NCBI GenBank assembly: GCA_026392455.1
Contig: JAPLCB010000004.1
Span: forward strand, 310,001-374,000
Length of the DNA stretch: 64,000 bases
Reading direction: 5' to 3'
Source: Propionibacteriales bacterium
Lineage (GTDB): Bacteria; Actinomycetota; Actinomycetes; Propionibacteriales; Nocardioidaceae
The notes under the pieces are model-generated. The model was not told where the DNA came from. It made no database searches and worked only from the letters and a program-made list of their open reading frames with translations. Positions 1 to 64,000 of the stretch are shown here, piece by piece (position 1 is the stretch's first letter; each line of letters begins with the position of its first letter). The position numbers and the translations under genes are program-made.

Positions 1-171
1 ACGCTGACCGAGGCCGAGCTGATCGACTACGTGAAGTCGAAGGTCGCCCGCTACAAGGCGCCGTCCTCGGTGGAGTTCCGTGACGTGCTGGCGCGGACCG
101 CCACCGGCAAGCTGCAGAAGTTCAAGCTGCGGGAGCCGTACTGGGAGGGTCGGGACCGGCAGGTCAACTGA
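1..171 (+). CDS. Acyl-CoA synthetase (AMP-forming), C-terminal end
   Basis: Only the last 56 codons are inside the window; the gene starts upstream. The peptide has the shape of the C-terminal cap of ANL-superfamily acyl-CoA synthetases (FadD-like), which activate carboxylic acids to acyl-AMP and then acyl-CoA. Visible signatures are YKAP (residues 18-21 of the fragment) and RTATGKLQK, where Lys37 corresponds to the catalytic lysine of the adenylation step. The frame is open from base 1 and ends at a TGA at 169-171. Which acid it activates cannot be told from this piece. The next gene is convergent, 19 bp away. Confidence 0.82.
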   Translation, partial: TLTEAELIDYVKSKVARYKAPSSVEFRDVLARTATGKLQKFKLREPYWEGRDRQVN

Positions 172-190
172 CGGCCCCGACCTACGCCCC

Positions 191-958
191 TCAGGAGTAG
201 TGCTTGCGCAACTGGGTCGTCAGCTCGGTGAAAGGTTCGACTGAGCTGCGTCGGGCTGCCGCGTTGAGCGCGTCCCAGGGCCCCTCCTCGATGGACCCGC
301 TGACCACGGTGCCGTCGTTCTGCTCGAGGAGGAGTCCGAACGCGTGCGGTCGGAGCAGCTTCGCGCCGTCCGGGTACCCGGCATGGGGGACGAGGGTCCT
401 GATCTGGGGCGGTTGCTCGTACTGGAACACCCCGTCACCAGCGTCGCCGACGAACAGCACCCGGGTCCCGACCGGGACGGCGGTGCGGAGCTCGGCGAGG
501 CTGGTCACTGCGCTCTTCGCGCCCGGGTTCCGGAACGGGGTGCCGTCCGGGTTGACGAGTTCACCGCCACGTGGCCTGGTCACGTAGATGAAGCCATCCT
601 TGACCTGGGCAGAGCCTTTCCAGGCGGTGCGAACCTTGATCTTGAGTACGGCGGTGTAGAGACGTTCGTCGTAGTCGAGCATCACAGCACCGTCCGTCCA
701 GGAGACGACCTCACCCGAGACAACCGTCGGCATCTTGTCGGCAAGCTCCCCGATGGTCTTGCTGGTGTCTTGGGTCGATCCCTGGCCTCCACCGCGGAGT
801 AGGTCCCCGTCCACCGTCGGGCGCTCGACGCGCTGATCCGAGGAGCTCGCGGAGCTCCCAGAGGTTGAGCTTGGCGGACGAGCTGCGGGGTCGTCAGAGG
901 CACAAGCGCTCAGGGCGCCCAGGCAGATCACTGTCAGAAAGGTGGTGGTCATTTTCAT
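191..958 (-). CDS. Putative secreted lipoprotein of unknown function
   Basis: A 255-residue protein I do not recognise by family. The ATG at 958 is preferred over longer frames because a GAAAGGG ribosome binding site precedes it and because it creates a good lipoprotein signal: a basic/hydrophobic segment ending in the lipobox L16-S17-A18-C19, so Cys19 should be lipidated and the protein anchored outside the membrane. A Ser/Pro/Thr-rich linker follows, then a mixed globular domain from about residue 65. It lies 14 bp downstream of the metalloprotease gene on the same strand, so the two are probably cotranscribed. Function could relate to the protease (inhibitor, substrate or anchor), but that is only inference. 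Confidence 0.7.
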   Translation of the reverse strand: MKMTTTFLTVICLGALSACASDDPAARPPSSTSGSSASSSDQRVERPTVDGDLLRGGGQGSTQDTSKTIGELADKMPTVVSGEVVSWTDGAVMLDYDERLYTAVLKIKVRTAWKGSAQVKDGFIYVTRPRGGELVNPDGTPFRNPGAKSAVTSLAELRTAVPVGTRVLFVGDAGDGVFQYEQPPQIRTLVPHAGYPDGAKLLRPHAFGLLLEQNDGTVVSGSIEEGPWDALNAAARRSSVEPFTELTTQLRKHYS

Positions 959-972
959 CGTTCGATGCCCTT

Positions 973-1542
973 TCAGCTGAACCACGGATTGATGTGCACG
1001 GACTTGTGATGGGTGCCGTACTGGGTTTCCCACGCTGCGCCGGTGGGCGCGAACTTGTTCCGCATGCAGCTGTGGACGGTGTCGTTGCCCGGCAACGTCA
1101 GGTAGTGACTTACTCCGAGCGAATGACCCAGCTCGTGGCAGGAGACCTGTCGATACGTGGCGATCGGATGGGCGGTCCGGTCCATCACCTGTTTGGACAT
1201 CGTGATCCGCCAGTGGTCGCACCGCCCGTTCGGCCAGTACGCGAGGCATTGGGTGTACCCAGACAGCGTTGGGTCCGGCGTTGGTCCCTGCACCCACCGA
1301 ACGTCGGTGTGGGAGTCACAGGTCGCGTAGTACGCCGTGTCCACGACCGTCTGCTCTCGTAGCCGCGTCATAGCAGCGTCCAGGTACGACCTCAGGGTGG
1401 TGACGTTGTCGTAGCACCACGTGTGCAGCCCGGTGTCGGGCCGCCCGTCGATGAAGTCGGCATCTGCGGTTGCGGCGCTCGCCGGTCCCAGGACTAGACC
1501 GACGATCGCCAGCCCTCGGGCGGTCCGAAGTCGTGGGCGCAC
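973..1542 (-). CDS. Secreted zinc metalloprotease, metzincin-like
   Basis: A 189-residue protein with an N-terminal signal peptide (hydrophobic run around residues 10-25, cleavage likely after the Ala-rich stretch). The motif HELGHSLGVSH at residues 136-146 is the extended metzincin zinc site HExxHxxGxxH, and Met160 is placed as a possible Met-turn. Six cysteines (43, 75, 99, 108, 135, 159) remain in the mature part, suggesting up to three disulphides. The domain is short compared with most metzincins, so it is likely a minimal secreted protease. The GTG at 1542 follows a GGAGGG ribosome binding site. It is the first gene of a two-gene unit with the lipoprotein. Substrate unknown. Confidence 0.82.
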   Translation of the reverse strand: MRPRLRTARGLAIVGLVLGPASAATADADFIDGRPDTGLHTWCYDNVTTLRSYLDAAMTRLREQTVVDTAYYATCDSHTDVRWVQGPTPDPTLSGYTQCLAYWPNGRCDHWRITMSKQVMDRTAHPIATYRQVSCHELGHSLGVSHYLTLPGNDTVHSCMRNKFAPTGAAWETQYGTHHKSVHINPWFS

Positions 1543-1636
1543 GAAACCCTCCGTTCTGGTGGGCGCGGGATTGCGCCACGTCCGTAAGACCCGGCTCCGG
1601 CTCCCTGCTTGCGCGGTTTCCGGAACTTTCTGGCGC

Positions 1637-1642
1637 TAGCCT
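1637..1642 (+). promoter_or_regulatory. Candidate -10 element, leaderless nif3
   Basis: TAGCCT lies exactly 6 nt before the ATG at 1649 and no ribosome binding site is present, so transcription probably starts at the A of the start codon. No convincing -35 is visible. Confidence 0.55.
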
Positions 1643-1648
1643 TCGGGC

Positions 1649-2785
1649 ATGCGCCTGGAAGACGTCATCGCCCTGGTCGAGGGCTGGTACCCGCCGCACC
1701 GCGCGGAGGAGTGGGACGCGGTCGGGCTGGTCTGCGGTGACCCCGCGTCCGAGGTGCGCCGGATCCTGCTGGCGGTCGACCCGGTGCAGGCCGTCGCCGA
1801 CGAGGCGATCGCGCTGGGGGCGGACCTGGTGATCGTGCACCACCCGCTCTACCTGCGCGGCACGACCACAGTGGCTGCCAGCACGTCCAAGGGCAAGGTC
1901 GTCCACGACCTGATCCGGGCCGGCTGCGGGTTGCTCACCGCGCACACCAACGCCGACTCACCGACCGGCGGGGTGAGCGAGTCGATCGCCCTCGCGCTGG
2001 GGTTGCAGGGGATCCGGCCGCTGGACCCGGACCCAGGTGAACCCCGCGACAAGATCGTGGTCTTCGTGCCGACCGGCGACGCCGAACGGGTCCGCAGCGC
2101 GCTCACCGCTGCAGGCGCCGGCGCGATCGGCGACTACGACTCGGCCAGCTTCACCTCGTCCGGCGAAGGCCGCTTCCGGCCACTGCCCGGCGCGAACCCG
2201 GCGATCGGCGCGGTCGGCGAGCTCGAGGTCGTCGACGAGATCCGGATCGAGGTCGTCGCCGACCGGGGGGCCCGGTCGGCCGTCGTGGCTGCCCTGGTCG
2301 CGGCGCACCCGTACGAGGAACCGGCGTACGAGGTCATCGAGCTCGCTGCGCTCCCGGACCAGACCCGTGGCTCCGGACGGATCGGGCAGCTTGCGGCCCC
2401 CGTGTCGCTCCGTGAGTTCGCGGCGCTGGCTGCGGCGACCTTCCCGGCAATGGCGGGAGGTCTGCGGGTCGCGGGCGACCCCGACCGAACCGTCTCCACC
2501 GTCGCCCTGTGCGGGGGGTCGGGTGACTTCCTGCTCGGTGCGGCTCGACGGGCCGGGGCAGACGTGTACGTGACCTCCGACCTGCGCCACCACCCGGTGT
2601 CGGAGTCCCTCGAGGACTCGCTGCTGTCGGGCGGCCCGGCGCTGGTCGACGTCGCGCACTGGGCCGCCGAGTCGCTGTGGCTCCCGGTGCTCCGAGATCG
2701 TCTCCTGGCTGACGATAGGCTGCGGTCTGGTGCGTCCGTGCACGTGAGCACCATCAACACAGATCCCTGGACCTTCCGGGTCTGA
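1649..2785 (+). CDS. Nif3-like dinuclear metal centre protein
   Basis: A 378-residue Nif3/YbgI family protein (annotated in other genomes as GTP cyclohydrolase I type 2 homologue). The family forms toroidal hexamers with a di-metal site; its true reaction is unsettled. The metal-site signatures are visible: IVHHPLYLRG near residues 65-75, TAHTNADSP near 98-106, and the C-terminal VDVAHWAAE segment near 331-339. The middle inserted domain (about 125-240) is the PII-like insert typical of long actinobacterial versions. The gene begins a run with the zinc-ribbon and RNase HI-phosphatase genes, the same order I know from Mycobacterium, which suggests a conserved functional link. Confidence 0.9.
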   Translation: MRLEDVIALVEGWYPPHRAEEWDAVGLVCGDPASEVRRILLAVDPVQAVADEAIALGADLVIVHHPLYLRGTTTVAASTSKGKVVHDLIRAGCGLLTAHTNADSPTGGVSESIALALGLQGIRPLDPDPGEPRDKIVVFVPTGDAERVRSALTAAGAGAIGDYDSASFTSSGEGRFRPLPGANPAIGAVGELEVVDEIRIEVVADRGARSAVVAALVAAHPYEEPAYEVIELAALPDQTRGSGRIGQLAAPVSLREFAALAAATFPAMAGGLRVAGDPDRTVSTVALCGGSGDFLLGAARRAGADVYVTSDLRHHPVSESLEDSLLSGGPALVDVAHWAAESLWLPVLRDRLLADDRLRSGASVHVSTINTDPWTFRV

Positions 2786-2804
2786 CCTGCCGAGGAGCAC
2801 TCCG

Positions 2805-3548
2805 CTGAAAGCCGATCCGTCCGTCCAACTGAAACTCCTCGACGTTCAAGAGCTCGACGCCCGCCTGGACGTGCTGCGCCACCAGCTCGCGACCCTGCCC
2901 GAAGCGATCGCGCTGGCCGAGCTGACCCGAGGTCGCTCCGACGTCGACGATGCCGCCCGCGATGCCCGGATCGAGGTCGCCGACCTCACCGACGAGCAGA
3001 AGCGAGCCGACGCGGACGTGGAGCAGGTGAAGGCCCGGCGGGTCCGCGACCAGTCGATGATCGACTCCGGTTCGATCGGTGACCCCAAGGCCCTGCAGCG
3101 GATGCTCGGTGAGCTGGAGTCGCTGCAACGTCGGATCTCCGACCTGGAGGACGTCGAGCTCGACGTGATGGAACGCCTCGAAGCAGCCCAGAACGAGCTC
3201 GACAGCAGGATCGCCGCGCTGGCGAAGATCGACAGCGAGGCCGCGGCCCTCGAGGCCGCCCGCGCCGAGAAGTCCGCGGAACTGGCCGCCAAGGTCGAGG
3301 ACGTCACCGCGGAGCGCATCGCCGCCGCTGTCGGGATGCCCGAGGACCTGATGGCGCTCTACGAGAAGCTGCGCGTGGCCAAGGGTGGCGTGGGTGCCGC
3401 GGCCCTGCGTCGCAAGGAGTGCGAAGGCTGCCGGATCTCGATCAACGCCTCCGACCTCGCGGTGATCGCGGCGAAGCCGGTCGACGAGGTCGTCCGTTGC
3501 GAGGAGTGCGACCGGATCCTGGTGCGCACCAACGAGTCCGGAATCTGA
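2805..3548 (+). CDS. Zinc-ribbon coiled-coil protein (zf-RING_7 family), CTG start
   Basis: The reading frame has no ATG or GTG before the internal GTG at 2871, but homologues that I know begin with a short M-K-A-D-P segment. Here CTG-AAA-GCC-GAT-CCG at 2805 encodes exactly that, and a GAGGAG ribosome binding site sits at 2792-2797, 7 nt upstream. I therefore call a CTG start, giving 247 residues. A long heptad-rich coiled-coil hairpin (about residues 10-185) is followed by a C4 zinc ribbon with two CxxC pairs, ECEGC and RCEEC, near the C-terminus. It lies 19 bp after nif3 and 8 bp before the RNase HI gene. Probably a nucleic-acid or protein-binding adaptor; function not established. Confidence 0.88.
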   Translation: MKADPSVQLKLLDVQELDARLDVLRHQLATLPEAIALAELTRGRSDVDDAARDARIEVADLTDEQKRADADVEQVKARRVRDQSMIDSGSIGDPKALQRMLGELESLQRRISDLEDVELDVMERLEAAQNELDSRIAALAKIDSEAAALEAARAEKSAELAAKVEDVTAERIAAAVGMPEDLMALYEKLRVAKGGVGAAALRRKECEGCRISINASDLAVIAAKPVDEVVRCEECDRILVRTNESGI

Positions 3549-3556
3549 CGAACGCG

Positions 3557-4714
3557 GTGGCGGGAACGCACGTCGCTCGGGTCGTCATCGAGGCGGACGG
3601 TGGCTCCCGGGGCAACCCGGGACCGTCCGCCTACGGCGCGGTGCTCAAGAACGCCGAGGACGGTTCGGTCATCGCGGAGGTCGGCGAGACGATCGGCCCG
3701 GCGACCAACAACGTCGCCGAGTACCGGGGCCTGATCGCCGGCCTCGAGCTCGCCGCCGAGTTCGCCCCGGGGGCGGTGATCGAGGTCCGGATGGACTCGA
3801 AGCTCGTCGTCGAGCAGATGCTGGGGAACTGGAAGGTCAAGCACCCGTCGATGAAGCCGCTGGCCGAGCAGGCCAGCAGGTTGGCCCCGGCCGGCACCAC
3901 GTTCACCTGGGTGCCCCGCGAGCAGAACGGGCACGCCGACCGGCTGGCGAACGAGGCGCTGGACGGGCGGCCGACCTCGCCGGTCGCCGTCGCGGACCAG
4001 GCGCAGCCGGCAGCACCGTCCCAGGGCTGGGCGGGTCCCTCCGATCCGCCGACGACATTGGTCCTGGTCCGGCACGGCGTCACCGACCACACCACCCAGA
4101 AGCTCTTCTCCGGGGGCCTGGGCGGGGCGAACCCGGGGCTCAACGACGAGGGTCGGGCCCAGGTCCGGGCGACTGCCGACTGGTTGTCGCCCCTGGCCGG
4201 GGCGATCGACGCCTTGATCACCAGCCCGGTGCGTCGTACCCGCGAGTCGGCCGAGATCCTCGGCGAGGTCCTGGGGCACCCCGCCAAGGTCGAGGAGGGC
4301 ATCGCCGAGATGGAGTTCGGCGCCTGGGACGGGTTGTCCTTCGCGCAGATCGCCGAACGGCACCCCGACGACCTGGAGTCCTGGCTCGGTAGCCTCGACC
4401 ACCCGCCGCCGGGGGGTGAGTCGTTCCGCTCGGTCGCGGCGCGGGTCATCGAGGGACGTGACCGGATCATTGCCGCCCACACCGGGCAGACCGTGGTGGC
4501 CGTGAGCCACGTGACCCCGATCAAGACCCTGGTCGCGGACGCCCTCGGCGCGCCGCTGGACGCGCTCTACAAGATGGAGCTGTCGCCGGCCTCGGTCACC
4601 GTGATCTCGTACTACCGGGGGAACCCGCCGAAGTCGACCGGCGGGGAGGACCAGCTGCTGTCGAGCCTGCGGTTGTTCAACGCACGGCCGACAGATGCGC
4701 CGCTCGGACTCTGA
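3557..4714 (+). CDS. Bifunctional RNase HI / histidine phosphatase
   Basis: A 385-residue fusion. The N-terminal half (about 1-140) is RNase HI: EADGGSRGNPGP, NNVAEYRGL, MDSKLVVEQM and the REQNGHADRLAN stretch carry the acidic metal-binding residues that cut RNA in RNA-DNA hybrids. The C-terminal half (about 170-370) is a histidine phosphatase of the CobC/phosphoglycerate-mutase group, with the LVRHGVTDH phosphohistidine motif, TSPVRRTRESAE and the second catalytic histidine in SHVTPIK. The mycobacterial orthologue combines RNase H with alpha-ribazole phosphatase activity, relevant to cobalamin synthesis. The GTG at 3557, 8 bp after the zinc-ribbon stop, gives a start directly before the RNase fold; longer frames overlap the upstream gene. 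Confidence 0.92.
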   Translation: MAGTHVARVVIEADGGSRGNPGPSAYGAVLKNAEDGSVIAEVGETIGPATNNVAEYRGLIAGLELAAEFAPGAVIEVRMDSKLVVEQMLGNWKVKHPSMKPLAEQASRLAPAGTTFTWVPREQNGHADRLANEALDGRPTSPVAVADQAQPAAPSQGWAGPSDPPTTLVLVRHGVTDHTTQKLFSGGLGGANPGLNDEGRAQVRATADWLSPLAGAIDALITSPVRRTRESAEILGEVLGHPAKVEEGIAEMEFGAWDGLSFAQIAERHPDDLESWLGSLDHPPPGGESFRSVAARVIEGRDRIIAAHTGQTVVAVSHVTPIKTLVADALGAPLDALYKMELSPASVTVISYYRGNPPKSTGGEDQLLSSLRLFNARPTDAPLGL

Positions 4715-4726
4715 TTCCTTACTTTC

Positions 4727-4761
4727 TTGACGATCGTCGGCATGCAACTTAATTTGTAAGC
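4727..4761 (+). promoter_or_regulatory. Promoter of vapBC, leaderless
   Basis: TTGACG (4727-4732), 17 nt spacer, TAATTT (4750-4755), then 6 nt to the ATG at 4762. This is the best two-part promoter in the window and predicts a leaderless mRNA starting at the A of ATG. CATGC (4741-4745) and GCATG (4760-4764) flank the -10 as short inverted arms, a possible site for autoregulation by the antitoxin. Confidence 0.7.
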
Positions 4762-5007
4762 ATGAGTGTTGCGACGGTGACGAGCAAGGGTCAGATCACC
4801 ATCCCGAAGGACGTCCGGGACGAGCTGGGGCTCGAACCCGGGACGAAGGTTGACTTCGTCCGCGTGAGTGCGCGGGAGTTCCGGCTGCGCCCGAGGAACG
4901 TCGAGGTGGCGGATCTCTTCGGGATCCTGAAGTACGACGGCCCGCCGATCACGATCGAGGAGATGAACGAGGCGATCAGGGACGGTTGGGCGGGAATCGA
5001 GCGGTGA
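4762..5007 (+). CDS. vapB: AbrB/MazE-type antitoxin (VapB-like)
   Basis: An 81-residue protein. The first 45 residues are a SpoVT-AbrB swapped-hairpin DNA-binding domain (VTSKGQITIPKDVRDELGL then PGTKVDF). The C-terminal part (about 48-81) is the likely toxin-binding segment that masks the VapC active site. Its stop overlaps the GTG start of the next gene, the usual arrangement of VapBC operons, which keeps antitoxin and toxin synthesis coupled. Antitoxins of this type repress their own promoter, here overlapping the start codon. There is no ribosome binding site; the gene is probably translated from a leaderless message. Confidence 0.9.
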   Translation: MSVATVTSKGQITIPKDVRDELGLEPGTKVDFVRVSAREFRLRPRNVEVADLFGILKYDGPPITIEEMNEAIRDGWAGIER

Positions 5008-5396
5008 TCGGTCTCGACACCAATGTCCTGGTGAGGGCGTTGGCCAACGACGACCCCGAGCAGACCCGGTCAGCCCAGGCGATGCTGTCCGAGCTGTCCG
5101 AGGAGCGGCCGGGCTTCATCAGTCTCACCGTCATGACGGAGCTGGTCTGGGTCCTGCAGAAGGTGCTCAAGTTCGAAGCGGCGTCCGTGCACCGAGCAGT
5201 GGACGCGCTGATGGGCGCCTCGGCCTTCGAGATCGAGGACGGTGAGTCCGTGGGGGAGGCACTCGAGGCCGCGAGACGCGGCGCCGACTTCCCCGATGCT
5301 CTGATCGCAGCAACCCACCGGCTCTGCGGCGTCACCGACACGGTGACGTTCGACCGAGCAGCAGCGCGGCGGTTCGGTTGGCGGTTGTTGGCCTAG
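5004..5396 (+). CDS. vapC: PIN-domain toxin VapC
   Basis: A 130-residue PIN-domain ribonuclease. The acidic residues that bind Mg2+ are present: Asp5 (GLDTNVLV), Glu46 (MTELVW), Asp95/Asp98 (GADFPDALIA) and Asp117 (TFDRA). VapC toxins cleave specific tRNAs or rRNA and stop translation; the target of this one cannot be read from sequence. The GTG at 5004 overlaps the antitoxin TGA as GTGA, and an upstream in-frame ATG at 4986 lies inside vapB and is less likely. The stop codon shares CTAG with the stop of the convergent yaaA gene. Confidence 0.9.
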   Translation: MIGLDTNVLVRALANDDPEQTRSAQAMLSELSEERPGFISLTVMTELVWVLQKVLKFEAASVHRAVDALMGASAFEIEDGESVGEALEAARRGADFPDALIAATHRLCGVTDTVTFDRAAARRFGWRLLA

Positions 5397-6166
5397 AGCT
5401 CCCGCACGACCACGTCGAGCTGCTGACCGTACTTGCCGGGGGACCCGAGCTCGACCGTCCACCCCAGCGCGGTCAGGTGCTCGGCGAGCGCGGCCGGGGT
5501 GCGCGGTTTGCTGCCGTCCTCCAGCAGCGCCCGGACGATCCGGCCCTTGGTGGCCTTGTTGAAGTGGCTGACCACCTTGCGCTGGCCGTGGTGCTCGTGC
5601 AGGACCCGGACCGTCGCGACCTTGGCGGTGGCGGCGGGGCGCCAGAAGCCGGCGTACATCCCGGAGCGCAGGTCGATCACCAGGCCGGTGCCGGCGGCCG
5701 GGGAGAGGTGGGCGTCCAGGTGGTCACGCCAGTAGCTGCTGACGATGCCGATACCGGGGAGGTTGGTGTCGCCCGAGAGCCGGTAGGCGGGGATCGGGTC
5801 GCTGGGGCGGACCACGCCGAAGGCCGACGACATGGTCGCGAGCCAGCGGGTGGCGCGGCCCTTGGCGGAGCCTGCGAGCGTGCCGAGGCCGAGGGCGTCG
5901 TACAGGACCCCGGTGTAGATCCGGTCGGCCCGGGCGGCCGGTGCTTCCCGCAGACGGGTGTTGGCCAGCACGTGCTCGGCCTGGGTGGGGCCGAGTCCGA
6001 GCGTCTCGGCGGCGGCTTCGGGATCGTGGGCGCAGTGCTCGACCAGGGCATCGATCACGGCCTCGCGAGCCGGCGAGAGCCCGGGGAAGTCGAGGGCCTC
6101 GAGGTTCAACGGCTTGCCGCGGCGCGGGGCGGACTTGCCCTCGGACGGGGGCAGCAGGATCAACAC
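5393..6166 (-). CDS. yaaA: Peroxide stress protein YaaA (DUF328)
   Basis: A 257-residue member of the YaaA/UPF0246 family, which in E. coli lowers free intracellular iron during peroxide stress and binds DNA. The N-terminal LLPPSEGK signature (residues 4-11) is diagnostic and the length is standard. The GTG at 6166 starts the conserved M-L-I-L-L-P-P-S-E-G peptide exactly. There is no ribosome binding site; a TAGGCT -10 lies 6 nt upstream, so the gene is probably leaderless. It is convergent with vapC and the two coding regions overlap by 3-4 bp at a shared CTAG. Confidence 0.9.
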   Translation of the reverse strand: MLILLPPSEGKSAPRRGKPLNLEALDFPGLSPAREAVIDALVEHCAHDPEAAAETLGLGPTQAEHVLANTRLREAPAARADRIYTGVLYDALGLGTLAGSAKGRATRWLATMSSAFGVVRPSDPIPAYRLSGDTNLPGIGIVSSYWRDHLDAHLSPAAGTGLVIDLRSGMYAGFWRPAATAKVATVRVLHEHHGQRKVVSHFNKATKGRIVRALLEDGSKPRTPAALAEHLTALGWTVELGSPGKYGQQLDVVVREL

Positions 6167-6172
6167 GCGTGG

Positions 6173-6178
6173 AGCCTA
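6173..6178 (-). promoter_or_regulatory. Candidate -10 element, leaderless yaaA
   Basis: TAGGCT on the minus strand, 6 nt before the GTG at 6166; no Shine-Dalgarno sequence between. Confidence 0.5.
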
Positions 6179-6293
6179 GCGAGTGTCCGAGATTGCTCGT
6201 GACCGAGTGGGCGACAACGCGTTGACGAGCGCAGCGAGGAACATCGGGCAAGCATAGGGTGGGGCCGTCCGGTGGTCAGACGAGGGAGTCAAC

Positions 6294-7721
6294 GTGAGTA
6301 GTCGGGTCCTGCGGGTCCAGCATGCGGTGAGTGCGTTGGAGGAGGGCGTCCGCGCGATCCAGGCCGAGCAGGACCTGGTGGTCGAGTTCCCTGCCGAGGT
6401 CGAGGCCGAAGCAGCTGCGTCTGCCGCGGCACCGCGGTTGCCCTCGCTGGACCGTACCGACCTGCCGTTCGTCACGATCGATCCCGCCGGAGCGATGGAC
6501 CTCGACCAGGCGATGCACCTGGAACGCGACGGCACCGGTTTCGTCGTGCACTACGCGATCGCTGACGTCGGTGCGTTCGTGACTCCTGGTGGCGCCGTCG
6601 ACGTCGAGGCACGGCGCCGTGGCGAGTCGATGTACGGCGCCGACTCGAAGGTCCCGTTGCACCCCAAGGTCCTGTCCGAGGACGCGGCGTCGTTGCTGCC
6701 CGACCAGGTCCGGCCGGCCTTCCTCTGGACGATCAGGCTTGACGCCGACGGTGTCGAGACCGACGCCCACCTGGAGCGGGCGCTGGTCCGGTCGACGGCC
6801 CGGTTGGACTACGAGAGCGCCCAGCAACAGCTCGATGCCGGGACCGCGCCGCCGGTCCTGGAGCTCCTGCGCGAGGTCGGACGGCTCCGCCAGCGCCAGG
6901 AAGCCCTCCGTGGGGGAGTCAGCCTGCCGATGCCGGAGCAGGTGGTCGACTGTGCAGCCCCGACCTGGACGGTCGAGTTCCGCGACCTGCTCGACGTGGA
7001 GGACTGGAACGCCCAGATCTCGTTGCTCACCGGGTTCGCCGCGGCCTCGATGATGGTCTACGGAAGGGTTGGCATCCTGCGGACGTTGCCGCCGCCGGAG
7101 TCCGGAGCGGTGAAGCGGTTGCACCGGACGGCGCGCGCCCTGGGGATCGAGTGGCCCGCCGAGCAGGAGTACCCCGACTTCATCCGGGCCCTGGACCCGA
7201 ACAAGGCTGCCGACCTGGCGATGATCACGGCGTCCACGTCGCTGTTGCGCGGAGCCGGCTACGTCGGCTTCAACGGTGAGGTGCCGGCCCAGCCCTTGCA
7301 CGCGGCCCTGGCCTCGGAGTACGCCCACGTGACCGCACCGCTACGACGCCTGGTGGACCGGTTCGGGCTCGAGGTCTGTGCGGCCCTGTGCGCCGGAACG
7401 CCGGTCCCGGACTGGGTGCTGGCGGCCCTTCCCGGGCTGCCGGACACGATGCGTGAGTCCGGACGACGTGCGAACGCCTACGAGAACGCGATCGTGAACC
7501 TGATCGAGGCGTCGGTGCTGCAGGACAGGGTCGGTGAGAGCTTCACCGGGACGGTCGTGGAGATCGACCGCGAGGACCCCAGCTCCGGGGACCTCGTCGT
7601 CCGGGATCCCGCGGTCACCGCCGGCGTCGTCGGTACGGCGGCGCTCCCGCTGGGCGAGGAGGTCGCCGTGACGCTGACCGAGGCCGACCCGGTGGCTCGC
7701 CGGGTGCGGTTCAGCGCGTAG
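6294..7721 (+). CDS. RNB-domain ribonuclease (RNase II/R family)
   Basis: A 475-residue exoribonuclease of the RNB family. The catalytic region DPAGAMDLDQAM (about residues 63-74) supplies the Asp cluster that hydrolyses RNA 3' to 5'. The downstream RNB core contains the VTAPLRRLVDR segment near residue 345, with the conserved Arg that contacts the phosphate. It is much shorter than E. coli RNase II/R and seems to lack the N-terminal cold-shock domains and a full S1 domain, as in the compact actinobacterial versions. GTG at 6294 follows a CGAGGGAG ribosome binding site. It stands alone and converges on the transglutaminase operon. Confidence 0.9.
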   Translation: MSSRVLRVQHAVSALEEGVRAIQAEQDLVVEFPAEVEAEAAASAAAPRLPSLDRTDLPFVTIDPAGAMDLDQAMHLERDGTGFVVHYAIADVGAFVTPGGAVDVEARRRGESMYGADSKVPLHPKVLSEDAASLLPDQVRPAFLWTIRLDADGVETDAHLERALVRSTARLDYESAQQQLDAGTAPPVLELLREVGRLRQRQEALRGGVSLPMPEQVVDCAAPTWTVEFRDLLDVEDWNAQISLLTGFAAASMMVYGRVGILRTLPPPESGAVKRLHRTARALGIEWPAEQEYPDFIRALDPNKAADLAMITASTSLLRGAGYVGFNGEVPAQPLHAALASEYAHVTAPLRRLVDRFGLEVCAALCAGTPVPDWVLAALPGLPDTMRESGRRANAYENAIVNLIEASVLQDRVGESFTGTVVEIDREDPSSGDLVVRDPAVTAGVVGTAALPLGEEVAVTLTEADPVARRVRFSA

Positions 7722-7782
7722 GGCGCGGGTTCTCGACCCACGAGAGCGGCCGCACCTCAACCAGCAGGGGCGCCGTCCGGGC

Positions 7783-8622
7783 TCAGCCCAGCCGGGTGAC
7801 CTGGACGTCCACCGACATGGTCGACTTGCCGGCGCCGGTGAAGATGCCGGACAGCGGCTTGACGTCGGCGTAGTTGCGTCCGGTTGCGACGACGATGTGT
7901 CGGTCCGCCGGTGCTGTGTTGTTGGTCGGGTCCCAGCCGCGCCAGGCGCCGTCCCACCACTCGACCCAGGCGTGCGACTCGCCCCGGACGTTCTCACCGA
8001 TCTGCGGGTCGGACTCGGGGTGCAGGTAGCCCGACACGTAGCGCGCCGGGATGCCGATCTGCCGCAGTCCGCCGATCACCAGGTGCGCCATGTCCTGGCA
8101 GACCCCGGCCCTGGCCTCCCAGGCCTCCGCGGCCCGGCCGTGCACGTCGGTGCTACCGACGACGTAGTCGACCTCGTCGTGGACCAGGGAGCAGATCGCA
8201 CGCGCTGCTGATTCCGGGTCCGGGCTGGAGCGGCCGATCTCGGCGTACCGGGAGGACAGGTCCTCGGGTGGGCGCACCCGGTCCCGGATGTGCAGCAGCT
8301 CGCAGAACTGGTCGGCGACCTTCTCGGCCCGCAGGTCGTCCCAGCTCAGCCGGTCCGCCGTCGGTTCGATCCGCTGGGTGTGGACGGTCGCCGTCGCGGT
8401 CACGGTCAACGAGTCGTGCGGGTCCAGCACCTCGAACGCGGTGACCTGGGTTCCCCAGTAGTCGCGGTAGGACCACGTCCACGGAGTGGGGTGCACGTCC
8501 AGGCGGGTGTGCACGACGATCTGCCCGTTGAGGGTCTGCGGGGTCAACCGTGCCTCGTTGAACGAGGTGGCGGCGCCGCCGTCGTAGGTGAAGCCTGTCG
8601 TGTGGACGACCTTGAGCTGCAT
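7783..8622 (-). CDS. Transglutaminase-like cysteine protease-fold protein
   Basis: A 279-residue protein with an N-terminal beta domain (about 1-90, bacterial transglutaminase-like N-terminal region) and a transglutaminase-like core. The triad is intact: Cys175 in AGVCQDMAH, His217 in ESHAWVEWW and Asp231 in GWDPTNN. Proteins of this group act as proteases, amidases or amide-forming enzymes. It is the last gene of the operon with the alpha-E and ATP-grasp genes and starts 2 bp after the alpha-E stop. Comparative genomics in the literature predicts that such operons make or modify a peptide or amide product; the substrate is unknown. The ATG at 8622 begins the typical M-x-L-x-V-x-H-x-T peptide. 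Confidence 0.9.
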   Translation of the reverse strand: MQLKVVHTTGFTYDGGAATSFNEARLTPQTLNGQIVVHTRLDVHPTPWTWSYRDYWGTQVTAFEVLDPHDSLTVTATATVHTQRIEPTADRLSWDDLRAEKVADQFCELLHIRDRVRPPEDLSSRYAEIGRSSPDPESAARAICSLVHDEVDYVVGSTDVHGRAAEAWEARAGVCQDMAHLVIGGLRQIGIPARYVSGYLHPESDPQIGENVRGESHAWVEWWDGAWRGWDPTNNTAPADRHIVVATGRNYADVKPLSGIFTGAGKSTMSVDVQVTRLG

Positions 8623-8624
8623 GT

Positions 8625-9544
8625 TCACCACCGTCCCTGGTTCCAGATGGTCGCGACCGAGCCGGCGAAGTAGCGGCGGGCGACGGCATCGGTCGCCTGG
8701 GCGCAGGTCTGCTGGAGTCGTTCCATCTCGGCCGGCAGGTCGGTCAGGACGTCGGCGAGTGCCCGGTACTCCAGCTCGGCGCGGGTGCGGCCCAGCAGTC
8801 GTTGCGCCTCGTTCTGGAAGCCGGCCCGCTGTCCGGCGGACTCCAGGTTCTCCAGGCACTGCTCGGCGCGGCCCAGCGAGAACACCACCGAGCGCGGGAA
8901 GAGCCGGTCGAGCACCAGGAACTCCGCCGCCTTCCGGTCCGTCTCCAGCCCGTTGTACGTCCGCAGGAACGACTCGTAGCCGCCGCTCGCACGCAGCGAG
9001 GTCGACCAGGCCGACGAGGTCGAGACCGAGGCAGCGGCGACCAGTCGGGCCGTCATGTCGGCTCGTTCGATCGAGCGGCCGAGCATCAGGAACTGCCAGC
9101 CCTCGTCGCGCGGCATGGTCGCGTCGGCGGTGCCGTTGATCAGGGCCGCCCGGTCGCGGACCCAGCGGAACGACGCCGACGGACCCATCCGCTCGAACTG
9201 GCCGCTGGGGATCAGCCGCCAGGTGGTGTTCACGGCCTCCCACATCGAGGTCGACAACGTTTCGCGGGCCCGTTTGGCCACCTCGCGGGCGTTGCTCATG
9301 GTCGCGTGGATCGATGCCGGAGCGGTCGGGTCGTAGGCGAGTCGTTGCAGCAGCTCGTAGGTGCCCACGATCGCGTCGTCCTCGACCGGGACGCCCATGA
9401 TCGCCAGGACCTCGCGACAGGTGGTCGGGATGTCCAGGGTCGGGTCGTCGATCATCAGCTGCGTCTGGACCTCGAGGATCCGGGCGGTGTCCTCGGCGCG
9501 CTCGACGTACCGGCCGATCCAGAACAGCGATTCCGCGATCCGGC

Positions 9545-9551
<7 letters not shown>
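8625..9551 (-). CDS. Alpha-E domain-containing protein
   Basis: A 308-residue, all-alpha protein of the alpha-E (DUF403) family, recognised by the start LSRIAESLFWIGRYVERAED and by ERADMTARL near residue 160. The family occurs almost always next to circularly permuted ATP-grasp and transglutaminase-like genes and is thought to be a structural or catalytic partner of the ligase; no reaction is proven. The GTG at 9551 overlaps the ATP-grasp stop by 7 bp, so translation is probably coupled. The downstream transglutaminase gene follows after 2 bp. Confidence 0.9.
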
Positions 9552-11146
<1,595 letters not shown>

Positions 11147-11153
11147 GTTCCGC

Positions 11154-11159
11154 ACGCTA
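11154..11159 (-). promoter_or_regulatory. Candidate -10 element, leaderless ATP-grasp operon
   Basis: TAGCGT on the minus strand, 7 nt before the GTG at 11146. It favours that GTG over the two upstream in-frame GTG codons, one of which (11155) would overlap the -10. Confidence 0.5.
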
Positions 11160-11239
11160 GACACCTGTCATTTCTGGGTTGTTTCGTGCAGAAGGCATCC
11201 AGGGGTCATGTGGAGCCTGTACCCAGGACCGTACGACGC

Positions 11240-11251
11240 TATCCTGTTCCC
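11240..11251 (+). promoter_or_regulatory. Promoter -10 of rnpB
   Basis: TATCCT (11240-11245) is followed after 6 nt by the first base of the predicted P1 helix of RNase P RNA at 11252. This sets the -10 to start distance used for other promoters here. The -35 is weak. Confidence 0.65.
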
Positions 11252-11633
11252 GCGGATGGGCTGGCCGGGCGACCGCGTTGGGGGCAACTCCACCGAGGAA
11301 GGTCCGGGCTCCACAGGGCAGGGTGGTGGCTAATGGCCACCCGAGGTGACTCGCGGGAAAGTGCCACAGAAAACAGACCGCCTCCGGCTCCGGCCGGCGG
11401 TAAGGGTGAAACGGTGGTGCAAGAGACCACCAGCGCGGCGGGTGACCGTCGTGGCTAGGCAAACCCCACCCGGAGCAAGATCAGACAGTGAGCGTTCGAG
11501 GGCGGCCCGCCCGAGCTCACGGGTAGATCGCAGGACGGTGTCGGCAACGGCACCGCTAGATGGATGGTCGCCAGCCCTGGCGTCGTGAGTCGCCAGGGGG
11601 AACAGAACCCGGCCTATGAGCCAGCCCGTCCGC
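11252..11633 (+). ncRNA. rnpB: RNase P RNA, bacterial class A
   Basis: Catalytic RNA of RNase P, which trims the 5' leader of pre-tRNAs. Recognised by several universally conserved blocks in order: GAGGAAGGTCCGGGCTCC near 11295-11312 followed by the ACAGGGCAG element, AGTGCCACAGAAAACAGACC near 11362, GGTGAAACGGTGGTGCAAGA then ACCACCAGCG near 11406-11435, GGCAAACCCCACCCGGAGCA near 11459, and the 3' strand GAACCCGGCCTAT near 11604-11616. The ends are set by pairing of GCGGATGGGCTGG (11252-11264) with CCAGCCCGTCCGC (11621-11633), forming P1/P2-type terminal stems. Length about 382 nt fits actinobacteria. Apparent open frames across this stretch on either strand are artefacts. Confidence 0.95.
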
Positions 11634-11638
11634 ACCAT

Positions 11639-11675
11639 CCCCTCTGACCTGCAGCGGAGCAGATCAGAGGGGTTT
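11639..11675 (+). terminator. Terminator after rnpB
   Basis: Perfect 9-bp stem CCCCTCTGA / TCAGAGGGG (11639-11647 with 11664-11672) with a 16-nt loop, followed by TTTAG. It lies 5 nt after the RNase P RNA 3' end. Confidence 0.8.
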
Positions 11676-11898
11676 AGTCCGCAGGCAGTCCGCAGGCGCC
11701 ACATTTCACGAGCCGCTCACGTCCGCGGTGTCCCAGTCGGCGGCACCGAGGACCGCGTCGAAGGAAGCGCGAGGTCCGGCCGTTCGGAGCTCGGCGGATC
11801 GCGAGGCGTCCGTGTCGCGCCGGAGTGACGCCTTCATCGCGGCCGATCCGGCGTACCGAGACCTGGTCTTGACCGATCGCACAGGGCAGACTCGAGGA

Positions 11899-12795
11899 AT
11901 GAGAGCCGACCTCGACTTCGACAGCCACGGCACGCGCTGCTCCGCGTGGCACTTCCCAGCAGCAGATGACGCGCTCGCCGGTCCCGGCGGTCGTCCGTGC
12001 GTGGTCATGGGCCACGGCTTCGGTGCCACGAAGGATGCAGGGCTCGAGCCGTTTGCCGAACGGTTCGCCGCGGCCGGGTTGGACGTCGTGATCTTCGACT
12101 ACCGCGGCTACGGCACCTCGGACGGAGACCTGCGGCAGAACGTCCACCACCTTCGTCACCGGGAGGACTACCACGCGGCCGTGGCTGCGGCACGCGCACT
12201 GGACGGCGTGGATCCCGACCGCATCATCGTGTGGGGCAGCTCGTACTCCGGGGGCCACGTGATCGCCGTTGCAGCCCAGGACACCCGCATTGCCGGGGTG
12301 GTCTCGCAGGGCGCTGCGATGGACGGTCTCGCGGCGGTTCTCCTGATCCTCCGGTACGCCGGACCGCTCCAGCTGCTGAGACTGACCGCCCACGCGCTGC
12401 GCGACATCGTTGGCTCGTGGTTGGGCCGCAAGCCGCACCTGATTCCCGTGGTGGGCCCGCCCGGCTCGCTCGCTGCGATCACACCGGAAGGTGCGGAGGT
12501 CGGCTACACCCACATCATGGGACCGACCTTCCGCAACGAGATGTGTGCCCGTGGGATCTTGCCGATCATGGTGAACCGGCCGGTCACGTTCGCGAGCAAG
12601 GTCGCAGTGCCGACGATGTTGGTGCTGGCGACTCAGGACAACGTTGCCCCGCCCAGCGCAGTACGCGCCGTGGCGAAGAAGCTCGCCGGCCGGGTGCAGG
12701 TCGAGACCTTCGACGTCGGGCATTTCGACATCTACGTCGGCGAGACCTTCGAGAAGTCAGTCGCAGCGCAGACGGCATTCCTGACGGGGTTGTGA
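11899..12795 (+). CDS. Alpha/beta hydrolase
   Basis: A 298-residue serine hydrolase of the alpha/beta fold. Features: oxyanion-side segment VVMGHGFGATKD (about residues 35-46), FDYRGYGTS (about 66-74), nucleophile elbow WGSSYSGGH (S-x-S-x-G form) near 113-121, a late Asp in LATQDN, and the final His in VGHFDIY near 275-281. A cap insertion lies between about 140 and 215. Similar to the dienelactone-hydrolase/acyl-transferase-like hydrolases common in actinobacteria; substrate unknown. The frame is open upstream to 11728, but that region has no good ribosome site; ATG 11899 is chosen because the conserved M-R-A-D-x-x-F-D-S-H-G-T peptide starts there. The weakly spaced GAGG before it makes the start uncertain. 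Confidence 0.85.
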   Translation: MRADLDFDSHGTRCSAWHFPAADDALAGPGGRPCVVMGHGFGATKDAGLEPFAERFAAAGLDVVIFDYRGYGTSDGDLRQNVHHLRHREDYHAAVAAARALDGVDPDRIIVWGSSYSGGHVIAVAAQDTRIAGVVSQGAAMDGLAAVLLILRYAGPLQLLRLTAHALRDIVGSWLGRKPHLIPVVGPPGSLAAITPEGAEVGYTHIMGPTFRNEMCARGILPIMVNRPVTFASKVAVPTMLVLATQDNVAPPSAVRAVAKKLAGRVQVETFDVGHFDIYVGETFEKSVAAQTAFLTGL

Positions 12796-12867
12796 ACCGC
12801 GTCGATCGCGGCGGAGTGACGCGGCGACGGGTGTTGTCAGAGGTAACGCGCGCGTCGATCAAGAACG

Positions 12868-12905
12868 CCGAACCCCATCGCGAGCGCTGTCGCGATGGGG
12901 TTCGG
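12868..12905. terminator. Perfect 16-bp hairpin between convergent genes
   Basis: CCGAACCCCATCGCGA (12868-12883) and its exact complement (12890-12905) enclose a 6-nt loop. It lies between the convergent hydrolase and SsgA-like genes and could serve as terminator for both strands, although no T-run follows on the plus side. Confidence 0.7.
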
Positions 12906-12938
12906 AGATGATCGAGGAGGGCGCGGCCATTCGTAGGC

Positions 12939-13367
12939 TCAGGCCGCGAGGATCTCGCTCAGTTCGGCATCGAAGTCGAGAAGGTCACTCTCCGTTTCGA
13001 GCGGAACGAGGGTAAGCATCTGCGCGATGAAGGCTGCCATGTCGCGTGAGGTGATCTGGACCATGGCCCCGCCGGAGGGTGATTCGAACTCGACGATCAC
13101 CACCGCGCTGCCATCTGCAGACAGGCACGGCCACACGTGGATGTCACCGTCGCCGGTGGGCTGGTAGAAGCCGTCGATCAGAAGGTCACGGGCGAAGGTC
13201 CATCGCACGGCAGCCGGCTCAACCTTGAACAAGATGCTGACTGCGAACGGGTCGGCAGCGTCGTAGGAGAACTCGGCCTCGACTGGCGTCGAGACACCTT
13301 CCAGGTCAATGAACTCCATCGGCATCGTTTCAGCGACGGTCTGGGTGGCGGTGATTTCCTGTGACAT
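12939..13367 (-). CDS. SsgA-like sporulation/cell-division regulator
   Basis: A 142-residue SsgA-like protein (SALP). In Streptomyces this family, especially SsgB, recruits FtsZ to division sites and controls septation and peptidoglycan remodelling. Typical features are the beta-rich fold with EAEFSYDAADPFAVSILF (about 30-47), WTFARDLLIDG (about 56-66) and the acidic C-terminus DFDAELSEIL. The ATG at 13367 is preceded by AAGGGCA; a longer frame to 13466 lacks a ribosome site. Upstream lies a cluster of phased GGTCTA hexamers that may control it. In a non-sporulating relative the role is probably in cell division. Converges on the hydrolase through a strong hairpin. Confidence 0.9.
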   Translation of the reverse strand: MSQEITATQTVAETMPMEFIDLEGVSTPVEAEFSYDAADPFAVSILFKVEPAAVRWTFARDLLIDGFYQPTGDGDIHVWPCLSADGSAVVIVEFESPSGGAMVQITSRDMAAFIAQMLTLVPLETESDLLDFDAELSEILAA

Positions 13368-13482
13368 CGGATTGCCCTTCGGTTGGTCCCGTCTGATGGA
13401 AGCTGCCCTCCCGCAACTTCCCAGCGCGACATGACGAGCGTGTGCCTCAGCCCGAGCCTCTGACAAGGTCCCTAGTCCGATT

Positions 13483-13556
13483 TAGACCGTTTCGGGACCC
13501 TGGTGGTCTAGTGATTCCTGGGCTTCTGGTCTATTTACAGTGCCTATTGGTCTAGT
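13483..13556. promoter_or_regulatory. Four phased GGTCTA hexamers upstream of ssgA-like gene
   Basis: TAGACC at 13483-13488 (inverted) and GGTCTA at 13505-13510, 13528-13533 and 13549-13554 (direct), with steps of 22, 23 and 21 bp, i.e. about two helical turns each. The three direct copies share TGGTCTA followed by GT or TT. They lie 116-187 bp before the SsgA-like start on its coding strand. Likely a multi-site operator; the regulator is unknown. Confidence 0.6.
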
Positions 13557-13656
13557 CCGGAATGCAGTTCTTGGACGCTGGGGACCCACGCGAGACCGCT
13601 CCCCGGCCCGGGAGCCAGCCCGTCCGCACCTCGGGGGTCATCCATCCAGGTGGACG

Positions 13657-13851
13657 TCAGAGTCCGGAGTCTCCGGTCGACGCCCGGGACTCCTGCTCGA
13701 GCTTCTCGACACGCGCGCCGAGGGCCTCCACGGTGCTGCCCAAGGTCTTGATGAGCTCAAGCAGATCACCGAGGGACTTGTTCGTCCGGGCGAAGCCCTC
13801 GTTCACCAGGCGGGCGTGCTCGACCAGCTTCTTCGGATCGATCTCGCTCAT
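13657..13851 (-). CDS. Small coiled-coil protein, unknown
   Basis: A 64-residue protein, not recognised by family. The ATG at 13851 follows an AGGAGAGAG ribosome binding site and codon third positions are strongly G/C, both supporting a real gene. From about residue 22 to 54 it shows heptads of Leu/Ile/Val with charged flanks (LGDLLELIKTL, VEALGARVEKLEQE), so it should form a helical coiled coil. The C-terminus is short and polar. It is on the same strand as the SsgA-like gene, 289 bp upstream of it, with the phased hexamers between them. Confidence 0.7.
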   Translation of the reverse strand: MSEIDPKKLVEHARLVNEGFARTNKSLGDLLELIKTLGSTVEALGARVEKLEQESRASTGDSGL

Positions 13852-14066
13852 GATGGGTCTCTCTCCTGGTTGTTCTCGGGGTTCATTCCGTCAGCGCTGT
13901 CGGACGCTCGTGATCACCAGGATCCCGGAGTTCGTGCTCGTGGCTGCCGAGATCGTACGAGGAGATCTGCCCGTCAGGCCACGATCCCGCTGCCGTGCAG
14001 GCTCGTGGCGTCGCGTGAGATCGCCCGGGTCCGTGGACCTGCGAGCTCGGGGTCGTCGATCGTCCT
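13852..14066. other. Intergenic region without clear feature
   Basis: 215 bp between the small coiled-coil gene and the phosphatase gene. It contains the ribosome binding site of the former. I see no convincing gene, hairpin or repeat in the rest. Confidence 0.5.
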
Positions 14067-14579
14067 TCAGCCAGGACTGAACCCGGCTGGGGAGTCAGCC
14101 CTCCCGCTCCCGGGTTCACCGGACCACCGTCCGAACCACGCTGTTGCCTGGTCCCGGTAGCGCAGGCCGGCACCGGGGCGCGCCTGCCGGATCAGGCTCT
14201 CCGCCTCCGCAGGGCTGAATCCCTCGGCGAGGAGCAGCGCGAACGCGAGGGAGGGTCCGCGGTTGACGCCGGCCTGGCAGTGGACCAGGACTTGCGCGCC
14301 CGGGTCGACCAGTGCGCGTTGGAGGTGCTCGATCTGGTCGGAGAACCACGCGTCGTCGATCTGCTGGCCACCGTCGTCGATCCCTGGGTTGGCGTAGTGC
14401 ACGGAGCGGATCGCTGACCAGGCTGACTGGTCGTCGAGCTCCGACCGGCAGTCCACGACATGGGTCACCCCCAAAGCGGCGATCGTCTGGGCGACCGTGC
14501 GCGCGCGTGCCGGGTCCTCCGGCAGTGCGCCGCCGACCCAGATGTGGGCGGTGACCCTGCTGATGTCCGGTTCGAGCAC
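14067..14579 (-). CDS. Dual-specificity/tyrosine phosphatase-like protein
   Basis: A 170-residue protein of the cysteine-phosphatase superfamily. The HCx5R loop is HCQAGVNR at residues 100-107, so Cys101 is the predicted nucleophile and Arg107 binds phosphate; the following Ser fits the canonical loop. A general-acid Asp may lie in the GIDDGGQQIDD loop (about 66-76). The fold starts with ITAHIWVGG-like elements typical of dual-specificity phosphatases. Substrate could be a phosphoprotein, phosphoinositide or nucleotide. GTG at 14579 lies 14 bp after the stop of the oxidoreductase gene on the same strand, so the two are probably cotranscribed. Confidence 0.82.
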   Translation of the reverse strand: MLEPDISRVTAHIWVGGALPEDPARARTVAQTIAALGVTHVVDCRSELDDQSAWSAIRSVHYANPGIDDGGQQIDDAWFSDQIEHLQRALVDPGAQVLVHCQAGVNRGPSLAFALLLAEGFSPAEAESLIRQARPGAGLRYRDQATAWFGRWSGEPGSGRADSPAGFSPG

Positions 14580-14593
14580 GGTCAGCAGTCGCC

Positions 14594-16117
14594 TCAGCGC
14601 GCCTCGAACCCGATGCTGTGCCAGCCGGTAGCACCGCTCGGAATGACGTCGGTGCGCACGGACGTCTGGGTGTAGCCGGTCTTGTCGGTGGCGCGAACGG
14701 TCAGGAAGTGGTCGCCGGGGGAGACCTCGACGTTGCCCGACCACTGCACCCAGGTGTCGACGTCGGGGACCTTGCCGAGGGTGGCTTCGGTCCAGGCGCC
14801 GCCGTCGAGCTGGTACTCGACCTTCGCGATCCCGGTGTGCTGGGCCCAGGCGCTGCCACCGATCCTGACGGTGCCGTTGCTCGTGCGGGCCCCGTCGCGG
14901 GGCACCTCGATCCGGGACTGGGTCAGCACCGGGCTCTGCTCGGCCCAACCGCGCTGGGTCCAGTAGGCATCGAAGGTGTCGAAGGTGGTCACCTCCAGGT
15001 CGACCAGCCACTTGGTGGCCGAGACGAACCCGTAGAGGCCCGGAACCACCATCCGGACCGGGAAGCCGTGCTCGATCGGCAGCGGGCTGCCGTTCATCGC
15101 GATCGCCAGCATCGCGTTGCGGTCGTCGGTCAGGGCCTCGATCGGGGTGCCGCAGGTCCAGCCGTCGTCGGAGGTCTGCTTGACCGCGGTCGCTCCGGGC
15201 TGGATGCCTGCCTCGGCGAGGATGTCGCGGATCAGGAAGCCGGACCAGTAGGCGTTACCGATCAGATCGCCGCCGACCTCGTTGGAGACGCAGCACAGCG
15301 TCACCCAGTCCTCGGTCATCGCTCGGCTCACGAGGTCGTCGTAGGTGAGGGTCAGCTCGCGGTCCACCATCCCGTGGATCCGCAGGCGCCAGTCGCGGGG
15401 GGCGATCGTCGGCTTCGAGAACGCGGTGTCGATCAGGTAGAACTCGTCGTTGGGGGTCCGCCACGGGGTCAGCCCGCGAACGCCGAGGTCGGACCCGGTC
15501 GGGGCGGTTCCGGCGGTGATCGGAAGGCGCAGGGCGCGTCGGGCCTGCTCGACGGCCCGTCGCTTGCGGGAGGCAACCCGGCCGACGGTGCCGGACACCG
15601 CGACGGCGCCCGCGGTGATGCCGGCACGGAGGAGGAAGGCGCGTCGGGTCGTGTCGTCCACGGTCGCGGGCTCCGCGTGCCCGGGGCGGACCAGCGGTCC
15701 GGTCAGCAGCCGGTAGACAACCATCCAGGTGACGACGCCGACGATGACACCTACGGTCGACGCCGAGGTCGAGTTCGGCAGCCGCAGCACCGAGACCAGC
15801 CCGATGCCGCCCAGGACGAAGAACACCAGGTCGGCGAGCCAGCGGCGGCGGGTGGCCTGGGTCCCGACCCACGCAGTGGCCGCCACCAGGAACGCGATCA
15901 CGCCCATCACCAGCAGGCGCTTGTCCCAGACCGGTCCGACCAGGTGGCCGAGGTCCATGGCCGGACCGCCGGCCAGGAGATCGCCGACGGCGTCGGCGAC
16001 CGCGCTCACCGCGCCGTTCTCGGCCTGAAACAGCCACACCGTCGCCTGGCTCGTGACGAGACCGGCGATGCCGGTCAGGACGCCGGCCAGGGCCAGCAGG
16101 GATCGGGTGCGATTCAC
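14594..16117 (-). CDS. Membrane molybdopterin-dependent oxidoreductase
   Basis: A 507-residue protein of the sulfite-oxidase/MsrP (YedY) superfamily. The first part has about four membrane helices (residues 7-30, 68-86, 95-111, 121-138), followed by a further hydrophobic segment after the RRAF sequence near 158. The catalytic domain (about 205-410) contains WVTLCCVSNEVGG, in which Cys276 is the likely molybdenum ligand, and a C-terminal Ig-like dimer domain (about 415-505) as in sulfite oxidases. It should oxidise or reduce a small sulfur compound outside the cell, with electrons passed through the membrane part. GTG at 16117 follows GAGGA. The phosphatase gene follows directly. Confidence 0.9.
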   Translation of the reverse strand: MNRTRSLLALAGVLTGIAGLVTSQATVWLFQAENGAVSAVADAVGDLLAGGPAMDLGHLVGPVWDKRLLVMGVIAFLVAATAWVGTQATRRRWLADLVFFVLGGIGLVSVLRLPNSTSASTVGVIVGVVTWMVVYRLLTGPLVRPGHAEPATVDDTTRRAFLLRAGITAGAVAVSGTVGRVASRKRRAVEQARRALRLPITAGTAPTGSDLGVRGLTPWRTPNDEFYLIDTAFSKPTIAPRDWRLRIHGMVDRELTLTYDDLVSRAMTEDWVTLCCVSNEVGGDLIGNAYWSGFLIRDILAEAGIQPGATAVKQTSDDGWTCGTPIEALTDDRNAMLAIAMNGSPLPIEHGFPVRMVVPGLYGFVSATKWLVDLEVTTFDTFDAYWTQRGWAEQSPVLTQSRIEVPRDGARTSNGTVRIGGSAWAQHTGIAKVEYQLDGGAWTEATLGKVPDVDTWVQWSGNVEVSPGDHFLTVRATDKTGYTQTSVRTDVIPSGATGWHSIGFEAR

Positions 16118-16222
16118 CCGACCATCCTCGCTGATCGTTCAAAGCGCCGAGCCGCGTCCCTGCTTACGAAGTGCTGACGTGGACGGACCGGACCTGACGT
16201 CGGCCGTCACCGGCGGCGCGAC

Positions 16223-16228
16223 TACGCT
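16223..16228 (+). promoter_or_regulatory. Candidate -10 element, leaderless gene at 16235
   Basis: TACGCT, 6 nt before the GTG at 16235; no ribosome binding site. Confidence 0.5.
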
Positions 16229-16234
16229 GGGCCT

Positions 16235-16672
16235 GTGCCCAACCTTGCTCTGGTGAGCCGTATCAACGTCCTGACCGCGATCCGGAACCACGACGAGGAA
16301 GGCCCCGGCCCGTTCCTGGCCGGTCTCGGTTTCGAGACCTCGAGCGACGAGCTCCTCATCGAGCGTGGTCGTCGGTACGACGCCCGCGCGATCCTCGCGT
16401 ACGCCCACGGCAAGGCCACCGGCGAGTTCCTCACCGCGGAGGACATCGTCCTGCCGTCGCTCCAGGTCCTCACCGACCTCGGCTTCTCGGTCGTCTTCCG
16501 GTCCGAGCTCGACCGGCCGAAGACCGTCACCAAGCCCCGCGCGCGTGCCACCGGGACGAGCCGGGCCACGAAGACCACGACCACCCGCGGGAAGCCCGAA
16601 CCGGTCGTCAAGCTCTGCCCGACCTGCTTCACCCAGCTCGCGATGTCCGGTAACTGCGACTACTGCGACTGA
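16235..16672 (+). CDS. Conserved protein with C-terminal zinc ribbon
   Basis: A 145-residue protein of unknown function. Residues about 10-92 form a mixed alpha/beta domain (FLAGLGFETSSDELLIERGRRYDARAIL is not matched to a named family by me). A basic Thr/Arg/Lys-rich linker follows (about 93-122), and the C-terminus carries LCPTC and CDYC, a short CxxC-x(n)-CxxC zinc knuckle. The organisation suggests a nucleic-acid-associated protein. GTG at 16235 fits a leaderless start. Divergent from the molybdenum enzyme. Confidence 0.75.
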   Translation: MPNLALVSRINVLTAIRNHDEEGPGPFLAGLGFETSSDELLIERGRRYDARAILAYAHGKATGEFLTAEDIVLPSLQVLTDLGFSVVFRSELDRPKTVTKPRARATGTSRATKTTTTRGKPEPVVKLCPTCFTQLAMSGNCDYCD

Positions 16673-16699
16673 CCGGCGACACGGATCGAACACATGTTC

Positions 16700-16705
16700 T
16701 AATCT
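16700..16705 (+). promoter_or_regulatory. Candidate -10 element, leaderless gene at 16712
   Basis: TAATCT, 6 nt before the ATG at 16712; no ribosome binding site. Confidence 0.55.
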
Positions 16706-16711
16706 GGGTCG

Positions 16712-16948
16712 ATGCAGCAGCACCGGGCCCGCGTTCGCCACGTCTGGGTGCGCTCCGGGTTCGGCGGTCCGCCTCAGCAGGGTCTCGTCCTGGGCTGGCG
16801 GCGGGTCCCGCGGGAGGCCAGCCCGCCGACCTGGCAGGCGCTGGTCCTCCAGGTCGACGAGAAGACCAGCACGGTCCGGACCGAGTGGGTCTTCGTGATC
16901 TACCTGGTGCCGGTGGTCTCGGCGCCGCCCGGCTACGAGAAGAGCTGA
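16712..16948 (+). CDS. Small conserved hypothetical protein
   Basis: A 78-residue protein. It is Arg- and Trp-rich, with a central beta-like stretch (WQALVLQVDEKTSTVRTEWVF is split here as WQALVLQV and TVRTEWVFVIYLVP) and no signal peptide or clear membrane helix. I recognise no family. A -10 element 6 nt before the ATG supports the start. It lies 39 bp after the zinc-ribbon gene and before the inverted repeat at 16955. Confidence 0.65.
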   Translation: MQQHRARVRHVWVRSGFGGPPQQGLVLGWRRVPREASPPTWQALVLQVDEKTSTVRTEWVFVIYLVPVVSAPPGYEKS

Positions 16949-16954
16949 CCCGGA

Positions 16955-16980
16955 ACTTTCATCGACCCTTCTATGAAAGT
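16955..16980. promoter_or_regulatory. 8-bp inverted repeat before SnoaL-like gene
   Basis: ACTTTCAT (16955-16962) and ATGAAAGT (16973-16980) form a perfect inverted repeat with a 10-nt gap, 6 nt after the previous stop. TTGACC follows at 16982. It may be an operator for the next gene or a weak terminator of the previous one. Confidence 0.45.
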
Positions 16981-17040
16981 GTTGACCCCGTGCTCGACCT
17001 TTGAGAACGTCTGAGCATCACCACGATCGAGGAGAACCCC

Positions 17041-17460
17041 GTGACCCAGCAGTCGACCATCAGCCCCGCCCTTGCTGCCTCGCAGGCTTCCTGGCGCTGC
17101 GTCCAGGCCCGTGACAAGGAGGGCTGGCTGGCCCTGATGGCCGACGACATCGTCATCGAGGACCCGATCGGCACGGCGATCACCAACCCCGACGGCAAGG
17201 GCGTCCGCGGCAAGGCTGCGGTCGAGGAGTTCTTCGACACCAACATCGCCACCAACAACCTCCGGGTCGAGTGCGAGGAGACGTTCCCGTCGTCCTCCGA
17301 GCTCGAGATCGCGCACGTCCTCACCCTGCACAGCTCGTTCGACAACGGTCTGAAGAGCCACGTCCGCGGGGTGTTCACCTACACGCTCAACGAGGACCAC
17401 CTGGTCACGAACCTGCGTGGCTGGTGGAACATGGACGCGATGGTCTTCGAGCAGGACTGA
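17041..17460 (+). CDS. SnoaL-like / NTF2-fold protein
   Basis: A 139-residue protein of the SnoaL-like nuclear transport factor 2 fold: short N-terminal helix with W-R-C-V-Q-A-R-D, DWLALMADDIVIEDPIG-type opening (here WLALMADDIVIEDPIG), then curved beta strands ending in GWWNMDAM. This fold hosts ketosteroid-isomerase-like enzymes and polyketide cyclases; acidic residues in the pocket could act in catalysis, but no specific reaction can be assigned. GTG at 17041 follows GAGGAGAA, a good ribosome binding site. The inverted repeat about 60 bp upstream may regulate it. Confidence 0.85.
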   Translation: MTQQSTISPALAASQASWRCVQARDKEGWLALMADDIVIEDPIGTAITNPDGKGVRGKAAVEEFFDTNIATNNLRVECEETFPSSSELEIAHVLTLHSSFDNGLKSHVRGVFTYTLNEDHLVTNLRGWWNMDAMVFEQD

Positions 17461-17497
17461 GCTGGAATCCGGGCTCCCGCTCTGGTGTTGACCGGCC

Positions 17498-17923
17498 ATG
17501 GACGAGTTCGACCTGCAGGCCCCGCCGTTGGCCAGCCACCTCGGGCGGGGTCTTGGGCAGACCGACGCTGCTTCGGCGTACCGGGTGGCCTACGACCTGC
17601 TCAGCCGCCGCGCCCCCGACGAGGCCTTGGAGCTCATCGGGCCTGCTCTGGCGGAGGATCCCGGCAACACCGGTCTGCGGATCCTGCGCGCCTGGGCCTA
17701 CTTCGTGAAGGTCCGCCTGGGGCCGGCCGAGACCGAGCTGCGCAGACTGGTCGACGAGCACCCGGACGACATCTGGGTCCGGTTCACCCTCGGCCGGACG
17801 CTCGAGCGCCAGTCCCGGTACGACGACGCGCTGCCGCACCTGCGGCTGGCGGCGGCCATGAGCGCCGATCCCGAGCACGAGCTCGCCGTGCTGCGGGTGG
17901 AGCGGCTGGCCGGGCGACTCTGA
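17498..17923 (+). CDS. Tetratricopeptide-repeat protein
   Basis: A 141-residue, all-helical protein with about three TPR-like units (roughly 27-60, 61-94, 95-128), recognisable from Ala/Leu/Gly/Tyr spacing such as AYRVAYDLLSRRAPDEALEL and IWVRFTLGRTLERQSRYDDA. TPR proteins act as protein-protein scaffolds. No signal peptide. It is 37 bp after the SnoaL-like gene and converges on map. Partner unknown. Confidence 0.8.
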   Translation: MDEFDLQAPPLASHLGRGLGQTDAASAYRVAYDLLSRRAPDEALELIGPALAEDPGNTGLRILRAWAYFVKVRLGPAETELRRLVDEHPDDIWVRFTLGRTLERQSRYDDALPHLRLAAAMSADPEHELAVLRVERLAGRL

Positions 17924-17951
17924 CCCCGAGCCGGGCCGGGCGGGGCCGGGG

Positions 17952-18800
17952 CTAGGGGAGGGTCAGGATCTCCGCGCCGGTCTCGGTGACCAGCAGGGTG
18001 TGCTCGAACTGGGCCGAGATCTGCCGGTCCCGGGTCACGACGGTCCAGTCGTCGTCCCACATCTCCCACTCGTGGGTGCCGAGGTTGAGCATCGGCTCGA
18101 TGGTGAACGTCATTCCGGGCTCCATCACGGTGTCGTACGCCGGGTCGTCGAAGTGCGCGATGATCAGCCCGGAGTGGAAGGCCGTCCCGATGCCGTGGCC
18201 GGTGAACTCGCGGACGACGCCGTACCCGAAACGCTTGGCGTAGGACTCGATCACCCGGCCGATCACGTTGATCTGCCGACCGGGCTTGACCGCCTGGATC
18301 GCCCGTCGCAGGGATTCGCGGGTCGCGTCGACCAGTGCGCGGACGTCGTCACCGACTCCCGGGGTGAGGAAGGTGGCGTTGGTGTCGCCGTGGACTCCGC
18401 CGATGAAGGCGGTGATGTCGATGTTGACGATGTCGCCGTCCTGGACCACCCGGCTGTCCGGGATCCCGTGGCAGACCACCTCGTTGGCGCTGGTGCACAG
18501 CGATTTCGGGAAGCCGCGGTAGCCGAGGGTCGAGGGGTACGCGTCGTGGTCGAGGAGGAACTCGTGGCCGATCCGGTCCAGCTCGTCGTGGGTGATCCCG
18601 GGAGCGACGTGCCGCCCGACCTCCGCCAGTGCCTGGGCGGCGATCCGACCGGCGACCCGCATCCGCTCGATCGTCGCAGCGTCCTTGACCTCGGACCCGG
18701 TGTACCGGGCCGGGGCGGGCTTGTCGACGTACTCCGGCCGCTCGATGTGCGCCGGGACGACGCGTCGTGGCGAGAGCGTGCCGGGGGCTACGGGAGTCAC
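17952..18800 (-). CDS. map: Methionine aminopeptidase, type I
   Basis: A 282-residue enzyme that removes the initiator methionine from nascent proteins. The five metal ligands are seen in order: Asp in VNIDITAF, Asp in HGDTNATF, His in GHGIGTAFH, Glu in FTIEPM and Glu in QFEHTLL. The N-terminal extension of about 35 residues with [15 protein letters not shown] is typical of actinobacterial MetAP with a polyproline-type arm. The GTG at 18800 is chosen because TAGACT lies 7 nt upstream and no Shine-Dalgarno is present, so the gene is probably leaderless. It shares a symmetrical promoter with the divergent gene at 18825. Confidence 0.95.
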
Positions 18801-18807
18801 GGGCGTC

Positions 18808-18817
18808 AGTCTAGAGT
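18808..18817. promoter_or_regulatory. Overlapping divergent -10 elements (AGTCTAGAGT)
   Basis: The near-palindrome AGTCTAGAGT reads TAGAGT (18812-18817) on the plus strand and TAGACT (18808-18813) on the minus strand. Each is exactly 7 nt from a start codon: ATG 18825 on the plus strand and GTG 18800 on the minus strand. Neither gene has a ribosome binding site. This looks like one bidirectional promoter feeding two leaderless mRNAs. Confidence 0.7.
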
Positions 18818-18824
18818 CGGCCCC

Positions 18825-19013
18825 ATGGACGAGGAGTTCTGGTACTGCCTGAAGCACCACGAGGTCGAAGGGCGTCAGGGGTGTCGCAACGCCGACCGGT
18901 TGGGTCCCTACCCGACCGCCGACGACGCCGCCCGCGCGCTGGACAAGGTGGCCGAGCGCAACGAGGACTGGGACAACGACCCGGCGTGGAACGAACCCCA
19001 GGACCCGGCATGA
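18825..19013 (+). CDS. Small conserved actinobacterial protein next to map
   Basis: A 62-residue acidic protein. The pattern [12 protein letters not shown], then [12 protein letters not shown] and [11 protein letters not shown] is a conserved actinobacterial small-protein family found beside map and related genes; no function is known to me. His and Cys spacing (C8, H11, H12, C20) might bind a metal. It starts 24 bp from the map start on the opposite strand and its stop overlaps the next gene as ATGA. Confidence 0.85.
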
Positions 19014-19300
19014 CCGACCCAGAAGACCGCCGGGTGACCGATCCGCAACCGCCGGGGCGGATCAAGGACATCCGGGTCTACCGGGACGCGTTCGTCGGCA
19101 TGGGGATGCTGGCGTGCATCCCGTTCCTGATCTGGGCCGACCCCGTGTACGGCGTGTGGACGGGGATCGCACTGTCGGTTGTCTGGGCGCTGCTGCTGGC
19201 CCAGGGCACGCGCTGGTTCATGCCGCACCCGCGCTGGGTGATCTACCTGGCCGTCGCTGCGTTCGGGCTCTGGCTGGTCGCCGTCGTCCTCAACCGCTGA
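19010..19300 (+). CDS. Small membrane protein
   Basis: A 96-residue protein with about three membrane helices (roughly residues 30-45, 48-66 and 74-93) after a polar N-terminus. The ATG at 19010 overlaps the previous TGA (ATGA), so its translation is coupled to the 62-residue gene. No family recognised. Convergent with the sugar dehydrogenase. Confidence 0.75.
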
Positions 19301-19314
19301 GTCTGCTCAGCGCC

Positions 19315-20484
19315 TCACAGGGTCGGGTGCACCCGCAGCACCGCGTCCTGGCCCGAGCCGTTCGACGTCGTGATCAGCAGGTCTCCGTTGGGCGCCTTGG
19401 TCACCGAGCGCAGTCGGCCGGACGTCTGCAGCGCCGCTGGGGTGCGTGTCCAGAGCAGCTTCCCGGCCTGGTCGAACTTCATGAAGATGACCTTGTTGGC
19501 CTTCAGGGTGGCCACGGCGAGGGTGCCGTTCAGGGAGCCCCACTGGGCGCCGCTGACCCAGGTCGCGCCGGAGGTCGCCACGGTCGGGTCGCCGGACCTC
19601 CACCGGGCGCCGTACTGGGGGCCCGGGAGCGCGTAGTTGGTCATCGGCGGGGACTCGTCGTACCCGGGACCCGGTCGCCAGCCGAAGTTCCCGCCGGACA
19701 CCAGCCGATTGACCTCGTCGTCGCGGTACGTCCCGTGCTCGACCGACCAGAGGCTGCCGTCGGCGCGCTGGGTCAGGCCCTGAACGTTGCGGTGGCCGTA
19801 GGTCAGGATGTAGCGGCGCACCTTCGACGCGGCGTTCGGCCACGGGTTGGTCGGCCACGGTGCGCCGGTGAAGCGGTTCAACCGCAGTGTCTTGCCGCCG
19901 AAGGAACGCAGGCTCTGCGCGTTCGGGGTCTGGGCGGCGTCGCCGGTGCCGACGATCAGGGCGCCGGTGCGGGTGATCAGAAGTCGACAACCGCCGTGAC
20001 GACCCGTGCTGGTCGGGAACCCGAGTACCAAGGTGCGCAGGTACTTCACCGCGGTGTACCCGGCGTTCAGCTCCCACGCGACCACCCGGACGTCGTGCCC
20101 GCCGTCGGCCTTCACCCAGCCCGAGCAGGTGTAGATCCGTCGGTTGTCGCTGAACGCGGGGTCGACGGCGAGGCCGAGCATCCCGGTCTCGCCGGCTGCC
20201 CAGATCTTCGCCGACGGGAAACCGCCCAGCACCCGCTTGCTGCTCCCGGTGGCCACGATCAGCCGCCGGTTGACACGCTCGTCGATCAGCAGCCGACCGC
20301 CTGGCAGCACCTGGACGTCCCACGGGATGTCCAGGCCGGTGACCTGCTGGGTGACCGAGAGCGACGGGATCGCGGCACCCCTGGCGGTGGGGGCCGGGGT
20401 GGAGGCCACCACCGGGGAGCCCGTCGGAAGGACGAGGGCCGCCGTGGCGGCGAGTGCTGTGGTCAGGTACCCGAGTCGACGCAT
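19315..20484 (-). CDS. Secreted PQQ-dependent sugar dehydrogenase-like protein
   Basis: A 389-residue beta-propeller protein of the glucose/sorbosone dehydrogenase family (soluble PQQ-dependent aldose dehydrogenases). It has a clear signal peptide (MRRLGYLTTALAATAALVLP) and a mature domain with GLDIPWDVQVLPGG, GETGMLGLAVDPAF, YGHRNVQGL and SVEHGTYRDDEVN, the last carrying conserved catalytic-site residues. It probably oxidises a sugar or related alcohol outside the cell if PQQ is available; some homologues have no known cofactor. ATG 20484 is supported by TAATGT 7 nt upstream (leaderless); the -10 overlaps the stop codon of the upstream methyltransferase gene. Confidence 0.88.
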   Translation of the reverse strand: MRRLGYLTTALAATAALVLPTGSPVVASTPAPTARGAAIPSLSVTQQVTGLDIPWDVQVLPGGRLLIDERVNRRLIVATGSSKRVLGGFPSAKIWAAGETGMLGLAVDPAFSDNRRIYTCSGWVKADGGHDVRVVAWELNAGYTAVKYLRTLVLGFPTSTGRHGGCRLLITRTGALIVGTGDAAQTPNAQSLRSFGGKTLRLNRFTGAPWPTNPWPNAASKVRRYILTYGHRNVQGLTQRADGSLWSVEHGTYRDDEVNRLVSGGNFGWRPGPGYDESPPMTNYALPGPQYGARWRSGDPTVATSGATWVSGAQWGSLNGTLAVATLKANKVIFMKFDQAGKLLWTRTPAALQTSGRLRSVTKAPNGDLLITTSNGSGQDAVLRVHPTL

Positions 20485-20491
20485 GAAGCCG

Positions 20492-20497
20492 ACATTA
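20492..20497 (-). promoter_or_regulatory. Candidate -10 element inside methyltransferase stop
   Basis: TAATGT on the minus strand, 7 nt before the ATG at 20484. Its TAA is the stop codon of the upstream gene, so the sugar dehydrogenase can be transcribed on its own. Confidence 0.5.
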
Positions 20498-21139
20498 CGC
20501 CCACCTCCGGATCCGGACCACGGAATCGGTGAGGACCGCCGGCCCCTCGGGGCGATTCGTCGGACGGGTCGGCGAGTCACACACCTGCACCTCCCACCCG
20601 TCGCCCTCGAATAGGGCCGCGACCTTCTCCGGCACGAAGAGGAACGCGCCGTGGCCGTGGGTGTCCGGCTGCCCGGCGAGGCTGTCCGGGTGGTGCCCGA
20701 CCACCAGCAGGGTGCCGCCCGGGCGGACCGCCGCGCCGATGATGTCGCGGAAGTCGGCGAACCGGTCCAGCGGCGGGTGCCAGAACTGTGCCGACACCAG
20801 GTCGTAGCTCCCCGGCAACGGGCCGCCGCCGAGCAGGTCGTGCTGCGCCGTGGTGATGGTGACGCCGGCCTCCCGGGCGTGCTGCTCGGCGCGTGCCAGG
20901 GCGACGCCCGAGACGTCCAGTGCGGTGACCTGCCAGCCTCGCTGGGCCAACCAGACGGCGTCCGCGCCTTCGCCGGCGCCGACGTCGAGCGCGGTGCCGG
21001 GCGCGAGGTCGGCCACCTGCTCGACCAGGCGCGGGTTCGGGTTACCGCTCCACAGCCGGTCGGACTCGGCGTACCGGGTGTCCCAGGCTGCCTGGCCGTA
21101 GCGGTCGGACAGGGTCTGCTCGTGCTGGTGATCGCTCAT
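20495..21139 (-). CDS. Class I SAM-dependent methyltransferase
   Basis: A 214-residue methyltransferase with motif I ALDVGAGEGADAVWLA (about 50-65), acidic loop VTALDVSGVAL (about 70-80) and YDLVSAQFWH (about 112-121). It resembles thiopurine/tellurite-type (TehB-like) small-molecule methyltransferases; the W near the N-terminus (WDTRYAESDRLWSG) is typical of that group. Substrate unknown. It precedes the sugar dehydrogenase by 10 bp on the same strand. Confidence 0.85.
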   Translation of the reverse strand: MSDHQHEQTLSDRYGQAAWDTRYAESDRLWSGNPNPRLVEQVADLAPGTALDVGAGEGADAVWLAQRGWQVTALDVSGVALARAEQHAREAGVTITTAQHDLLGGGPLPGSYDLVSAQFWHPPLDRFADFRDIIGAAVRPGGTLLVVGHHPDSLAGQPDTHGHGAFLFVPEKVAALFEGDGWEVQVCDSPTRPTNRPEGPAVLTDSVVRIRRWA

Positions 21140-21177
21140 GGGTCCGAGCCTGCCGGTTCACGTCAGGGTGAAGTCAA

Positions 21178-21211
21178 GTTTCGAGACGGTTGCTGCGCAA
21201 CCTCCTCAACC
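21178..21211. repeat. 34-bp dispersed hairpin repeat, copy 1
   Basis: On the minus strand begins GGTTGAGGAGGTTGC and ends GTCTCGAAAC, with a small internal stem GGTTGC/GCAACC. A second copy lies at 57552-57585. It sits between the panB stop and the methyltransferase start. Confidence 0.7.
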
Positions 21212-21220
21212 AGCAACGGG

Positions 21221-22099
21221 TCAGAAGGTGTGCTCGGGGCCGGGAAAGGTGCCGGCCTTGACGTCCGCGGAGTAGGCCTCGGCTGCCTGGGTGAGGACCC
21301 CGTGCAGGTCGGCGTACTGCTTGACGAAGCGGGCCATCCTGCCGGTGCGCAGGCCGAAGGCGTCCTGCCAGACCAGCACCTGTCCGTCGCAGCCGTTGCC
21401 GGCTCCGATCCCGATGGTCGGGATGCTCAGCTGTCGGGTGACCTCGGCCGCCACGTCGCCGGGGACCATCTCCATGACGACCGCGAACGCGCCGGCGGCC
21501 TCGATCGCCTTGGCATCAGCCAGGATCCGCTGGGCGGTCTCGCCGCGGCCCTGGACCCGGTAGCCGCCCAGGGCGTGCTCGCTCTGCGGGGTGAACCCGA
21601 TGTGCGCCATCACCGGGATGCCGCCCCGGGTGAGCAGCTCGATCTGCCCGGTCATCTCGGCGCCGCCCTCGAGCTTGACGGCGTGGGCGCCGCCTTCCTT
21701 CATGAAGCGGACCGCCGTGTCGTAGGCCTGCTCCGGGGAGCGCTGGTACGACCCGAACGGAAGGTCGCCGACCACCAGGGCGTGGTGCGCCGATCGGGCG
21801 ACCGCCCGGGTCAGCGGGAGCAGCTCGTCGACGGTGATCGGGATCGAGGTCTCGTTGCCCAGGACGTTGTTCGACGCGCTGTCGCCGACCAGGAGGACCT
21901 CGATGCCGGCGTCGTCGAAGGCCGCCGCGGTGTACATGTCGTACGCCGTCAGCATCGCGAACTTCTCGCCGCGCTCCTTGAGCTCCCGCAGGTGATGGGT
22001 CCGGACCCGCTTCCGGGAGGGCGAGGGCGGGGCGGCCGCGCCGGTGCCGTACGGGCTGGCCTCTTCGGCGGGAGCAGAATCTGGTTGCTGCGTGCTCAT
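21221..22099 (-). CDS. panB: 3-methyl-2-oxobutanoate hydroxymethyltransferase
   Basis: A 292-residue PanB, first step of pantothenate/CoA synthesis: transfers a hydroxymethyl group from methylene-tetrahydrofolate to alpha-ketoisovalerate. Conserved signatures: [11 protein letters not shown] near 45-55, [10 protein letters not shown] (Mg2+ ligand Asp), [28 protein letters not shown] and the catalytic Glu in VVMEMVP. The N-terminal 30 residues are a Pro/Ala-rich extension, common in actinobacteria. The ATG at 22099 follows GAAGGAGC. It lies near glnA2/glnE as in Mycobacterium, although the strand order differs here. Confidence 0.95.
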
Positions 22100-22197
22100 C
22101 GTCGAGCTCCTTCGGTGTTCTCGCGGCTCCCGTTCGGAGTCCACGGACCAGCAACCACGCTACGGCTTACTCGCGGGTTTTGTGCCTGTGGCCCTCG

Positions 22198-22743
22198 TCA
22201 CCGCGAGCGGGCCTTGCGGTGGAGCACGTGCGGAGCCAGCGGGTCGCCGACCGGCAGGGCCGGGTGCTCGAAGTTCTCGGCCGGGTCGTGCGACATCGAC
22301 AGGCGCTCCATGACGGCGCGCGAGCGGGTGTTGCCGGTCGCGGTGAAGGCGACGACCTCGGGGAGGTCCAACCCGATGAAGGCGTACTTGAGGACGGCAT
22401 CAGCCCCCTCCGTGGCGTACCCGTTGCCCCAGGCGTCCCGCTTGAGGCGCCACCCGATCTCCACGCACGGCGTGAACGCGGCGTCGAAGCGGGGGACGTT
22501 CAGACCGATGAACCCGATGAACGTGCTCGTCGACCAGATGTCGACGGCGAAGTACGCGGGGCGTCCAGCGTCCAGCAGGCTCTGCTGGATCCCGAGCATC
22601 TCCGCGGACTGCTCCGCGGTCATCGGGGCCGGGAAGTGCGCCATCACCTCGGGGTCGGCGTTGAGGTCGGCGAGGTCCCACAGGTCGTCGTCGTTCCACT
22701 GGCGCAGCACGAGGCGCTCGGTCTGCAGCTGGGTGCTGGGCAT
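22198..22743 (-). CDS. GNAT-family acetyltransferase (RimJ/RimL type)
   Basis: A 181-residue N-acetyltransferase. It has the RimJ/RimL-like opening TERLVLRQWNDDDL, strand IGFIGL, IGWRLKRDAWGNGYATEG (acetyl-CoA pyrophosphate loop R/Q-x-x-G-x-G/A as RDAWGNGYA), and FTATGNTRSRAVMERLSM, where the Asn and the C-terminal helix complete the fold. Probably acetylates a small molecule or a protein N-terminus. Its ATG shares one base with the stop of the upstream ABM gene (TGATG), so translation is coupled. Confidence 0.88.
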   Translation of the reverse strand: MPSTQLQTERLVLRQWNDDDLWDLADLNADPEVMAHFPAPMTAEQSAEMLGIQQSLLDAGRPAYFAVDIWSTSTFIGFIGLNVPRFDAAFTPCVEIGWRLKRDAWGNGYATEGADAVLKYAFIGLDLPEVVAFTATGNTRSRAVMERLSMSHDPAENFEHPALPVGDPLAPHVLHRKARSR

Positions 22744-23075
22744 CAGGGTCCTTCCGGTCCGTAGGCGCGGCTCACCGTAGCGACCCGGACCTGGTAGTCG
22801 GAATACCAGGTCTCACGGCCGCGCTGCTGGGCCACGGCGTGCTCGTGGACCTGCTTCCAGGCGCCAGCGGCCTGGTCGTCGGCCCAGTACGAGACGGTGA
22901 TCCCGAAGCCGTGCTCGTCGCGGGCGGACTCGTAGCCGAGGTAGCCGGCCTGGGCCGCGGCGAGCTTCTGCATCCGGGCGCCCATCACGGCGTAGCCGTG
23001 GTCACCGTCGGTCCGGACGTTGCTGAAGATCACCGCCGTGTACGGCGGCTCGGGGAGGGGTGCGATCGAGCTCAC
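22743..23075 (-). CDS. Antibiotic-biosynthesis-monooxygenase-domain protein
   Basis: A 110-residue protein with the dimeric alpha/beta-barrel (ABM) fold: YTAVIFSNVRT, GYLGYESARDEHGFGITVSYWADDQAAGAWKQ in short segments, then HAVAQQRGRETWYSDYQVRV. In other genomes such proteins act as small-molecule monooxygenases or heme/quinone-handling proteins. GTG start; overlaps the acetyltransferase by one base. Divergent from nadE, with a 246-bp gap that holds the 12-bp inverted repeat. Confidence 0.8.
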   Translation of the reverse strand: MSSIAPLPEPPYTAVIFSNVRTDGDHGYAVMGARMQKLAAAQAGYLGYESARDEHGFGITVSYWADDQAAGAWKQVHEHAVAQQRGRETWYSDYQVRVATVSRAYGPEGP

Positions 23076-23174
23076 GGGGTGAGTCTGCCGTATCTGCGGA
23101 GTTCAGGCGCGGGTCGCAGAACTCGACCTTTGCTGCTGTTATCCGGGAGTGGTGAGGTGGACTTCGGTTCGCTG

Positions 23175-23233
23175 AACATGCACAACGCGTCCACCGGCTG
23201 CGAATCGGGGCGCATCGGCGGGTTGTGCATGTT
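23175..23233. promoter_or_regulatory. 12-bp inverted repeat between ABM gene and nadE
   Basis: AACATGCACAAC (23175-23186) and its exact complement GTTGTGCATGTT (23222-23233), 35 bp apart. The right arm also contains GTTGTGC twice in tandem (23222 and 23231). A candidate operator for either divergent gene. Confidence 0.5.
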
Positions 23234-23309
23234 GTGCGAACCATCTGGTGGCGGCCGCCGCCCTGACTGGCCGGATTGGTCTCGGCCTCAACGCCACGGA
23301 GCGCGGCGG

Positions 23310-23315
23310 TACCGT
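23310..23315 (+). promoter_or_regulatory. Candidate -10 element, leaderless nadE
   Basis: TACCGT, 6 nt before the ATG at 23322; no ribosome binding site. Confidence 0.5.
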
Positions 23316-23321
23316 TGACCT

Positions 23322-25403
23322 ATGAATGCCGCAGAGCCTCGAGTGAGCGACGGTGTTTCAGGGGACTTCAACTCGTGTTACGCCCACGGGTTCGCGCGGG
23401 TCGCTGCCTGCACGATCCCGGTGGCGATCGCCGACCCGGCAACCAACGCCGCGAGCGTGGTCGCCGAGGTTCGTGCCTGCCACGACGAGGGTGTCGCGGT
23501 CGCGATCTTCCCGGAGCTCTGCCTGACCGGCTACGCCATCGACGACCTGGTCCTCCAGGACGTCGTCCTGGACGCCGTCCTGGCCGCGATCGACGAGCTG
23601 GTGGCCGCCAGCGCCGACCTGCTCCCGGTGTTCGTGGTCGGGGCACCGCTGCGCAAGGGCAACCGGTTGTTCAACTGTGCGGTCGTGATCCACCGCGGCG
23701 CGGTCCTGGGAGTGGCGCCGAAGTCCTTCCTCCCGACGTACCGGGAGTTCTACGAGGCCCGCTACTTCGCGAGCGGGGAGGACCAGCGCGACGAGACGAT
23801 CACGCTGGCCGGCACGGACGTGCCGTTCGGGCGCGACCTGATCTTCCGTGCCGCCGACGCTCCGGGTCTCGCCCTGTTCGTGGAGATCTGCGAGGACATG
23901 TGGGTGCCGATCCCGCCGAGCGCGTACGCAGCTCTCGGCGGTGCCACCGTGCTGGCGAACCTGTCCGGATCGCCGATCACCGTCGCCCGGGCCGAGGACC
24001 GGCGGCTGCTGGTCCAGAGCGCCAGCGCACGTTGCACGGCCGCCTACCTGTACGCCGCAGCCGGTGAGGGGGAGTCGAGCACGGACCTGTCCTGGGACGG
24101 CCAGACCCTGGTCTACGAGTGCGGCGACCTGCTCGGTGAGACCGAGCGCTTCCCGTCCGGTCCGCAACGGACCGTGGTCGACATCGACCTGGACCGGATC
24201 CGGCAGGAGCGGCAGCGCCAGGGCACCTTCGACGACAACCGGCACCAGGCCCGGGTGGAGACCGGTGACTTCACCGAGATCGTCTTCACCCTCGACCCGC
24301 CCCGCGGCGACCTCGGTCTGCGTCGGCACGTCGACCGGTTCCCGTTCGTCCCTGACGACCCGGCCAGGCTGGCCCAGGACTGCTACGAGGCCTACAACAT
24401 CCAGGTCTCCGGCCTGGAGCAACGGCTGCGGAGCATCGGTCAGCCGAAGGTCGTGATCGGGGTCTCGGGGGGCCTCGACTCCACGCACGCGCTGATCGTG
24501 GCCGCCAAGGCGATGGACCGCCTGGGTCGGCCGCGCAGCGAGATCCTGGCGTACACGATGCCCGGGTTCGCGACCACCGCGTACACCAAGAACAACGCCA
24601 CCCGGCTGGCCAAGGCGCTCGGGGTCAGCTTGGAGGAGCTGGACATCCGGCCGGCCGCCACGCAGATGCTCGACGACCTGGGGCACCCGCACTCCGAGGG
24701 CGCCGAGGTCTACGACGTCACGTTCGAGAACGTCCAGGCCGGGCTGCGCACCGACTACCTGTTCCGGATCGCCAACCACCGTGGCGGCATCGTGCTGGGC
24801 ACCGGTGACCTGTCCGAGCTGGCGCTGGGGTGGTGCACCTACGGTGTCGGTGACCAGATGTCCCACTACGCCGTGAACACCGGGGTGCCCAAGACGCTGA
24901 TCCAGCACCTGATCCGCTGGGCGGTCAGCACCAACCAGTTCAGTGCCGAGGTCGACGACGTCCTCCTGGAGATCGTCGAGCAGGAGATCACCCCGGAGCT
25001 GATCCCGACGAAGGACGGCGAGGTGCCGCAGAGCACCGAGGCCACCATCGGGCCCTACCCGTTGCAGGACTTCACGCTCTACTACGTGCTGCGGCACGGG
25101 TTCCGGCCGAGCAAGATCGCCTTCCTGGCCCAGCACGCGTGGGCGGACGCGGGCGCCGGGGTGTGGCCCGAGGGGTATCCGGTCGGGCGTCAGGTCGCCT
25201 ACGACCTGCCGACGATCAAGTCCTGGCTGGGTGTCTTCATGACCCGGTTCTTCGGGTTCAGCCAGTTCAAGCGGTCGGCGCTGCCGAACGGCCCGAAGGT
25301 CTCGGCCGGTGGCTCGCTGTCCCCGCGCGGCGACTGGCGGGCACCGTCGGACGGGAACGCACGGTTGTGGTTGGCGGACCTGGACAAGGTTCCGGACGCC
25401 TAA
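23322..25403 (+). CDS. nadE: Glutamine-dependent NAD+ synthetase
   Basis: A 693-residue two-domain enzyme that makes NAD+ from nicotinic acid adenine dinucleotide, ATP and glutamine. The N-terminal nitrilase-type glutaminase (about 20-300) has its triad Glu65 (FPELCLTGY), Lys134 ([12 protein letters not shown]) and Cys190 (VEICEDMW). The C-terminal synthetase (about 340-680) has the P-loop GVSGGLDST at 380-388 and [12 protein letters not shown] near 495. The linker that channels ammonia lies between. Length fits actinobacterial NadE. The start is about 10 residues longer than some homologues, but the -10 position supports it. First gene of a block with glnA2, glnE and arfB. Confidence 0.95.
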
Positions 25404-25407
25404 CCCC

Positions 25408-25413
25408 TATCGT
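25408..25413 (+). promoter_or_regulatory. Candidate -10 element, leaderless glnA2
   Basis: TATCGT in the 17-bp gap after nadE, 7 nt before the ATG at 25421; no ribosome binding site. It suggests glnA2 has its own promoter. Confidence 0.55.
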
Positions 25414-25420
25414 TGCCCTT

Positions 25421-26758
25421 ATGGGTAAGCAGGAAGACTTCGTTCTCCGCGCTCTTGAAGAGCGCGACGTCCGCTTCGTACGGCTCTGGTTCACCGACGT
25501 CCTCGGTTACCTCAAGTCCGTCGCGATCGCGCCGGCCGAGCTCGAGGGCGCCTTCACCGAGGGCATCGGCTTCGACGGTTCGGCGATCCAGGGCTTCGCC
25601 CGGGTCTCGGAGTCCGACATGCTCGCGCACCCGGACCCCTCGACGTTCCAGATCCTGCCCTGGCGCGGCGACGGCCCGGCGACCGCCCGGATGTTCTGCG
25701 ACATCACCATGCCTGACGGTTCCGCGTCGTACGCCGACCCGCGGTACGTGCTGAAGCGGACGCTGCAGTCCGCCGCGGAGAAGGGCTTCACCTTCTACAC
25801 CCATCCCGAGATCGAGTTCTACCTGTTCAAGGGGCAGCCGGAGGCCGGCACGATCCCGGTCCCGGTCGACCAGAGCGGCTACTTCGACCACACCTCGCAG
25901 AGCCACGGGTCGGACTTCCGGCGCGAGGCGATCACCATGCTCGAGGCGATGGGCATCTCGGTGGAATTCAGCCACCACGAGGGCGGCCCGGGCCAGCAGG
26001 AGATCGACCTGCGGTACGCCGACGCGCTCTCGACGGCCGACAACATCATGACCTTCCGCACGGTCGTCCGGGAGGTCGCGCTCGGCCAGGGCGTCTGGGC
26101 CAGCTTCATGCCCAAGCCGTTCACCGAGCACCCCGGGTCCGGCATGCACACCCACGTGTCGCTCTTCGAGGGCGACCGCAACGCCTTCTTCGAGGGCGGC
26201 GCGGAGTACCAGCTATCCAAGACCGGGCGGCACTTCATCGCCGGCATCCTGCACCACGCCGCGGAGATCACGGCCGTCACCAACCAGTGGGTCAACTCCT
26301 ACAAGCGGCTGATCGGCGGCGGCGAGGCGCCGTCGTACATCTCCTGGGGCCACAACAACCGCTCGGCCATGGTCCGGGTGCCGATGTACAAGCCCAACAA
26401 GGGTCAGTCGACGCGGGTCGAGCTGCGCACCATCGACGCCGCCTGCAACCCGTACCTGGCCTTCGCCGTCGTCCTGGCCGCCGGTATGAAGGGGTTGGAG
26501 AACGAGTACGAGCTGCCGCGCGAGGCCGAGGACGACGTCTGGTCGCTGACCGACCGCGAGCGGCAGGCGCTGGGCCTCCAGCAGCTGCCCAAGACGCTCT
26601 ACGAAGCCATCCTGGTCGCCGAGAAGTCCGAGCTGCTGGCCGAGACCCTGGGCGAGCACGTCTACGACTTCTTCCTGCGCAACAAGCGCCAGGAGTGGGA
26701 GGAGTACCGCGGCCAGGTCTCCGCCTTCGAGCGCGACCGCATGCTTCCGGTGATCTAG
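25421..26758 (+). CDS. glnA2: Glutamine synthetase, GlnA2 type
   Basis: A 445-residue type I glutamine synthetase of the short, GlnA2-like class. Beta-grasp domain first (VRFVRLWFTDVLGYLKS, FDGSAIQGFARV), then catalytic domain with THPEIEFYLF, GQQEIDLRYADAL, GSGMHTHVSL, the NNRSAMVRVP segment and RVELRTIDAACNPYLAF. Glu and His metal ligands are in place. Tyr363 in NEYELP aligns with the tyrosine that GlnE adenylylates in enterobacterial GlnA. The 7-bp gap to glnE and the shared strand suggest cotranscription. Mycobacterial orthologues of this position are not the main assimilatory enzyme; function here could be specialised. Confidence 0.93.
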   Translation: MGKQEDFVLRALEERDVRFVRLWFTDVLGYLKSVAIAPAELEGAFTEGIGFDGSAIQGFARVSESDMLAHPDPSTFQILPWRGDGPATARMFCDITMPDGSASYADPRYVLKRTLQSAAEKGFTFYTHPEIEFYLFKGQPEAGTIPVPVDQSGYFDHTSQSHGSDFRREAITMLEAMGISVEFSHHEGGPGQQEIDLRYADALSTADNIMTFRTVVREVALGQGVWASFMPKPFTEHPGSGMHTHVSLFEGDRNAFFEGGAEYQLSKTGRHFIAGILHHAAEITAVTNQWVNSYKRLIGGGEAPSYISWGHNNRSAMVRVPMYKPNKGQSTRVELRTIDAACNPYLAFAVVLAAGMKGLENEYELPREAEDDVWSLTDRERQALGLQQLPKTLYEAILVAEKSELLAETLGEHVYDFFLRNKRQEWEEYRGQVSAFERDRMLPVI

Positions 26759-26765
26759 GAACTAG

Positions 26766-29756
26766 ATGCCCCGTCAGGTCTCTCACTACCTGTCCTCCGG
26801 CAACCTGGCCCGCCTCGGGTTCCAGGACACCGAGGTGGCCGCCGCCACGCTCGGTGAGCTCGGTTCGCCGTCCTCGCCCCTGGTCGCGATCCTGGGCCGG
26901 ACCGCGGACCCGGACATGGCGCTGCAGACCCTGGCCCGGCTGCACGTCGCCGCGCCCGACCCCGGTGCGCTGCTGAGCGCGCTGGAGGAGGACGAGGGCA
27001 CGGCGATGCGGCTGCTCTCGGTGCTCGGGATGAGCGAGGCGCTCGGCGACCACCTGGTCCGCCACCCCGAGCAGTGGCACGAGCTGCAGGACCCGACGCT
27101 GGGCTCGACGAGGCCGCCGGCGTTCGCCGTACGGGCTGGTCTGATCCGTGCGGTCGGCGGGGACCCGCAGGACGCCGAGCCGACGGCGACCGTGCCGTAC
27201 GCCGAGGCGGCCGACGCGCTCCGGGTCGAGTACCGGCGGGTGCTGCTGAGGCTGGCCAGCCGGGACCTCGCGCACCACGTCGGGATGGACGACGTCGCCG
27301 CCGAGCTGGCCGAGCTGGCCGCGGGCACGTTGGACGCCGCGCTGGCCGTGGCCCGGGCCAAGGTCGGCCCGGAGTCGGCGACCTGCCGGCTCGCGGTGAT
27401 CGCGATGGGCAAGTGCGGTGGCCACGAGCTGAACTACGTCAGCGACGTCGACGTCATCTTCGTGGCCGAGGCGGTGGACGCCGGGGACGAGACCGCCGCC
27501 CTGCGGATCGCGACCCAGCTGGCGGCGACGCTGATCCAGGTCTGCGGCGACCACACCCGTGAGGGCACCATCTGGCCGGTCGACGCGAACCTCCGCCCCG
27601 AGGGCAAGAACGGGCCGCTGGTCCGGACCCTTGCCAGCCACCGCGGCTACTACGAGCGCTGGGCCAAGACCTGGGAGTTCCAGGCGCTGCTCAAGGCCCG
27701 CCCGGTGGCCGGGGACCTCGAGCTCGGTCAGGCGTACGTGGACTCCATCGGACCGATGGTCTGGGAGGCAGCCGGCCGCGAGGGGTTCGTCGAGGACGTC
27801 CAGTCGATGCGCCGCCGCGTCCTGGACCACATCCCCGCCCACGAGGCCCAGCGCCAGCTCAAGCTCGGCGCGGGCGGTCTGCGCGACGTCGAGTTCGCCG
27901 TCCAGCTCCTGCAGATGGTGCACGGCCGCACCGACGAGACGGTCCGGGCGTCGACGACCCTGAGTGCGCTGGCGGACCTGACCAGCGGCGGCTACATCGG
28001 CCGCGAGGACGGCCGGACGATGCACGAGGCGTACTCGTTCCTGCGCACCTTCGAGCACCGGATCCAGCTCTACCAGCTGCGTCGGACCCACGTTGTGCCC
28101 GAGGACGCGGACTCGTTGCGCCGGCTGGGGCGTTCGCTGGGACACCTGAAGTACCCCGAGTCGGATCTCGAGAAGGACTGGCGCCACCACCGCCGCGAGG
28201 CCCGCCGGTTGCACGAGAAGCTCTTCTACCGCCCGCTGCTCGCCGCGGTGGCTCGGATCCCCGGCGACGAGGCACGACTGACCACGGCCGCGGCCCAGGA
28301 GCGTCTGGCCGCCCTGGGGTACGTCGACCCGGTGGCGGCACTGCGTCACCTCGAGGCGCTCACCAGCGGGCTGTCGCGGACCGCCTCGATCCAGAAGGCG
28401 CTGCTTCCCGCGCTGCTGTCCTGGTTCGCCGACGCCCCCGACCCGGATGCCGGTCTCTTCGGCTTCCGCCGGATCTCCGACGCGCTCGGCAGCACCCCCT
28501 GGTACCTGACGATGCTGCGCGACGAGGGTGAGACCGCGCAGCGGCTGGCCCAGGTCCTGGCCACCAGCCGGTTCGCGACCGACCTGCTCGAGCGCGAGCC
28601 GGAGGGCGTGAAGATCCTCGGCGGCGAGGGTGCCCTGCGGCCGGCCTCCCGCGAAGCCGTCCAGGCCGAGATGATGGCCAACGTCTCGCGGCGCGACACC
28701 GCCGAGGAGGCCGTCCGCAGCATCCGGGCGATCCGACGGCGCGAGCTGCTCCGGATCAGTGCCGCCGACCTGTGCGTCCCGTTCGGGGTGGCCGAGGTCG
28801 GCTACGCCCTGACCGACCTCACCGACGCGACCCTCGAGGCTGCGCTGGCGATCGCGACGACCTCGGTCGAGCGGGAGCGCAAGCGGGACCTGCCGACGCG
28901 GATGGCGATCATCGCCATGGGCCGGTACGGCGGTTACGAGATGGGCTACGGCAGCGATGCCGACGTGATGTTCGTGCACGACCCGCACGAGGGCGCTGAC
29001 CCGCAGGTCGCCTCGAGCATGGCGGTGGCCGTGGCGAACGAGGTTCGTCGGCTGCTGGCGCAGCCCGGCACCGACCCGGCCCTCGAGGTGGACGCGGACC
29101 TGCGGCCCGAGGGCAAGCAGGGCGCGATGGTGCGCACCCTCGACGCGTACGCCGCGTACTACGCGAAGTGGTCGGCCGTCTGGGAGGCCCAGGCCCTGCT
29201 GCGGGCCGAACCGGTGGTCGGCGACCCCGGCCTCAAGCAGCGCTTCGCGGAGTTGATCGACCCGCTGCGCTATCCCGAGGGCGGGCTCAGCCACCACGAC
29301 CTGGTGGAGATCCGTCGGATCAAGGCCCGGGTCGAGGACGAGCGGATGCCGCGAGGCGCGGACCCGGCCACGCACTTCAAGCTCGGTCGTGGGGGACTGG
29401 CCGACGTCGAGTGGACCATCCAGGTCCTCCAGCTGCAGCACGCGGGCGCCGTCCCGGGGCTGCGGACCACCAAGACGCTCGAGGCGCTCGACGCCGCGGT
29501 CGCGCACGACCTGCTCTCCGACGACGACGCCGAGACGCTCTGCGAGGCCTGGGTACTGGCGAGCCGGGCCCGGAACGCGACCGTGCTGGTCCGGGGCAAG
29601 CCGTCCGACCAGCTGCCGACCGACCCGCGCGAGCGCGCGGCGGTGGCCCGGGTGCTCGGCTACGAGCCGGGGGAGACCACCGAGATGGTCAACGACTACC
29701 AGCGGGCAACGCGCCGGGCGCACGCCGTGGTCGACCGGGTTTTCTGGCAGGACTGA
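26766..29756 (+). CDS. glnE: Glutamine synthetase adenylyltransferase/adenylyl-removing enzyme
   Basis: A 996-residue bifunctional enzyme that adds AMP to, or removes it from, a tyrosine of glutamine synthetase. Two nucleotidyltransferase domains are visible: AMGKCGGHELNYVSDVDVIF at about 214-233 and AMGRYGGYEMGYGSDADVMF at about 718-737, each with the G-S/D-x-D metal motif. Each is followed by a helical GlnD-UR-like region and PEGKNGPLVRTL / PEGKQGAMVRTL. The first half is the deadenylylase and the second the adenylylase in E. coli. ATG at 26766 has AGGA upstream and lies 7 bp after glnA2. It fits nitrogen regulation of that operon. Confidence 0.95.
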   Translation: MPRQVSHYLSSGNLARLGFQDTEVAAATLGELGSPSSPLVAILGRTADPDMALQTLARLHVAAPDPGALLSALEEDEGTAMRLLSVLGMSEALGDHLVRHPEQWHELQDPTLGSTRPPAFAVRAGLIRAVGGDPQDAEPTATVPYAEAADALRVEYRRVLLRLASRDLAHHVGMDDVAAELAELAAGTLDAALAVARAKVGPESATCRLAVIAMGKCGGHELNYVSDVDVIFVAEAVDAGDETAALRIATQLAATLIQVCGDHTREGTIWPVDANLRPEGKNGPLVRTLASHRGYYERWAKTWEFQALLKARPVAGDLELGQAYVDSIGPMVWEAAGREGFVEDVQSMRRRVLDHIPAHEAQRQLKLGAGGLRDVEFAVQLLQMVHGRTDETVRASTTLSALADLTSGGYIGREDGRTMHEAYSFLRTFEHRIQLYQLRRTHVVPEDADSLRRLGRSLGHLKYPESDLEKDWRHHRREARRLHEKLFYRPLLAAVARIPGDEARLTTAAAQERLAALGYVDPVAALRHLEALTSGLSRTASIQKALLPALLSWFADAPDPDAGLFGFRRISDALGSTPWYLTMLRDEGETAQRLAQVLATSRFATDLLEREPEGVKILGGEGALRPASREAVQAEMMANVSRRDTAEEAVRSIRAIRRRELLRISAADLCVPFGVAEVGYALTDLTDATLEAALAIATTSVERERKRDLPTRMAIIAMGRYGGYEMGYGSDADVMFVHDPHEGADPQVASSMAVAVANEVRRLLAQPGTDPALEVDADLRPEGKQGAMVRTLDAYAAYYAKWSAVWEAQALLRAEPVVGDPGLKQRFAELIDPLRYPEGGLSHHDLVEIRRIKARVEDERMPRGADPATHFKLGRGGLADVEWTIQVLQLQHAGAVPGLRTTKTLEALDAAVAHDLLSDDDAETLCEAWVLASRARNATVLVRGKPSDQLPTDPRERAAVARVLGYEPGETTEMVNDYQRATRRAHAVVDRVFWQD

Positions 29757-29770
29757 GAGATCATGGGCCT

Positions 29771-30214
29771 GTGGCCGAACCCGGGCGTGACCTCGTCGTA
29801 CCGGCCGGGCCCGGCCTGCCGTCGGGGGCCACGGTCCCGGCCGGTGAGCTGACCGAGCGGTTCTCCCGCTCGCCCGGCCCGGGGGGCCAGTCCGTGAACA
29901 CCAGCGACTCCCGGGTCGAGCTGCTCTTCGACCCCGCCGCGTCCTCGGCGTTCACCGAGCCGCAGCGTCGCCGGATCCTGGCCGCACTGCCGTCGGGGCC
30001 GGTCTCGGTGACAGCCTCCGAGCACCGGTCGCAGCTGCGCAACCGCGCGGCGGCCCGCGAGCGGCTGGTCGGGATCCTGCGGGAGGCCGTCGCGCCACCG
30101 CCACCGCCCCGTCGGGCTACGAAGCCGACCAAGGGTTCCCAGCGCCGCCGCATCGAGGCGAAGAAGCAGCGCGGCCAGACCAAGAGCCTCCGTGGTCGCG
30201 TCACCGACTCCTGA
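29771..30214 (+). CDS. arfB: Ribosome-rescue peptidyl-tRNA hydrolase, ArfB-like
   Basis: A 147-residue release-factor homologue with the catalytic GGQ at residues 38-40 (SPGPGGQSVNTSDSRVEL) and a basic Lys/Arg/Gln-rich tail that in ArfB enters the mRNA channel of stalled ribosomes. It hydrolyses peptidyl-tRNA without a stop codon. The N-terminal segment before the RF domain is short. The GTG at 29771 is 14 bp after glnE; ribosome site weak (GAGAG). Its stop codon lies inside the first unit of a tandem repeat. Confidence 0.88.
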   Translation: MAEPGRDLVVPAGPGLPSGATVPAGELTERFSRSPGPGGQSVNTSDSRVELLFDPAASSAFTEPQRRRILAALPSGPVSVTASEHRSQLRNRAAARERLVGILREAVAPPPPPRRATKPTKGSQRRRIEAKKQRGQTKSLRGRVTDS

Positions 30215-30337
30215 GCAGGGCGCGCCGCGCCGTTGAGTAGGGCGTGCCGCGCCGTTGAGCAGGGCGTGCCGCGCGGTTGAGCAGGGCGCGCCGCGCCGTT
30301 GAGCAGGGCGTGCCGCACCGTTGAGTAGGGCGCTGCG
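30211..30337 (+). repeat. 22-bp tandem repeat, 5.8 copies
   Basis: Units start at 30211, 30233, 30255, 30277 and 30299, with a partial unit from 30321. Core TGAGCAGGGCGTGCCGCG with scattered C/T and G/C changes. It fills the whole space between the convergent arfB and nitroreductase genes; the arfB TGA is part of the first unit. Confidence 0.95.
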
Positions 30338-30772
30338 TCAGGTCGGCGTGAGGACGACGACCGGCAGCTGACGCGTGGTCTTCTGCTGGTAGCGGGCGAA
30401 CTGTCCGCGGTTCGCCGTGTTCGCCAGTGCGAAGAGCCGCTGGTAGTCCGGGTTGTCGGGACGTACGGCGGTCGCGACCGCCGGGAAGCGGCGTACCCCG
30501 ACCTGCACCTCGACGTGGCCGTGGTGCGCCAGGTTGAGCAGCCAGGCCGGCGGCAGGTCGTGGCCCCCGTTGGAGGCGCAGACCAGGTAACGGCCGGCGT
30601 CGTCGGCATACACGAGAGCGTTGGTGCGGATCTTGCCGGTCTTGCGCCCCGTCGTACGCAGCAGCAGGGTCGGCATCAGCAGGATGCGGTGGCCGATCAG
30701 GCCGCGGCTGTTCTCGTACACGGACTGGTGGATCTTCAGGACCGTCAGGAACGCCTGGGTGCTGAGCTTCAT
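30338..30772 (-). CDS. Deazaflavin (F420)-dependent nitroreductase-family protein
   Basis: A 144-residue split-barrel protein of the deazaflavin-dependent nitroreductase (Ddn-like) family, with LLLRTTGRKTGKIRTNALVY (residues about 35-54, F420 phosphate contacts), YLVCASNGGHD and LNLAHHGHVEVQVG. These enzymes use reduced F420 to reduce quinones or other acceptors. ATG 30772 begins M-K-L-S-T-Q-A-F as in related proteins; an in-frame ATG at 30790 is the alternative. Next to an FAD dehydrogenase, a TetR regulator and an F420-type LLM oxidoreductase on the same strand, it belongs to a redox/catabolic cluster. Confidence 0.87.
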   Translation of the reverse strand: MKLSTQAFLTVLKIHQSVYENSRGLIGHRILLMPTLLLRTTGRKTGKIRTNALVYADDAGRYLVCASNGGHDLPPAWLLNLAHHGHVEVQVGVRRFPAVATAVRPDNPDYQRLFALANTANRGQFARYQQKTTRQLPVVVLTPT

Positions 30773-30792
30773 GAACCTAGTCAAGCGCATTC

Positions 30793-30836
30793 GCGCGGCG
30801 GGCCCGACTCGACAGCGCGGCGGGCCCGACTCAACG
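30793..30836 (-). repeat. 22-bp tandem repeat, 2 copies
   Basis: On the minus strand two units with core GAGTCGGGCCCGCCGCGC. The second unit contains the TGA stop of the FAD dehydrogenase. Unit 2 matches a unit of the repeat at 30211 at 18 of 22 positions. Confidence 0.85.
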
Positions 30837-32366
30837 AGCCAGGATGTCCTGGACCGCGAGAGAGGCGAACACCATGGCGGTGCCCAGCGGCGCACCGGGG
30901 CCGGGGTAGAAGGCCCCGAACGCGTTGGCGGCGGAGTTGCTGGTGGCGTAGAGGCCGGGGATGACGGCCCCGTCCGCCCCGGCGCTGGTCAGGGCGCGGC
31001 CGGCTTCGTCGGTGACGATGCCACCCTTGGTGCCGAGGTCCGACAGCACGAACCGGGCCGCGGTGAAGGGACCCTGGACAACCCCGACGAGCGCCTTGTT
31101 GGGCCCGTCGCCACCGGCGAAGAAGGTGTCGTACTCGTCGGCGCCGCGACCGAAGTCCTCGTCGACCCCGGTCTCGCAGAAGCCGTTGAAGCGTTCCACG
31201 GTGGCGACGAGGTCGGTCAGGCCGAGCCGGGTGGCGAGCTCCTCCAAGGTCGGGGCCTCGACCCAGGTACCGGCAGCGAGGTGGTCGGCCCGGTTGCCCT
31301 CAGGCATGGCGATCGCGGGGAGCGCACCACCCTCGCGGTTGTCGAAGACGAACCACGACGGAATCCTGCGGGGAACGCCCGCACCTGCCTTGGCCATCTC
31401 CTTCCCGAACCGGTCGTACGGGAGGCACTCGTTGGCGTACCGGTTGCCGCTGGCGTCCACGATCACGCCGCTGCGGAAACCGAGGGTGAAGGAACCGTGC
31501 CCGTCGGGGTGCTCCAGGCCGGGGCAGAACCAGCCCTGGTCGAGCAGGTCGGTGGCGGCGCCGATCGCGACCGCGGCAGCGATCGGTTCGCCGGTGTTGG
31601 TGCCGTCGGGTGCCATCGACCACGCGGAGCTGCCCGGTACGCCGTGCTGCTCGCGCCAGGCAGGGTTGTGCTCGAAGCCGCCCGAGGCGACGATCACGCC
31701 CTTGTCGGCGAGCAACGTCACCCGGCCGTCGGTGGTCGCAGCCTCGACGCCCGTGGCCCGTCCGCTCTCATCGGTGGTGATCACGTCCACGGCGTGACCG
31801 GTCAGCACGGTTCCGCCGTCACGGGTGAACGCGAGCAGCAGCCGGGCGATCAACGACTGCCCGCCGGACAGGGTGTTGCGGCCGGGGAGCCCGGCACGGT
31901 CCAGCTCGACTGGGGGGCGGACCAGCGCGGCCACGTCCTCGGGGAGCTCGGCGCGCTTGATGTTGGCCGGTTGGATCGAACGTCCCCACGGCACCCGGCC
32001 GGGTCCGTCGTAGTACTCGGGGAACGGCAGCCACTCGAACACGAACGCGTCATCGGCCTCCAGGGTCTCGACCAGCCGGGGCGCCTCGGCGAGGAACGCC
32101 TCGACCTTGGTGGTGTCCGGGTCGACCAGCAGGGCTCCGAGGAACTCCCGGGCGCCGTCGGTCGAGTCGGAGATGTTCGCACGCTGCTGGACCTGAGACC
32201 CAGGCAGCCAGCAGGCACCGCCCGAGTACGCCGAGGTGCCGCCGCAGTACCCGGTCTTCTCGACGACGACGGTACGCAGGCCCTGCTTCTGGGCCAGGTA
32301 GGCCGCCGTCAGGGCGCCGCCGCCGGAGCCGACGACGATCACGTCAAAGGAGGAATCGGTGCTCAT
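30831..32366 (-). CDS. FAD-dependent 3-ketosteroid delta-1-dehydrogenase-like enzyme
   Basis: A 511-residue flavoprotein of the fumarate-reductase/KstD superfamily. The N-terminal VIVVGSGGGALTAAYLA binds the FAD diphosphate, followed by EKTGYCGGTSAYSGG, VIVASGGFEHN, and a C-terminal SNSAANAFGAFYPGPGAPLG, where the Tyr-Pro-Gly-Pro-Gly segment matches the catalytic/substrate end of KstD. Such enzymes introduce a 1,2 double bond in 3-keto-steroids or related cyclic ketones. Ribosome site GAGAGGG precedes ATG 32366. It lies 13 bp downstream of a TetR gene. Steroid specificity is likely but not proven by sequence. Confidence 0.88.
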   Translation of the reverse strand: MSTDSSFDVIVVGSGGGALTAAYLAQKQGLRTVVVEKTGYCGGTSAYSGGACWLPGSQVQQRANISDSTDGAREFLGALLVDPDTTKVEAFLAEAPRLVETLEADDAFVFEWLPFPEYYDGPGRVPWGRSIQPANIKRAELPEDVAALVRPPVELDRAGLPGRNTLSGGQSLIARLLLAFTRDGGTVLTGHAVDVITTDESGRATGVEAATTDGRVTLLADKGVIVASGGFEHNPAWREQHGVPGSSAWSMAPDGTNTGEPIAAAVAIGAATDLLDQGWFCPGLEHPDGHGSFTLGFRSGVIVDASGNRYANECLPYDRFGKEMAKAGAGVPRRIPSWFVFDNREGGALPAIAMPEGNRADHLAAGTWVEAPTLEELATRLGLTDLVATVERFNGFCETGVDEDFGRGADEYDTFFAGGDGPNKALVGVVQGPFTAARFVLSDLGTKGGIVTDEAGRALTSAGADGAVIPGLYATSNSAANAFGAFYPGPGAPLGTAMVFASLAVQDILAR

Positions 32367-32379
32367 CAGGTGGTCCCTC

Positions 32380-33072
32380 TCAGGGCGCGGTGAGGTAGCT
32401 GGTGATCGCCTCGGACAGACCCAGGCGGGCTTCGGTCGGATCGGTGTAGGTACTCAGGTACTGCTCGGAGTGCAGGCCGCGCATCGCGCCGGGCAGCAGG
32501 CTGCGGACCCGGGCGAGCCGGACCGGGTCGAGGTCGAAGCCGTCGAAGGCGTGCTCGACCAGGTGGGTCCAGGCGGCGTCGAAGTGCGCGATGGCTGCCG
32601 CTGTGGCCGGGTACTCCGACTCCAGCTCGTCACGCTGGCGGGGGAGCGCCAGGCGCAGGTTGTGGATCGCCCGGGACGTCCGCAGGTCCATCGCGGCCCA
32701 GAGCAGCTCGACGATCCCGGCCACCCGTTCGGCGAGGACCGGGGAGTCGGGCAGCCGGGGCCGCATCGTCGGGGTGTCGGTGAGCACGTGCTCGAGCACC
32801 CCGGCCCAGAGCCCGTCGACGCCGCCGAACTGGTGCTGGACTGTGCCCCAGGTGACGCCGGCCTCGCGTGCGATCAGGCTCGCGCTGACCGATTCCGGGC
32901 CCCCCTCGGCCAGGCACTCCAGCGCCGTGCGCAGGAGGGTCTGGCGGGTCTCCAGGCCGCGCTTGTTCAGGCGGGTTCCCTTAGCGCTCAGGGAGTGCTG
33001 CGCGCTCAGGGAGTGCTGCGCGCCGAGGGAGTGCTGTGCGCTCAGGGAGTGCTGCGCGCCGAGCTCGGTCAC
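32380..33072 (-). CDS. TetR-family regulator
   Basis: A TetR repressor with the usual N-terminal HTH (ETRQTLLRTALECLAEGG, SASLIAREAGVTWGTVQHQFGG) and a ligand-binding helical domain to residue 230. The start is uncertain. The GTG at 33072, 11 bp after the oxidoreductase stop, gives a 230-residue protein whose first 30 residues come from an 18-bp tandem repeat (peptide AQHSLS/AQHSLG). A shorter start at a CTG in GGAACCCGC-CTG-AAC, with AAGGGA before it, would leave the repeat untranslated and fits homologues better. It probably controls this redox cluster. Confidence 0.82.
   Translation of the reverse strand: MTELGAQHSLSAQHSLGAQHSLSAQHSLSAKGTRLNKRGLETRQTLLRTALECLAEGGPESVSASLIAREAGVTWGTVQHQFGGVDGLWAGVLEHVLTDTPTMRPRLPDSPVLAERVAGIVELLWAAMDLRTSRAIHNLRLALPRQRDELESEYPATAAAIAHFDAAWTHLVEHAFDGFDLDPVRLARVRSLLPGAMRGLHSEQYLSTYTDPTEARLGLSEAITSYLTAP
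32984..33063 (-). repeat. 18-bp tandem repeat, about 4.5 copies
   Basis: Plus-strand unit GCGCTCAGGGAGTGCTGC, units at 32984, 33002, 33020 and 33038 and a partial at 33056. Shares the core CAGGG-x-GTGC-x-GCGC with the repeat at 30211 (14 of 18 aligned positions). Lies at the junction of the LLM oxidoreductase and TetR genes. Confidence 0.9.
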
Positions 33073-33083
33073 CGGATTGTCGA

Positions 33084-33932
33084 TCAGCTCAGGCCCAACC
33101 GGGCGCCGTGCTTGGCGATGAAGGCGAGCACCTCGTCGGTGGTCTTGTCCGGCAGTCCCCAGATGAGCTCGGTGACACCGCACTCCTCCCAGGCCGCCAG
33201 GTCCTCGGGCGACGGGCGCATCGCGATCAGCACGTGGATCTCGGGGGATCCCTCGCGGCCTGCTGCGGCCCAGGCCTCCTTCAGGGCGGCCACCTTGACC
33301 GGGACCTCGGACTCGACGGGCGTGGTCATCCAGCCGTCGGCGTTCTCGGCGATCCAGGCGAAGGTCTTGGGGCCCGCGCCGGCGCCGATGATCACCGGGA
33401 CCTCGCCCTGGACCGGCTTCGGCCAGGCCCAGCTCGGGCCGAACTTCACGAACTCGCCGTCGTACGACGCCTCGTCCTGGGTCCACAGGGCCCGCATCGC
33501 GCCGAGGTACTCCTTGAGCACGGTGCGCCGCTTGGCCGCCGGGACGTGGTGGTCGGTCAGCTCGTCGGTGTTCCAGCCGAAGCCGGCGCCGATCGTCACC
33601 CGGCCACCGGAGAGGTGGTCCAGGGTCGCGATGGTCTTCGCCAGGGTGATCGGGTCGGACTCGACCGGCAGTGCGACCGCGGTGGAGAGCCGGATCCTGG
33701 TGGTGATCGCCGCTGCGGTGGCCAGCGAGACCCACGGGTCGAGGGTGCGCATGTACCGGTCGTCGGGGAGGGTCTCGTCGCCGGTGCCCGGGTGGGCGGC
33801 GTCGCGCTTGACCGGGATGTGGGTGTGCTCGGGCACGTAGATGGTGTCGAAGCCGGCGTCCTCGGCGGCCTTGGCTGCCTGGGCGGGGGTGATCCCGCGA
33901 TCACTGGTGAACAGCACGATGCCGTGGCGCAT
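33084..33932 (-). CDS. LLM-class F420-dependent oxidoreductase
   Basis: A 282-residue luciferase-like (TIM-barrel) oxidoreductase. Typical features: short N-terminus GIVLFTSDRG, GFDTIYVPEHTHIP, LSTAVALPVESDPITLAKTIATLD in parts (LSTAVALP, LAKTIATLDHLSGGR), GAGFGWNTDEL, and PVIIGAGAGPKTF, which in this family contact F420. It should use reduced F420 to act on an organic substrate. AGGAGA precedes ATG 33932. It is upstream of the TetR and KstD-like genes on the same strand and may be the first gene of the transcript. Confidence 0.9.
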   Translation of the reverse strand: MRHGIVLFTSDRGITPAQAAKAAEDAGFDTIYVPEHTHIPVKRDAAHPGTGDETLPDDRYMRTLDPWVSLATAAAITTRIRLSTAVALPVESDPITLAKTIATLDHLSGGRVTIGAGFGWNTDELTDHHVPAAKRRTVLKEYLGAMRALWTQDEASYDGEFVKFGPSWAWPKPVQGEVPVIIGAGAGPKTFAWIAENADGWMTTPVESEVPVKVAALKEAWAAAGREGSPEIHVLIAMRPSPEDLAAWEECGVTELIWGLPDKTTDEVLAFIAKHGARLGLS

Positions 33933-33990
33933 GAACGTCGTCTCCTGGTGCGTCTCGTCGAATTCGGCGGCCGCTGGTGCGGGCCACGAC

Positions 33991-34017
33991 GAGAATCATA
34001 GGGGAGTCAATGAGAAT
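33991..34017. promoter_or_regulatory. GAGAAT direct repeats before LLM oxidoreductase
   Basis: GAGAAT at 33991-33996 and 34012-34017, 21 bp apart, in the AT-richer 93-bp gap upstream of the LLM gene. A possible binding site for the TetR regulator of this cluster; no clear palindrome. Confidence 0.35.
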
Positions 34018-34025
34018 TGGAAGAG

Positions 34026-35036
34026 CTATCCGCGGGTAGTTCTCGCCAGGAAGTCGGTCACCCGTTCGAGGGCCTCGGCGCCGGCGGGGGTCTCCAGGGC
34101 GAACTGGAACTCGTGGTGGGCAGGAGCAGTTGCCGTACCGGGGAAGAACTCCTCGACCTGCACGCCCAGCTCTGCGAGCCGGACGGCGAACGGGACGCTC
34201 TGGGTCGCGGTCAACGGGTCTGCGTTCCCGGCCGACAGGAACGTGGGGGGAAACGCGGCGGTGACGTGGTCTCGGGTGCTCATCAGGTGGGACGTCGCGG
34301 TGGACCGCCAGTGCCGGGTGCCGGCCAGCGACCACATCGCCGACTCGAGGGCGGCCGCGAAGTGCCGGTCGGAGTCGCCGAGCGCGGTGGTGTCGTACAG
34401 GCCGCAGAACAGCAGCACGCCGCGCAGCTGGTCAGCCGTGAGCGCCGGGGTCACCGTGGTCCGGGCGGCGTACTCGGGGCTGGTGACCAGGGTGGCCACC
34501 TCGGCAGCCACCTGGGCTCCGGCGGAATCGCCGGCGAGCACCACCCGGTCGGGGTCCAGGCCGAGCTCGGAGGCTCGGGAGAGCACGTGGGCGAGCGCGT
34601 CGTTCACCGCCCTGGGCGCGGCCGGGTACGCCGGCCCCGGAGCCAGCGGGTAGTTGACCACGACGCCGGCGAACCCTCGGGACGCCAGCAGCTCGACGTA
34701 CGGGAGTGGGAACTCCTTGGAGCCGAAGTGCCAGCCGCCGCCGTGCACCCACAGCAACCAGGGATGCGGCCCGGGTCCGTCCGGCAGCACCAGGTCGAAG
34801 AGCGAGTCCCGCCCGTTGTCGCCGTAGGTCAGGTCGGTGCGCGTGGTCCAGGTCCGGGGCGGCAGGTGCTGCCGCATCCGGTCGGCGCCGACTGCCATGC
34901 CGTCGCGGTTCGCGGCCCGGAGCACTCGCAAGGTGACGGCCGGGGTCAACCAGCGCTGCGGGGACAACCGGACCAGCACCCGGAGCAGGTACCTCGCCAG
35001 GACCGGGACGATGGATGCGGTGCGACCGAGACTCAC
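34026..35036 (-). CDS. Alpha/beta hydrolase, hormone-sensitive-lipase family
   Basis: A 336-residue esterase. It has the HGGG oxyanion motif (LWVHGGGWHFGSK near 112-124), the nucleophile GDSAGAQVA (about 175-183), and a late His in APAHHEFQF. A hydrophobic N-terminal helix (about 8-25) may anchor it in the membrane. The GTG at 35036 lies 12 bp after the CAP gene stop on the same strand. Related to actinobacterial lipases and carboxylesterases; substrate unknown. Confidence 0.88.
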   Translation of the reverse strand: MSLGRTASIVPVLARYLLRVLVRLSPQRWLTPAVTLRVLRAANRDGMAVGADRMRQHLPPRTWTTRTDLTYGDNGRDSLFDLVLPDGPGPHPWLLWVHGGGWHFGSKEFPLPYVELLASRGFAGVVVNYPLAPGPAYPAAPRAVNDALAHVLSRASELGLDPDRVVLAGDSAGAQVAAEVATLVTSPEYAARTTVTPALTADQLRGVLLFCGLYDTTALGDSDRHFAAALESAMWSLAGTRHWRSTATSHLMSTRDHVTAAFPPTFLSAGNADPLTATQSVPFAVRLAELGVQVEEFFPGTATAPAHHEFQFALETPAGAEALERVTDFLARTTRG

Positions 35037-35048
35037 ACCGGCAGGGTG

Positions 35049-35573
35049 TCAGCGATGGCGTCCCAGGTCCAGCGTGACCCAGGGTCGGCCGTTCGCGAAC
35101 ACGACGCCGACACCGCCGTCGCGGAAACCGCAGTTCTGGATGTTCGCGCGGTGCCCGGAGCTGTTGATCCACAAGTTGTAGACGTACTGCGGCGTGCCTG
35201 CTCCCCAGGCGATGTTCTCGCCCGCGGCGGTCCAGTTCAGGTAGCCGGCGTTGACGATCCGCCGACCGAGACTCGGTTCGCCGGCGACCCGGTGCGACAG
35301 GTTCCCGGCCGCGACCATCCGACGGGTGTGCGCCCGGGCTGACCTGACCAGGGCGGTGTTGGTCCGGACGGCGCGGCAGCCGATACGTGTCCGACGGGCG
35401 TTGACCAGCGACAGCAACCTGGTCTCGAACTCGGTCGAGGTCAGCGCCGTCCGGGCGGAGGTGGACGTCGTCGGGCTGTCGGTGCTGCCCGTGGTCGCCC
35501 CGGCCTGAGCGGGCAGGGCGCAAGCGATGATCATCAGGCCGGCGAGTGCCAAGCCCCGGGTGCGCGGGTGCAT
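35049..35573 (-). CDS. Secreted CAP/SCP-domain protein
   Basis: A 174-residue protein with a signal peptide (residues 1-25, GLMIIACALPAQA), a short Thr/Ser linker and a bacterial CAP (YkwD-like) domain. Signatures: LLSLVNARRTRIGC, ARAHTRRMVAAGNLSH, GENIAWG, WINSSGHRANI and GVGVVFANGRPWVTLDLG. His and Glu residues at the typical CAP cavity positions are present (LSH, GEN, GHR). Bacterial CAP proteins are of unclear biochemical role, some bind lipids or sterols. It precedes the esterase, possibly one secreted-esterase unit. Confidence 0.9.
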   Translation of the reverse strand: MHPRTRGLALAGLMIIACALPAQAGATTGSTDSPTTSTSARTALTSTEFETRLLSLVNARRTRIGCRAVRTNTALVRSARAHTRRMVAAGNLSHRVAGEPSLGRRIVNAGYLNWTAAGENIAWGAGTPQYVYNLWINSSGHRANIQNCGFRDGGVGVVFANGRPWVTLDLGRHR

Positions 35574-35653
35574 GGTCCTACTGTGGCGGTTGGGACCCAG
35601 GAGCCGCAGCGAAATGCGACATATGGTTCAGGCGGTCTCGAAACGCCCCGGGA

Positions 35654-37156
35654 TCAGCAGCGTTCGGTCGCGCGCGGCTCGGGCCGATCGACCCCGTCGA
35701 GCAGCCAGACCGCGCGGTCGCAGAGGGTTCCGTTGCGGTGGTAGCGCGCCTCGATCACCGCGTACACACCGGCTCCGGCGAGACGGTTCCGGGCGATGTC
35801 GTCCCGGACGACGACCCAGGTCGGCGCGCGGGGCCCTTCCAGGACGCCCCGGAGCTCGTCGAGGCGCGGGTCGAGGGTGTCGGCCGGAAGACTCCACAGG
35901 AACCGGTACGGCGACTGCATCCCCGAAGCGCGGACCGCCTCGGCATCGCCGAAGAACTGGGTCATCGTGTCCCCGGGCTGCTTGACCCGGGCCAGGGCGC
36001 CGCCGATGGTGGTGCCCGGGGTGCTCACCGGCTTGATCGCGTAGCCGAGTCCGATCGCGATGCTCGAGGCCGCCACCAGCGCCACCACCCGACGGGTCGC
36101 GACCGGGGAGGTCACCGCGCAGAGGCCGACGGCGAAGGAGATGGCCGGGATGCTCTCGACCAGGTAGTGCCGCCAGTAGCTGCCGCCGGCGAGGACCGAG
36201 AAGGCGCTCCAGGCCGTGAGGGCGACGACGCTCCACACGAAGGCCGTGTGACCGGTACGACGGATCCCGCGGACGGCGAAGAGTCCGAGCACCAGCGGCA
36301 CCCCGCTGGCCACGAAGGACCACCAGATCACCTTGAGCCGGCTGCTCGACTGGTCGACCAGGATGGGGTTGTCAGCGATGGCCTGGGAGGCCTTGACCCG
36401 GAACGGGTAGGTGGCCTCGTACACCTCGGCGGGCGAGGTCCCGTGGGCCAGCGACCAGGCCATCACCAGGGCGTAGCCGAGGACGGCCCCCACGGCGGCG
36501 AACCCGACGCGAGCGGCCAGCCCGGCCCAGCTGATCCGGCCGCTGCGCCAGCAGAAGATCCAGAAGACCGCAGCGAAGATGGCGACGTCCGCGATGTTCT
36601 GCTTGACCAGCAGCGCAGCGACCGTGGCGGCACCGGCCACCAGCGCGCTCAGCCGGGCGGTGCGATCGCTGTCGCTGAGGACTGCTTCGACCGCCATCCT
36701 GATCCCGAGCACGACGAACGGCAGCGAGAGCAGCTCGCCGTTGACGTCGATCGAGCCGTACATCGGGGTGGAGATCAGGGCCCCGGCAGCGACCGCCGCG
36801 TAGGTGGCAGCACGCTCGCCGAGCACCCGCTTGGCGGTCGAGTGCAGCCCGGCCACGCAGGCAACGGCGATCAGCGTCCCCAGGATCCGCAGCGCCAGCA
36901 CGCCCCCGAAGAAGTCGGCCACCCCGAAGAGGGCCAGCAGCAGGGGTGGCCGGTCGACCCAGTAGTCGCCGTAGAGCGAGTCCCCGCCGGAGTCCCACTG
37001 GCCGGCCAGCAGCAGGAACCCGCCCTCGTCAGGGGCGGCCCCGTCACGGAACTGCAGCACCCGCAGCACCACCACGGCCAGCAGCACCGTCGGGAGCACC
37101 GGGTAGGGCCACACCAGCCGGCGGCGGCCGGCGCCGTGGGCGAGGTCGGTGGTCAC
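35654..37156 (-). CDS. Membrane glycosyltransferase (GT-C, ArnT/PMT-like)
   Basis: A 500-residue integral membrane protein with roughly ten or more hydrophobic helices (for example near 14-32, 68-88, 115-135, 152-168, 195-215, 270-290, 300-320, 330-345, 355-375). The first extracytoplasmic loop begins APDEGGFLLLAGQW, the acidic Asp-Glu pair expected for GT-C enzymes that use polyprenyl-phosphate sugars. A soluble C-terminal part of about 110 residues follows. It may mannosylate or arabinosylate proteins or cell-wall polymers; donor and acceptor unknown. The GTG at 37156 is divergent by 48 bp from the phosphopantetheinyl transferase. Confidence 0.83.
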   Translation of the reverse strand: MTTDLAHGAGRRRLVWPYPVLPTVLLAVVVLRVLQFRDGAAPDEGGFLLLAGQWDSGGDSLYGDYWVDRPPLLLALFGVADFFGGVLALRILGTLIAVACVAGLHSTAKRVLGERAATYAAVAAGALISTPMYGSIDVNGELLSLPFVVLGIRMAVEAVLSDSDRTARLSALVAGAATVAALLVKQNIADVAIFAAVFWIFCWRSGRISWAGLAARVGFAAVGAVLGYALVMAWSLAHGTSPAEVYEATYPFRVKASQAIADNPILVDQSSSRLKVIWWSFVASGVPLVLGLFAVRGIRRTGHTAFVWSVVALTAWSAFSVLAGGSYWRHYLVESIPAISFAVGLCAVTSPVATRRVVALVAASSIAIGLGYAIKPVSTPGTTIGGALARVKQPGDTMTQFFGDAEAVRASGMQSPYRFLWSLPADTLDPRLDELRGVLEGPRAPTWVVVRDDIARNRLAGAGVYAVIEARYHRNGTLCDRAVWLLDGVDRPEPRATERC

Positions 37157-37192
37157 GGGAACATGATGCCGTACCGGGGTCGGCGGTCCGGC

Positions 37193-37198
37193 TACGGT
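37193..37198 (+). promoter_or_regulatory. Candidate -10 element, leaderless PPTase
   Basis: TACGGT, 6 nt before the GTG at 37205; no ribosome binding site. Confidence 0.5.
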
Positions 37199-37204
37199 TC
37201 TCCG

Positions 37205-37720
37205 GTGCCTCCCCCCGTCCCGCACCTGAGATGGTCGCCTGCGTCGGCCCCGGCTGACGCGGTGCTCGCTGCCCAGGTGGCCGAGCAGGTCGTCGCGGTC
37301 GCGTCCGGCCCGGTCGCGGTCGGTCGGCTCTGCGGGCGCTGCGCCTCCTCGGAGCACGGTCGCCCGTGGGCGCGGATCGGGTCGCTCGAGGTTCCGGTGT
37401 CGTTGTCGAGGTCGGGTGACCACCTGCTGACGGCGGTCGGTGAGCCGGGCGGTGGCCGGGTCGGGGTCGATCTGGAGCAGGTCGACCCAGCGCGTGCCTG
37501 GCCGCTGGCCGAGATGCTGGCGCCCGGGGAGGAGGTCGTTGACCACGTGGGGGCAGCACGGTTGTGGGCGACCAAGGAGGCGATCCTCAAGGTCGAGGGG
37601 ATCGGCCTCGACCGAGCGATGTCCCAGGTCCGGGTCGCCGACTTCGACGGGGTGCTGACCTACCCGCCCGCCCCGGCCGGCTACGTCGCGGTGACGGCGT
37701 CAGCCAGGCAGCGCGGGTAG
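37205..37720 (+). CDS. 4'-phosphopantetheinyl transferase (Sfp type)
   Basis: A 171-residue enzyme that attaches 4'-phosphopantetheine from CoA to a serine of carrier proteins. The metal/CoA motif is GVDLE (Asp89, Glu91) and the second motif is LWATKEAILK (Trp121, Lys124, Glu125). The usual SH motif is weak here (VSLSRSGD). The protein is short for the family, so it is a compact Sfp-type. Start GTG 37205 fits a leaderless mRNA; a longer ATG frame at 37163 is possible. Its 3' end overlaps the M1 peptidase gene tail by 21 bp. A likely client is the carrier domain of the Pls/PosA-like protein 1.3 kb downstream. Confidence 0.85.
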   Translation: MPPPVPHLRWSPASAPADAVLAAQVAEQVVAVASGPVAVGRLCGRCASSEHGRPWARIGSLEVPVSLSRSGDHLLTAVGEPGGGRVGVDLEQVDPARAWPLAEMLAPGEEVVDHVGAARLWATKEAILKVEGIGLDRAMSQVRVADFDGVLTYPPAPAGYVAVTASARQRG

Positions 37721-38995
37721 CGGGAGCTCGTAGACCCAGGCCTCGAACAGCTCGGAGAGGTCCTGATCGGCGACCTGACCGCAGTGCGCCACGAAGTCCG
37801 CGGTCGTGACCGAACCGCCGGAGTGCTGGCTGACCCAGGTCTGCAGGATCTCGAAGAACGCCCGGTCACCGACGACGCCGCGGAGCGCGTGCAAGGTCAG
37901 GGCCCCCCGCTTGTAGACCCGGTCGTCGAACATCAGCTCTGCGGACGGGTCGCCGAGCAGCAGGTCGGCCGGGAGGGACGCCAGCTTCTGGTGGTAGTGC
38001 TCGGCCCAGTCCCGGGCCGACTGCCGACCGGACTCCTCCGACCACAGCCACTCCGCGTAGCAGGCAAACCCCTCGTGCAGCCAGATGTCCTTCCACCGGG
38101 TCAGCGTGACCGCGTTGCCGAACCACTGGTGCGCGAGCTCGTGGGCCACCAGGCGCACCGACTGCCAGTCGTCGGTGGCGAAGTTGCGCCCGAAGGTCGA
38201 CAGCGACTGGGACTCCAAGGGGATCTCGAGGTCGTCGTCGGTGACCACGGTGGTGTAGTCCTCGAACGGGTAGGGACCGAAGGCGTCGACGAAGTACGCC
38301 ATCATCGCCGGCTGGGCCCCGAACGACGCCTGGTAGCCGGGCCCGTCCAGGTCGCTGGGGGCGACGACCCGGACCGGCGTCGGTCCCGGGAGGTCCCGGG
38401 CGACGTACCGGCCGATCTGAACGGCCGCGAGGTAGCAGGCCATCGGCGCCCGCTGCTGGTAGTGCCAGGTCAGGGTGGAGCCGCTCCGGTCGGTCCGCTC
38501 GAGCCGACCGCTCGCGGCGACGTAGTACTCGCTGGGGACCGTGACCGCGAACGTGTAGGTCGCCTTCGCGTCCGGCCGGTCGTTGCAGGGGAACCAGGCC
38601 GGCGCACCGTGCGGCTGGGCCGCCACGATCGCACCGTCGGTGAGCTCCTCCCAGCCGGCGTCCCCGAGCTCGGTGCTGGGCACGGTTCCCGGATGCCCGG
38701 AGTACCTGAGCCGGACCGTGAACTCCCCGCCCTGCTGGACGGTGGACCTCAGCGTCACCATCACCTTGCTGCCGCGCTGGCTCCACCGGGCGAGGCCGTC
38801 GGCGGTCAGCTTCGCGACCTGGAGCCCGTGCAGGTCGATGCCGAGGGCCAGCAGGGGCTGGCGCGCCCGGCAGTGCAGGGTGACGTCGCCGTCGAGCCGG
38901 TTCGCCGACGGCCGGTACTTCAGGACGACGTCGTAGTGGGCGACGTCGTACGAGGAGTCGCCGTGGCCGGGGACGTACGGATCAGTGCCGGTCAC
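37700..38995 (-). CDS. M1-family metallopeptidase
   Basis: A 431-residue zinc aminopeptidase-like protein. HELAHQWFG at 285-293 and Glu308 give the HExxHx18E zinc site. The N-terminal beta domain (about 10-180) is present, while the long C-terminal helical domain of full M1 enzymes is mostly absent, as in compact actinobacterial forms. The exopeptidase GAMEN motif is replaced by IPLESQ (residues 258-263), keeping one Glu at that spot. No signal peptide is obvious. GTG 38995 overlaps the NRPS-like stop by 14 bp, so they are translationally coupled. Substrate is probably a peptide N-terminus but altered specificity is likely. Confidence 0.88.
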   Translation of the reverse strand: MTGTDPYVPGHGDSSYDVAHYDVVLKYRPSANRLDGDVTLHCRARQPLLALGIDLHGLQVAKLTADGLARWSQRGSKVMVTLRSTVQQGGEFTVRLRYSGHPGTVPSTELGDAGWEELTDGAIVAAQPHGAPAWFPCNDRPDAKATYTFAVTVPSEYYVAASGRLERTDRSGSTLTWHYQQRAPMACYLAAVQIGRYVARDLPGPTPVRVVAPSDLDGPGYQASFGAQPAMMAYFVDAFGPYPFEDYTTVVTDDDLEIPLESQSLSTFGRNFATDDWQSVRLVAHELAHQWFGNAVTLTRWKDIWLHEGFACYAEWLWSEESGRQSARDWAEHYHQKLASLPADLLLGDPSAELMFDDRVYKRGALTLHALRGVVGDRAFFEILQTWVSQHSGGSVTTADFVAHCGQVADQDLSELFEAWVYELPLPALPG

Positions 38996-41900
38996 GCTCC
39001 TCCTGCTCCTCTGCGTCCCACGGGCCGATCGGGTTGCCGATCCAACGGGTCTTGTCCGGGACGGCTTCGCCCCGCATCACCAAGGACACCGGTCCCACTG
39101 TCGCATGGCGCCCGATGGTGGCGGCGGGCAGGATCACGCTGTTCGGGCCGAGCGTTGCGCCCGCGCGCAGGACGACCCGGTCCATGCTCAGCACCCGGTC
39201 GTGGAAGAGGTGGGTCTGGACCACGCAACCACTGTTCACGGTCGCACCGTCGCCGAGCTCGATCAGGTCGGTCTCGGGCAGCCAGTAGGTGTCGCACCAG
39301 ACACCGCGGCCGATCTTCGCCCCGAGCAGGCGGAGCCAGACGTTGAGCACCGGCGTGCCCTGGGTCACCGAGGCGAACCACGGGGCGGCGACCATCTCGA
39401 TGAACGTGTCGGCCAGCTCGTTGCGCCAGACGAAGCCCGACCACAAGGGGTGGTCGCTGCGCCGGTACTTCCCGACCAGCAGCCACTTGGCCACGACCGA
39501 GACGGCGGCAGCGACCAGGCCGGCACCGCTCATGACCACGCCGCCGGTGGCCAGCGCGACCAGCGGGTGGACCCCGATCAGCGCCACCAGGGCCGTCCCG
39601 ACGAGCAGGTGGATCGTGATCCCCAGGACGAGCGGGACGACCCGGCCGAGCTCGACCAGCGCGCGCAGGACCCGGAGCCGTCGGGGCGGGTCGTAGGTCC
39701 GGCTGGAGTCACCCGCGTCCGCCGTACGACGCAGCCGGGTCGGCGGGCTGCCCATCCACGAGGAGCCCCGGGTGGCCGCGGCCCGGTGCGGCGCTGCGGA
39801 GAGCACCGCCACCAGGGCCGCACGAGGCACCCGGCGCCCCGGCGCGGCCATCCCCGAGTTGCCGACGAAGGCCCGCTTGCCGATCTTCACGTGCTCGACG
39901 CGGATCCAGCCGCCGCCGAGCTCGTAGCCGCCGATCAGGGTGTCGTCGGCGAGGAACGCGTGGTCGTTGACGTGGGTGAACTTGGGGAGCAGCAGGACGG
40001 TCGAGGCCTCCACCCCGTGGCCGATCTCGGCGCCCAGCAGCCGCAGCCAGGTCGGGGTCAGACCGCTGGAGTAGAGCGGGAACAACCAGGTGCGGGCCTC
40101 GTCCAGGACCCGCATCGTCGTCCAGATCCGGACCCCCGCGCCGGAACGGACCGGGAAGTGGCCCACGGTCAGTCCGACGGCCAGGAGCCGGACCAGTGCC
40201 AGCACCAGGGCGGCCAGGGTGACGTAGCCGGTGACGGCCGCGACCGGCACCAGGAACAGGATCGAGGTCAGCGCGTCGCCGAGCGACGGGTGGGTACGCA
40301 GCGCCGGGAGCAGGACAGCGGCCCCGGCGAGCACCCCGAGCCCCGGCAGGACGGCGACCACGAAGGCTGCCGCCGCGTAGGCGAGCTGCCACAGCGGGTG
40401 CCGGGGAGGCGCTGTCTGCGACCACGGCCCGCGGGCCTGGCGGGCGACCCGCTCGGCCGGGGAGCCTGACCAGAACTCGTCGGCGGGAACCGTGCCGAGG
40501 ACCAGGGATCCCGGTGCGACCTCGGCAGCGACGCCGAGGACCGAGCCCGGAGCGAGGGTGCTGCGGGCGCCGATCCGGGCATCCGCGCCGATGCTGATCC
40601 GGCCGATGTGAACCCGGTCGCCGTCGATCCAGTACCCGCGCAGGTCCACCTCGGGCTCCACCGTGGCACCGTCGCCGATGCTCAGGAACCCGGTCACGGG
40701 CGGGATCGTGTGCAGATCGGTGCCGCGTCCCAGCTCGGCACCGAGCAGTCGGGCGTAGAACGGGAACCACGGCGCCCCGGCGGTACCGGTGGCCGCCAGC
40801 TCGTCCTGGACCCGCTCGGCGAGCCACAACCGCAGGTGCACCTTGCCGCCCCGGGGGTAGCTGCCCGGTTCGACGCCGCGCAACGTCAGTCGCGCCATCC
40901 CTGCGGCGAGCAGCATCCGGACCGGTGGTGCCAGGAACACCAGGGCTGCGAGGACCGACCAGAGCGGGACCGCGTACGGCCAGAACCGGAGGTCGGCGAG
41001 GTCGGCGGCCGCCCCGGCGACCAGCAGCCAGGCCACCCAGCGAGCGGCCGCCAACGTCCGCAGCGGTAGCAGAGCAGCGACCTGGCCGAGCTGGGTCTTG
41101 CGGGGGATCGGCGCGACCTTGCGGTCGGAGGCCAACGCGTTGGCCGGGCTGCCGCCGTGGTCCTCCAGGGCAGCCGCCAGGGTCGCCACGGTCGGGTGGG
41201 CGTACAGGTCGCCGACGGCGATCTCGGGATACCGCTCGCGCAGCCGGCTGATCACCTGGGCCGCGGTGAGCGACCCGCCGCCGAACTCGAAGAAGTCGTC
41301 CTTGACGCCGGTCACCTCCGCGCCCAGGACGTCCTGCCAGATCTCCGCGATCCAGCGATGCAGGCCGGAGAGGTCCGCGGTGCCGGACGACTCGCGCGGC
41401 AGCGGCCAGGGGAGGGCGTCCCGGTCGACCTTCCCCGACGTCCGGGTCGGGAGCTCCGCGACGACCGCGAGCCGCGGGACCAGGGCCGCCGGGAGCCGGT
41501 GCCTGAGGACCTCCAACGCGGCGACCGGGTCGAAGTCGTCGCCGACCGCGACGTACCCGATCAGCAGCTTGTTGCCCGACTTCGTGGAGCGGACCGCGGC
41601 CGCGGCGGCAACCACCCCGGGAAGTCGGAGCAGGTGCTCATCGATCTCGCCGAGCTCGATCCTGCGACCGCCGAGCTTGACCTGGTCGTCGGCGCGTCCG
41701 GCGAAGACCAGGCCGGCCGGGTCGTTGCGGACCACGTCGCCGGACCGGTACGCGCGCTCCCACCCCAGGCTCGGGAACGGGGCGTACTTCTCGGCGTCCT
41801 TGGCGGCGTCGAGGTACCGGGCCAGGCCCACGCCGCCGATGATCAGCTCGCCGGACTCCCCGGGCGCCACCGGCTGCCCGGTGGCGTCGACGACCGCCAG

Positions 41901-42911
41901 GTCCCAGCCGTCCAGCGGCAGCCCGATCCGGACCGGGTCCGAGCCGTCGAGCAGAGCGCCGCACGCGACCACGGTCGCCTCGGTCGGTCCGTAGGTGTTC
42001 CAGACCTCCCGTCCGGGGGCCTGCAGCCGGCTCGCGAGCTCCGGCGGGCACGCCTCGCCGCCCATGATCAGCAGGCGGACCTGCTGCAGGGACTCGGCCG
42101 GCCAGAGCGCGAGCAGGGTGGGAACCGTGGAGACCACGGTGATCTGGTTGGCGACCAGCCACGGTCCGACGTCGACACCGGACCTGACCAGGGAGCGGGG
42201 AGCGGGCACCAGGCAGCCGCCGTGGGCCCAGGCCAGCCACATCTCCTCGCAGCTGGCGTCGAAGGCGACCGACAGGCCGGCCATCACCCGGTCCCCGGGC
42301 CCGATCGGGTCGCCGGTCAGGAACATCCGGGCCTCGGCGTCGACGAAGGCCGCCGCGTTGCGGTGGGTGACCGCGACGCCCTTGGGCGTGCCGGTGGATC
42401 CCGACGTGAAGATCACCCAGGCGTCGTCGTCCGGGGTCGGCGCCGGTGCGTCGTCCGGCTCTGGTGCGGGGCCGGGGCGGACCACGGACACGGCCAGGTC
42501 GTTGCCGACCACCGCGGCGACCGCGGCCTCGGTGAAGACCAGGCGGGCTCGGTCGTCGGGGTCCTCGGAGTCGACCGGGACGTAGGACGCGCCAGCGTGC
42601 AGGATCCCGAGGATCGCGACGTACAGGTCGGTGGTCCCCGACCGGATCCGGACCCCGACCCGGTCACCGCGCCGGACGCCGGAACCGTGCAGCCGGGCCG
42701 CGACGTCGAGGGCGGCCTCGGCCAGCTCGGCGTAGGTCAGGACGTCGACCCCGCTGTCCAGCGCCAGTGCGCTGGGGTACTCGTCGACGACCGTGGCGAA
42801 GATCTCGACCAACGTGCGTTCGTCGGGGGCGAACCGCCCGCGCAGCAGCGCGTCCGGAACGGTGGTGGTCACCCGTGGAGTCTCTCGGCCCGAGGTGAAC
42901 AGGTCGTTCAC
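38982..42911 (-). CDS. Pls/PosA-type NRPS-like protein with membrane acyltransferase part
   Basis: A 1309-residue single-module protein of the Pls/PosA/MA family. Adenylation domain (about 30-500): FTSGSTGTPKG, WNTYGPTEATVV, YRSGDVVR, GRADDQVKLGGRRIE, RTSGKVDR with Lys494. Carrier domain (about 525-600): DDFFEFGGGSLTAA, with Ser547 as the phosphopantetheine site. There is no condensation or thioesterase domain. The C-terminal 650 residues alternate membrane helices with left-handed beta-helix (hexapeptide) segments, such as ISIGADARIGARS and LGPNSVILPAATIGR. In epsilon-poly-lysine synthetase this part makes isopeptide bonds. Substrate here is unknown; the pocket code was not aligned. The start at GTG 42911 is tentative; it overlaps the M1 gene by 14 bp. 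Confidence 0.87.
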   Translation of the reverse strand: MNDLFTSGRETPRVTTTVPDALLRGRFAPDERTLVEIFATVVDEYPSALALDSGVDVLTYAELAEAALDVAARLHGSGVRRGDRVGVRIRSGTTDLYVAILGILHAGASYVPVDSEDPDDRARLVFTEAAVAAVVGNDLAVSVVRPGPAPEPDDAPAPTPDDDAWVIFTSGSTGTPKGVAVTHRNAAAFVDAEARMFLTGDPIGPGDRVMAGLSVAFDASCEEMWLAWAHGGCLVPAPRSLVRSGVDVGPWLVANQITVVSTVPTLLALWPAESLQQVRLLIMGGEACPPELASRLQAPGREVWNTYGPTEATVVACGALLDGSDPVRIGLPLDGWDLAVVDATGQPVAPGESGELIIGGVGLARYLDAAKDAEKYAPFPSLGWERAYRSGDVVRNDPAGLVFAGRADDQVKLGGRRIELGEIDEHLLRLPGVVAAAAAVRSTKSGNKLLIGYVAVGDDFDPVAALEVLRHRLPAALVPRLAVVAELPTRTSGKVDRDALPWPLPRESSGTADLSGLHRWIAEIWQDVLGAEVTGVKDDFFEFGGGSLTAAQVISRLRERYPEIAVGDLYAHPTVATLAAALEDHGGSPANALASDRKVAPIPRKTQLGQVAALLPLRTLAAARWVAWLLVAGAAADLADLRFWPYAVPLWSVLAALVFLAPPVRMLLAAGMARLTLRGVEPGSYPRGGKVHLRLWLAERVQDELAATGTAGAPWFPFYARLLGAELGRGTDLHTIPPVTGFLSIGDGATVEPEVDLRGYWIDGDRVHIGRISIGADARIGARSTLAPGSVLGVAAEVAPGSLVLGTVPADEFWSGSPAERVARQARGPWSQTAPPRHPLWQLAYAAAAFVVAVLPGLGVLAGAAVLLPALRTHPSLGDALTSILFLVPVAAVTGYVTLAALVLALVRLLAVGLTVGHFPVRSGAGVRIWTTMRVLDEARTWLFPLYSSGLTPTWLRLLGAEIGHGVEASTVLLLPKFTHVNDHAFLADDTLIGGYELGGGWIRVEHVKIGKRAFVGNSGMAAPGRRVPRAALVAVLSAAPHRAAATRGSSWMGSPPTRLRRTADAGDSSRTYDPPRRLRVLRALVELGRVVPLVLGITIHLLVGTALVALIGVHPLVALATGGVVMSGAGLVAAAVSVVAKWLLVGKYRRSDHPLWSGFVWRNELADTFIEMVAAPWFASVTQGTPVLNVWLRLLGAKIGRGVWCDTYWLPETDLIELGDGATVNSGCVVQTHLFHDRVLSMDRVVLRAGATLGPNSVILPAATIGRHATVGPVSLVMRGEAVPDKTRWIGNPIGPWDAEEQEERDRH

Positions 42912-43067
42912 CTCGTGTTCACCTTCGTGGTCTCTGCTGGGGCCCAGCAGCACCGCGTCGCACCAAGGTCGGCCCCAGGCCGGTCACCGGCCCGCACCCA
43001 GGCCGCGTTCTGAAGAAGCGCCATCTCCCGAAGACCTACCCGGTCGACCCCCATCAGGAGTGTTTCT

Positions 43068-43289
43068 GTGACGTCCGAGAAGATCGCCCAGCAGTTCGAC
43101 CGCGTGGTCGAGGACCTGACCGCCGAGTTCGCCGGCTCCGTACCGGCCGGCGAGGTCCACGACGTGATCGCCAGGTACCGCGCCGAGCTGGAACCGCAGG
43201 CGAAGATCACCGAGTACCTGCCGGTCCTGGTCCGGCGGTTCGCCCGCGAGGAGCTCCGGTTGCGGGTCCAGCGACCGGTCGCCGTCTGA
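43068..43289 (+). CDS. Small three-helix-bundle domain protein
   Basis: A 73-residue protein with a three-helix profile (about 6-22, 27-42 and 52-65), matching the three-helix-bundle dimerisation domain (DUF3562-like) of actinobacteria. GTG at 43068 follows AGGAGT. It is divergent from the NRPS-like gene with 156 bp between starts and ends 3 bp from the ppc stop. Function unknown; transcriptional partner or dimerisation module are possible. Confidence 0.72.
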   Translation: MTSEKIAQQFDRVVEDLTAEFAGSVPAGEVHDVIARYRAELEPQAKITEYLPVLVRRFAREELRLRVQRPVAV

Positions 43290-43292
43290 CCG

Positions 43293-45998
43293 TCACCCGG
43301 TGTTGCGCATTCCAGCGGCGATCCCGCCGATGGTGAGCAGCAGCGCCCGCTCCAGGGCCGGGTCCTCGATTCCCTGCCGGCGTTGCGCGAGCAGGTCGAT
43401 CTGCAGGTGGTGCAACGGCTCCAGGTAGTTCTCGCGGATCTCCAGGGTGGTCCGCAGGCGGGGCTCCCGGTCCAGCAGGGCGGTGTCGCCGGTGACCGCG
43501 AGCACCGCGTCCACGGTGGTGCTGAACTCGGCGGCGACGTCGTCGATCAGGTGGCCGAGCTCGGCTGGTGCCAGGGCGTCGAAGTAGCGCCGCGCGATCC
43601 CGATGTCGGTCTTGGCCAGCGTCATCGAGACGTTGTCCAGGAAGGTTCGGAAGAACGGCCACTCCCGGTACATCTCGCGGAGGTCGTCGATCCGGTCGTC
43701 GCCGGCCCGCAACCCGGAGCCGACGCCGTACCAACCGGGGACGATCTGGCGGGACTGGGTCCAGCCGAAGACCCACGGGATCGCCCGGAGGTTGTCCAGG
43801 GAGGCGCCGGCGTCCGGACGTCGTGACGGCCGGGAGCCGATGTGCAGCGCCCCGAGCAGATCGACCGGGGTGGAGGCCAGGAAGTACTCGGCGAGCCCGG
43901 CCTGGTCGACCAGGCTCCGGTAGCGGCGGTGGGCGGCGTCGGAGACCAGGTCCATCGCGGTGTCCCAGCGCTCACCCTGCGCGGGGGTTCGACGGTCGGT
44001 CCGGTGCAGCACGGTGGCCTCGAGGGTCGCGGCCACCATCAGCTCGAGGTTCTGACGGGCCAGGATCGGCAGGGCGTACTTGTCGCTGATCACCTCGCCC
44101 TGCTCGGTGATCTTGACCTCCCCGTCGACGGTGCCCGACGGCAGCGCCATGATCGCGTCGTACGTCGGTCCGCCGCCGCGCCCGACCGATCCGCCGCGTC
44201 CGTGGAAGAACCGGAGCCGGACGCCGAAGCGGCGCGCGACGTCACGGGCTCGTCGTTGGGCACGCTGGATCTGCCACTGCGAGGCGGTGATCCCCCCGGC
44301 CTTGTTGGAGTCGGAGTAGCCGAGCATCACCTCCTGGGCATCGCCGCGCAGCCGGAGCAGCTCCCGGTACGCCGGCACCGAGAACAGCGCCTCGAGGATC
44401 TCCTCGGCCTTCTCGAGCTCGTCGACGGTCTCCAGCAGCGGCACGAACCCGATCCGGGCGCTCTGCTGTCCCGGGGCAGCGCCCAGGTCGACCAGCCCGG
44501 ACTCGCGGGCCAGCACGACGGCGGCGAGGACGTCGTCGGCGTGCCGCGTCATCGAGATGATGTAGCTCTCGACGGTGGTCGGGCCGAGGGTGTCCAGGGC
44601 CCAGGTGATGGTCGCGAACGTCTCGGCCGTCCTGGTGCCCTCCTGGTCGAGCGGGAGCGGCCGGGAGGCGAGCGGCCGGCGGCTGGCGAGCTCGCGGGTC
44701 AGGACCTCGAGACGGGCAGCCTGGTCGAGGTCGGCGTACGGGCCGGCGAGGTGGCCGACCCGGTCGAGCAGCTGGCCGACCGCGTCATGGTGCTTGCTGG
44801 CGTGCTCGCGGACGTCCAGTGTCGCCAGGGTCAGGCCGCTGGCCGCGACCGTGCGGACCAGCCGCTCGAGCTCCCCGCCGGCGACCAGTGGCCCCTGGTG
44901 GTTCAGCGCCGACCGGTGCAGGGTCACCAGGTCGGCGAGCAGCTCGGTGTCGTCGCGGTAGTCGCGACCGGCGACGTGCGGGCCGCCGGACCGGACCCGC
45001 TCCTCGGTCAGGCCGAGCCGGACGTGCATGCAGGTGAGGAAGAGCCGGTACGGCTCCTCGGCGTTCAGGCGCCGGTAGCGGGCCTCCACCTCGGGCAGAC
45101 CGGGCAGGAGCTCGTCGAGTCGGCCGGTGAGCTCGGGATCGGCCGCGCTCAGCCGCTCGCTGACCGACAGGTCCCGACGGAGCCGGTCCACCAGCGTGCG
45201 CAGCATCCGGATGCCGTGCACCGCCTGGAGCTCCAGGGCGCCCCGGGTGACGGCCGGGGTCACGTTCGGGTTCCCGTCCCGGTCGCCGCCGATCCAGGTG
45301 CCGAACCGCAGGGGACGGGCCGCCAGCGGCAGCGGGATGTCCCGTTCGGCGAGCTGGTCGCGCAGCTCCTCCAGGACGTCGGGCACCGCCGCCGAGGAAA
45401 GACCCTCCAGGTAGTAGACCCCGTTGCGGGCCTCGTCCAGCGGCTCGGGCGCCTCGACCCGGATCTCGTCGGTCTGCCAGAGCAGGTCGATGGACTCGCG
45501 CAGCCGGCGGGTCCGGCCGGTGCTCTCCGGTTCCTCCAGCAGGGCAGCGATCCGGCGGAGCTTCTCCAGGGTGGACCGGCGAGTGACCTCGGTGGGGTGC
45601 GCGGTGAACACCGGGCGCACCGTGATCTCGGCGGCTGTCGCGGCCAGCTCGTCGGTCGGGGTCCCGGCGGCGACGATCCGGTCCAGGGCCTGGGCGATCC
45701 AGCCGCCGCCGTCGGCGTGCTCGCTGCGCAGCATCCGGCCGCGGTGCACCTGCTCGGTGACGTTGGCCAGGTGGAAGTAGGCGGTGAACGCCCGGGCCAC
45801 CGTGGTGACGGTCCCGAAGTCGAGCTCCGGCAGGTCCGCGAGCGCGCCCTTCTTCGCGTGCTCGCGCACGCTCTCGATCAGGTCGAAGACGGCCTGTCCC
45901 TCGGTGCGGACCAGGGTCTCGCCGAGGAACGAGGTCACCAGCCGGATGTCGGCACGGAGCTCCGCGTCGGGTGCATCGGTGTTCAGATCAGCAGTCAC
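43293..45998 (-). CDS. ppc: Phosphoenolpyruvate carboxylase
   Basis: A 901-residue PEP carboxylase that converts PEP and bicarbonate to oxaloacetate, refilling the TCA cycle. Catalytic His134 is in VFTAHPTEVTRRS. Further signatures are GSWIGGDRDGNP-type (here GTWIGGDRDGNPNV), LGYSDSNKAGG and FFHGRGGSVGRGGGP (bicarbonate/PEP loop), and the C-terminus ending IAAGMRNTG, the conserved tail. Length and organisation are full. The GTG at 45998 has GGGAGG 13 nt upstream; the true start may be a few residues in. It is downstream of the DapB-like gene by 70 bp. Confidence 0.95.
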   Translation of the reverse strand: MTADLNTDAPDAELRADIRLVTSFLGETLVRTEGQAVFDLIESVREHAKKGALADLPELDFGTVTTVARAFTAYFHLANVTEQVHRGRMLRSEHADGGGWIAQALDRIVAAGTPTDELAATAAEITVRPVFTAHPTEVTRRSTLEKLRRIAALLEEPESTGRTRRLRESIDLLWQTDEIRVEAPEPLDEARNGVYYLEGLSSAAVPDVLEELRDQLAERDIPLPLAARPLRFGTWIGGDRDGNPNVTPAVTRGALELQAVHGIRMLRTLVDRLRRDLSVSERLSAADPELTGRLDELLPGLPEVEARYRRLNAEEPYRLFLTCMHVRLGLTEERVRSGGPHVAGRDYRDDTELLADLVTLHRSALNHQGPLVAGGELERLVRTVAASGLTLATLDVREHASKHHDAVGQLLDRVGHLAGPYADLDQAARLEVLTRELASRRPLASRPLPLDQEGTRTAETFATITWALDTLGPTTVESYIISMTRHADDVLAAVVLARESGLVDLGAAPGQQSARIGFVPLLETVDELEKAEEILEALFSVPAYRELLRLRGDAQEVMLGYSDSNKAGGITASQWQIQRAQRRARDVARRFGVRLRFFHGRGGSVGRGGGPTYDAIMALPSGTVDGEVKITEQGEVISDKYALPILARQNLELMVAATLEATVLHRTDRRTPAQGERWDTAMDLVSDAAHRRYRSLVDQAGLAEYFLASTPVDLLGALHIGSRPSRRPDAGASLDNLRAIPWVFGWTQSRQIVPGWYGVGSGLRAGDDRIDDLREMYREWPFFRTFLDNVSMTLAKTDIGIARRYFDALAPAELGHLIDDVAAEFSTTVDAVLAVTGDTALLDREPRLRTTLEIRENYLEPLHHLQIDLLAQRRQGIEDPALERALLLTIGGIAAGMRNTG

Positions 45999-46068
45999 GC
46001 GGAACTCAGCCTCCCGGGCAGGCGCAGCATTCGGGTGTGGTGAGAGCAGTAACCCTAGTCCGTCGCTC

Positions 46069-47136
46069 TCAATCCAGGGTCCACGCCGCCGGGCCGGTCG
46101 GGATCGGGATGTCCGCGTAGGTGACGATGCCGGGCCGAGCAGCGACGACGTGCCGGATCGCGTTGACCACCGGCAGACCGGTGATCGTCATGCCGATGCC
46201 GTGCATGTCCTCGACGGTCAGGGTCTCCAACGGCTGGTCGGGCATCAGGCCCAGGGTCAGGGTGACGTTGGGGGAGCCCTGCACCTCGACCTTGTAGCCG
46301 TGCTCGACCGGCATCGCCGGCTCGAGGTCGTGGCTCATCACCCAGCGCTGGTGCAGGTCGAGCACCTCGCGGCCGTCGACGATCCCGACGTACCGCAGGT
46401 CCAACCCGGCCATGGTGCCCTCGGCGATCGGGCGGCCGGGCAGGTCGAGGTCCTTCTTCGCCGCCGAGAACGCGACGTGGCTGCCGACGGAGTCGAGCTC
46501 GATGCCCAGCGTTGCGGCAAGCATGTGCACCCCGTCGGCGAAGACCACCGAGGCGGCCCGGACGTCGTCGGCGTGGCCGGGGTCGTCCATCGGCCGACCC
46601 CACCCCATCCCGTCCATGTTCGAGTCCGCTGCGAAGCTGCTGACGTCGACGGACTCGTGCATGGTGATCGTGCGGACCTCCTGGCACAACCCGGTGGCGA
46701 CCGCACCGAGCAGCTGGGCGAACCCGGGGTTCATGCCGCTGCCGAAGAGGCTGGCGCCCCCGGTGCGGGCGGCAGCGTCCAAGGTCTCACGGGCGCCCGG
46801 AGCGAGGCTGTGCCCGGTCAGGAACTCCGCCGTGGTGACCACGTTGACGCCCGCTCGCAGGATCCGGCTCAGCTCGTCGACGTCGGGGTGCAGCGGGGTG
46901 TAGACGACGCAGTCGGGGGTGAGGGCGAGCAGCGCGTCGACGTCATCGGTGGCGAGCACCCCGCACGGCTCCTCGAGCCGGCAGAGCAGCGCGGCGTCCT
47001 GCCCCACCTTGGCCGGGCTCCACGCGTAGCAGCCGACCAGCTCCAGATCGGGGCGGGCGATGATGCTGCGCAGGGTCTTACGAGCCACGTTCCCGGTGGT
47101 CCACTGGACGACGCGCAGCGGTGCAGATGAGGTCAT
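46069..47136 (-). CDS. NAD(P)H-dependent amine dehydrogenase / DapB-like protein
   Basis: A 355-residue Rossmann-fold protein of the 2,4-diaminopentanoate dehydrogenase/DapB-like group. The N-terminus RVVQWTTGNVARKTLRSI gives the dinucleotide-binding loop, followed by GCYAWSPAKVG, VVYTPLHP, GVNVVTTAEF and FGSGMNPGF. The C-terminal domain (about 145-345) is beta-rich with HESVDVSSF. These enzymes oxidise or reduce imine/amine or ketone substrates. In this family many members act on uncharacterised amine-like substrates. No ribosome site is clear. It lies upstream of ppc on the same strand. Confidence 0.83.
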   Translation of the reverse strand: MTSSAPLRVVQWTTGNVARKTLRSIIARPDLELVGCYAWSPAKVGQDAALLCRLEEPCGVLATDDVDALLALTPDCVVYTPLHPDVDELSRILRAGVNVVTTAEFLTGHSLAPGARETLDAAARTGGASLFGSGMNPGFAQLLGAVATGLCQEVRTITMHESVDVSSFAADSNMDGMGWGRPMDDPGHADDVRAASVVFADGVHMLAATLGIELDSVGSHVAFSAAKKDLDLPGRPIAEGTMAGLDLRYVGIVDGREVLDLHQRWVMSHDLEPAMPVEHGYKVEVQGSPNVTLTLGLMPDQPLETLTVEDMHGIGMTITGLPVVNAIRHVVAARPGIVTYADIPIPTGPAAWTLD

Positions 47137-47181
47137 GACGCCGAGAGTTCCACGATCCTGGACAGGTGTCCAGGACCAGGG

Positions 47182-49152
47182 TCATGTCGCCGGCGGCACC
47201 GTCAGGGTCAGGTACTTGGTGTTCTGGGTCGATCCCTGGGTGTAGGTCACGATGAACTGGGCGTTCTCCGCGACGACCGGGGTGCCGGTGATGGCACCGG
47301 TCGTCGGGTTCAGGCTCAGGCCGACCGGCAGGCTTCCGGTGGTCACCGCCCAGGTACCGCCGGTCGGGTTCGCCGCCAGGGTCGCGCTGTACGCGGTCCC
47401 GATGGCTCCGTTGGGCAGCGAGGCGGTGGTGATGGTCGGGGAACCCGGGGCCTGGACGTGCAGCAGGAAGTAGCGCTTGGCCACGACTCCGGTCTCGTCC
47501 TCGGTGAAGGTCACGGCGAAACCGAAGTCACCGGTCTCGGTCGGGGTGCCGGACAGCAGCCCTTCCGGGGTGAACCCCAGGCCCTCGGGCAGGAAACCGC
47601 CGAGCTCCCAGATTCCGTCGAGACCGGTCTTGGCGAACTGGACGCTGTAGGCGCTCCCGGTCACGCCGTCGGGGATCGTGGTGGTGGTGATCTTCGGTTC
47701 GACCACCCGCAGCGAGAAGGCCTTGTAGACGAAGCCGCCGTCGGTCTCGGTGAAGCCGATGTAGACCGCGTACAGCCCTGCCACGGTCGGCGTACCGGTG
47801 AGCGTCCCGGTGGTCGGGTCGAGGGTGAAGCCCTCGGGGACCTGGATCGCCGACCAGGTGCCCGCAGCGCCGACCTTGGTGAAGGTCACCGTGTAGTCGC
47901 CACCACGGTGGCCGTCGGGAAGGGCCGCGTCGGTGGTGATCGCCAGCGGGGTCCCGCCGACGTGGAGCGCGAACGCCTTGAGGACCGCGCGGCCGGTCGA
48001 GGTCTCGGTGAAGACCGGGTAGACGCCGTAGTCGCCCACGGCGACGTACGTGGTGCCGCTGATCTCACCGGTGGTCGCGTTGATGCCGAGGCCGGCGGGA
48101 AGGCCCTGGGCGGACCAGGTGCCGGCCTTGCCGGTCTTGGCCAACGTGGTCGAGTACGCAGCTCCGCGGATCGCGTCGGGGAGCGTCGTGGTGGTGATCG
48201 CCGGCCGCGGGCTGATGACCAGGGTGAGGGCCTTGCTCCCCGCCAGGCCGGTCGCCGTCTCGGTGAAGGTGACGGTGAAGGTCGAGGTTCCGCTGCCGGT
48301 CGGGGTGCCGGAGATGACGCCGGTCGACGGGTCGAGGCTCAGACCCGCCTTCAGGACCGAGCCGGGGGCGAGCGCCCAGGTGCCGGCGCCGCCGGCCTTG
48401 GTCAGGGTCGCCGAGTAGGGCAGGTCCTGGTCCCCGTCCGGCAACGAGGTGGTGGTGATCGTCGGCGCGCTGGCGAGACTGACCTGGATGGTCACCGACG
48501 GTGACACGGTGCTCGCGTTGAACCCGGTCCGCGGAACGGCCGTGCGGTAGGTGGTGGTCGCGGTCGGTGTCACGTTCCGGGCGTAGCCGCCGCTGCTGGA
48601 CAGCGTCGCGGTCCCGACGTTGACCCAGGTGCTGCCGTCCAGGCGCTGCACCGTCACGGTGGTACCGGCGACGAACGGTGACACGCCGCCCCCGAGGGTG
48701 GTGGTCTCACCCGCGTTGATCGCGGTCCGGCTCGCGCCGATGCTGGCCTTCGTGGGACGCAGCGCCGTGATGGTGATCGTGGCCGAGGACGCGGCAGCCA
48801 GGGTGCTGGTCGCCGGCGCGAACGCCCGGTACGTGTAGGCGGCCGCGTTCGTCGGCAGCGTGACCTTGACCGTGTAGGCACCGGTGGTCGTCGTGGTGGT
48901 CGTGGTCGCCGCGGTGACCCACGAGGTCCCGGACTGCCGCTGGACCCGGACTGCGGCGCCCTTGGGGGAACGGTTCAGGACACCCGAGAAGGTCACCTGC
49001 TGGCCGATGCTCGCCGTCGTCGGGGTCGCTGTGGCACTGATCGTGCGGGCGGTCGCCGCTTGTGCAGGTCCGGCCAGGCCGAACAGGGTCAGCCCGACGA
49101 CGACGAGGGCGGAGATCGTCGACGCGATCCTGGTCCGATGTGCAGTGATCAC
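47182..49152 (-). CDS. Secreted Ig-like/cadherin-type repeat protein
   Basis: A 656-residue secreted protein. A signal peptide (about 1-32, ending AQA) is followed by two beta-rich domains (about 34-130 and 131-225) and then five putative Ig domains (He_PIG type), each about 85 residues. Each repeat contains an SGTPT or TGTPT-type turn and opens with T-L-P-D/N-G. No sortase signal, lipobox or C-terminal membrane helix is visible, so it is probably secreted or loosely surface bound. A Thr-rich tract (8 Thr in a row, around 83-90) occurs in domain 1. Likely a structural or adhesion role; not proven. AGAAGG lies 10 nt before the GTG start. Confidence 0.85.
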   Translation of the reverse strand: MITAHRTRIASTISALVVVGLTLFGLAGPAQAATARTISATATPTTASIGQQVTFSGVLNRSPKGAAVRVQRQSGTSWVTAATTTTTTTTGAYTVKVTLPTNAAAYTYRAFAPATSTLAAASSATITITALRPTKASIGASRTAINAGETTTLGGGVSPFVAGTTVTVQRLDGSTWVNVGTATLSSSGGYARNVTPTATTTYRTAVPRTGFNASTVSPSVTIQVSLASAPTITTTSLPDGDQDLPYSATLTKAGGAGTWALAPGSVLKAGLSLDPSTGVISGTPTGSGTSTFTVTFTETATGLAGSKALTLVISPRPAITTTTLPDAIRGAAYSTTLAKTGKAGTWSAQGLPAGLGINATTGEISGTTYVAVGDYGVYPVFTETSTGRAVLKAFALHVGGTPLAITTDAALPDGHRGGDYTVTFTKVGAAGTWSAIQVPEGFTLDPTTGTLTGTPTVAGLYAVYIGFTETDGGFVYKAFSLRVVEPKITTTTIPDGVTGSAYSVQFAKTGLDGIWELGGFLPEGLGFTPEGLLSGTPTETGDFGFAVTFTEDETGVVAKRYFLLHVQAPGSPTITTASLPNGAIGTAYSATLAANPTGGTWAVTTGSLPVGLSLNPTTGAITGTPVVAENAQFIVTYTQGSTQNTKYLTLTVPPAT

Positions 49153-49267
49153 GATGCTGGCTACCTTCTGGAGCTGTTCCCGGGAGTTCGCGCCCCACGC
49201 GCGACAGGCCCGAGGTTATGCCGATAACCATGCTGGGGGAAGCACTGTCCGGGATGTCCGTTCGCCC

Positions 49268-49273
49268 TACGAT
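49268..49273 (+). promoter_or_regulatory. Candidate -10 element, leaderless pseudouridine synthase
   Basis: TACGAT, 6 nt before the GTG at 49280; no ribosome binding site. Confidence 0.5.
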
Positions 49274-49279
49274 CGACCC

Positions 49280-50200
49280 GTGCCCCCTCGATCGCCGTTG
49301 CCGCAGCGCCACGGGCTGGACGCTGCCTGGGTCCGTACTCCCGACCGCGATCGGCAGGCGCCGGCTCCGTGGACGTCGATGGGAAGCTGGCTGCGGGACC
49401 GGTTCCCGAGCAGGGTCGACGTGGCGGGGATGCTCGCCGAAGGGCGGTTCGTCGACGCTGATGCTCGTCCGGTCCGGGACGACGACCCGTACCAGCCGCA
49501 CACCTTCGTCTGGTTCCACCGCGAGCTGCGCGAGGAGGTCCCGGTACCAGGCCGGCTGCAGGTGCTGCACCGCGACGAGCGGATCGTCGTGGTCGACAAG
49601 CCGCCGTTCCTGTCCTCGATCCCGCGCGGGCGGCACGTCGCCGAGAGCGTGGTGGTCCGGCTGCGCAACGAGCTGGGGCTGCCTGAGCTGGGGCCGGTGC
49701 ACCGGCTGGACCGGATCACGTCGGGGGTGCTGATGCTGGCGACGGCCAAGCAGTGGCGGGCGCCGTACCAGCTGGCCTTCCAGAACCGCACGGTCCACAA
49801 GGTCTACCGGGCGCTCGCGCCGTACCGGCCGGAGCTGACGCTGCCGGTGACGGTCCGCAACCACCTGCGCAAGGAACGCGGAACCTTCCAGGCCGAGGTC
49901 GTGCCGGGGGCCGAGCCCAACGCCGAGACCCTGGTCGAGCTGGACGAGCGGCTCGGGGACCGGGCGGTCTACCGGCTGACGCCCCGCACCGGGAAGACCC
50001 ACCAGCTGCGGGTGCACCTGTTCGGTCTGGGGATCCCGATCGTCGACGACCCGTTGTACCCCGAGGTCCACGACGTCCCGGTCGACGACTTCTCCCGGCC
50101 GCTGCAGCTGCTGGCCAGCGAGCTGTCCTTCACCGATCCGGTGGACGGCAGTGAACGGCACTTCGCCAGCAGACGGGTCTTCCCGCTCGCCGCCGACTGA
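49280..50200 (+). CDS. RluA-like pseudouridine synthase
   Basis: A 306-residue RNA pseudouridine synthase. The catalytic motif HRLDRITSGVLML (about 140-152) contains the essential Asp after HRL. VDKPPFLSS is the typical pre-catalytic strand, and RTGKTHQLRVHLFGLGIPIV (about 237-256) closes the RluA/RsuA core. The N-terminal part (about 1-90) is an S4-less actinobacterial extension with WFHRELREE. It isomerises uridine in rRNA or tRNA; target unknown. The stop is 3 bp from the convergent nitronate monooxygenase stop. Confidence 0.9.
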   Translation: MPPRSPLPQRHGLDAAWVRTPDRDRQAPAPWTSMGSWLRDRFPSRVDVAGMLAEGRFVDADARPVRDDDPYQPHTFVWFHRELREEVPVPGRLQVLHRDERIVVVDKPPFLSSIPRGRHVAESVVVRLRNELGLPELGPVHRLDRITSGVLMLATAKQWRAPYQLAFQNRTVHKVYRALAPYRPELTLPVTVRNHLRKERGTFQAEVVPGAEPNAETLVELDERLGDRAVYRLTPRTGKTHQLRVHLFGLGIPIVDDPLYPEVHDVPVDDFSRPLQLLASELSFTDPVDGSERHFASRRVFPLAAD

Positions 50201-50203
50201 GGC

Positions 50204-51133
50204 TCAGCCGCCGAGCCGGGCCCGGCCGGCGTCCAGCGCCTCCAGGCAGCCGGCCCACATCTGGTGGACCACGTCCGCCACCGGGAGCACGGTGGTGATC
50301 CGGGAGGACACCTGGCCGGTGTTCGCGACGCTCGCCTCCATGTCGCCCCCGAAGTAGAGGTCGCTGATCTGGCCCAGGAGGTGCACGGTGCTGCTGGCGT
50401 CCCGGTCGCTGGTGAAAGCCTCGGTGATGCTGTTGCGCAGCACCCGCATGGTCGGGTTGCCCGGGACGCTGACCAGGACGGTCCCGGCGTCGTCGGCCGC
50501 GACGATCGCGTCCTTGAAGTTCTGGTGCACCCCCGCCTCGACGGTGGCCAGCATCCGGGTCCCGAGCTGCACGCCCTCGGCCCCGAGGACGAAGGCAGCG
50601 GCCATCGAGGCCGCATCGCAGATCCCGCCCGCCGCGATGATCGGAAGATCGGTCTGCGACGCGATCAGCGGCAGCAGCACCATCGTCGAGGCCCCCAGGG
50701 CACCCTTGAAGCCGCCGCCCTCGACACCCTCGACGACGAGGCCGTCAACCCCGGCATCGATCGCCTTGCGGGCTGCCGCCTCGGTCCCGACGACGTGGAA
50801 GACCGTCATCCCGGCGTCCTGGAGGCGCTCGGTGAACAGGCCCGGGTGCCCGGCCGAGGTCGCGACGTAGGTGACCCCGGCCCCGGCGATGACGTCGACG
50901 ATCGAGGGGTCGTTCTTCCAGCCCTGGATCATCAGGTTGGCACCGACCGGCTTCTCGGTGAGGGTGCGGACCCGCACCAGGTCCTCCCGGCCCTGGGGGG
51001 ACAGGGTCTCGATCACGCCCATCCCGCCGGCCTCGGAGACGGCCACGGCGAGCGCGGCGTTCGCGATGAACGTCATCGGGGCCTGGATGATCGGGATCTC
51101 GATGCCGAGAAGGTCCTGCACGCGGTTGGTCAC
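50204..51133 (-). CDS. Nitronate monooxygenase (NPD family)
   Basis: A 309-residue FMN-dependent TIM-barrel enzyme of the 2-nitropropane dioxygenase group. Signatures: IIQAPMTFIANAALAVAVSEAGG (first strand and FMN site), GVTYVATSAGHPG, VEGVEGGGFKG, IIAAGGICDA and GAEGVQLGTRML for FMN phosphate. The class oxidises nitronates or acts as a related enoyl reductase-like protein. No catalytic His in a classical H-x-G position was pinpointed, so substrate is uncertain. GTG 51133. Divergent from the thiolase-like fusion gene by 133 bp. Confidence 0.87.
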   Translation of the reverse strand: MTNRVQDLLGIEIPIIQAPMTFIANAALAVAVSEAGGMGVIETLSPQGREDLVRVRTLTEKPVGANLMIQGWKNDPSIVDVIAGAGVTYVATSAGHPGLFTERLQDAGMTVFHVVGTEAAARKAIDAGVDGLVVEGVEGGGFKGALGASTMVLLPLIASQTDLPIIAAGGICDAASMAAAFVLGAEGVQLGTRMLATVEAGVHQNFKDAIVAADDAGTVLVSVPGNPTMRVLRNSITEAFTSDRDASSTVHLLGQISDLYFGGDMEASVANTGQVSSRITTVLPVADVVHQMWAGCLEALDAGRARLGG

Positions 51134-51266
51134 CGGACAGAGGTATCACGGGGGACGGGTGCTCGTCCCGTGTGACGGCCGTCCCACCTCCCGACCTTCG
51201 GGCGCGCAGGCTGAACGAGACGGTTAGTCTCGCGAGGCATTCAGCGTCCAACTCAGAGGTGGTCAC

Positions 51267-53597
51267 ATGGGTACGCCCGTGCTCGTCGGTATCGGTCAGC
51301 ACTCCGAGTGGTTCGGGGACGACGGCTACGAGGGACTGGTCCCGGTGGCGATCGCCGAGCGCGCCGCCCGGTTGGCCCTCGCAGACGCCGGGGTCGCGGT
51401 CGAGCTGGTGGACGTGGTCGCCTGCACCCGGCAGTTCGACGAGTCCGTTCCCGGGTTCCCGCCGATGCTCGGTGGACCGGACAACTTCCCGCGCGCGGTC
51501 TCGAACCGGTTGGGCGCTGACCCGGCCCGCTGCATCTACGCCGTCACCGGGGGCCAGTCGCCCCAGGAGCTGGTCACCGAGCTCGCCGCCGCCGTCGCGG
51601 CCGGCACGACCCGGGTTGCCCTGGCGATCTCGGCCGAGGCGATCTCGACCGTCCTGCACCTGAGCCGGTCGGCCACCAAGCCGGACCTGTCCGAGGTGAC
51701 CGGCGTGCCGCGGGACGGCAGCGTCGACGAGAACCGGGGAGTCGGGCTCACCGGGATCCTGGCCAGCACCCAGGTCGCTCACCAGCTGACCGACGCGCCG
51801 ACCCAGTACGCGATCTTCGAGAACGCCCGGCGGACCCGGCTGGGGCAGACCCGCGCCGAGCAGGCGGCCGAGATGGGTGCGTGGTTCGCGCCGTTCACCG
51901 AGGTCGCGGCCGCAAACCCGCACGCTGCCGTCCGGACGGTCTCCACCGCCGCCGAGCTCACCACGGTCACGGACTCCAACCGGATGATCTCCGACCCGTA
52001 CCCGAAGTCCCTGGTCGCCCGCGAGAAGGTCAACCAGTCTGCCGCCGTGGTGATCACCTCGGAGGAGGTTGCTGCCGAGCTCGGCATCCCGCGCGAGCAG
52101 TGGGTCTACCTGCACGGGCACAGCGACCTGAAGGACCGGGAGCTGACCCACCGTCAGGACCTGAGCCGGTCCGAGCCCGCGGTCGCCGCGGTCCACGCCG
52201 CGTTGCGGATGGCCGGGATCAGCCTGGACGACGTCGCCACCTTCGACCTGTACAGCTGCTTCCCGATCGCGGTGAGTGCCGTCGCCAGCGACCTGGGTCT
52301 GACCCCCGACGATCCGCGCCGGCTGACCGCCACCGGGGGACTGCCGTTCTTCGGAGGACCTGGCAACGGGTACTCGATGCACGGCATCGTCGAGATCGTC
52401 GACCGGTGCCGCCGGCAACCCGCGTCGTGGGGCCTGGTCGGCGCCAACGGCGGGATGTTCTCCAAGTACTCGGTCGGTGTCTACTCGACGATCCGCGGTG
52501 ACTGGCACGACGGCCACGACAAGGTCCTCCAGGCTGAGCTGGACGCGCCGCCGAGCGTCCCGGTCACGCTGCACCCGCACGGGATGGCCACCGTCGAGAC
52601 GTGGACGGTGAAGTTCGAGGGCGGCGCCCCGCGCGCCGTGGTGATCGGAAGGCTCGCCAGTGGCGAGCGGTTCGTGGCCAACGACTTCGCCGAGGACCCC
52701 GAGGTGCGTGAGCTGCTGCTGGGTGAGTACGGCCCCGGGGCGCTGGTCTACGTCCGGGCACTCCCGGAGGGGAACCGGGTCACCCTGAGCGAGAGCCGGA
52801 TGGACGAGCTCTCGCCGCCGCGCCGGCTCGGCTTCCAGGACGAGTACCTCTTCCTGGAGGTCGAACGCGCGGGCGGGGTCCTCGAGGTCGCGATCACCGG
52901 CACCGACGACGCCGGGGCACTGTCCGCGCTCGCCCACTTCGAGCTGGCGGCGGTGTTCGACGCGTTCGAGGCGGATTCGTCCTTGCGGGTCGCCGTCCTG
53001 ACCGGCGCCGACGGGCTCTGGAAGGACCCCGTCTCGTTGCCGGCGTTCTCGCTGGGCCAGGTGATCCCCACGACCGGGCTGGCCGGCCTGACCGAACGCA
53101 CCCTGACGAAGCCGGTGATCGCCGCACTGTCGGGCGATGCCCTGGGGACGTCGTTCGAGGTCGCCCTGGCCTGCCACCTGGTGGTGGCCGAGGAACAGTC
53201 CCGCCTCGGGCTGACGCAGGTCACGGCCGCCAAGGTCCCGGCCGCGGGCGGACTGGGGCGGATCGTCGACCGACTCCCGGCCGCGGTGGCCAACCGGATG
53301 GCCCTGACCGGCCGGGCGCTCACCGCCTTCGAGGCTGAGCGCTGGGGACTGGTCAACGAGGTGGCACCGACCGGCGAAGCGCGTTCCGTCGCGATCGCCC
53401 TCGCCGTCGAGATCGCCGCACTCCCGCCGATCGCCGTGGCCGATGCGGTGGAGCTGCTCACCCTGGAGCGTGCCGGTGACGAGAGCGCAGCAGAGCTGGC
53501 CACCGCCAAGCTCGACTCCTCGTTGGTCACGGTCGATGCTGCAGAGGCGTACGAGGCCGGGCTGACCGGTCGGACCCCGACCTACCAGGGGCGCTAG
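51267..53597 (+). CDS. Thiolase-like (TLP1) protein fused to a degenerate crotonase
   Basis: A 776-residue fusion. Residues about 1-412 are thiolase-like (type-1 thiolase-like protein), followed by the extra C-terminal beta domain (about 413-515). At the canonical thiolase positions I see no nucleophilic Cys: the region is YAVTGGQSPQ, the Asn-Glu-Ala-Phe motif is DLYSCFP (327-333), and Gly-His-Pro is GGPGNGYS. A crotonase-type domain (about 525-776) follows. Its Glu positions are Gln651 (LTQVTAAKVP) and Arg677 (VANRMALTG), and the first oxyanion-hole loop is not standard. It may bind acyl-CoA rather than turn it over, or use other residues. The AGAGGTGG ribosome site precedes ATG 51267. Confidence 0.85.
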   Translation: MGTPVLVGIGQHSEWFGDDGYEGLVPVAIAERAARLALADAGVAVELVDVVACTRQFDESVPGFPPMLGGPDNFPRAVSNRLGADPARCIYAVTGGQSPQELVTELAAAVAAGTTRVALAISAEAISTVLHLSRSATKPDLSEVTGVPRDGSVDENRGVGLTGILASTQVAHQLTDAPTQYAIFENARRTRLGQTRAEQAAEMGAWFAPFTEVAAANPHAAVRTVSTAAELTTVTDSNRMISDPYPKSLVAREKVNQSAAVVITSEEVAAELGIPREQWVYLHGHSDLKDRELTHRQDLSRSEPAVAAVHAALRMAGISLDDVATFDLYSCFPIAVSAVASDLGLTPDDPRRLTATGGLPFFGGPGNGYSMHGIVEIVDRCRRQPASWGLVGANGGMFSKYSVGVYSTIRGDWHDGHDKVLQAELDAPPSVPVTLHPHGMATVETWTVKFEGGAPRAVVIGRLASGERFVANDFAEDPEVRELLLGEYGPGALVYVRALPEGNRVTLSESRMDELSPPRRLGFQDEYLFLEVERAGGVLEVAITGTDDAGALSALAHFELAAVFDAFEADSSLRVAVLTGADGLWKDPVSLPAFSLGQVIPTTGLAGLTERTLTKPVIAALSGDALGTSFEVALACHLVVAEEQSRLGLTQVTAAKVPAAGGLGRIVDRLPAAVANRMALTGRALTAFEAERWGLVNEVAPTGEARSVAIALAVEIAALPPIAVADAVELLTLERAGDESAAELATAKLDSSLVTVDAAEAYEAGLTGRTPTYQGR

Positions 53598-53613
53598 GGC
53601 AGCGCCGCGCTCA

Positions 53614-54903
53614 CTATCTGCGGCGGCTGAACGTGACCTTGCCGTTCTTGGTGGCCTTGAGCTGGTAGCGGGCGTCGTGGGCCAGGGTGTGGTGCCGGGG
53701 GCAGAGGAGCATTCCGTTGATCACGGACGTTCCTCCGCCGCGCGACCAGGGGTCGGGGTGGTGCGCGTGGCACCGGCCAGGTGGCCAGTCGCAGTGCTCC
53801 GCGGCGCAGCCCCGGTCGCGCAAGGCGAGCGCGACGCGTTGGGGTTCGGTGTGAAATCGGCTCTTGCGGCCCACGTCCAGGGGTTGGGACCGGGTCCCGA
53901 CGACGGCGGGGATGATGCCGGCCTCGCACGCGAGGCGCCGGGCCTCAGAGGCGCTGATGCGTTCGCCGGTGTCCAGGGAAGCAGCGGTCCCGGCGCCGAG
54001 GAGGGTGTCCAGCGTCATCGTCACGACCACGGTGGCCGCGATGCCCCCGGCTTTCGGGGTGCCGGACGCGGCCCGGGTCTCGATGTACTCGGTGAAGGCG
54101 TGTCCCAGCCGAAGCGGCCGGGCGACCCGCTGCCCGTGGTCAGTACGTGCGGTGCTGGGCGCGCTCGTCACGTCTGCCGCCGGGCTGCGCCGGGGTGCGG
54201 CCAGGGCGTCGAGGTGCTTGCGGAGCATCTCGCCGGCCAAGGTCGGGATCGTGAAGCTCCCGGTCATGGATCCGTGTCCGTCTGGGCTCATCGTGAACGA
54301 CGCCGTCGCTGCGGCGTGCTGTTCCTCGGCCTCGAGAACTCGGCGCTCGGCCTCCTCGCTGATCGCGGGGGCGAGAACGTCGAGGATCCGCCGGCCGAGT
54401 ATTCGGAGCTCGCGGGGGTCGTGGTGGTGGGCCAGGCCGACCAGGTGGAGCTCGGCGTCCTTCCGGAGAGCCGAGGTGACCAGGTCGCTGGGGAGCGCTT
54501 CGACCGCGTCCAGGATGACTGCGGCTTGCTCGATCGTCACGTTGCCGGCCGAGACCGCCGCAGCCGTGGCCGCGTGGGCTTCGTGGTCGAGTCGGCCGGC
54601 CAGGGCGACCTCGCGGTGCGCGGTCTGCTTGGTTGCCCGGGTCACCGAGGCCCACCACCCGGCGGTGCTGCCGAACCCGACCGAGTCACCGATCTGGTAC
54701 CGGTCGGCCTCCCGGAGCAGCTGGAGTCGGCAGCCCGTGAGCTGGCCGACGACCCGAGCCAGTCTCGGCAGGGCGGACGTCACCTCCGCGGGCGTGAGCG
54801 TCCAGGCGGGTGCGGTCGCGTCGTCACTCACGGCTGCTTCGAGCGCAGCGATCATCCCGAGAAGTGGATGCTGCTGCACCTGGTCGAGTACGCCTGTGGT
54901 CAT
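53614..54903 (-). CDS. DUF222 / HNH endonuclease protein (13E12-like)
   Basis: A 429-residue protein of the mycobacterial 13E12-like family: DUF222 helical domain (about 30-320) plus a C-terminal HNH nuclease motif. The nuclease part reads CDWPPGRCHAHHPDP, GGTSVINGMLLCPRHHTLAHD with the H-H, N and H residues and Cys pairs for zinc. These genes are numerous in actinobacterial chromosomes and may be mobile or regulatory; no direct mobility genes or terminal repeats are visible here. ATG 54903. The gene ends 16 bp from the fusion gene stop. Confidence 0.87.
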   Translation of the reverse strand: MTTGVLDQVQQHPLLGMIAALEAAVSDDATAPAWTLTPAEVTSALPRLARVVGQLTGCRLQLLREADRYQIGDSVGFGSTAGWWASVTRATKQTAHREVALAGRLDHEAHAATAAAVSAGNVTIEQAAVILDAVEALPSDLVTSALRKDAELHLVGLAHHHDPRELRILGRRILDVLAPAISEEAERRVLEAEEQHAAATASFTMSPDGHGSMTGSFTIPTLAGEMLRKHLDALAAPRRSPAADVTSAPSTARTDHGQRVARPLRLGHAFTEYIETRAASGTPKAGGIAATVVVTMTLDTLLGAGTAASLDTGERISASEARRLACEAGIIPAVVGTRSQPLDVGRKSRFHTEPQRVALALRDRGCAAEHCDWPPGRCHAHHPDPWSRGGGTSVINGMLLCPRHHTLAHDARYQLKATKNGKVTFSRRR

Positions 54904-55039
54904 GCGTCAATCGTCTGGGCGACCGCCGACAGCCGCGGGCTCGAGCGACAATCGGGAACCACTTCCGCACAGGCTGTCGCTGGAACGGCAGAACTGTCGG
55001 AGGTGACCGGTCACCGGCGCGAGGTCCGTTCGGGACGGC

Positions 55040-55822
55040 CTAGTCCGGGAGCTCGCTGACCCGGAACCCCCACTGCGGAGTGCGCTTCTCCCGCCAGGCC
55101 GCGGGTCCTTCTGCAGCGTCCGGGTGGTTCATCAGCAGGTGGTGAGCCGCGGTCTCACGGGCCGCGACCTCGGCACCGGTCAGGTCGGCCCAGAGCAGCT
55201 GCTTGCTGAGCGCGATCGCTGCCGGGCTCGCGCTGGCGGCGACCTCGGCGGCCAGCTCCAGGGCACGGGGGAGCACCTCGGCGCTCGGCAGCGCCCGGGT
55301 CGCGATCCCGAGTCGCTGCGCCTCGGCGCCGTCGAGGGTGCGCCCGGTGAGCAGCAGGTCGGCCGCAACGCCGGCCCCGGCGATCCGCTGCAACGTCCAG
55401 TGGCTCTGGGCGTCGGCGAGCATCCCGCGGCGTACCTGCGGGATCGCGAGCCGGGCGTCGTCCGCGACGTACCGGAGGTCGCACTGGAGTGCGAGGGTGA
55501 GGCCGATACCGATCGCCGGCCCGTTCACGGCGGCGATCACCAGCTTACGGACCGCGAACGCCGGTGGTTGCACCGGCGAGGCGGAGAACTCCTCGCCGGG
55601 CACGAACGACGACGCTGCCGGCGAGAGATCGGCACCCGAGCAGAACCCTCGCCCGGCGCCGGTCAGCACGATCACCCGGACGTCGTCGTCCGCGTCGCAC
55701 GCGGTGTACGCCGCGGAAAGGGCCCGACCGGTCTCGGCGGAGAACGCGTTCAGCGTCGCGGGGCCGTTCAGGGTCACCGTCGCGACGCCGTCGTGCACGG
55801 CGACGTCGACCCGGGTACTCAC
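55040..55822 (-). CDS. Enoyl-CoA hydratase/isomerase family protein, altered active site
   Basis: A 260-residue crotonase-fold protein. The first oxyanion-hole loop GFCSGADLS (about 60-68) and AAVNGPAIGIG (about 97-107) are present, so CoA thioester binding is likely. At the usual catalytic Glu positions it has Gln129 (AIPQVRRG) and Asp155 (VAADLLLTG), so standard hydration is doubtful; isomerase, hydrolase or structural function is possible. GTG 55822 overlaps the DUF3556 stop as GTGA and translation is coupled. Fatty-acid or polyketide-related role is inference. Confidence 0.85.
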   Translation of the reverse strand: MSTRVDVAVHDGVATVTLNGPATLNAFSAETGRALSAAYTACDADDDVRVIVLTGAGRGFCSGADLSPAASSFVPGEEFSASPVQPPAFAVRKLVIAAVNGPAIGIGLTLALQCDLRYVADDARLAIPQVRRGMLADAQSHWTLQRIAGAGVAADLLLTGRTLDGAEAQRLGIATRALPSAEVLPRALELAAEVAASASPAAIALSKQLLWADLTGAEVAARETAAHHLLMNHPDAAEGPAAWREKRTPQWGFRVSELPD

Positions 55823-57498
55823 CGGTGCTCCGGGTACAGCGGGAGGTCGGTGTCGGTCGGCTGCCGGACGACCATCTCGCGGACCTTCACGTGCCCGCGC
55901 TCGAGCTCGCCGGTGGCGGCGTCCACGAGCCGGTACTGCTGGGTGCCCTTCCCGAACGGTTCGGCCTCCAGGATCACGACCCGGACGTCGCCGGGCCGGA
56001 AGTCGCAGCGCTTCTGGAGTGCGGCGATCAGCTGCTCGTTGTGCATGTGGCCGTCCCCGAAGTTCCAGCCGAGAACGACGCCGGCCAGGATCTCGCCGTC
56101 CATGGCGAAGTACTCCTCGTGCTCGGGACCGCAGGCCCGCGGTACCAGGCTCCACAGTGCCCGGCCGTGGGTGTGGAAGCCGCGGAAGGCATAGCCCATG
56201 TAGATCGGGACCATCGCCTCGGACATCGACCCGTAGATCTTCGCGAGCTGGTCCGCGGGGAGCATCGCGACCTTCTCGACGTTCTGCTCGAGCCGCTCCA
56301 GGGCGTCGCCGCGGAAGCACCACGTCGTCGTGGCCCAGTTCCCGGCGTAGTACCGCATGGCCGGAAGGAACGACACCTTGTCGGGCCGCAGGTTCCCGAT
56401 GACCACGGTGCCCGCGGCGACGGCGATCAGACCGATCACCCAGCCCGGTTGAACCAGGTCGTTCACGTGCGCTCCCGGGTGCGCCAGGAACATCGTGATC
56501 ACTCCCCAGATCATGAAGACGTTCCACTCCAGCGGGACGCCCATCGGGAAGCTGGAGATGATGTTCAGGTGGAACGCGATCATCACGATCGCTGCCGCTG
56601 TGGTGAGCGGGCCGCCGTTGCTGACCAGCAGCACGATCGGGACGCCGAACTCGACCACGGTGCCGCCGTGGGCCAGCGCTGCCGACAGCCGCGACGGTCG
56701 CAGGTCGGTGGGGTAGTCGCGGTGAAACCTCTCCCGCAGGTTGCCGATCCGGGTCATCGGCGAGTTGCTCATCATCGCGGCGACCACGAACGGGAAGTGC
56801 TGGTTGATCTTCGAGGTTGCCGCTCCCCACCAGATCAGGAAGAGCACCAGCTTGGCGCCGACGATCTGGTCCCCGGCGACGAACAGGGCGGTGACGGCCA
56901 GGGTGCCGTAGACCTCGGCGCGGGCCGCCAGGAAGATCGTCTTGTCACGCAGCCCGAGGACCACCAGGAACCCGAGGACGACGGCGACCTGCTCGCGCGG
57001 GAGCGCGCCGAGCACGGCCCACCCGAGCGACCCGAGCAGGCCGGCGTACAGGGCGACGTCGAGCACGCTGCGGGTGTCGCCACGGGTCAGCGGCACCCGA
57101 CCTGGCCACGGGGGGAGCCTGATCGTGTTCGGACGCAGCCAGTACAGGAACGAGCCGAGCGGGGGCAGGAAGCGCAGGTTCAGCGGACCGAAACCGCAGC
57201 CCAGGCCGAGGACCTCGAAGAGCATCGTCCAGAGCACGAACTTGTAGAAGACCACCGGGTTCTGCCACCACGACGAGAAGTCGGTGAACCCGTCGATGCC
57301 CGGGGTGCTCAGCACCAGCAGCCAGCCGGCCAGGACGTAGAGCACGATCTTCACGAAGTAGAGGAGGACCATCACGTCCGGGGTGCCGAAGCCGTGCTTG
57401 GCGAAGTGCGTCGCCATCGGCAGGATGCGCGTCGCCCGGGTCTGGTGGTCCCAGACCTCGTGGTCGACGTCGGGCAGGTTGGGCTGCAGGAACCCCAT
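55819..57498 (-). CDS. DUF3556 transmembrane protein
   Basis: A 559-residue protein of the actinobacterial DUF3556 family. The N-terminal two thirds contain about ten hydrophobic helices (for example near 44-62, 80-96, 150-166, 170-190, 195-212, 230-250, 275-292, 300-320, 328-345). The C-terminal part (about 380-559) is mostly soluble and begins near RYYAGNWATTTWCF. A His-rich segment FHLNIISSFP and several Trp lie in the helices. Function is unknown; DUF3556 genes sit in lipid and cell-envelope neighbourhoods. The ribosome site AGGAGGTG before ATG 57498 is strong. Coupled to the following crotonase gene. Confidence 0.85.
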   Translation of the reverse strand: MGFLQPNLPDVDHEVWDHQTRATRILPMATHFAKHGFGTPDVMVLLYFVKIVLYVLAGWLLVLSTPGIDGFTDFSSWWQNPVVFYKFVLWTMLFEVLGLGCGFGPLNLRFLPPLGSFLYWLRPNTIRLPPWPGRVPLTRGDTRSVLDVALYAGLLGSLGWAVLGALPREQVAVVLGFLVVLGLRDKTIFLAARAEVYGTLAVTALFVAGDQIVGAKLVLFLIWWGAATSKINQHFPFVVAAMMSNSPMTRIGNLRERFHRDYPTDLRPSRLSAALAHGGTVVEFGVPIVLLVSNGGPLTTAAAIVMIAFHLNIISSFPMGVPLEWNVFMIWGVITMFLAHPGAHVNDLVQPGWVIGLIAVAAGTVVIGNLRPDKVSFLPAMRYYAGNWATTTWCFRGDALERLEQNVEKVAMLPADQLAKIYGSMSEAMVPIYMGYAFRGFHTHGRALWSLVPRACGPEHEEYFAMDGEILAGVVLGWNFGDGHMHNEQLIAALQKRCDFRPGDVRVVILEAEPFGKGTQQYRLVDAATGELERGHVKVREMVVRQPTDTDLPLYPEHR

Positions 57499-57551
57499 CG
57501 GCACCTCCTGGTGAGAGCGTCGCTCGCACCGTAGCGCCAACCGGACCTGAT

Positions 57552-57585
57552 GGTTGAGGAAGTTGCGCAGCAGCTGTCTCGAAAC
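57552..57585 (+). repeat. 34-bp dispersed hairpin repeat, copy 2
   Basis: Starts GGTTGAGGAAGTTGC and ends GTCTCGAAAC; matches copy 1 (21178-21211, opposite strand) at most positions. Lies between the DUF3556 and cbiO genes. A shortened relative (GGTTCAGG joined to GGTCTCGAAAC) occurs at 35627-35646. Confidence 0.7.
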
Positions 57586-57590
57586 CCCGC

Positions 57591-58346
57591 TCAGGGTTGC
57601 TTCGACACGGCCCCCGGGGCGAACCCGAACGGCAGCTCGAGCCGGTACGCCGCCATCAGATCTGCGTCCGACAGCAGGTCCGTCGTGCTGCCGTCGGCCA
57701 CGATCGTGCCCTCGTGCAGGATCACCGACCGCGGGCAGAGCTCCCACGCGTAGGGGAGGTCGTGGGTGACCATCAGCACGGTGACGTCCAGCCCGCGCAG
57801 GATGTCGGCCAGCTCGCGCCGCGAGGCCGGGTCCAGGTTCGAGGACGGCTCGTCGAGGACGAGTACGTCGGGCTCCATCGCCAGCACGGTGGCGACCGCG
57901 ACCCGGCGGCGCTGCCCGAACGAGAGGTGGTGCGGCGGCCGGTCGGCGTACTCGGCCATCCCGACCTGTTCCAGCGCAGCGGTGACCCGGGCTTCGAGTG
58001 CCTCCCCGCGCAGGCCCGCGTTCGCCGGGCCGAAGGCGACGTCCTGGCGCACGGTAGGCATGAAGAGCTGGTCGTCGGGGTCCTGGAAGACGATCCCGAC
58101 GCGACGACGGATCTCGCGGTGGTTCGCCTTCACGACCTCCAGGTCGCCGATCGACACCGTGCCGGCGCCGGCGGTCAGGATTCCGTTGAGGTGCAGCACC
58201 AGGGTGGTCTTGCCGGCCCCGTTCGGCCCGAGCATCGCGACCCGTTCACCGGGTGCGATCACCAGGTCGACCCCGAACAGTGCCTGGTGGCCGTCGGGGT
58301 AGGCGTAGGCCAGGCCGCGGACCTCGACCTGGGCGGTGCTGCTCAC
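57591..58346 (-). CDS. cbiO: ECF transporter ATPase (Co/Ni)
   Basis: A 251-residue ABC ATPase of the cobalt/nickel ECF (CbiO/NikO) group. Walker A GPNGAGKTT at 40-48, Q-loop FQDPDDQLF, the LSFGQRRRVA signature and Walker B VLVLDEPSSNLDP, then a switch His in MVTHDLPYAW. It powers the CbiMNQ membrane module. GTG 58346 overlaps cbiQ stop by 4 bp (GTGA). Last gene of the operon. Confidence 0.92.
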   Translation of the reverse strand: MSSTAQVEVRGLAYAYPDGHQALFGVDLVIAPGERVAMLGPNGAGKTTLVLHLNGILTAGAGTVSIGDLEVVKANHREIRRRVGIVFQDPDDQLFMPTVRQDVAFGPANAGLRGEALEARVTAALEQVGMAEYADRPPHHLSFGQRRRVAVATVLAMEPDVLVLDEPSSNLDPASRRELADILRGLDVTVLMVTHDLPYAWELCPRSVILHEGTIVADGSTTDLLSDADLMAAYRLELPFGFAPGAVSKQP

Positions 58347-59035
58347 GGGTGGCTCCTGGCCGTGAGTCCGTCGGGCATCCGGCCGGTGTAGCCACGGGCG
58401 GTCATGGCGAGGTGGACCCGCTCGCCCCGTTCGTAGGAACGGATGAAGAGCGATCCCAGGGACCGGGCCAGTACCGGCCAGTGCTTCGGCGAGCGCGGGT
58501 CGCAACCGCGGGACCGCAGGGCGGTGACCATCCGGGACAGCTCGGCGGTGACGACGTCGAGGTACCGGACCATGAAGCCCATGATCTGCACGATCAGGTC
58601 GGGAGCGCGCAGCCGGCGCAGGCCCTCGAGCAGGTCGACCGGCTCGGTGGTGGCGGCCAGCAGCAGCGACGCGAGCACCCCGAGGGTGCCCTTCGCCAGC
58701 AGGCCCCAGGCAGCGAGCAGCCCAGGTTCGGAGACGCTGATACCCAGCACCTCGACCTTCGGGCCGAGGGCGACGAAGGGGATCAGGACCGCGAACAGCA
58801 CGAACGGCACCTCGATCACCATCCGCTTGAGCAGGTAGCGCACGGGTACCCGGGAGACGGCGACGGCGACCAGGACCACCAACGCGTACCCGGCGAACGC
58901 GCCGAACCAGTCCTGGGGCGTGGCCACCACGACCAGCATGAAGGCGATCAGGCCGAGCAGCTTGTGGTGCGGCTGCGCCCGGTGCAGCGGACTGTGCGCG
59001 TGGAAGTGCAGGCGATGGCCGTGTCCCGCACCCAT
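58343..59035 (-). CDS. cbiQ: ECF transporter T component (Co/Ni)
   Basis: A 230-residue membrane T-component with five or six helices and the family motifs. The N-terminus starts MGAGHGHRLHFHAHSPLHR, rich in His, and may bind metal. Ala-Arg-Gly and RRLRAPDLIVQI, with ERGERVHLAMTARGYTG at the end, are the coupling-helix signatures that contact CbiO. It starts 10 bp after the PDGLE gene stop. Confidence 0.92.
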   Translation of the reverse strand: MGAGHGHRLHFHAHSPLHRAQPHHKLLGLIAFMLVVVATPQDWFGAFAGYALVVLVAVAVSRVPVRYLLKRMVIEVPFVLFAVLIPFVALGPKVEVLGISVSEPGLLAAWGLLAKGTLGVLASLLLAATTEPVDLLEGLRRLRAPDLIVQIMGFMVRYLDVVTAELSRMVTALRSRGCDPRSPKHWPVLARSLGSLFIRSYERGERVHLAMTARGYTGRMPDGLTARSHP

Positions 59036-59045
59036 CAGCCGACCC

Positions 59046-59345
59046 TCATCGGTGGGTACGCCGGCGCCGGACGACCGCGAACAGGCCGCTGGAGAGGACC
59101 AGGACGACGACGCCGCCGATCACCCCGGCCAGGCCGCCGCCGAGCCGGTCGTCCTCGACGCCGGCGACGGAGTAGTCGGCGAGCGGGCTGACCGCCGCGG
59201 GGGAGTCGTCAGCGCTGTCGTCGAACCCCGTCGTCCCGGCGACGTAGCTCAACCCGTCGGGGTGCGAGCTCGCGTAGTAGCTGCCGACTCCGGCGACCAG
59301 CAGCGAGACCAGCAGGAAGCCGAGCAGGAACCGGCGGTTCCTCAT
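59046..59345 (-). CDS. CbiN-like PDGLE-domain protein
   Basis: A 99-residue protein with an N-terminal helix, the HPDGLSYVA signature (PDGLE domain) and a C-terminal membrane helix followed by an Arg-rich end. In nickel/cobalt ECF systems such proteins stand in for CbiN and are needed for activity. It overlaps cbiM by 4 bp (ATGA) and precedes cbiQ. Confidence 0.85.
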   Translation of the reverse strand: MRNRRFLLGFLLVSLLVAGVGSYYASSHPDGLSYVAGTTGFDDSADDSPAAVSPLADYSVAGVEDDRLGGGLAGVIGGVVVLVLSSGLFAVVRRRRTHR

Positions 59346-60043
59346 CGGGTACCTCCGGTCGCGGTCACGGTGCGAACCTCGAGCTCAGGGGCAGCAATGA
59401 AGCGACGGGCTCCGTAGACCAGGTCGGGGCGGACCGAGACGATGCTGCCGACCACCAGGCCGGTGATCGCGGCCTCGCCGAGCCCGATCAGGACGTGCCA
59501 ACCGACCATCGCGGTGAGGACCCTGTCCAGCGCCACCGGAGCTTCGCCGCCGACGGAGAAGAGCAGGACGAACGCAGCGGCGGCCACCGGGACACTGACC
59601 AGGGCGCCGATCGCGGCAGCCGGAGGGACCGAGGCGATCCGCTTGGGCAGCACCGCGACCAGACCGCGGAAGACCAACCAGCCGACGCCGACGCCGATCA
59701 GGCCCATCAGCGTGATGTTGGTGCCGAGGGCTGTGACGCCGCCGTCGGCCATCAGCAGCGACTGGACGATCAGTACCACCGACAGGCAGAGGACCGCCGT
59801 GAACGGCCCGGCCAGCACGGCAGCCAGCGCACCGCCGAGCAGGTGGCCGCTGGTGCCACCCGCAACCGGGAAGTTCATCATCTGGCCGGCGAAGACGAAG
59901 GTGGCCACCAGCCCGGCCATCGGAGCGGTCCGGTCGTCGAGCTCGGCGCGGGCCCCGCGCAGCGCCAGACTGATCCCGACCACCGCCACGGCCCCGGTCG
60001 CGACCGACGTCGGTGCGTTCAGGAAGCCGTCGGGCACGTGCAT
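59342..60043 (-). CDS. cbiM: ECF transporter substrate-binding component (Co/Ni)
   Basis: A 233-residue membrane protein. The mature N-terminus MHVPDGFL (Met-His at positions 1-2 coordinate the metal) is the diagnostic metal-binding motif, so the ATG at 60043 is selected over a TTG at 60055. GGGAGAA is the ribosome site. About six to seven helices follow with FPVAGGTSGHLLGG (the His is part of the core) and HVLIGLGEAAITG. It is the S component that selects Ni2+ or Co2+. First gene of the four-gene operon, with a FUR-type palindrome upstream. Confidence 0.93.
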   Translation of the reverse strand: MHVPDGFLNAPTSVATGAVAVVGISLALRGARAELDDRTAPMAGLVATFVFAGQMMNFPVAGGTSGHLLGGALAAVLAGPFTAVLCLSVVLIVQSLLMADGGVTALGTNITLMGLIGVGVGWLVFRGLVAVLPKRIASVPPAAAIGALVSVPVAAAAFVLLFSVGGEAPVALDRVLTAMVGWHVLIGLGEAAITGLVVGSIVSVRPDLVYGARRFIAAPELEVRTVTATGGTR

Positions 60044-60079
60044 CGGTTCTCCCAAGGAAGGTTGCGGTCCGGTGTGCCG

Positions 60080-60110
60080 ATCCTAGGTTATTGCGAATTC
60101 TTCGCAATAA
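60080..60110 (-). promoter_or_regulatory. FUR-family (Nur-like) operator and promoter of cbiMNQO
   Basis: A perfect palindrome with 10-bp arms TTATTGCGAA / TTCGCAATAA and a 3-nt centre at 60088-60110. It contains TTGCGA-N5-TCGCAA, close to the Streptomyces Nur consensus TTGCAA-N5-TTGCAA and compatible with FUR-superfamily sites. On the minus strand TTGCGA acts as -35, 16 nt before TAGGAT (60080-60085) as -10, so a bound repressor would block RNA polymerase. Confidence 0.75.
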
Positions 60111-60218
60111 GGGGTCCCGGCCTGGTACTAGGACCAACGTCCGATGGTGTTCACGACCCCGCAACGACGACGCTGGGGACAAGTCAAGATCTGGCTTGAT
60201 GGTGAAGGGACACTTCCG

Positions 60219-60767
60219 ATGATCAAGTACTTCCTCGTGGCCGGCGCCCTGGTGCTCGCGGCCGTTCCGGCAGCGGTCGGCATGGCCGGCAACGACTCGT
60301 TCTCCCGGGACGTCCCGGTGCGCGTCCCCGAGCAGGCCCGGACGAGCTCGCCGACCCCCGGTGTTCCGTCGGCCACGGCGACGTCGGGGTCCGACGACGG
60401 CACCGACGACCAGGGACCGGGTGACGTTGGTGCGACGTCGCAGGCCGGTGACGACCACGGCGGCGACGTCCCCCGTGACGACCGCACCGAGGCCGGCGAC
60501 GACCGCGACGGCACCAGCGGGCACGGGTCGGACGACGCTCCCGGGGACGACAGCACCAGCGGGTCGCACTCGGGTTCGGGGTCCAGCGGTTCGGGTTCCA
60601 GCGGGTCGGACGACTCCGGTTCGGACGACTCCGGTTCGGGCAGCTCGGGCTCGGGCAGCTCGGGCTCGGGATCGAGCGGGAGCGGCAGCGACGACCCGAC
60701 CAGCCACGACGCCGGCGACGACAGCGGCAGCGGTGGTCACGGTTCGGACGACATCGCGGGTCAGTAG
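60219..60767 (+). CDS. Secreted acidic Ser/Gly/Asp-rich low-complexity protein
   Basis: A 182-residue protein. Signal peptide about 1-26 (IKYFLVAGALVLAAVPAAVG), then a disordered region dominated by Ser, Gly and Asp with many SGSG and DDSGS units, plus scattered His residues flanked by Gly/Asp (DDHGGD, GHGSDD, SHDAGDD, GGHGSDD). It has no cysteines and no recognised domain. The ATG at 60219 follows GAAGGGA; a longer frame upstream has no ribosome site. It is divergent from the nickel operon and 9 bp before the histidine kinase. It might bind metal ions outside the cell, a hypothesis. Confidence 0.8.
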   Translation: MIKYFLVAGALVLAAVPAAVGMAGNDSFSRDVPVRVPEQARTSSPTPGVPSATATSGSDDGTDDQGPGDVGATSQAGDDHGGDVPRDDRTEAGDDRDGTSGHGSDDAPGDDSTSGSHSGSGSSGSGSSGSDDSGSDDSGSGSSGSGSSGSGSSGSGSDDPTSHDAGDDSGSGGHGSDDIAGQ

Positions 60768-60775
60768 CACCCAGA

Positions 60776-62185
60776 ATGGACCTGATGACCGACGACGATC
60801 ACACCCTGGTCCTGCACGGCACCGCTCCGGTCCCCCCCGGGGTGGCGCCGTGGATCGTGGTGTCCGAGGCGACCTCGGCCTCCGAGGACGCGGGTCCGGG
60901 ACCGCGTCGGATCGTCGGCACCGTCGTGATCGGTGCCCTGGTGGTCCTGGTGGTGGTCGCGGTGCTCGGGGTGATCGCGGCCAGGACCCTGGCCGAACGG
61001 CAGTCGGTCAACGCGGCGGCGAACACGGTCGACCTCCTGGCCGAGGCCGTGGTTCAGCCGGCGCTGCGGGACGCGATCCTCGACGACGACCCGGCCGCGG
61101 TCCAACGTCTGGCGGCCGCGGTGCGGGACTCGCTGACGGCAACTGCGGTGATCCGGGTGAAGCTCTGGACCGAGGACGGACGGATCCTCTACTCCGACGA
61201 GTCCCGCCTGGTGGGCCAGCAGTTCGTCCTCGACGACGAGGCCCGGGCGGTTTTCGCCCACCCGAGCACCCGAGCGGAGATCTCGGACCTGGACAAGCCC
61301 GAGAACGTGTACGAGCGCGGTCAGGGCAAGCTGCTGGAGGCGTACCGTCCGGTGTGGACCCCGAACGGCACTCCGCTGCTGTTCGAGACCTACTCGCCGT
61401 ACGACGAGGTGGACCAGCAGACCAGCCAGCTCTGGCGCGGGTTCGCGGGGGTCACCGTGAGCAGTCTGCTGCTGTTCGCCGCCCTGATGGTCCCGCTGCT
61501 GTGGCAGCTGATGACCCGGGTCCGAGGGGCCCAGCGCCAGCGCGAGGATCTGCTGCAGCGCGCCGTGGACGCGTCGGTGGACGAGCGCCGGCGGATCGCC
61601 GGGACGTTGCACGACGGAGTCGTCCAGGAGCTCGCCGGGGCCTCGTTCGCCCTCAGCGGCGCAGCCAGCCGGGTCGAGTCGATGCAGGACGACGACCTTG
61701 CCACGGACGTACGCCGGGTGGCCGGGACGCTGCGCGACAGTATCGGCGGTCTGCGTACCCTGCTGGTCGACATCTACCCCGCGACCCTGGACACCGCCGG
61801 AATCCTGGACGTCCTCGGTGACCTCGCGGCGACCTTGCGTTCGCGTGACATCGACGTCCACCTCGACCTGCCCGACGAGGACCCCGGTCTGGGCCCCGAG
61901 CGTGACCAGCTGGTCTTCCGGATCGTGCACGAGTGCCTCCAGAACGTCCAACGGCACTCCGGAGCAGCGAACCTCTGGCTCCGGTTGGCCCCGAGCGGCT
62001 CCGGTCACGTGCTGGAGATCTCCGACGACGGCGTCGGATTCGACCCTGCTGCGGTCCTGGCAAGCCCCGAAGAAGGCCATTTCGGCCTCCGGGTCCTGGC
62101 CGACGTGGCCGGTCGCGAGGGCGCCGAGCTCGCCGTGTCGTCCGCGCCGGGAGCCGGTTGTCGCTGGAGGTTGAGCCTTCCGTGA
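60776..62185 (+). CDS. Sensor histidine kinase, NarL/DegS type
   Basis: A 469-residue membrane sensor kinase. Helices at about 43-66 and 223-246 flank an extracytoplasmic domain (about 70-215), with WTEDGRILYSDESRLVGQQF resembling a single-Cache-type sensor. The dimerisation motif ERRRIAGTLHDGVVQELAG carries the phospho-acceptor His279 (HisKA_3 type). The HATPase part has VHECLQNVQRHSGA (N box), ISDDGVGFDP (G1) and FGLRVLADVAGREGAELAVS. Start ATG 60776 or 60785. It overlaps the response regulator as GTGA and follows the acidic protein gene by 8 bp, which may be a linked sensory input. Confidence 0.92.
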   Translation: MDLMTDDDHTLVLHGTAPVPPGVAPWIVVSEATSASEDAGPGPRRIVGTVVIGALVVLVVVAVLGVIAARTLAERQSVNAAANTVDLLAEAVVQPALRDAILDDDPAAVQRLAAAVRDSLTATAVIRVKLWTEDGRILYSDESRLVGQQFVLDDEARAVFAHPSTRAEISDLDKPENVYERGQGKLLEAYRPVWTPNGTPLLFETYSPYDEVDQQTSQLWRGFAGVTVSSLLLFAALMVPLLWQLMTRVRGAQRQREDLLQRAVDASVDERRRIAGTLHDGVVQELAGASFALSGAASRVESMQDDDLATDVRRVAGTLRDSIGGLRTLLVDIYPATLDTAGILDVLGDLAATLRSRDIDVHLDLPDEDPGLGPERDQLVFRIVHECLQNVQRHSGAANLWLRLAPSGSGHVLEISDDGVGFDPAAVLASPEEGHFGLRVLADVAGREGAELAVSSAPGAGCRWRLSLP

Positions 62186-62823
62186 GCACCGCACCCGTCA
62201 CCGGTCCGATCACCGTGCTGCTGGTCGACGATCACCCGGTCGTCCGCTCCGGCCTCGCCGGACTGCTGGCGGCCCACCCGGAGGTGGAGGTCGTCGGGGA
62301 GGCCGCCGACGGCGCCGAGGCGCTGGAGAAGGCGGCAGCGCTGGAGCCGGCAGTCGTCCTGATGGACATCTCGATGCCGGGGGTCGACGGGATCGAAGCG
62401 ACTCGTCAGCTCTCCGGGCGCGGCTTCGCCGGAGCGGTGGTGATGCTGACGTCCTTCTCCGACAAGGCGCGGGTGACCGACGCGCTCAGGGCCGGAGCCA
62501 TCGGCTACCTGCTGAAGGACTGCGAGCCCGGCGAGGTCGTGGCGGCGATCCGTTCGGCCGCCAACGGGCACTCGCCGCTCGACCCGCGGATCGCTGGCGC
62601 CCTGCTGCCGACGCGGAGCGCTGCGCCAGGGGCCGACCTCAGCGCTCGGGAGCGCGAGGTGCTGGACCTGGTCTCCGAGGGCTTGGCCAACAAGCAGATC
62701 GCTCGTCGGCTGGGGATCACCGAGCGGACCGTGAAGGTGCACCTCGGCAACGTCTTCCGCCGGATCGGGGTGGCTGATCGGACCAGTGCCGCCCTCTGGG
62801 CGCGGGACAACCTCGGCGCCTGA
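62182..62823 (+). CDS. LuxR/NarL-type response regulator
   Basis: A 213-residue regulator. The receiver has acidic VDDHPVVRSGLAG, phosphorylation site Asp62 (VVLMDISMPG), Thr/Ser at the TSFSDK position and LLKDCEPGEV near the end. The C-terminal LuxR-type HTH is LSAREREVLDLVSEGLANKQ then IARRLGITERTVKVHLGN. It is the partner of the adjacent histidine kinase. Target genes are unknown, possibly the neighbouring permease or the acidic secreted protein. Confidence 0.95.
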   Translation: MSTAPVTGPITVLLVDDHPVVRSGLAGLLAAHPEVEVVGEAADGAEALEKAAALEPAVVLMDISMPGVDGIEATRQLSGRGFAGAVVMLTSFSDKARVTDALRAGAIGYLLKDCEPGEVVAAIRSAANGHSPLDPRIAGALLPTRSAAPGADLSAREREVLDLVSEGLANKQIARRLGITERTVKVHLGNVFRRIGVADRTSAALWARDNLGA

Positions 62824-62843
62824 CCTTCGCTCGTCGGGAGAGC

Positions 62844-64000
62844 TCAGCCGAGGTCGCGCGACCGGTACCGCCACCACGCCACGCCGAGGAGGCCCGCGGT
62901 CAGGGCGAGCAGGACGAGCTCGGTCACCGGGTCGAACCCTTCCGCCGGCATCAGCGGGGTGTGGCTGTACGGAGACACCCCGATCGTCCACGCGGGAAGC
63001 TCCAGCAGCTCACCGACCTGGCCGAGCGTGACGAAACCGGTGAGAAGGACCCAGGCGAACGGGGTCCAGGCAGCACGGGTGCCGAACGCGACCGCGGCGA
63101 GCGCGACCACCACCCAGGCCGCGGGCACCTGCGCCAGTGCCGCGGGCACGACGTCGGCGAGGGCAGCAACCAGGTCCCCGCCGACCAGGCCGTACCCCAG
63201 CGAGACCGCGATCCCGGTGACCAGCAGCAGCCAGCCGGTCCCGCCCAGGGCGATCAGCAGGGCGGCGACGAACGACCGGGCGCGGGAGGACACGGTGCTG
63301 AGTACCAGGTCGGTGCGTCCGGAGGACTCGTCGGCGGCCGCGTGGGTGATCGCGGCGATGCCGAAACCGGTGATCACGACTGCCACGATCGAGAGCTCGG
63401 CCGCGAGCAGGGAGCGCTCGATCGCGCCCTCGCCGCCGAGCCTGGTGATCAGGTCGCGCGCCGACGTCGAGTCGAGCAGGTCGGTCACGTTCGGGACGAT
63501 CGCGCCGAGCACCAGCCCCATCGTCGCAGTGGCGAGGCTCCAGACCAGAACGGTCGTGGCGTGCAGCCGCAGCGCGATCGAGACCGGACCGGTCAGTCCG
63601 GCCGCAGCGTCGGCGGGGCCGCCCCGTGCTGAGATCAGCCCGGACCCCAGGTCCCGACGGCCTTCGAGTGCCGCGGCGCACACGCCGAGCAGCAGAGCGG
63701 CGGTGCCGTAGAGGACGAGAACCCACCAGCGGGGGTCCGAGTAGGCGCGGAGCTGGGTCGACCAGCCGAACGGGCTCAACCAGCTCAGCCAGGAGACCGT
63801 GGTGTCGCCCACCGCCCGCAGGACGAAGGCGAAACCAACAGCGCCGGCAGCGATCGCTCCGCAGGTCCGGGCGCTCGCGGAGAGCTGGCAGGCCACGGCA
63901 CTGGTCGCGGCGACCACCAGGCCGATGCCGCACCAGGAAGCCCCGAAGGCCAGGGACCCGGCGATCGGCAGCCCCCCGAGGGTGTTGCCCAGGGCAGCCA
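62844..64000 (-). CDS. ABC-2 type exporter permease, 5' end outside the window
   Basis: A membrane protein with about ten hydrophobic helices. The frame stays open to the last base of the window (no stop before 64000) and continues with hydrophobic residues, so the true N-terminus lies beyond the end. At least 385 residues are present. Similarity in organisation to large ABC-2 permeases described as exporters of polyketide antibiotics: two repeated halves with a loop containing WFVLVLYGTAA-like and a repeat of TLGQVGELL. Only the permease end is seen and no ATPase gene is visible in the window. Convergent with the response regulator, 20 bp apart. Confidence 0.75.
   Translation of the reverse strand, partial: AALGNTLGGLPIAGSLAFGASWCGIGLVVAATSAVACQLSASARTCGAIAAGAVGFAFVLRAVGDTTVSWLSWLSPFGWSTQLRAYSDPRWWVLVLYGTAALLLGVCAAALEGRRDLGSGLISARGGPADAAAGLTGPVSIALRLHATTVLVWSLATATMGLVLGAIVPNVTDLLDSTSARDLITRLGGEGAIERSLLAAELSIVAVVITGFGIAAITHAAADESSGRTDLVLSTVSSRARSFVAALLIALGGTGWLLLVTGIAVSLGYGLVGGDLVAALADVVPAALAQVPAAWVVVALAAVAFGTRAAWTPFAWVLLTGFVTLGQVGELLELPAWTIGVSPYSHTPLMPAEGFDPVTELVLLALTAGLLGVAWWRYRSRDLG

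Follow-up and report, generated by a model that had tools for sequence, protein, structure and literature searches.

A putative bidirectional -10 element shared by the divergent, leaderless-looking genes map and a small-protein gene in Nocardioidaceae

Bidirectional promoters with symmetric -10 elements have been described by Warman et al. (2021, as cited in PMC10268837 and PMC12825309). As defined in PMC10268837 their divergent starts lie 7-25 bp apart, and in the usual form given there the starts are separated by 18 bp with -7T and -11A reciprocally paired. For the five bidirectional promoters tested in E. coli, PMC12825309 states that basal transcription is too low for competition, and that strong activation of one direction can bring competition about. 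The second class of described systems is that of the leaderless genes of actinobacteria. TANNNT is given as their signal and as that of M. tuberculosis promoters (PMC3160421, PMC3898074); in the account of PMC3898074 a conserved -35 was not found, and closely juxtaposed divergent promoters are called a common feature.

The locus compared here with these systems lies in a window of 64,000 nucleotides (the whole stretch of DNA that was analysed), between map and a divergent small gene (Table 1). The first-pass annotation had read TAGAGT on the plus strand and TAGACT on the minus strand, each 7 nt before a start codon and neither accompanied by a Shine-Dalgarno (SD) sequence, and direct reading confirmed this to the base. 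The two hexamers overlap on opposite strands by the symmetry of ANNNTANNNT, with the TA at 18812-18813 common to both as -12T/-11A on either strand. The start codons of the two genes are 25 bp apart with 24 bp between them, and the predicted transcription starts are likewise 25 bp apart, or 23 bp if each is placed one base upstream of its start codon. A search of 18500-19100 gave no -35/-10 consensus promoter, and one of 17900-19400 no Rfam match.

As at the bidirectional promoters of PMC10268837, one near-symmetric -10 would be offered to polymerase in either orientation, and the predicted distance of 23-25 bp falls inside the 7-25 bp of that definition. Unlike the usual E. coli type, the two directions have the -12/-11 TA step in common, and both RNAs are predicted to be leaderless mRNAs. 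Since its TA is shared, its hexamers are offset by 4 and its starts are predicted at a distance of 23-25 bp, where the usual form has paired -7T/-11A and 18 bp, the map element is a variant and not the usual form. The resemblance to the actinobacterial leaderless genes described in PMC3160421 and PMC3898074 lies in TANNNT placed shortly before ATG or GTG without an SD sequence, whereas in the cases described there each -10 belongs to one gene. The M. tuberculosis pair prpD/Rv1129c resembles the map pair in that both divergent neighbours are leaderless, but its starts, given in PMC3898074 as 1254630 and 1254510, are 120 bp apart, which implies two separate promoters. A literature search, made mostly on titles and the beginnings of abstracts and largely among papers outside subscription, found no paper on two leaderless genes with one common -10. 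From the sequence comparisons given below, the map element appears to be a conserved new variant of the known bidirectional promoters, combined with leaderless initiation.

Table 1. Features of the map/small-gene locus (window positions) and type I methionine aminopeptidase (MetAP) genes of the same genome (contig positions)
Feature	Position	Strand	Basis
Shared bidirectional -10 element (putative), AGTCTAGAGT, form ANNNTANNNT	18808..18817	both	read directly; kept in relatives
Plus -10 hexamer TAGAGT, small-gene side	18812..18817	+	read directly; conserved in relatives
Minus -10 hexamer TAGACT, map side	18813-18808	-	read directly; conserved in relatives
7-nt spacer, minus -10 to map GTG, without SD	18801..18807	-	read directly
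7-nt spacer, plus -10 to small-gene ATG, without SD	18818..18824	+	read directly
map, type I methionine aminopeptidase, 282 aa, GTG start 18800-18798	17952..18800	-	TIGR00500, PF00557
Small gene, 62-aa acidic protein, ATG 18825	18825..19013	+	without family match
96-aa hydrophobic ORF, ATG overlapping small-gene TGA (ATGA, 19010-19013)	19010..19300	+	read directly
Window's map	C3:327961-328689		TIGR00500, own genome (G000)
Second type I MetAP gene	C6:212611-213357		TIGR00500, own genome (G000)
Third type I MetAP gene	C3:634564-635319		TIGR00500, own genome (G000)

The sequence itself, the conserved geometry, cases of loss with replacement and the leaderless signal of the group make it likely that the 10-bp element is a true bidirectional promoter core of the housekeeping type, yielding two leaderless mRNAs of which one is chosen at each firing; the transcription starts, the mutual exclusion and the leaderless translation are what we infer from them. 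RNA polymerase would load on the shared element in either orientation, since the TA at its centre is self-complementary and would serve as -12T/-11A on both strands, the -7T being supplied by each flank of the shared TA. Initiation would occur on both sides at the start codon or one base before it, and the products would be a leaderless map mRNA beginning with GTG and a leaderless mRNA for the 62-aa protein, on which the overlapping 96-aa ORF is probably co-transcribed. The two open complexes would overlap and could not form together, so that each firing would amount to an either/or choice at one site; given the low basal firing in E. coli, such exclusivity may matter little at low rates. The map/small-gene pair offers a simple system for testing whether two genes are coupled by mutually exclusive initiation, with the insertion and loss cases in relatives as ready natural mutants. 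Such pairs are also relevant to annotation, because their start codons and promoters fit one 30-bp stretch. The ATGA overlap suggests translational coupling of the 96-aa ORF on the small-gene mRNA.

The map product was assigned to the type I methionine aminopeptidases by TIGR00500 (294.1 bits against a cut-off of 171.35) and by a match to PF00557. Three such genes, all over the TIGR00500 cut-off, were present in the genome, so that the essentiality attributed to this copy in the first-pass annotation is not supported. The 62-aa protein had no match in Pfam, NCBIfam or PHROGs, and the best E value in a PDB profile search was 1.3. Its structure was modelled with modest confidence (mean pLDDT 73.4, pTM 0.52), and a fold search with this model gave no match with E below 0.001. 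In the alignment of the small proteins C8, H11, H12 and C20 were missing in some relatives (rows L026, L029 and L030) while RLGPY and RN stayed; metal binding is therefore not a family-wide trait.

By protein search of the own genome and 38 relatives, the small gene was present in 30 of 39 genomes, and in 28 of those 30 loci map lay divergent beside it. A set of 110 loci was assembled from these 30 and 80 loci of named organisms (the best 80 of 156); the best among the named ones was that of Nocardioides marmoriginsengisoli (small protein 83% and map 89.6% identical). No map hit was contained in the fetched stretch at 13 of the 110 loci (two had less than 1.2 kb upstream, and the other 11 were without map within about 1.5 kb), and at one locus map was on the same strand as the small gene, so that the linkage is common and not universal. 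After these exclusions 96 divergent loci remained, of which 88 were non-identical, loci from the best 80 of 156 again being among them. TANNNT stood 6-9 nt before map in 86 of the 88 (7 nt in 45, 6 nt in 25, 9 nt in 11 and 8 nt in 5), and in 52 of the 88 the arrangement was dual, the small gene beginning 6-8 nt past the same element; because the loci are related by descent, these counts are not independent. The script called 52 dual loci, and the number used with the tree was again 52 after two hand edits: L048 was dropped, its 8-nt candidate start lying upstream of a likelier one, and L050, at which the script had not placed the map start, was added since the printed sequence has the arrangement. 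Where script-called loci alone were used the number was 51. Among these 51 the spacings to map and to the small gene were 7 and 7 nt in 17 loci, 7 and 6 in 12, 6 and 6 in 10, 7 and 8 in 5, 6 and 7 in 4, and 8 and 7 in 3; both varied within 6-8 nt although 6-9 was permitted. As judged from these alignments, the dual -10 arrangement at the map locus is beyond chance.

The dual state was mapped on a tree of the map proteins, made by a quick method with SH-aLRT support alone and with 33 of 85 inner branches open. Four changes were needed, against a mean of 28.2 after shuffling, and this is compatible with one gain and three losses. The clade was taken as the branch of 61 loci (SH-aLRT 94) that includes the 52 dual loci and a sister group of five. 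In 11 loci outside it, from genomes of families f3 and f4 and from two Actinopolymorpha, TANNNT stood 9 nt before map and the small gene was farther off, which makes the map promoter look older and its shared use later.

These outside loci bear on an alternative in which the promoter is the map-directed -10 alone, the plus hexamer being a by-product of constraint and the small gene being transcribed from elsewhere. Loci outside the clade do keep the map -10 with an SD-like leader before the small gene (L020 and L025-L028, by eye), and in the Aeromicrobium loci, also outside, the small gene has -10-like sites of its own. Within the clade, in contrast, the plus -10 was intact in 58 of the 60 loci with an element called, and at both losses (L065 and L101) a separate TANNNT stood 6 nt before the small gene. 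L065, from Nocardioides pinisoli, carries an insertion of about 100 bp next to the element, in the interval that separates map from the small gene; map retains TACACT there and the small gene has its own TAGTGT 6 nt before ATG. Over the 86 loci with an element called, which are related, the plus hexamer was intact in all 51 with a small-gene start at 6-8 nt and broken in none, whereas without such a start it was intact in 9 and broken in 26; L092 has a candidate start 9 nt past a broken hexamer. A map-directed promoter alone is thus very unlikely. Through the conserved paired geometry and the cases of loss with replacement, the reading as a bidirectional promoter is supported by comparison, which indicates that the one element is under selection in both directions, with a protein gene on each side.

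What is conserved is a pair of TANNNT hexamers with one TA step in common, and not the palindrome that had drawn notice in the window. The sequence AGTGTAGTTT was found in 44 of the 51 dual loci and matches its own reverse complement at four of ten positions, namely the A, T, A, T of ANNNTANNNT. The window belongs to the three loci with AGTCTAGAGT, which is self-complementary at eight of ten positions and differs from the common form solely at N positions; rarer forms were AGTGTAGGTT (two loci), AGCGTAGTGT (one) and AGTGTACGTT (one). The first-pass annotation had held that a palindrome not conserved in relatives would speak against its proposal: the palindrome is indeed not kept, but the paired -10 elements are. 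The core columns were 88-100% conserved, four of them being fixed by definition, with the flanking G at 92%, the flanking C at 96%, one further column at 80% and the other flanking and spacer columns at 43-71%. The middle bases of the hexamers were not those preferred locally (TAGAGT ranked 17, TAGACT 9 and TACACT 35 of 64), which, like the missing -35/-10 consensus promoter, counts against the promoter reading.

The 12-mer GAGTGTAGTTTC, which corresponds in relatives to window positions 18807-18818, is conserved more than TANNNT on either strand demands, as would be expected if the element were the operator of a dimeric regulator, its symmetry due to protein binding and the promoters overlapping it. 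However, the symmetry of the common form is confined to the four -10 positions, and an exact copy of the 12-mer was present in 17 of 81 family genomes, a single one in each, with 1 for the reversed control; four of these 17 copies were checked against the coordinates of the small-gene locus, and all four were at the map locus. With symmetry beyond the four positions not kept and no second exact copy per genome, the operator reading is disfavoured and has a very slim chance of being correct. On the reading as a bidirectional promoter, the conservation of the N positions may, as a guess, reflect a balanced strength of the two directions.

Leaderless signals were counted in the window and in two relatives, G019 and G020, which were sampled as 40 stretches of 20 kb; the starts used were the candidate ones of coding-like ORFs. 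TANNNT peaked at spacings of 6 and 7 nt in this sample, with 5 and 1 of 56 starts in the window, 29 and 8 of 425 in G019, and 23 and 8 of 328 in G020; each remaining spacing within 0-20 nt had 0-4, and the reversed motif gave 0-5 per spacing without a peak at 6-7 nt. That both genes use the element with one or both transcripts carrying leaders, through drift of the start site or a start further upstream, fits seven clade loci with both -10 elements kept and the likely small-gene start behind a leader (L009, L023, L047, L048, L054, L077 and L079), but is hardly to be expected at a spacing of 6-7 nt that is the leaderless peak of the group. The peak and the comparison of the 88 loci together back the original proposal of one bidirectional -10 for two leaderless-looking genes.

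The arrangement was not as singular as it had first been taken to be, since other gene pairs of the genus have the shared-TA geometry between them as well. The pattern CAC-N7-ANNNTANNNT-N7-ATG was searched in 24 genus genomes with the reversed pattern as control, giving 30 matches against 6 and at least one match in 17 of the 24. The map locus accounted for seven of the 30. On each side of 18 of the other 23 there was an ORF of 44 aa or more, which was not so for five; 14 of the 18 remained once four had been set aside because their minus-side ORF was short or doubtful. Nor are the 23 independent of one another: a PIG-L-like ORF was common to five (by motif scan, one being put to Pfam), and two others shared an ORF that by eye looked antitoxin-like, with no coding sequence opposite. 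Eight shared-TA pairs were compared with Pfam, and seven had matches on both sides: PIG-L/DUF4307, epimerase/pyridine nucleotide-disulphide oxidoreductase, BKACE/Tyr deacylase, ferredoxin/Rv0428c-like acetyltransferase, OsmC/peptidase M1, SDR/SDR and trehalase-like/CinA. The eighth matched DeoC on one side only. CTAGGAT-type shared-TA elements were seen between PIG-L-like and DUF4307-like genes at L121, L125 and L126 (Pfam for L121 only).

Within 864 kb sampled, 12 divergent leaderless-like pairs lay within 120 bp, against one for a control motif; two of the 12 were of the shared-TA type (that of the window and one in L156). The class-wide sample of 197 genomes gave 119 shared-TA matches against 102 for the control. 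Fifteen genomes of the own family (f1, probably Nocardioidaceae from the names of its loci) contributed 15 against 1, and family f29, which has small genomes, 13 against 27; the class sample outside these two families gave 91 against 74 (p 0.11), with no clear excess outside the family. Pairs of -10 elements set side by side or slightly apart (offsets 6, 7 and 8) had 0 matches and 0 control matches in 24 genomes each, which is weak evidence because two more bases are fixed in these patterns. It is conceivable, at somewhat under an even chance, that the family has a recurrent class of promoters made of shared-TA elements, ANNNTANNNT with a start codon about 7 nt away in either direction. In that class a one-site either/or choice between two leaderless mRNAs would, over long evolutionary times, fix the relative output of gene pairs, map/small protein and PIG-L/DUF4307 among them.

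The usual 18-bp geometry, as TANNNTA between start codons, was also searched in the 24 genomes. There were 12 sites, each listed on both strands, against 20 for the control, and hence no excess; both start types were allowed, so the start codons differ from those of the shared-TA search. At four of the 12 sites the ORFs on the two sides were each 89 aa or longer (script lengths), one of these sites having an atypical plus side (GC3 0.41), and a few of these pairs may be real too. Five of the 12 (L182, L185, L187, L188 and L190) were similar GGAA...TTCC palindromes with a central TANNNTA, and were one-sided, with 7-27 aa opposite a transporter ORF that we take to be EamA-like; these palindromes look like an operator or a palindromic promoter. 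At L181 the 18-bp type of TANNNTA lies between two long divergent ORFs that by eye resemble dTDP-sugar genes (rmlB/rmlA-like), and these two are a candidate for a leaderless pair with the usual geometry.
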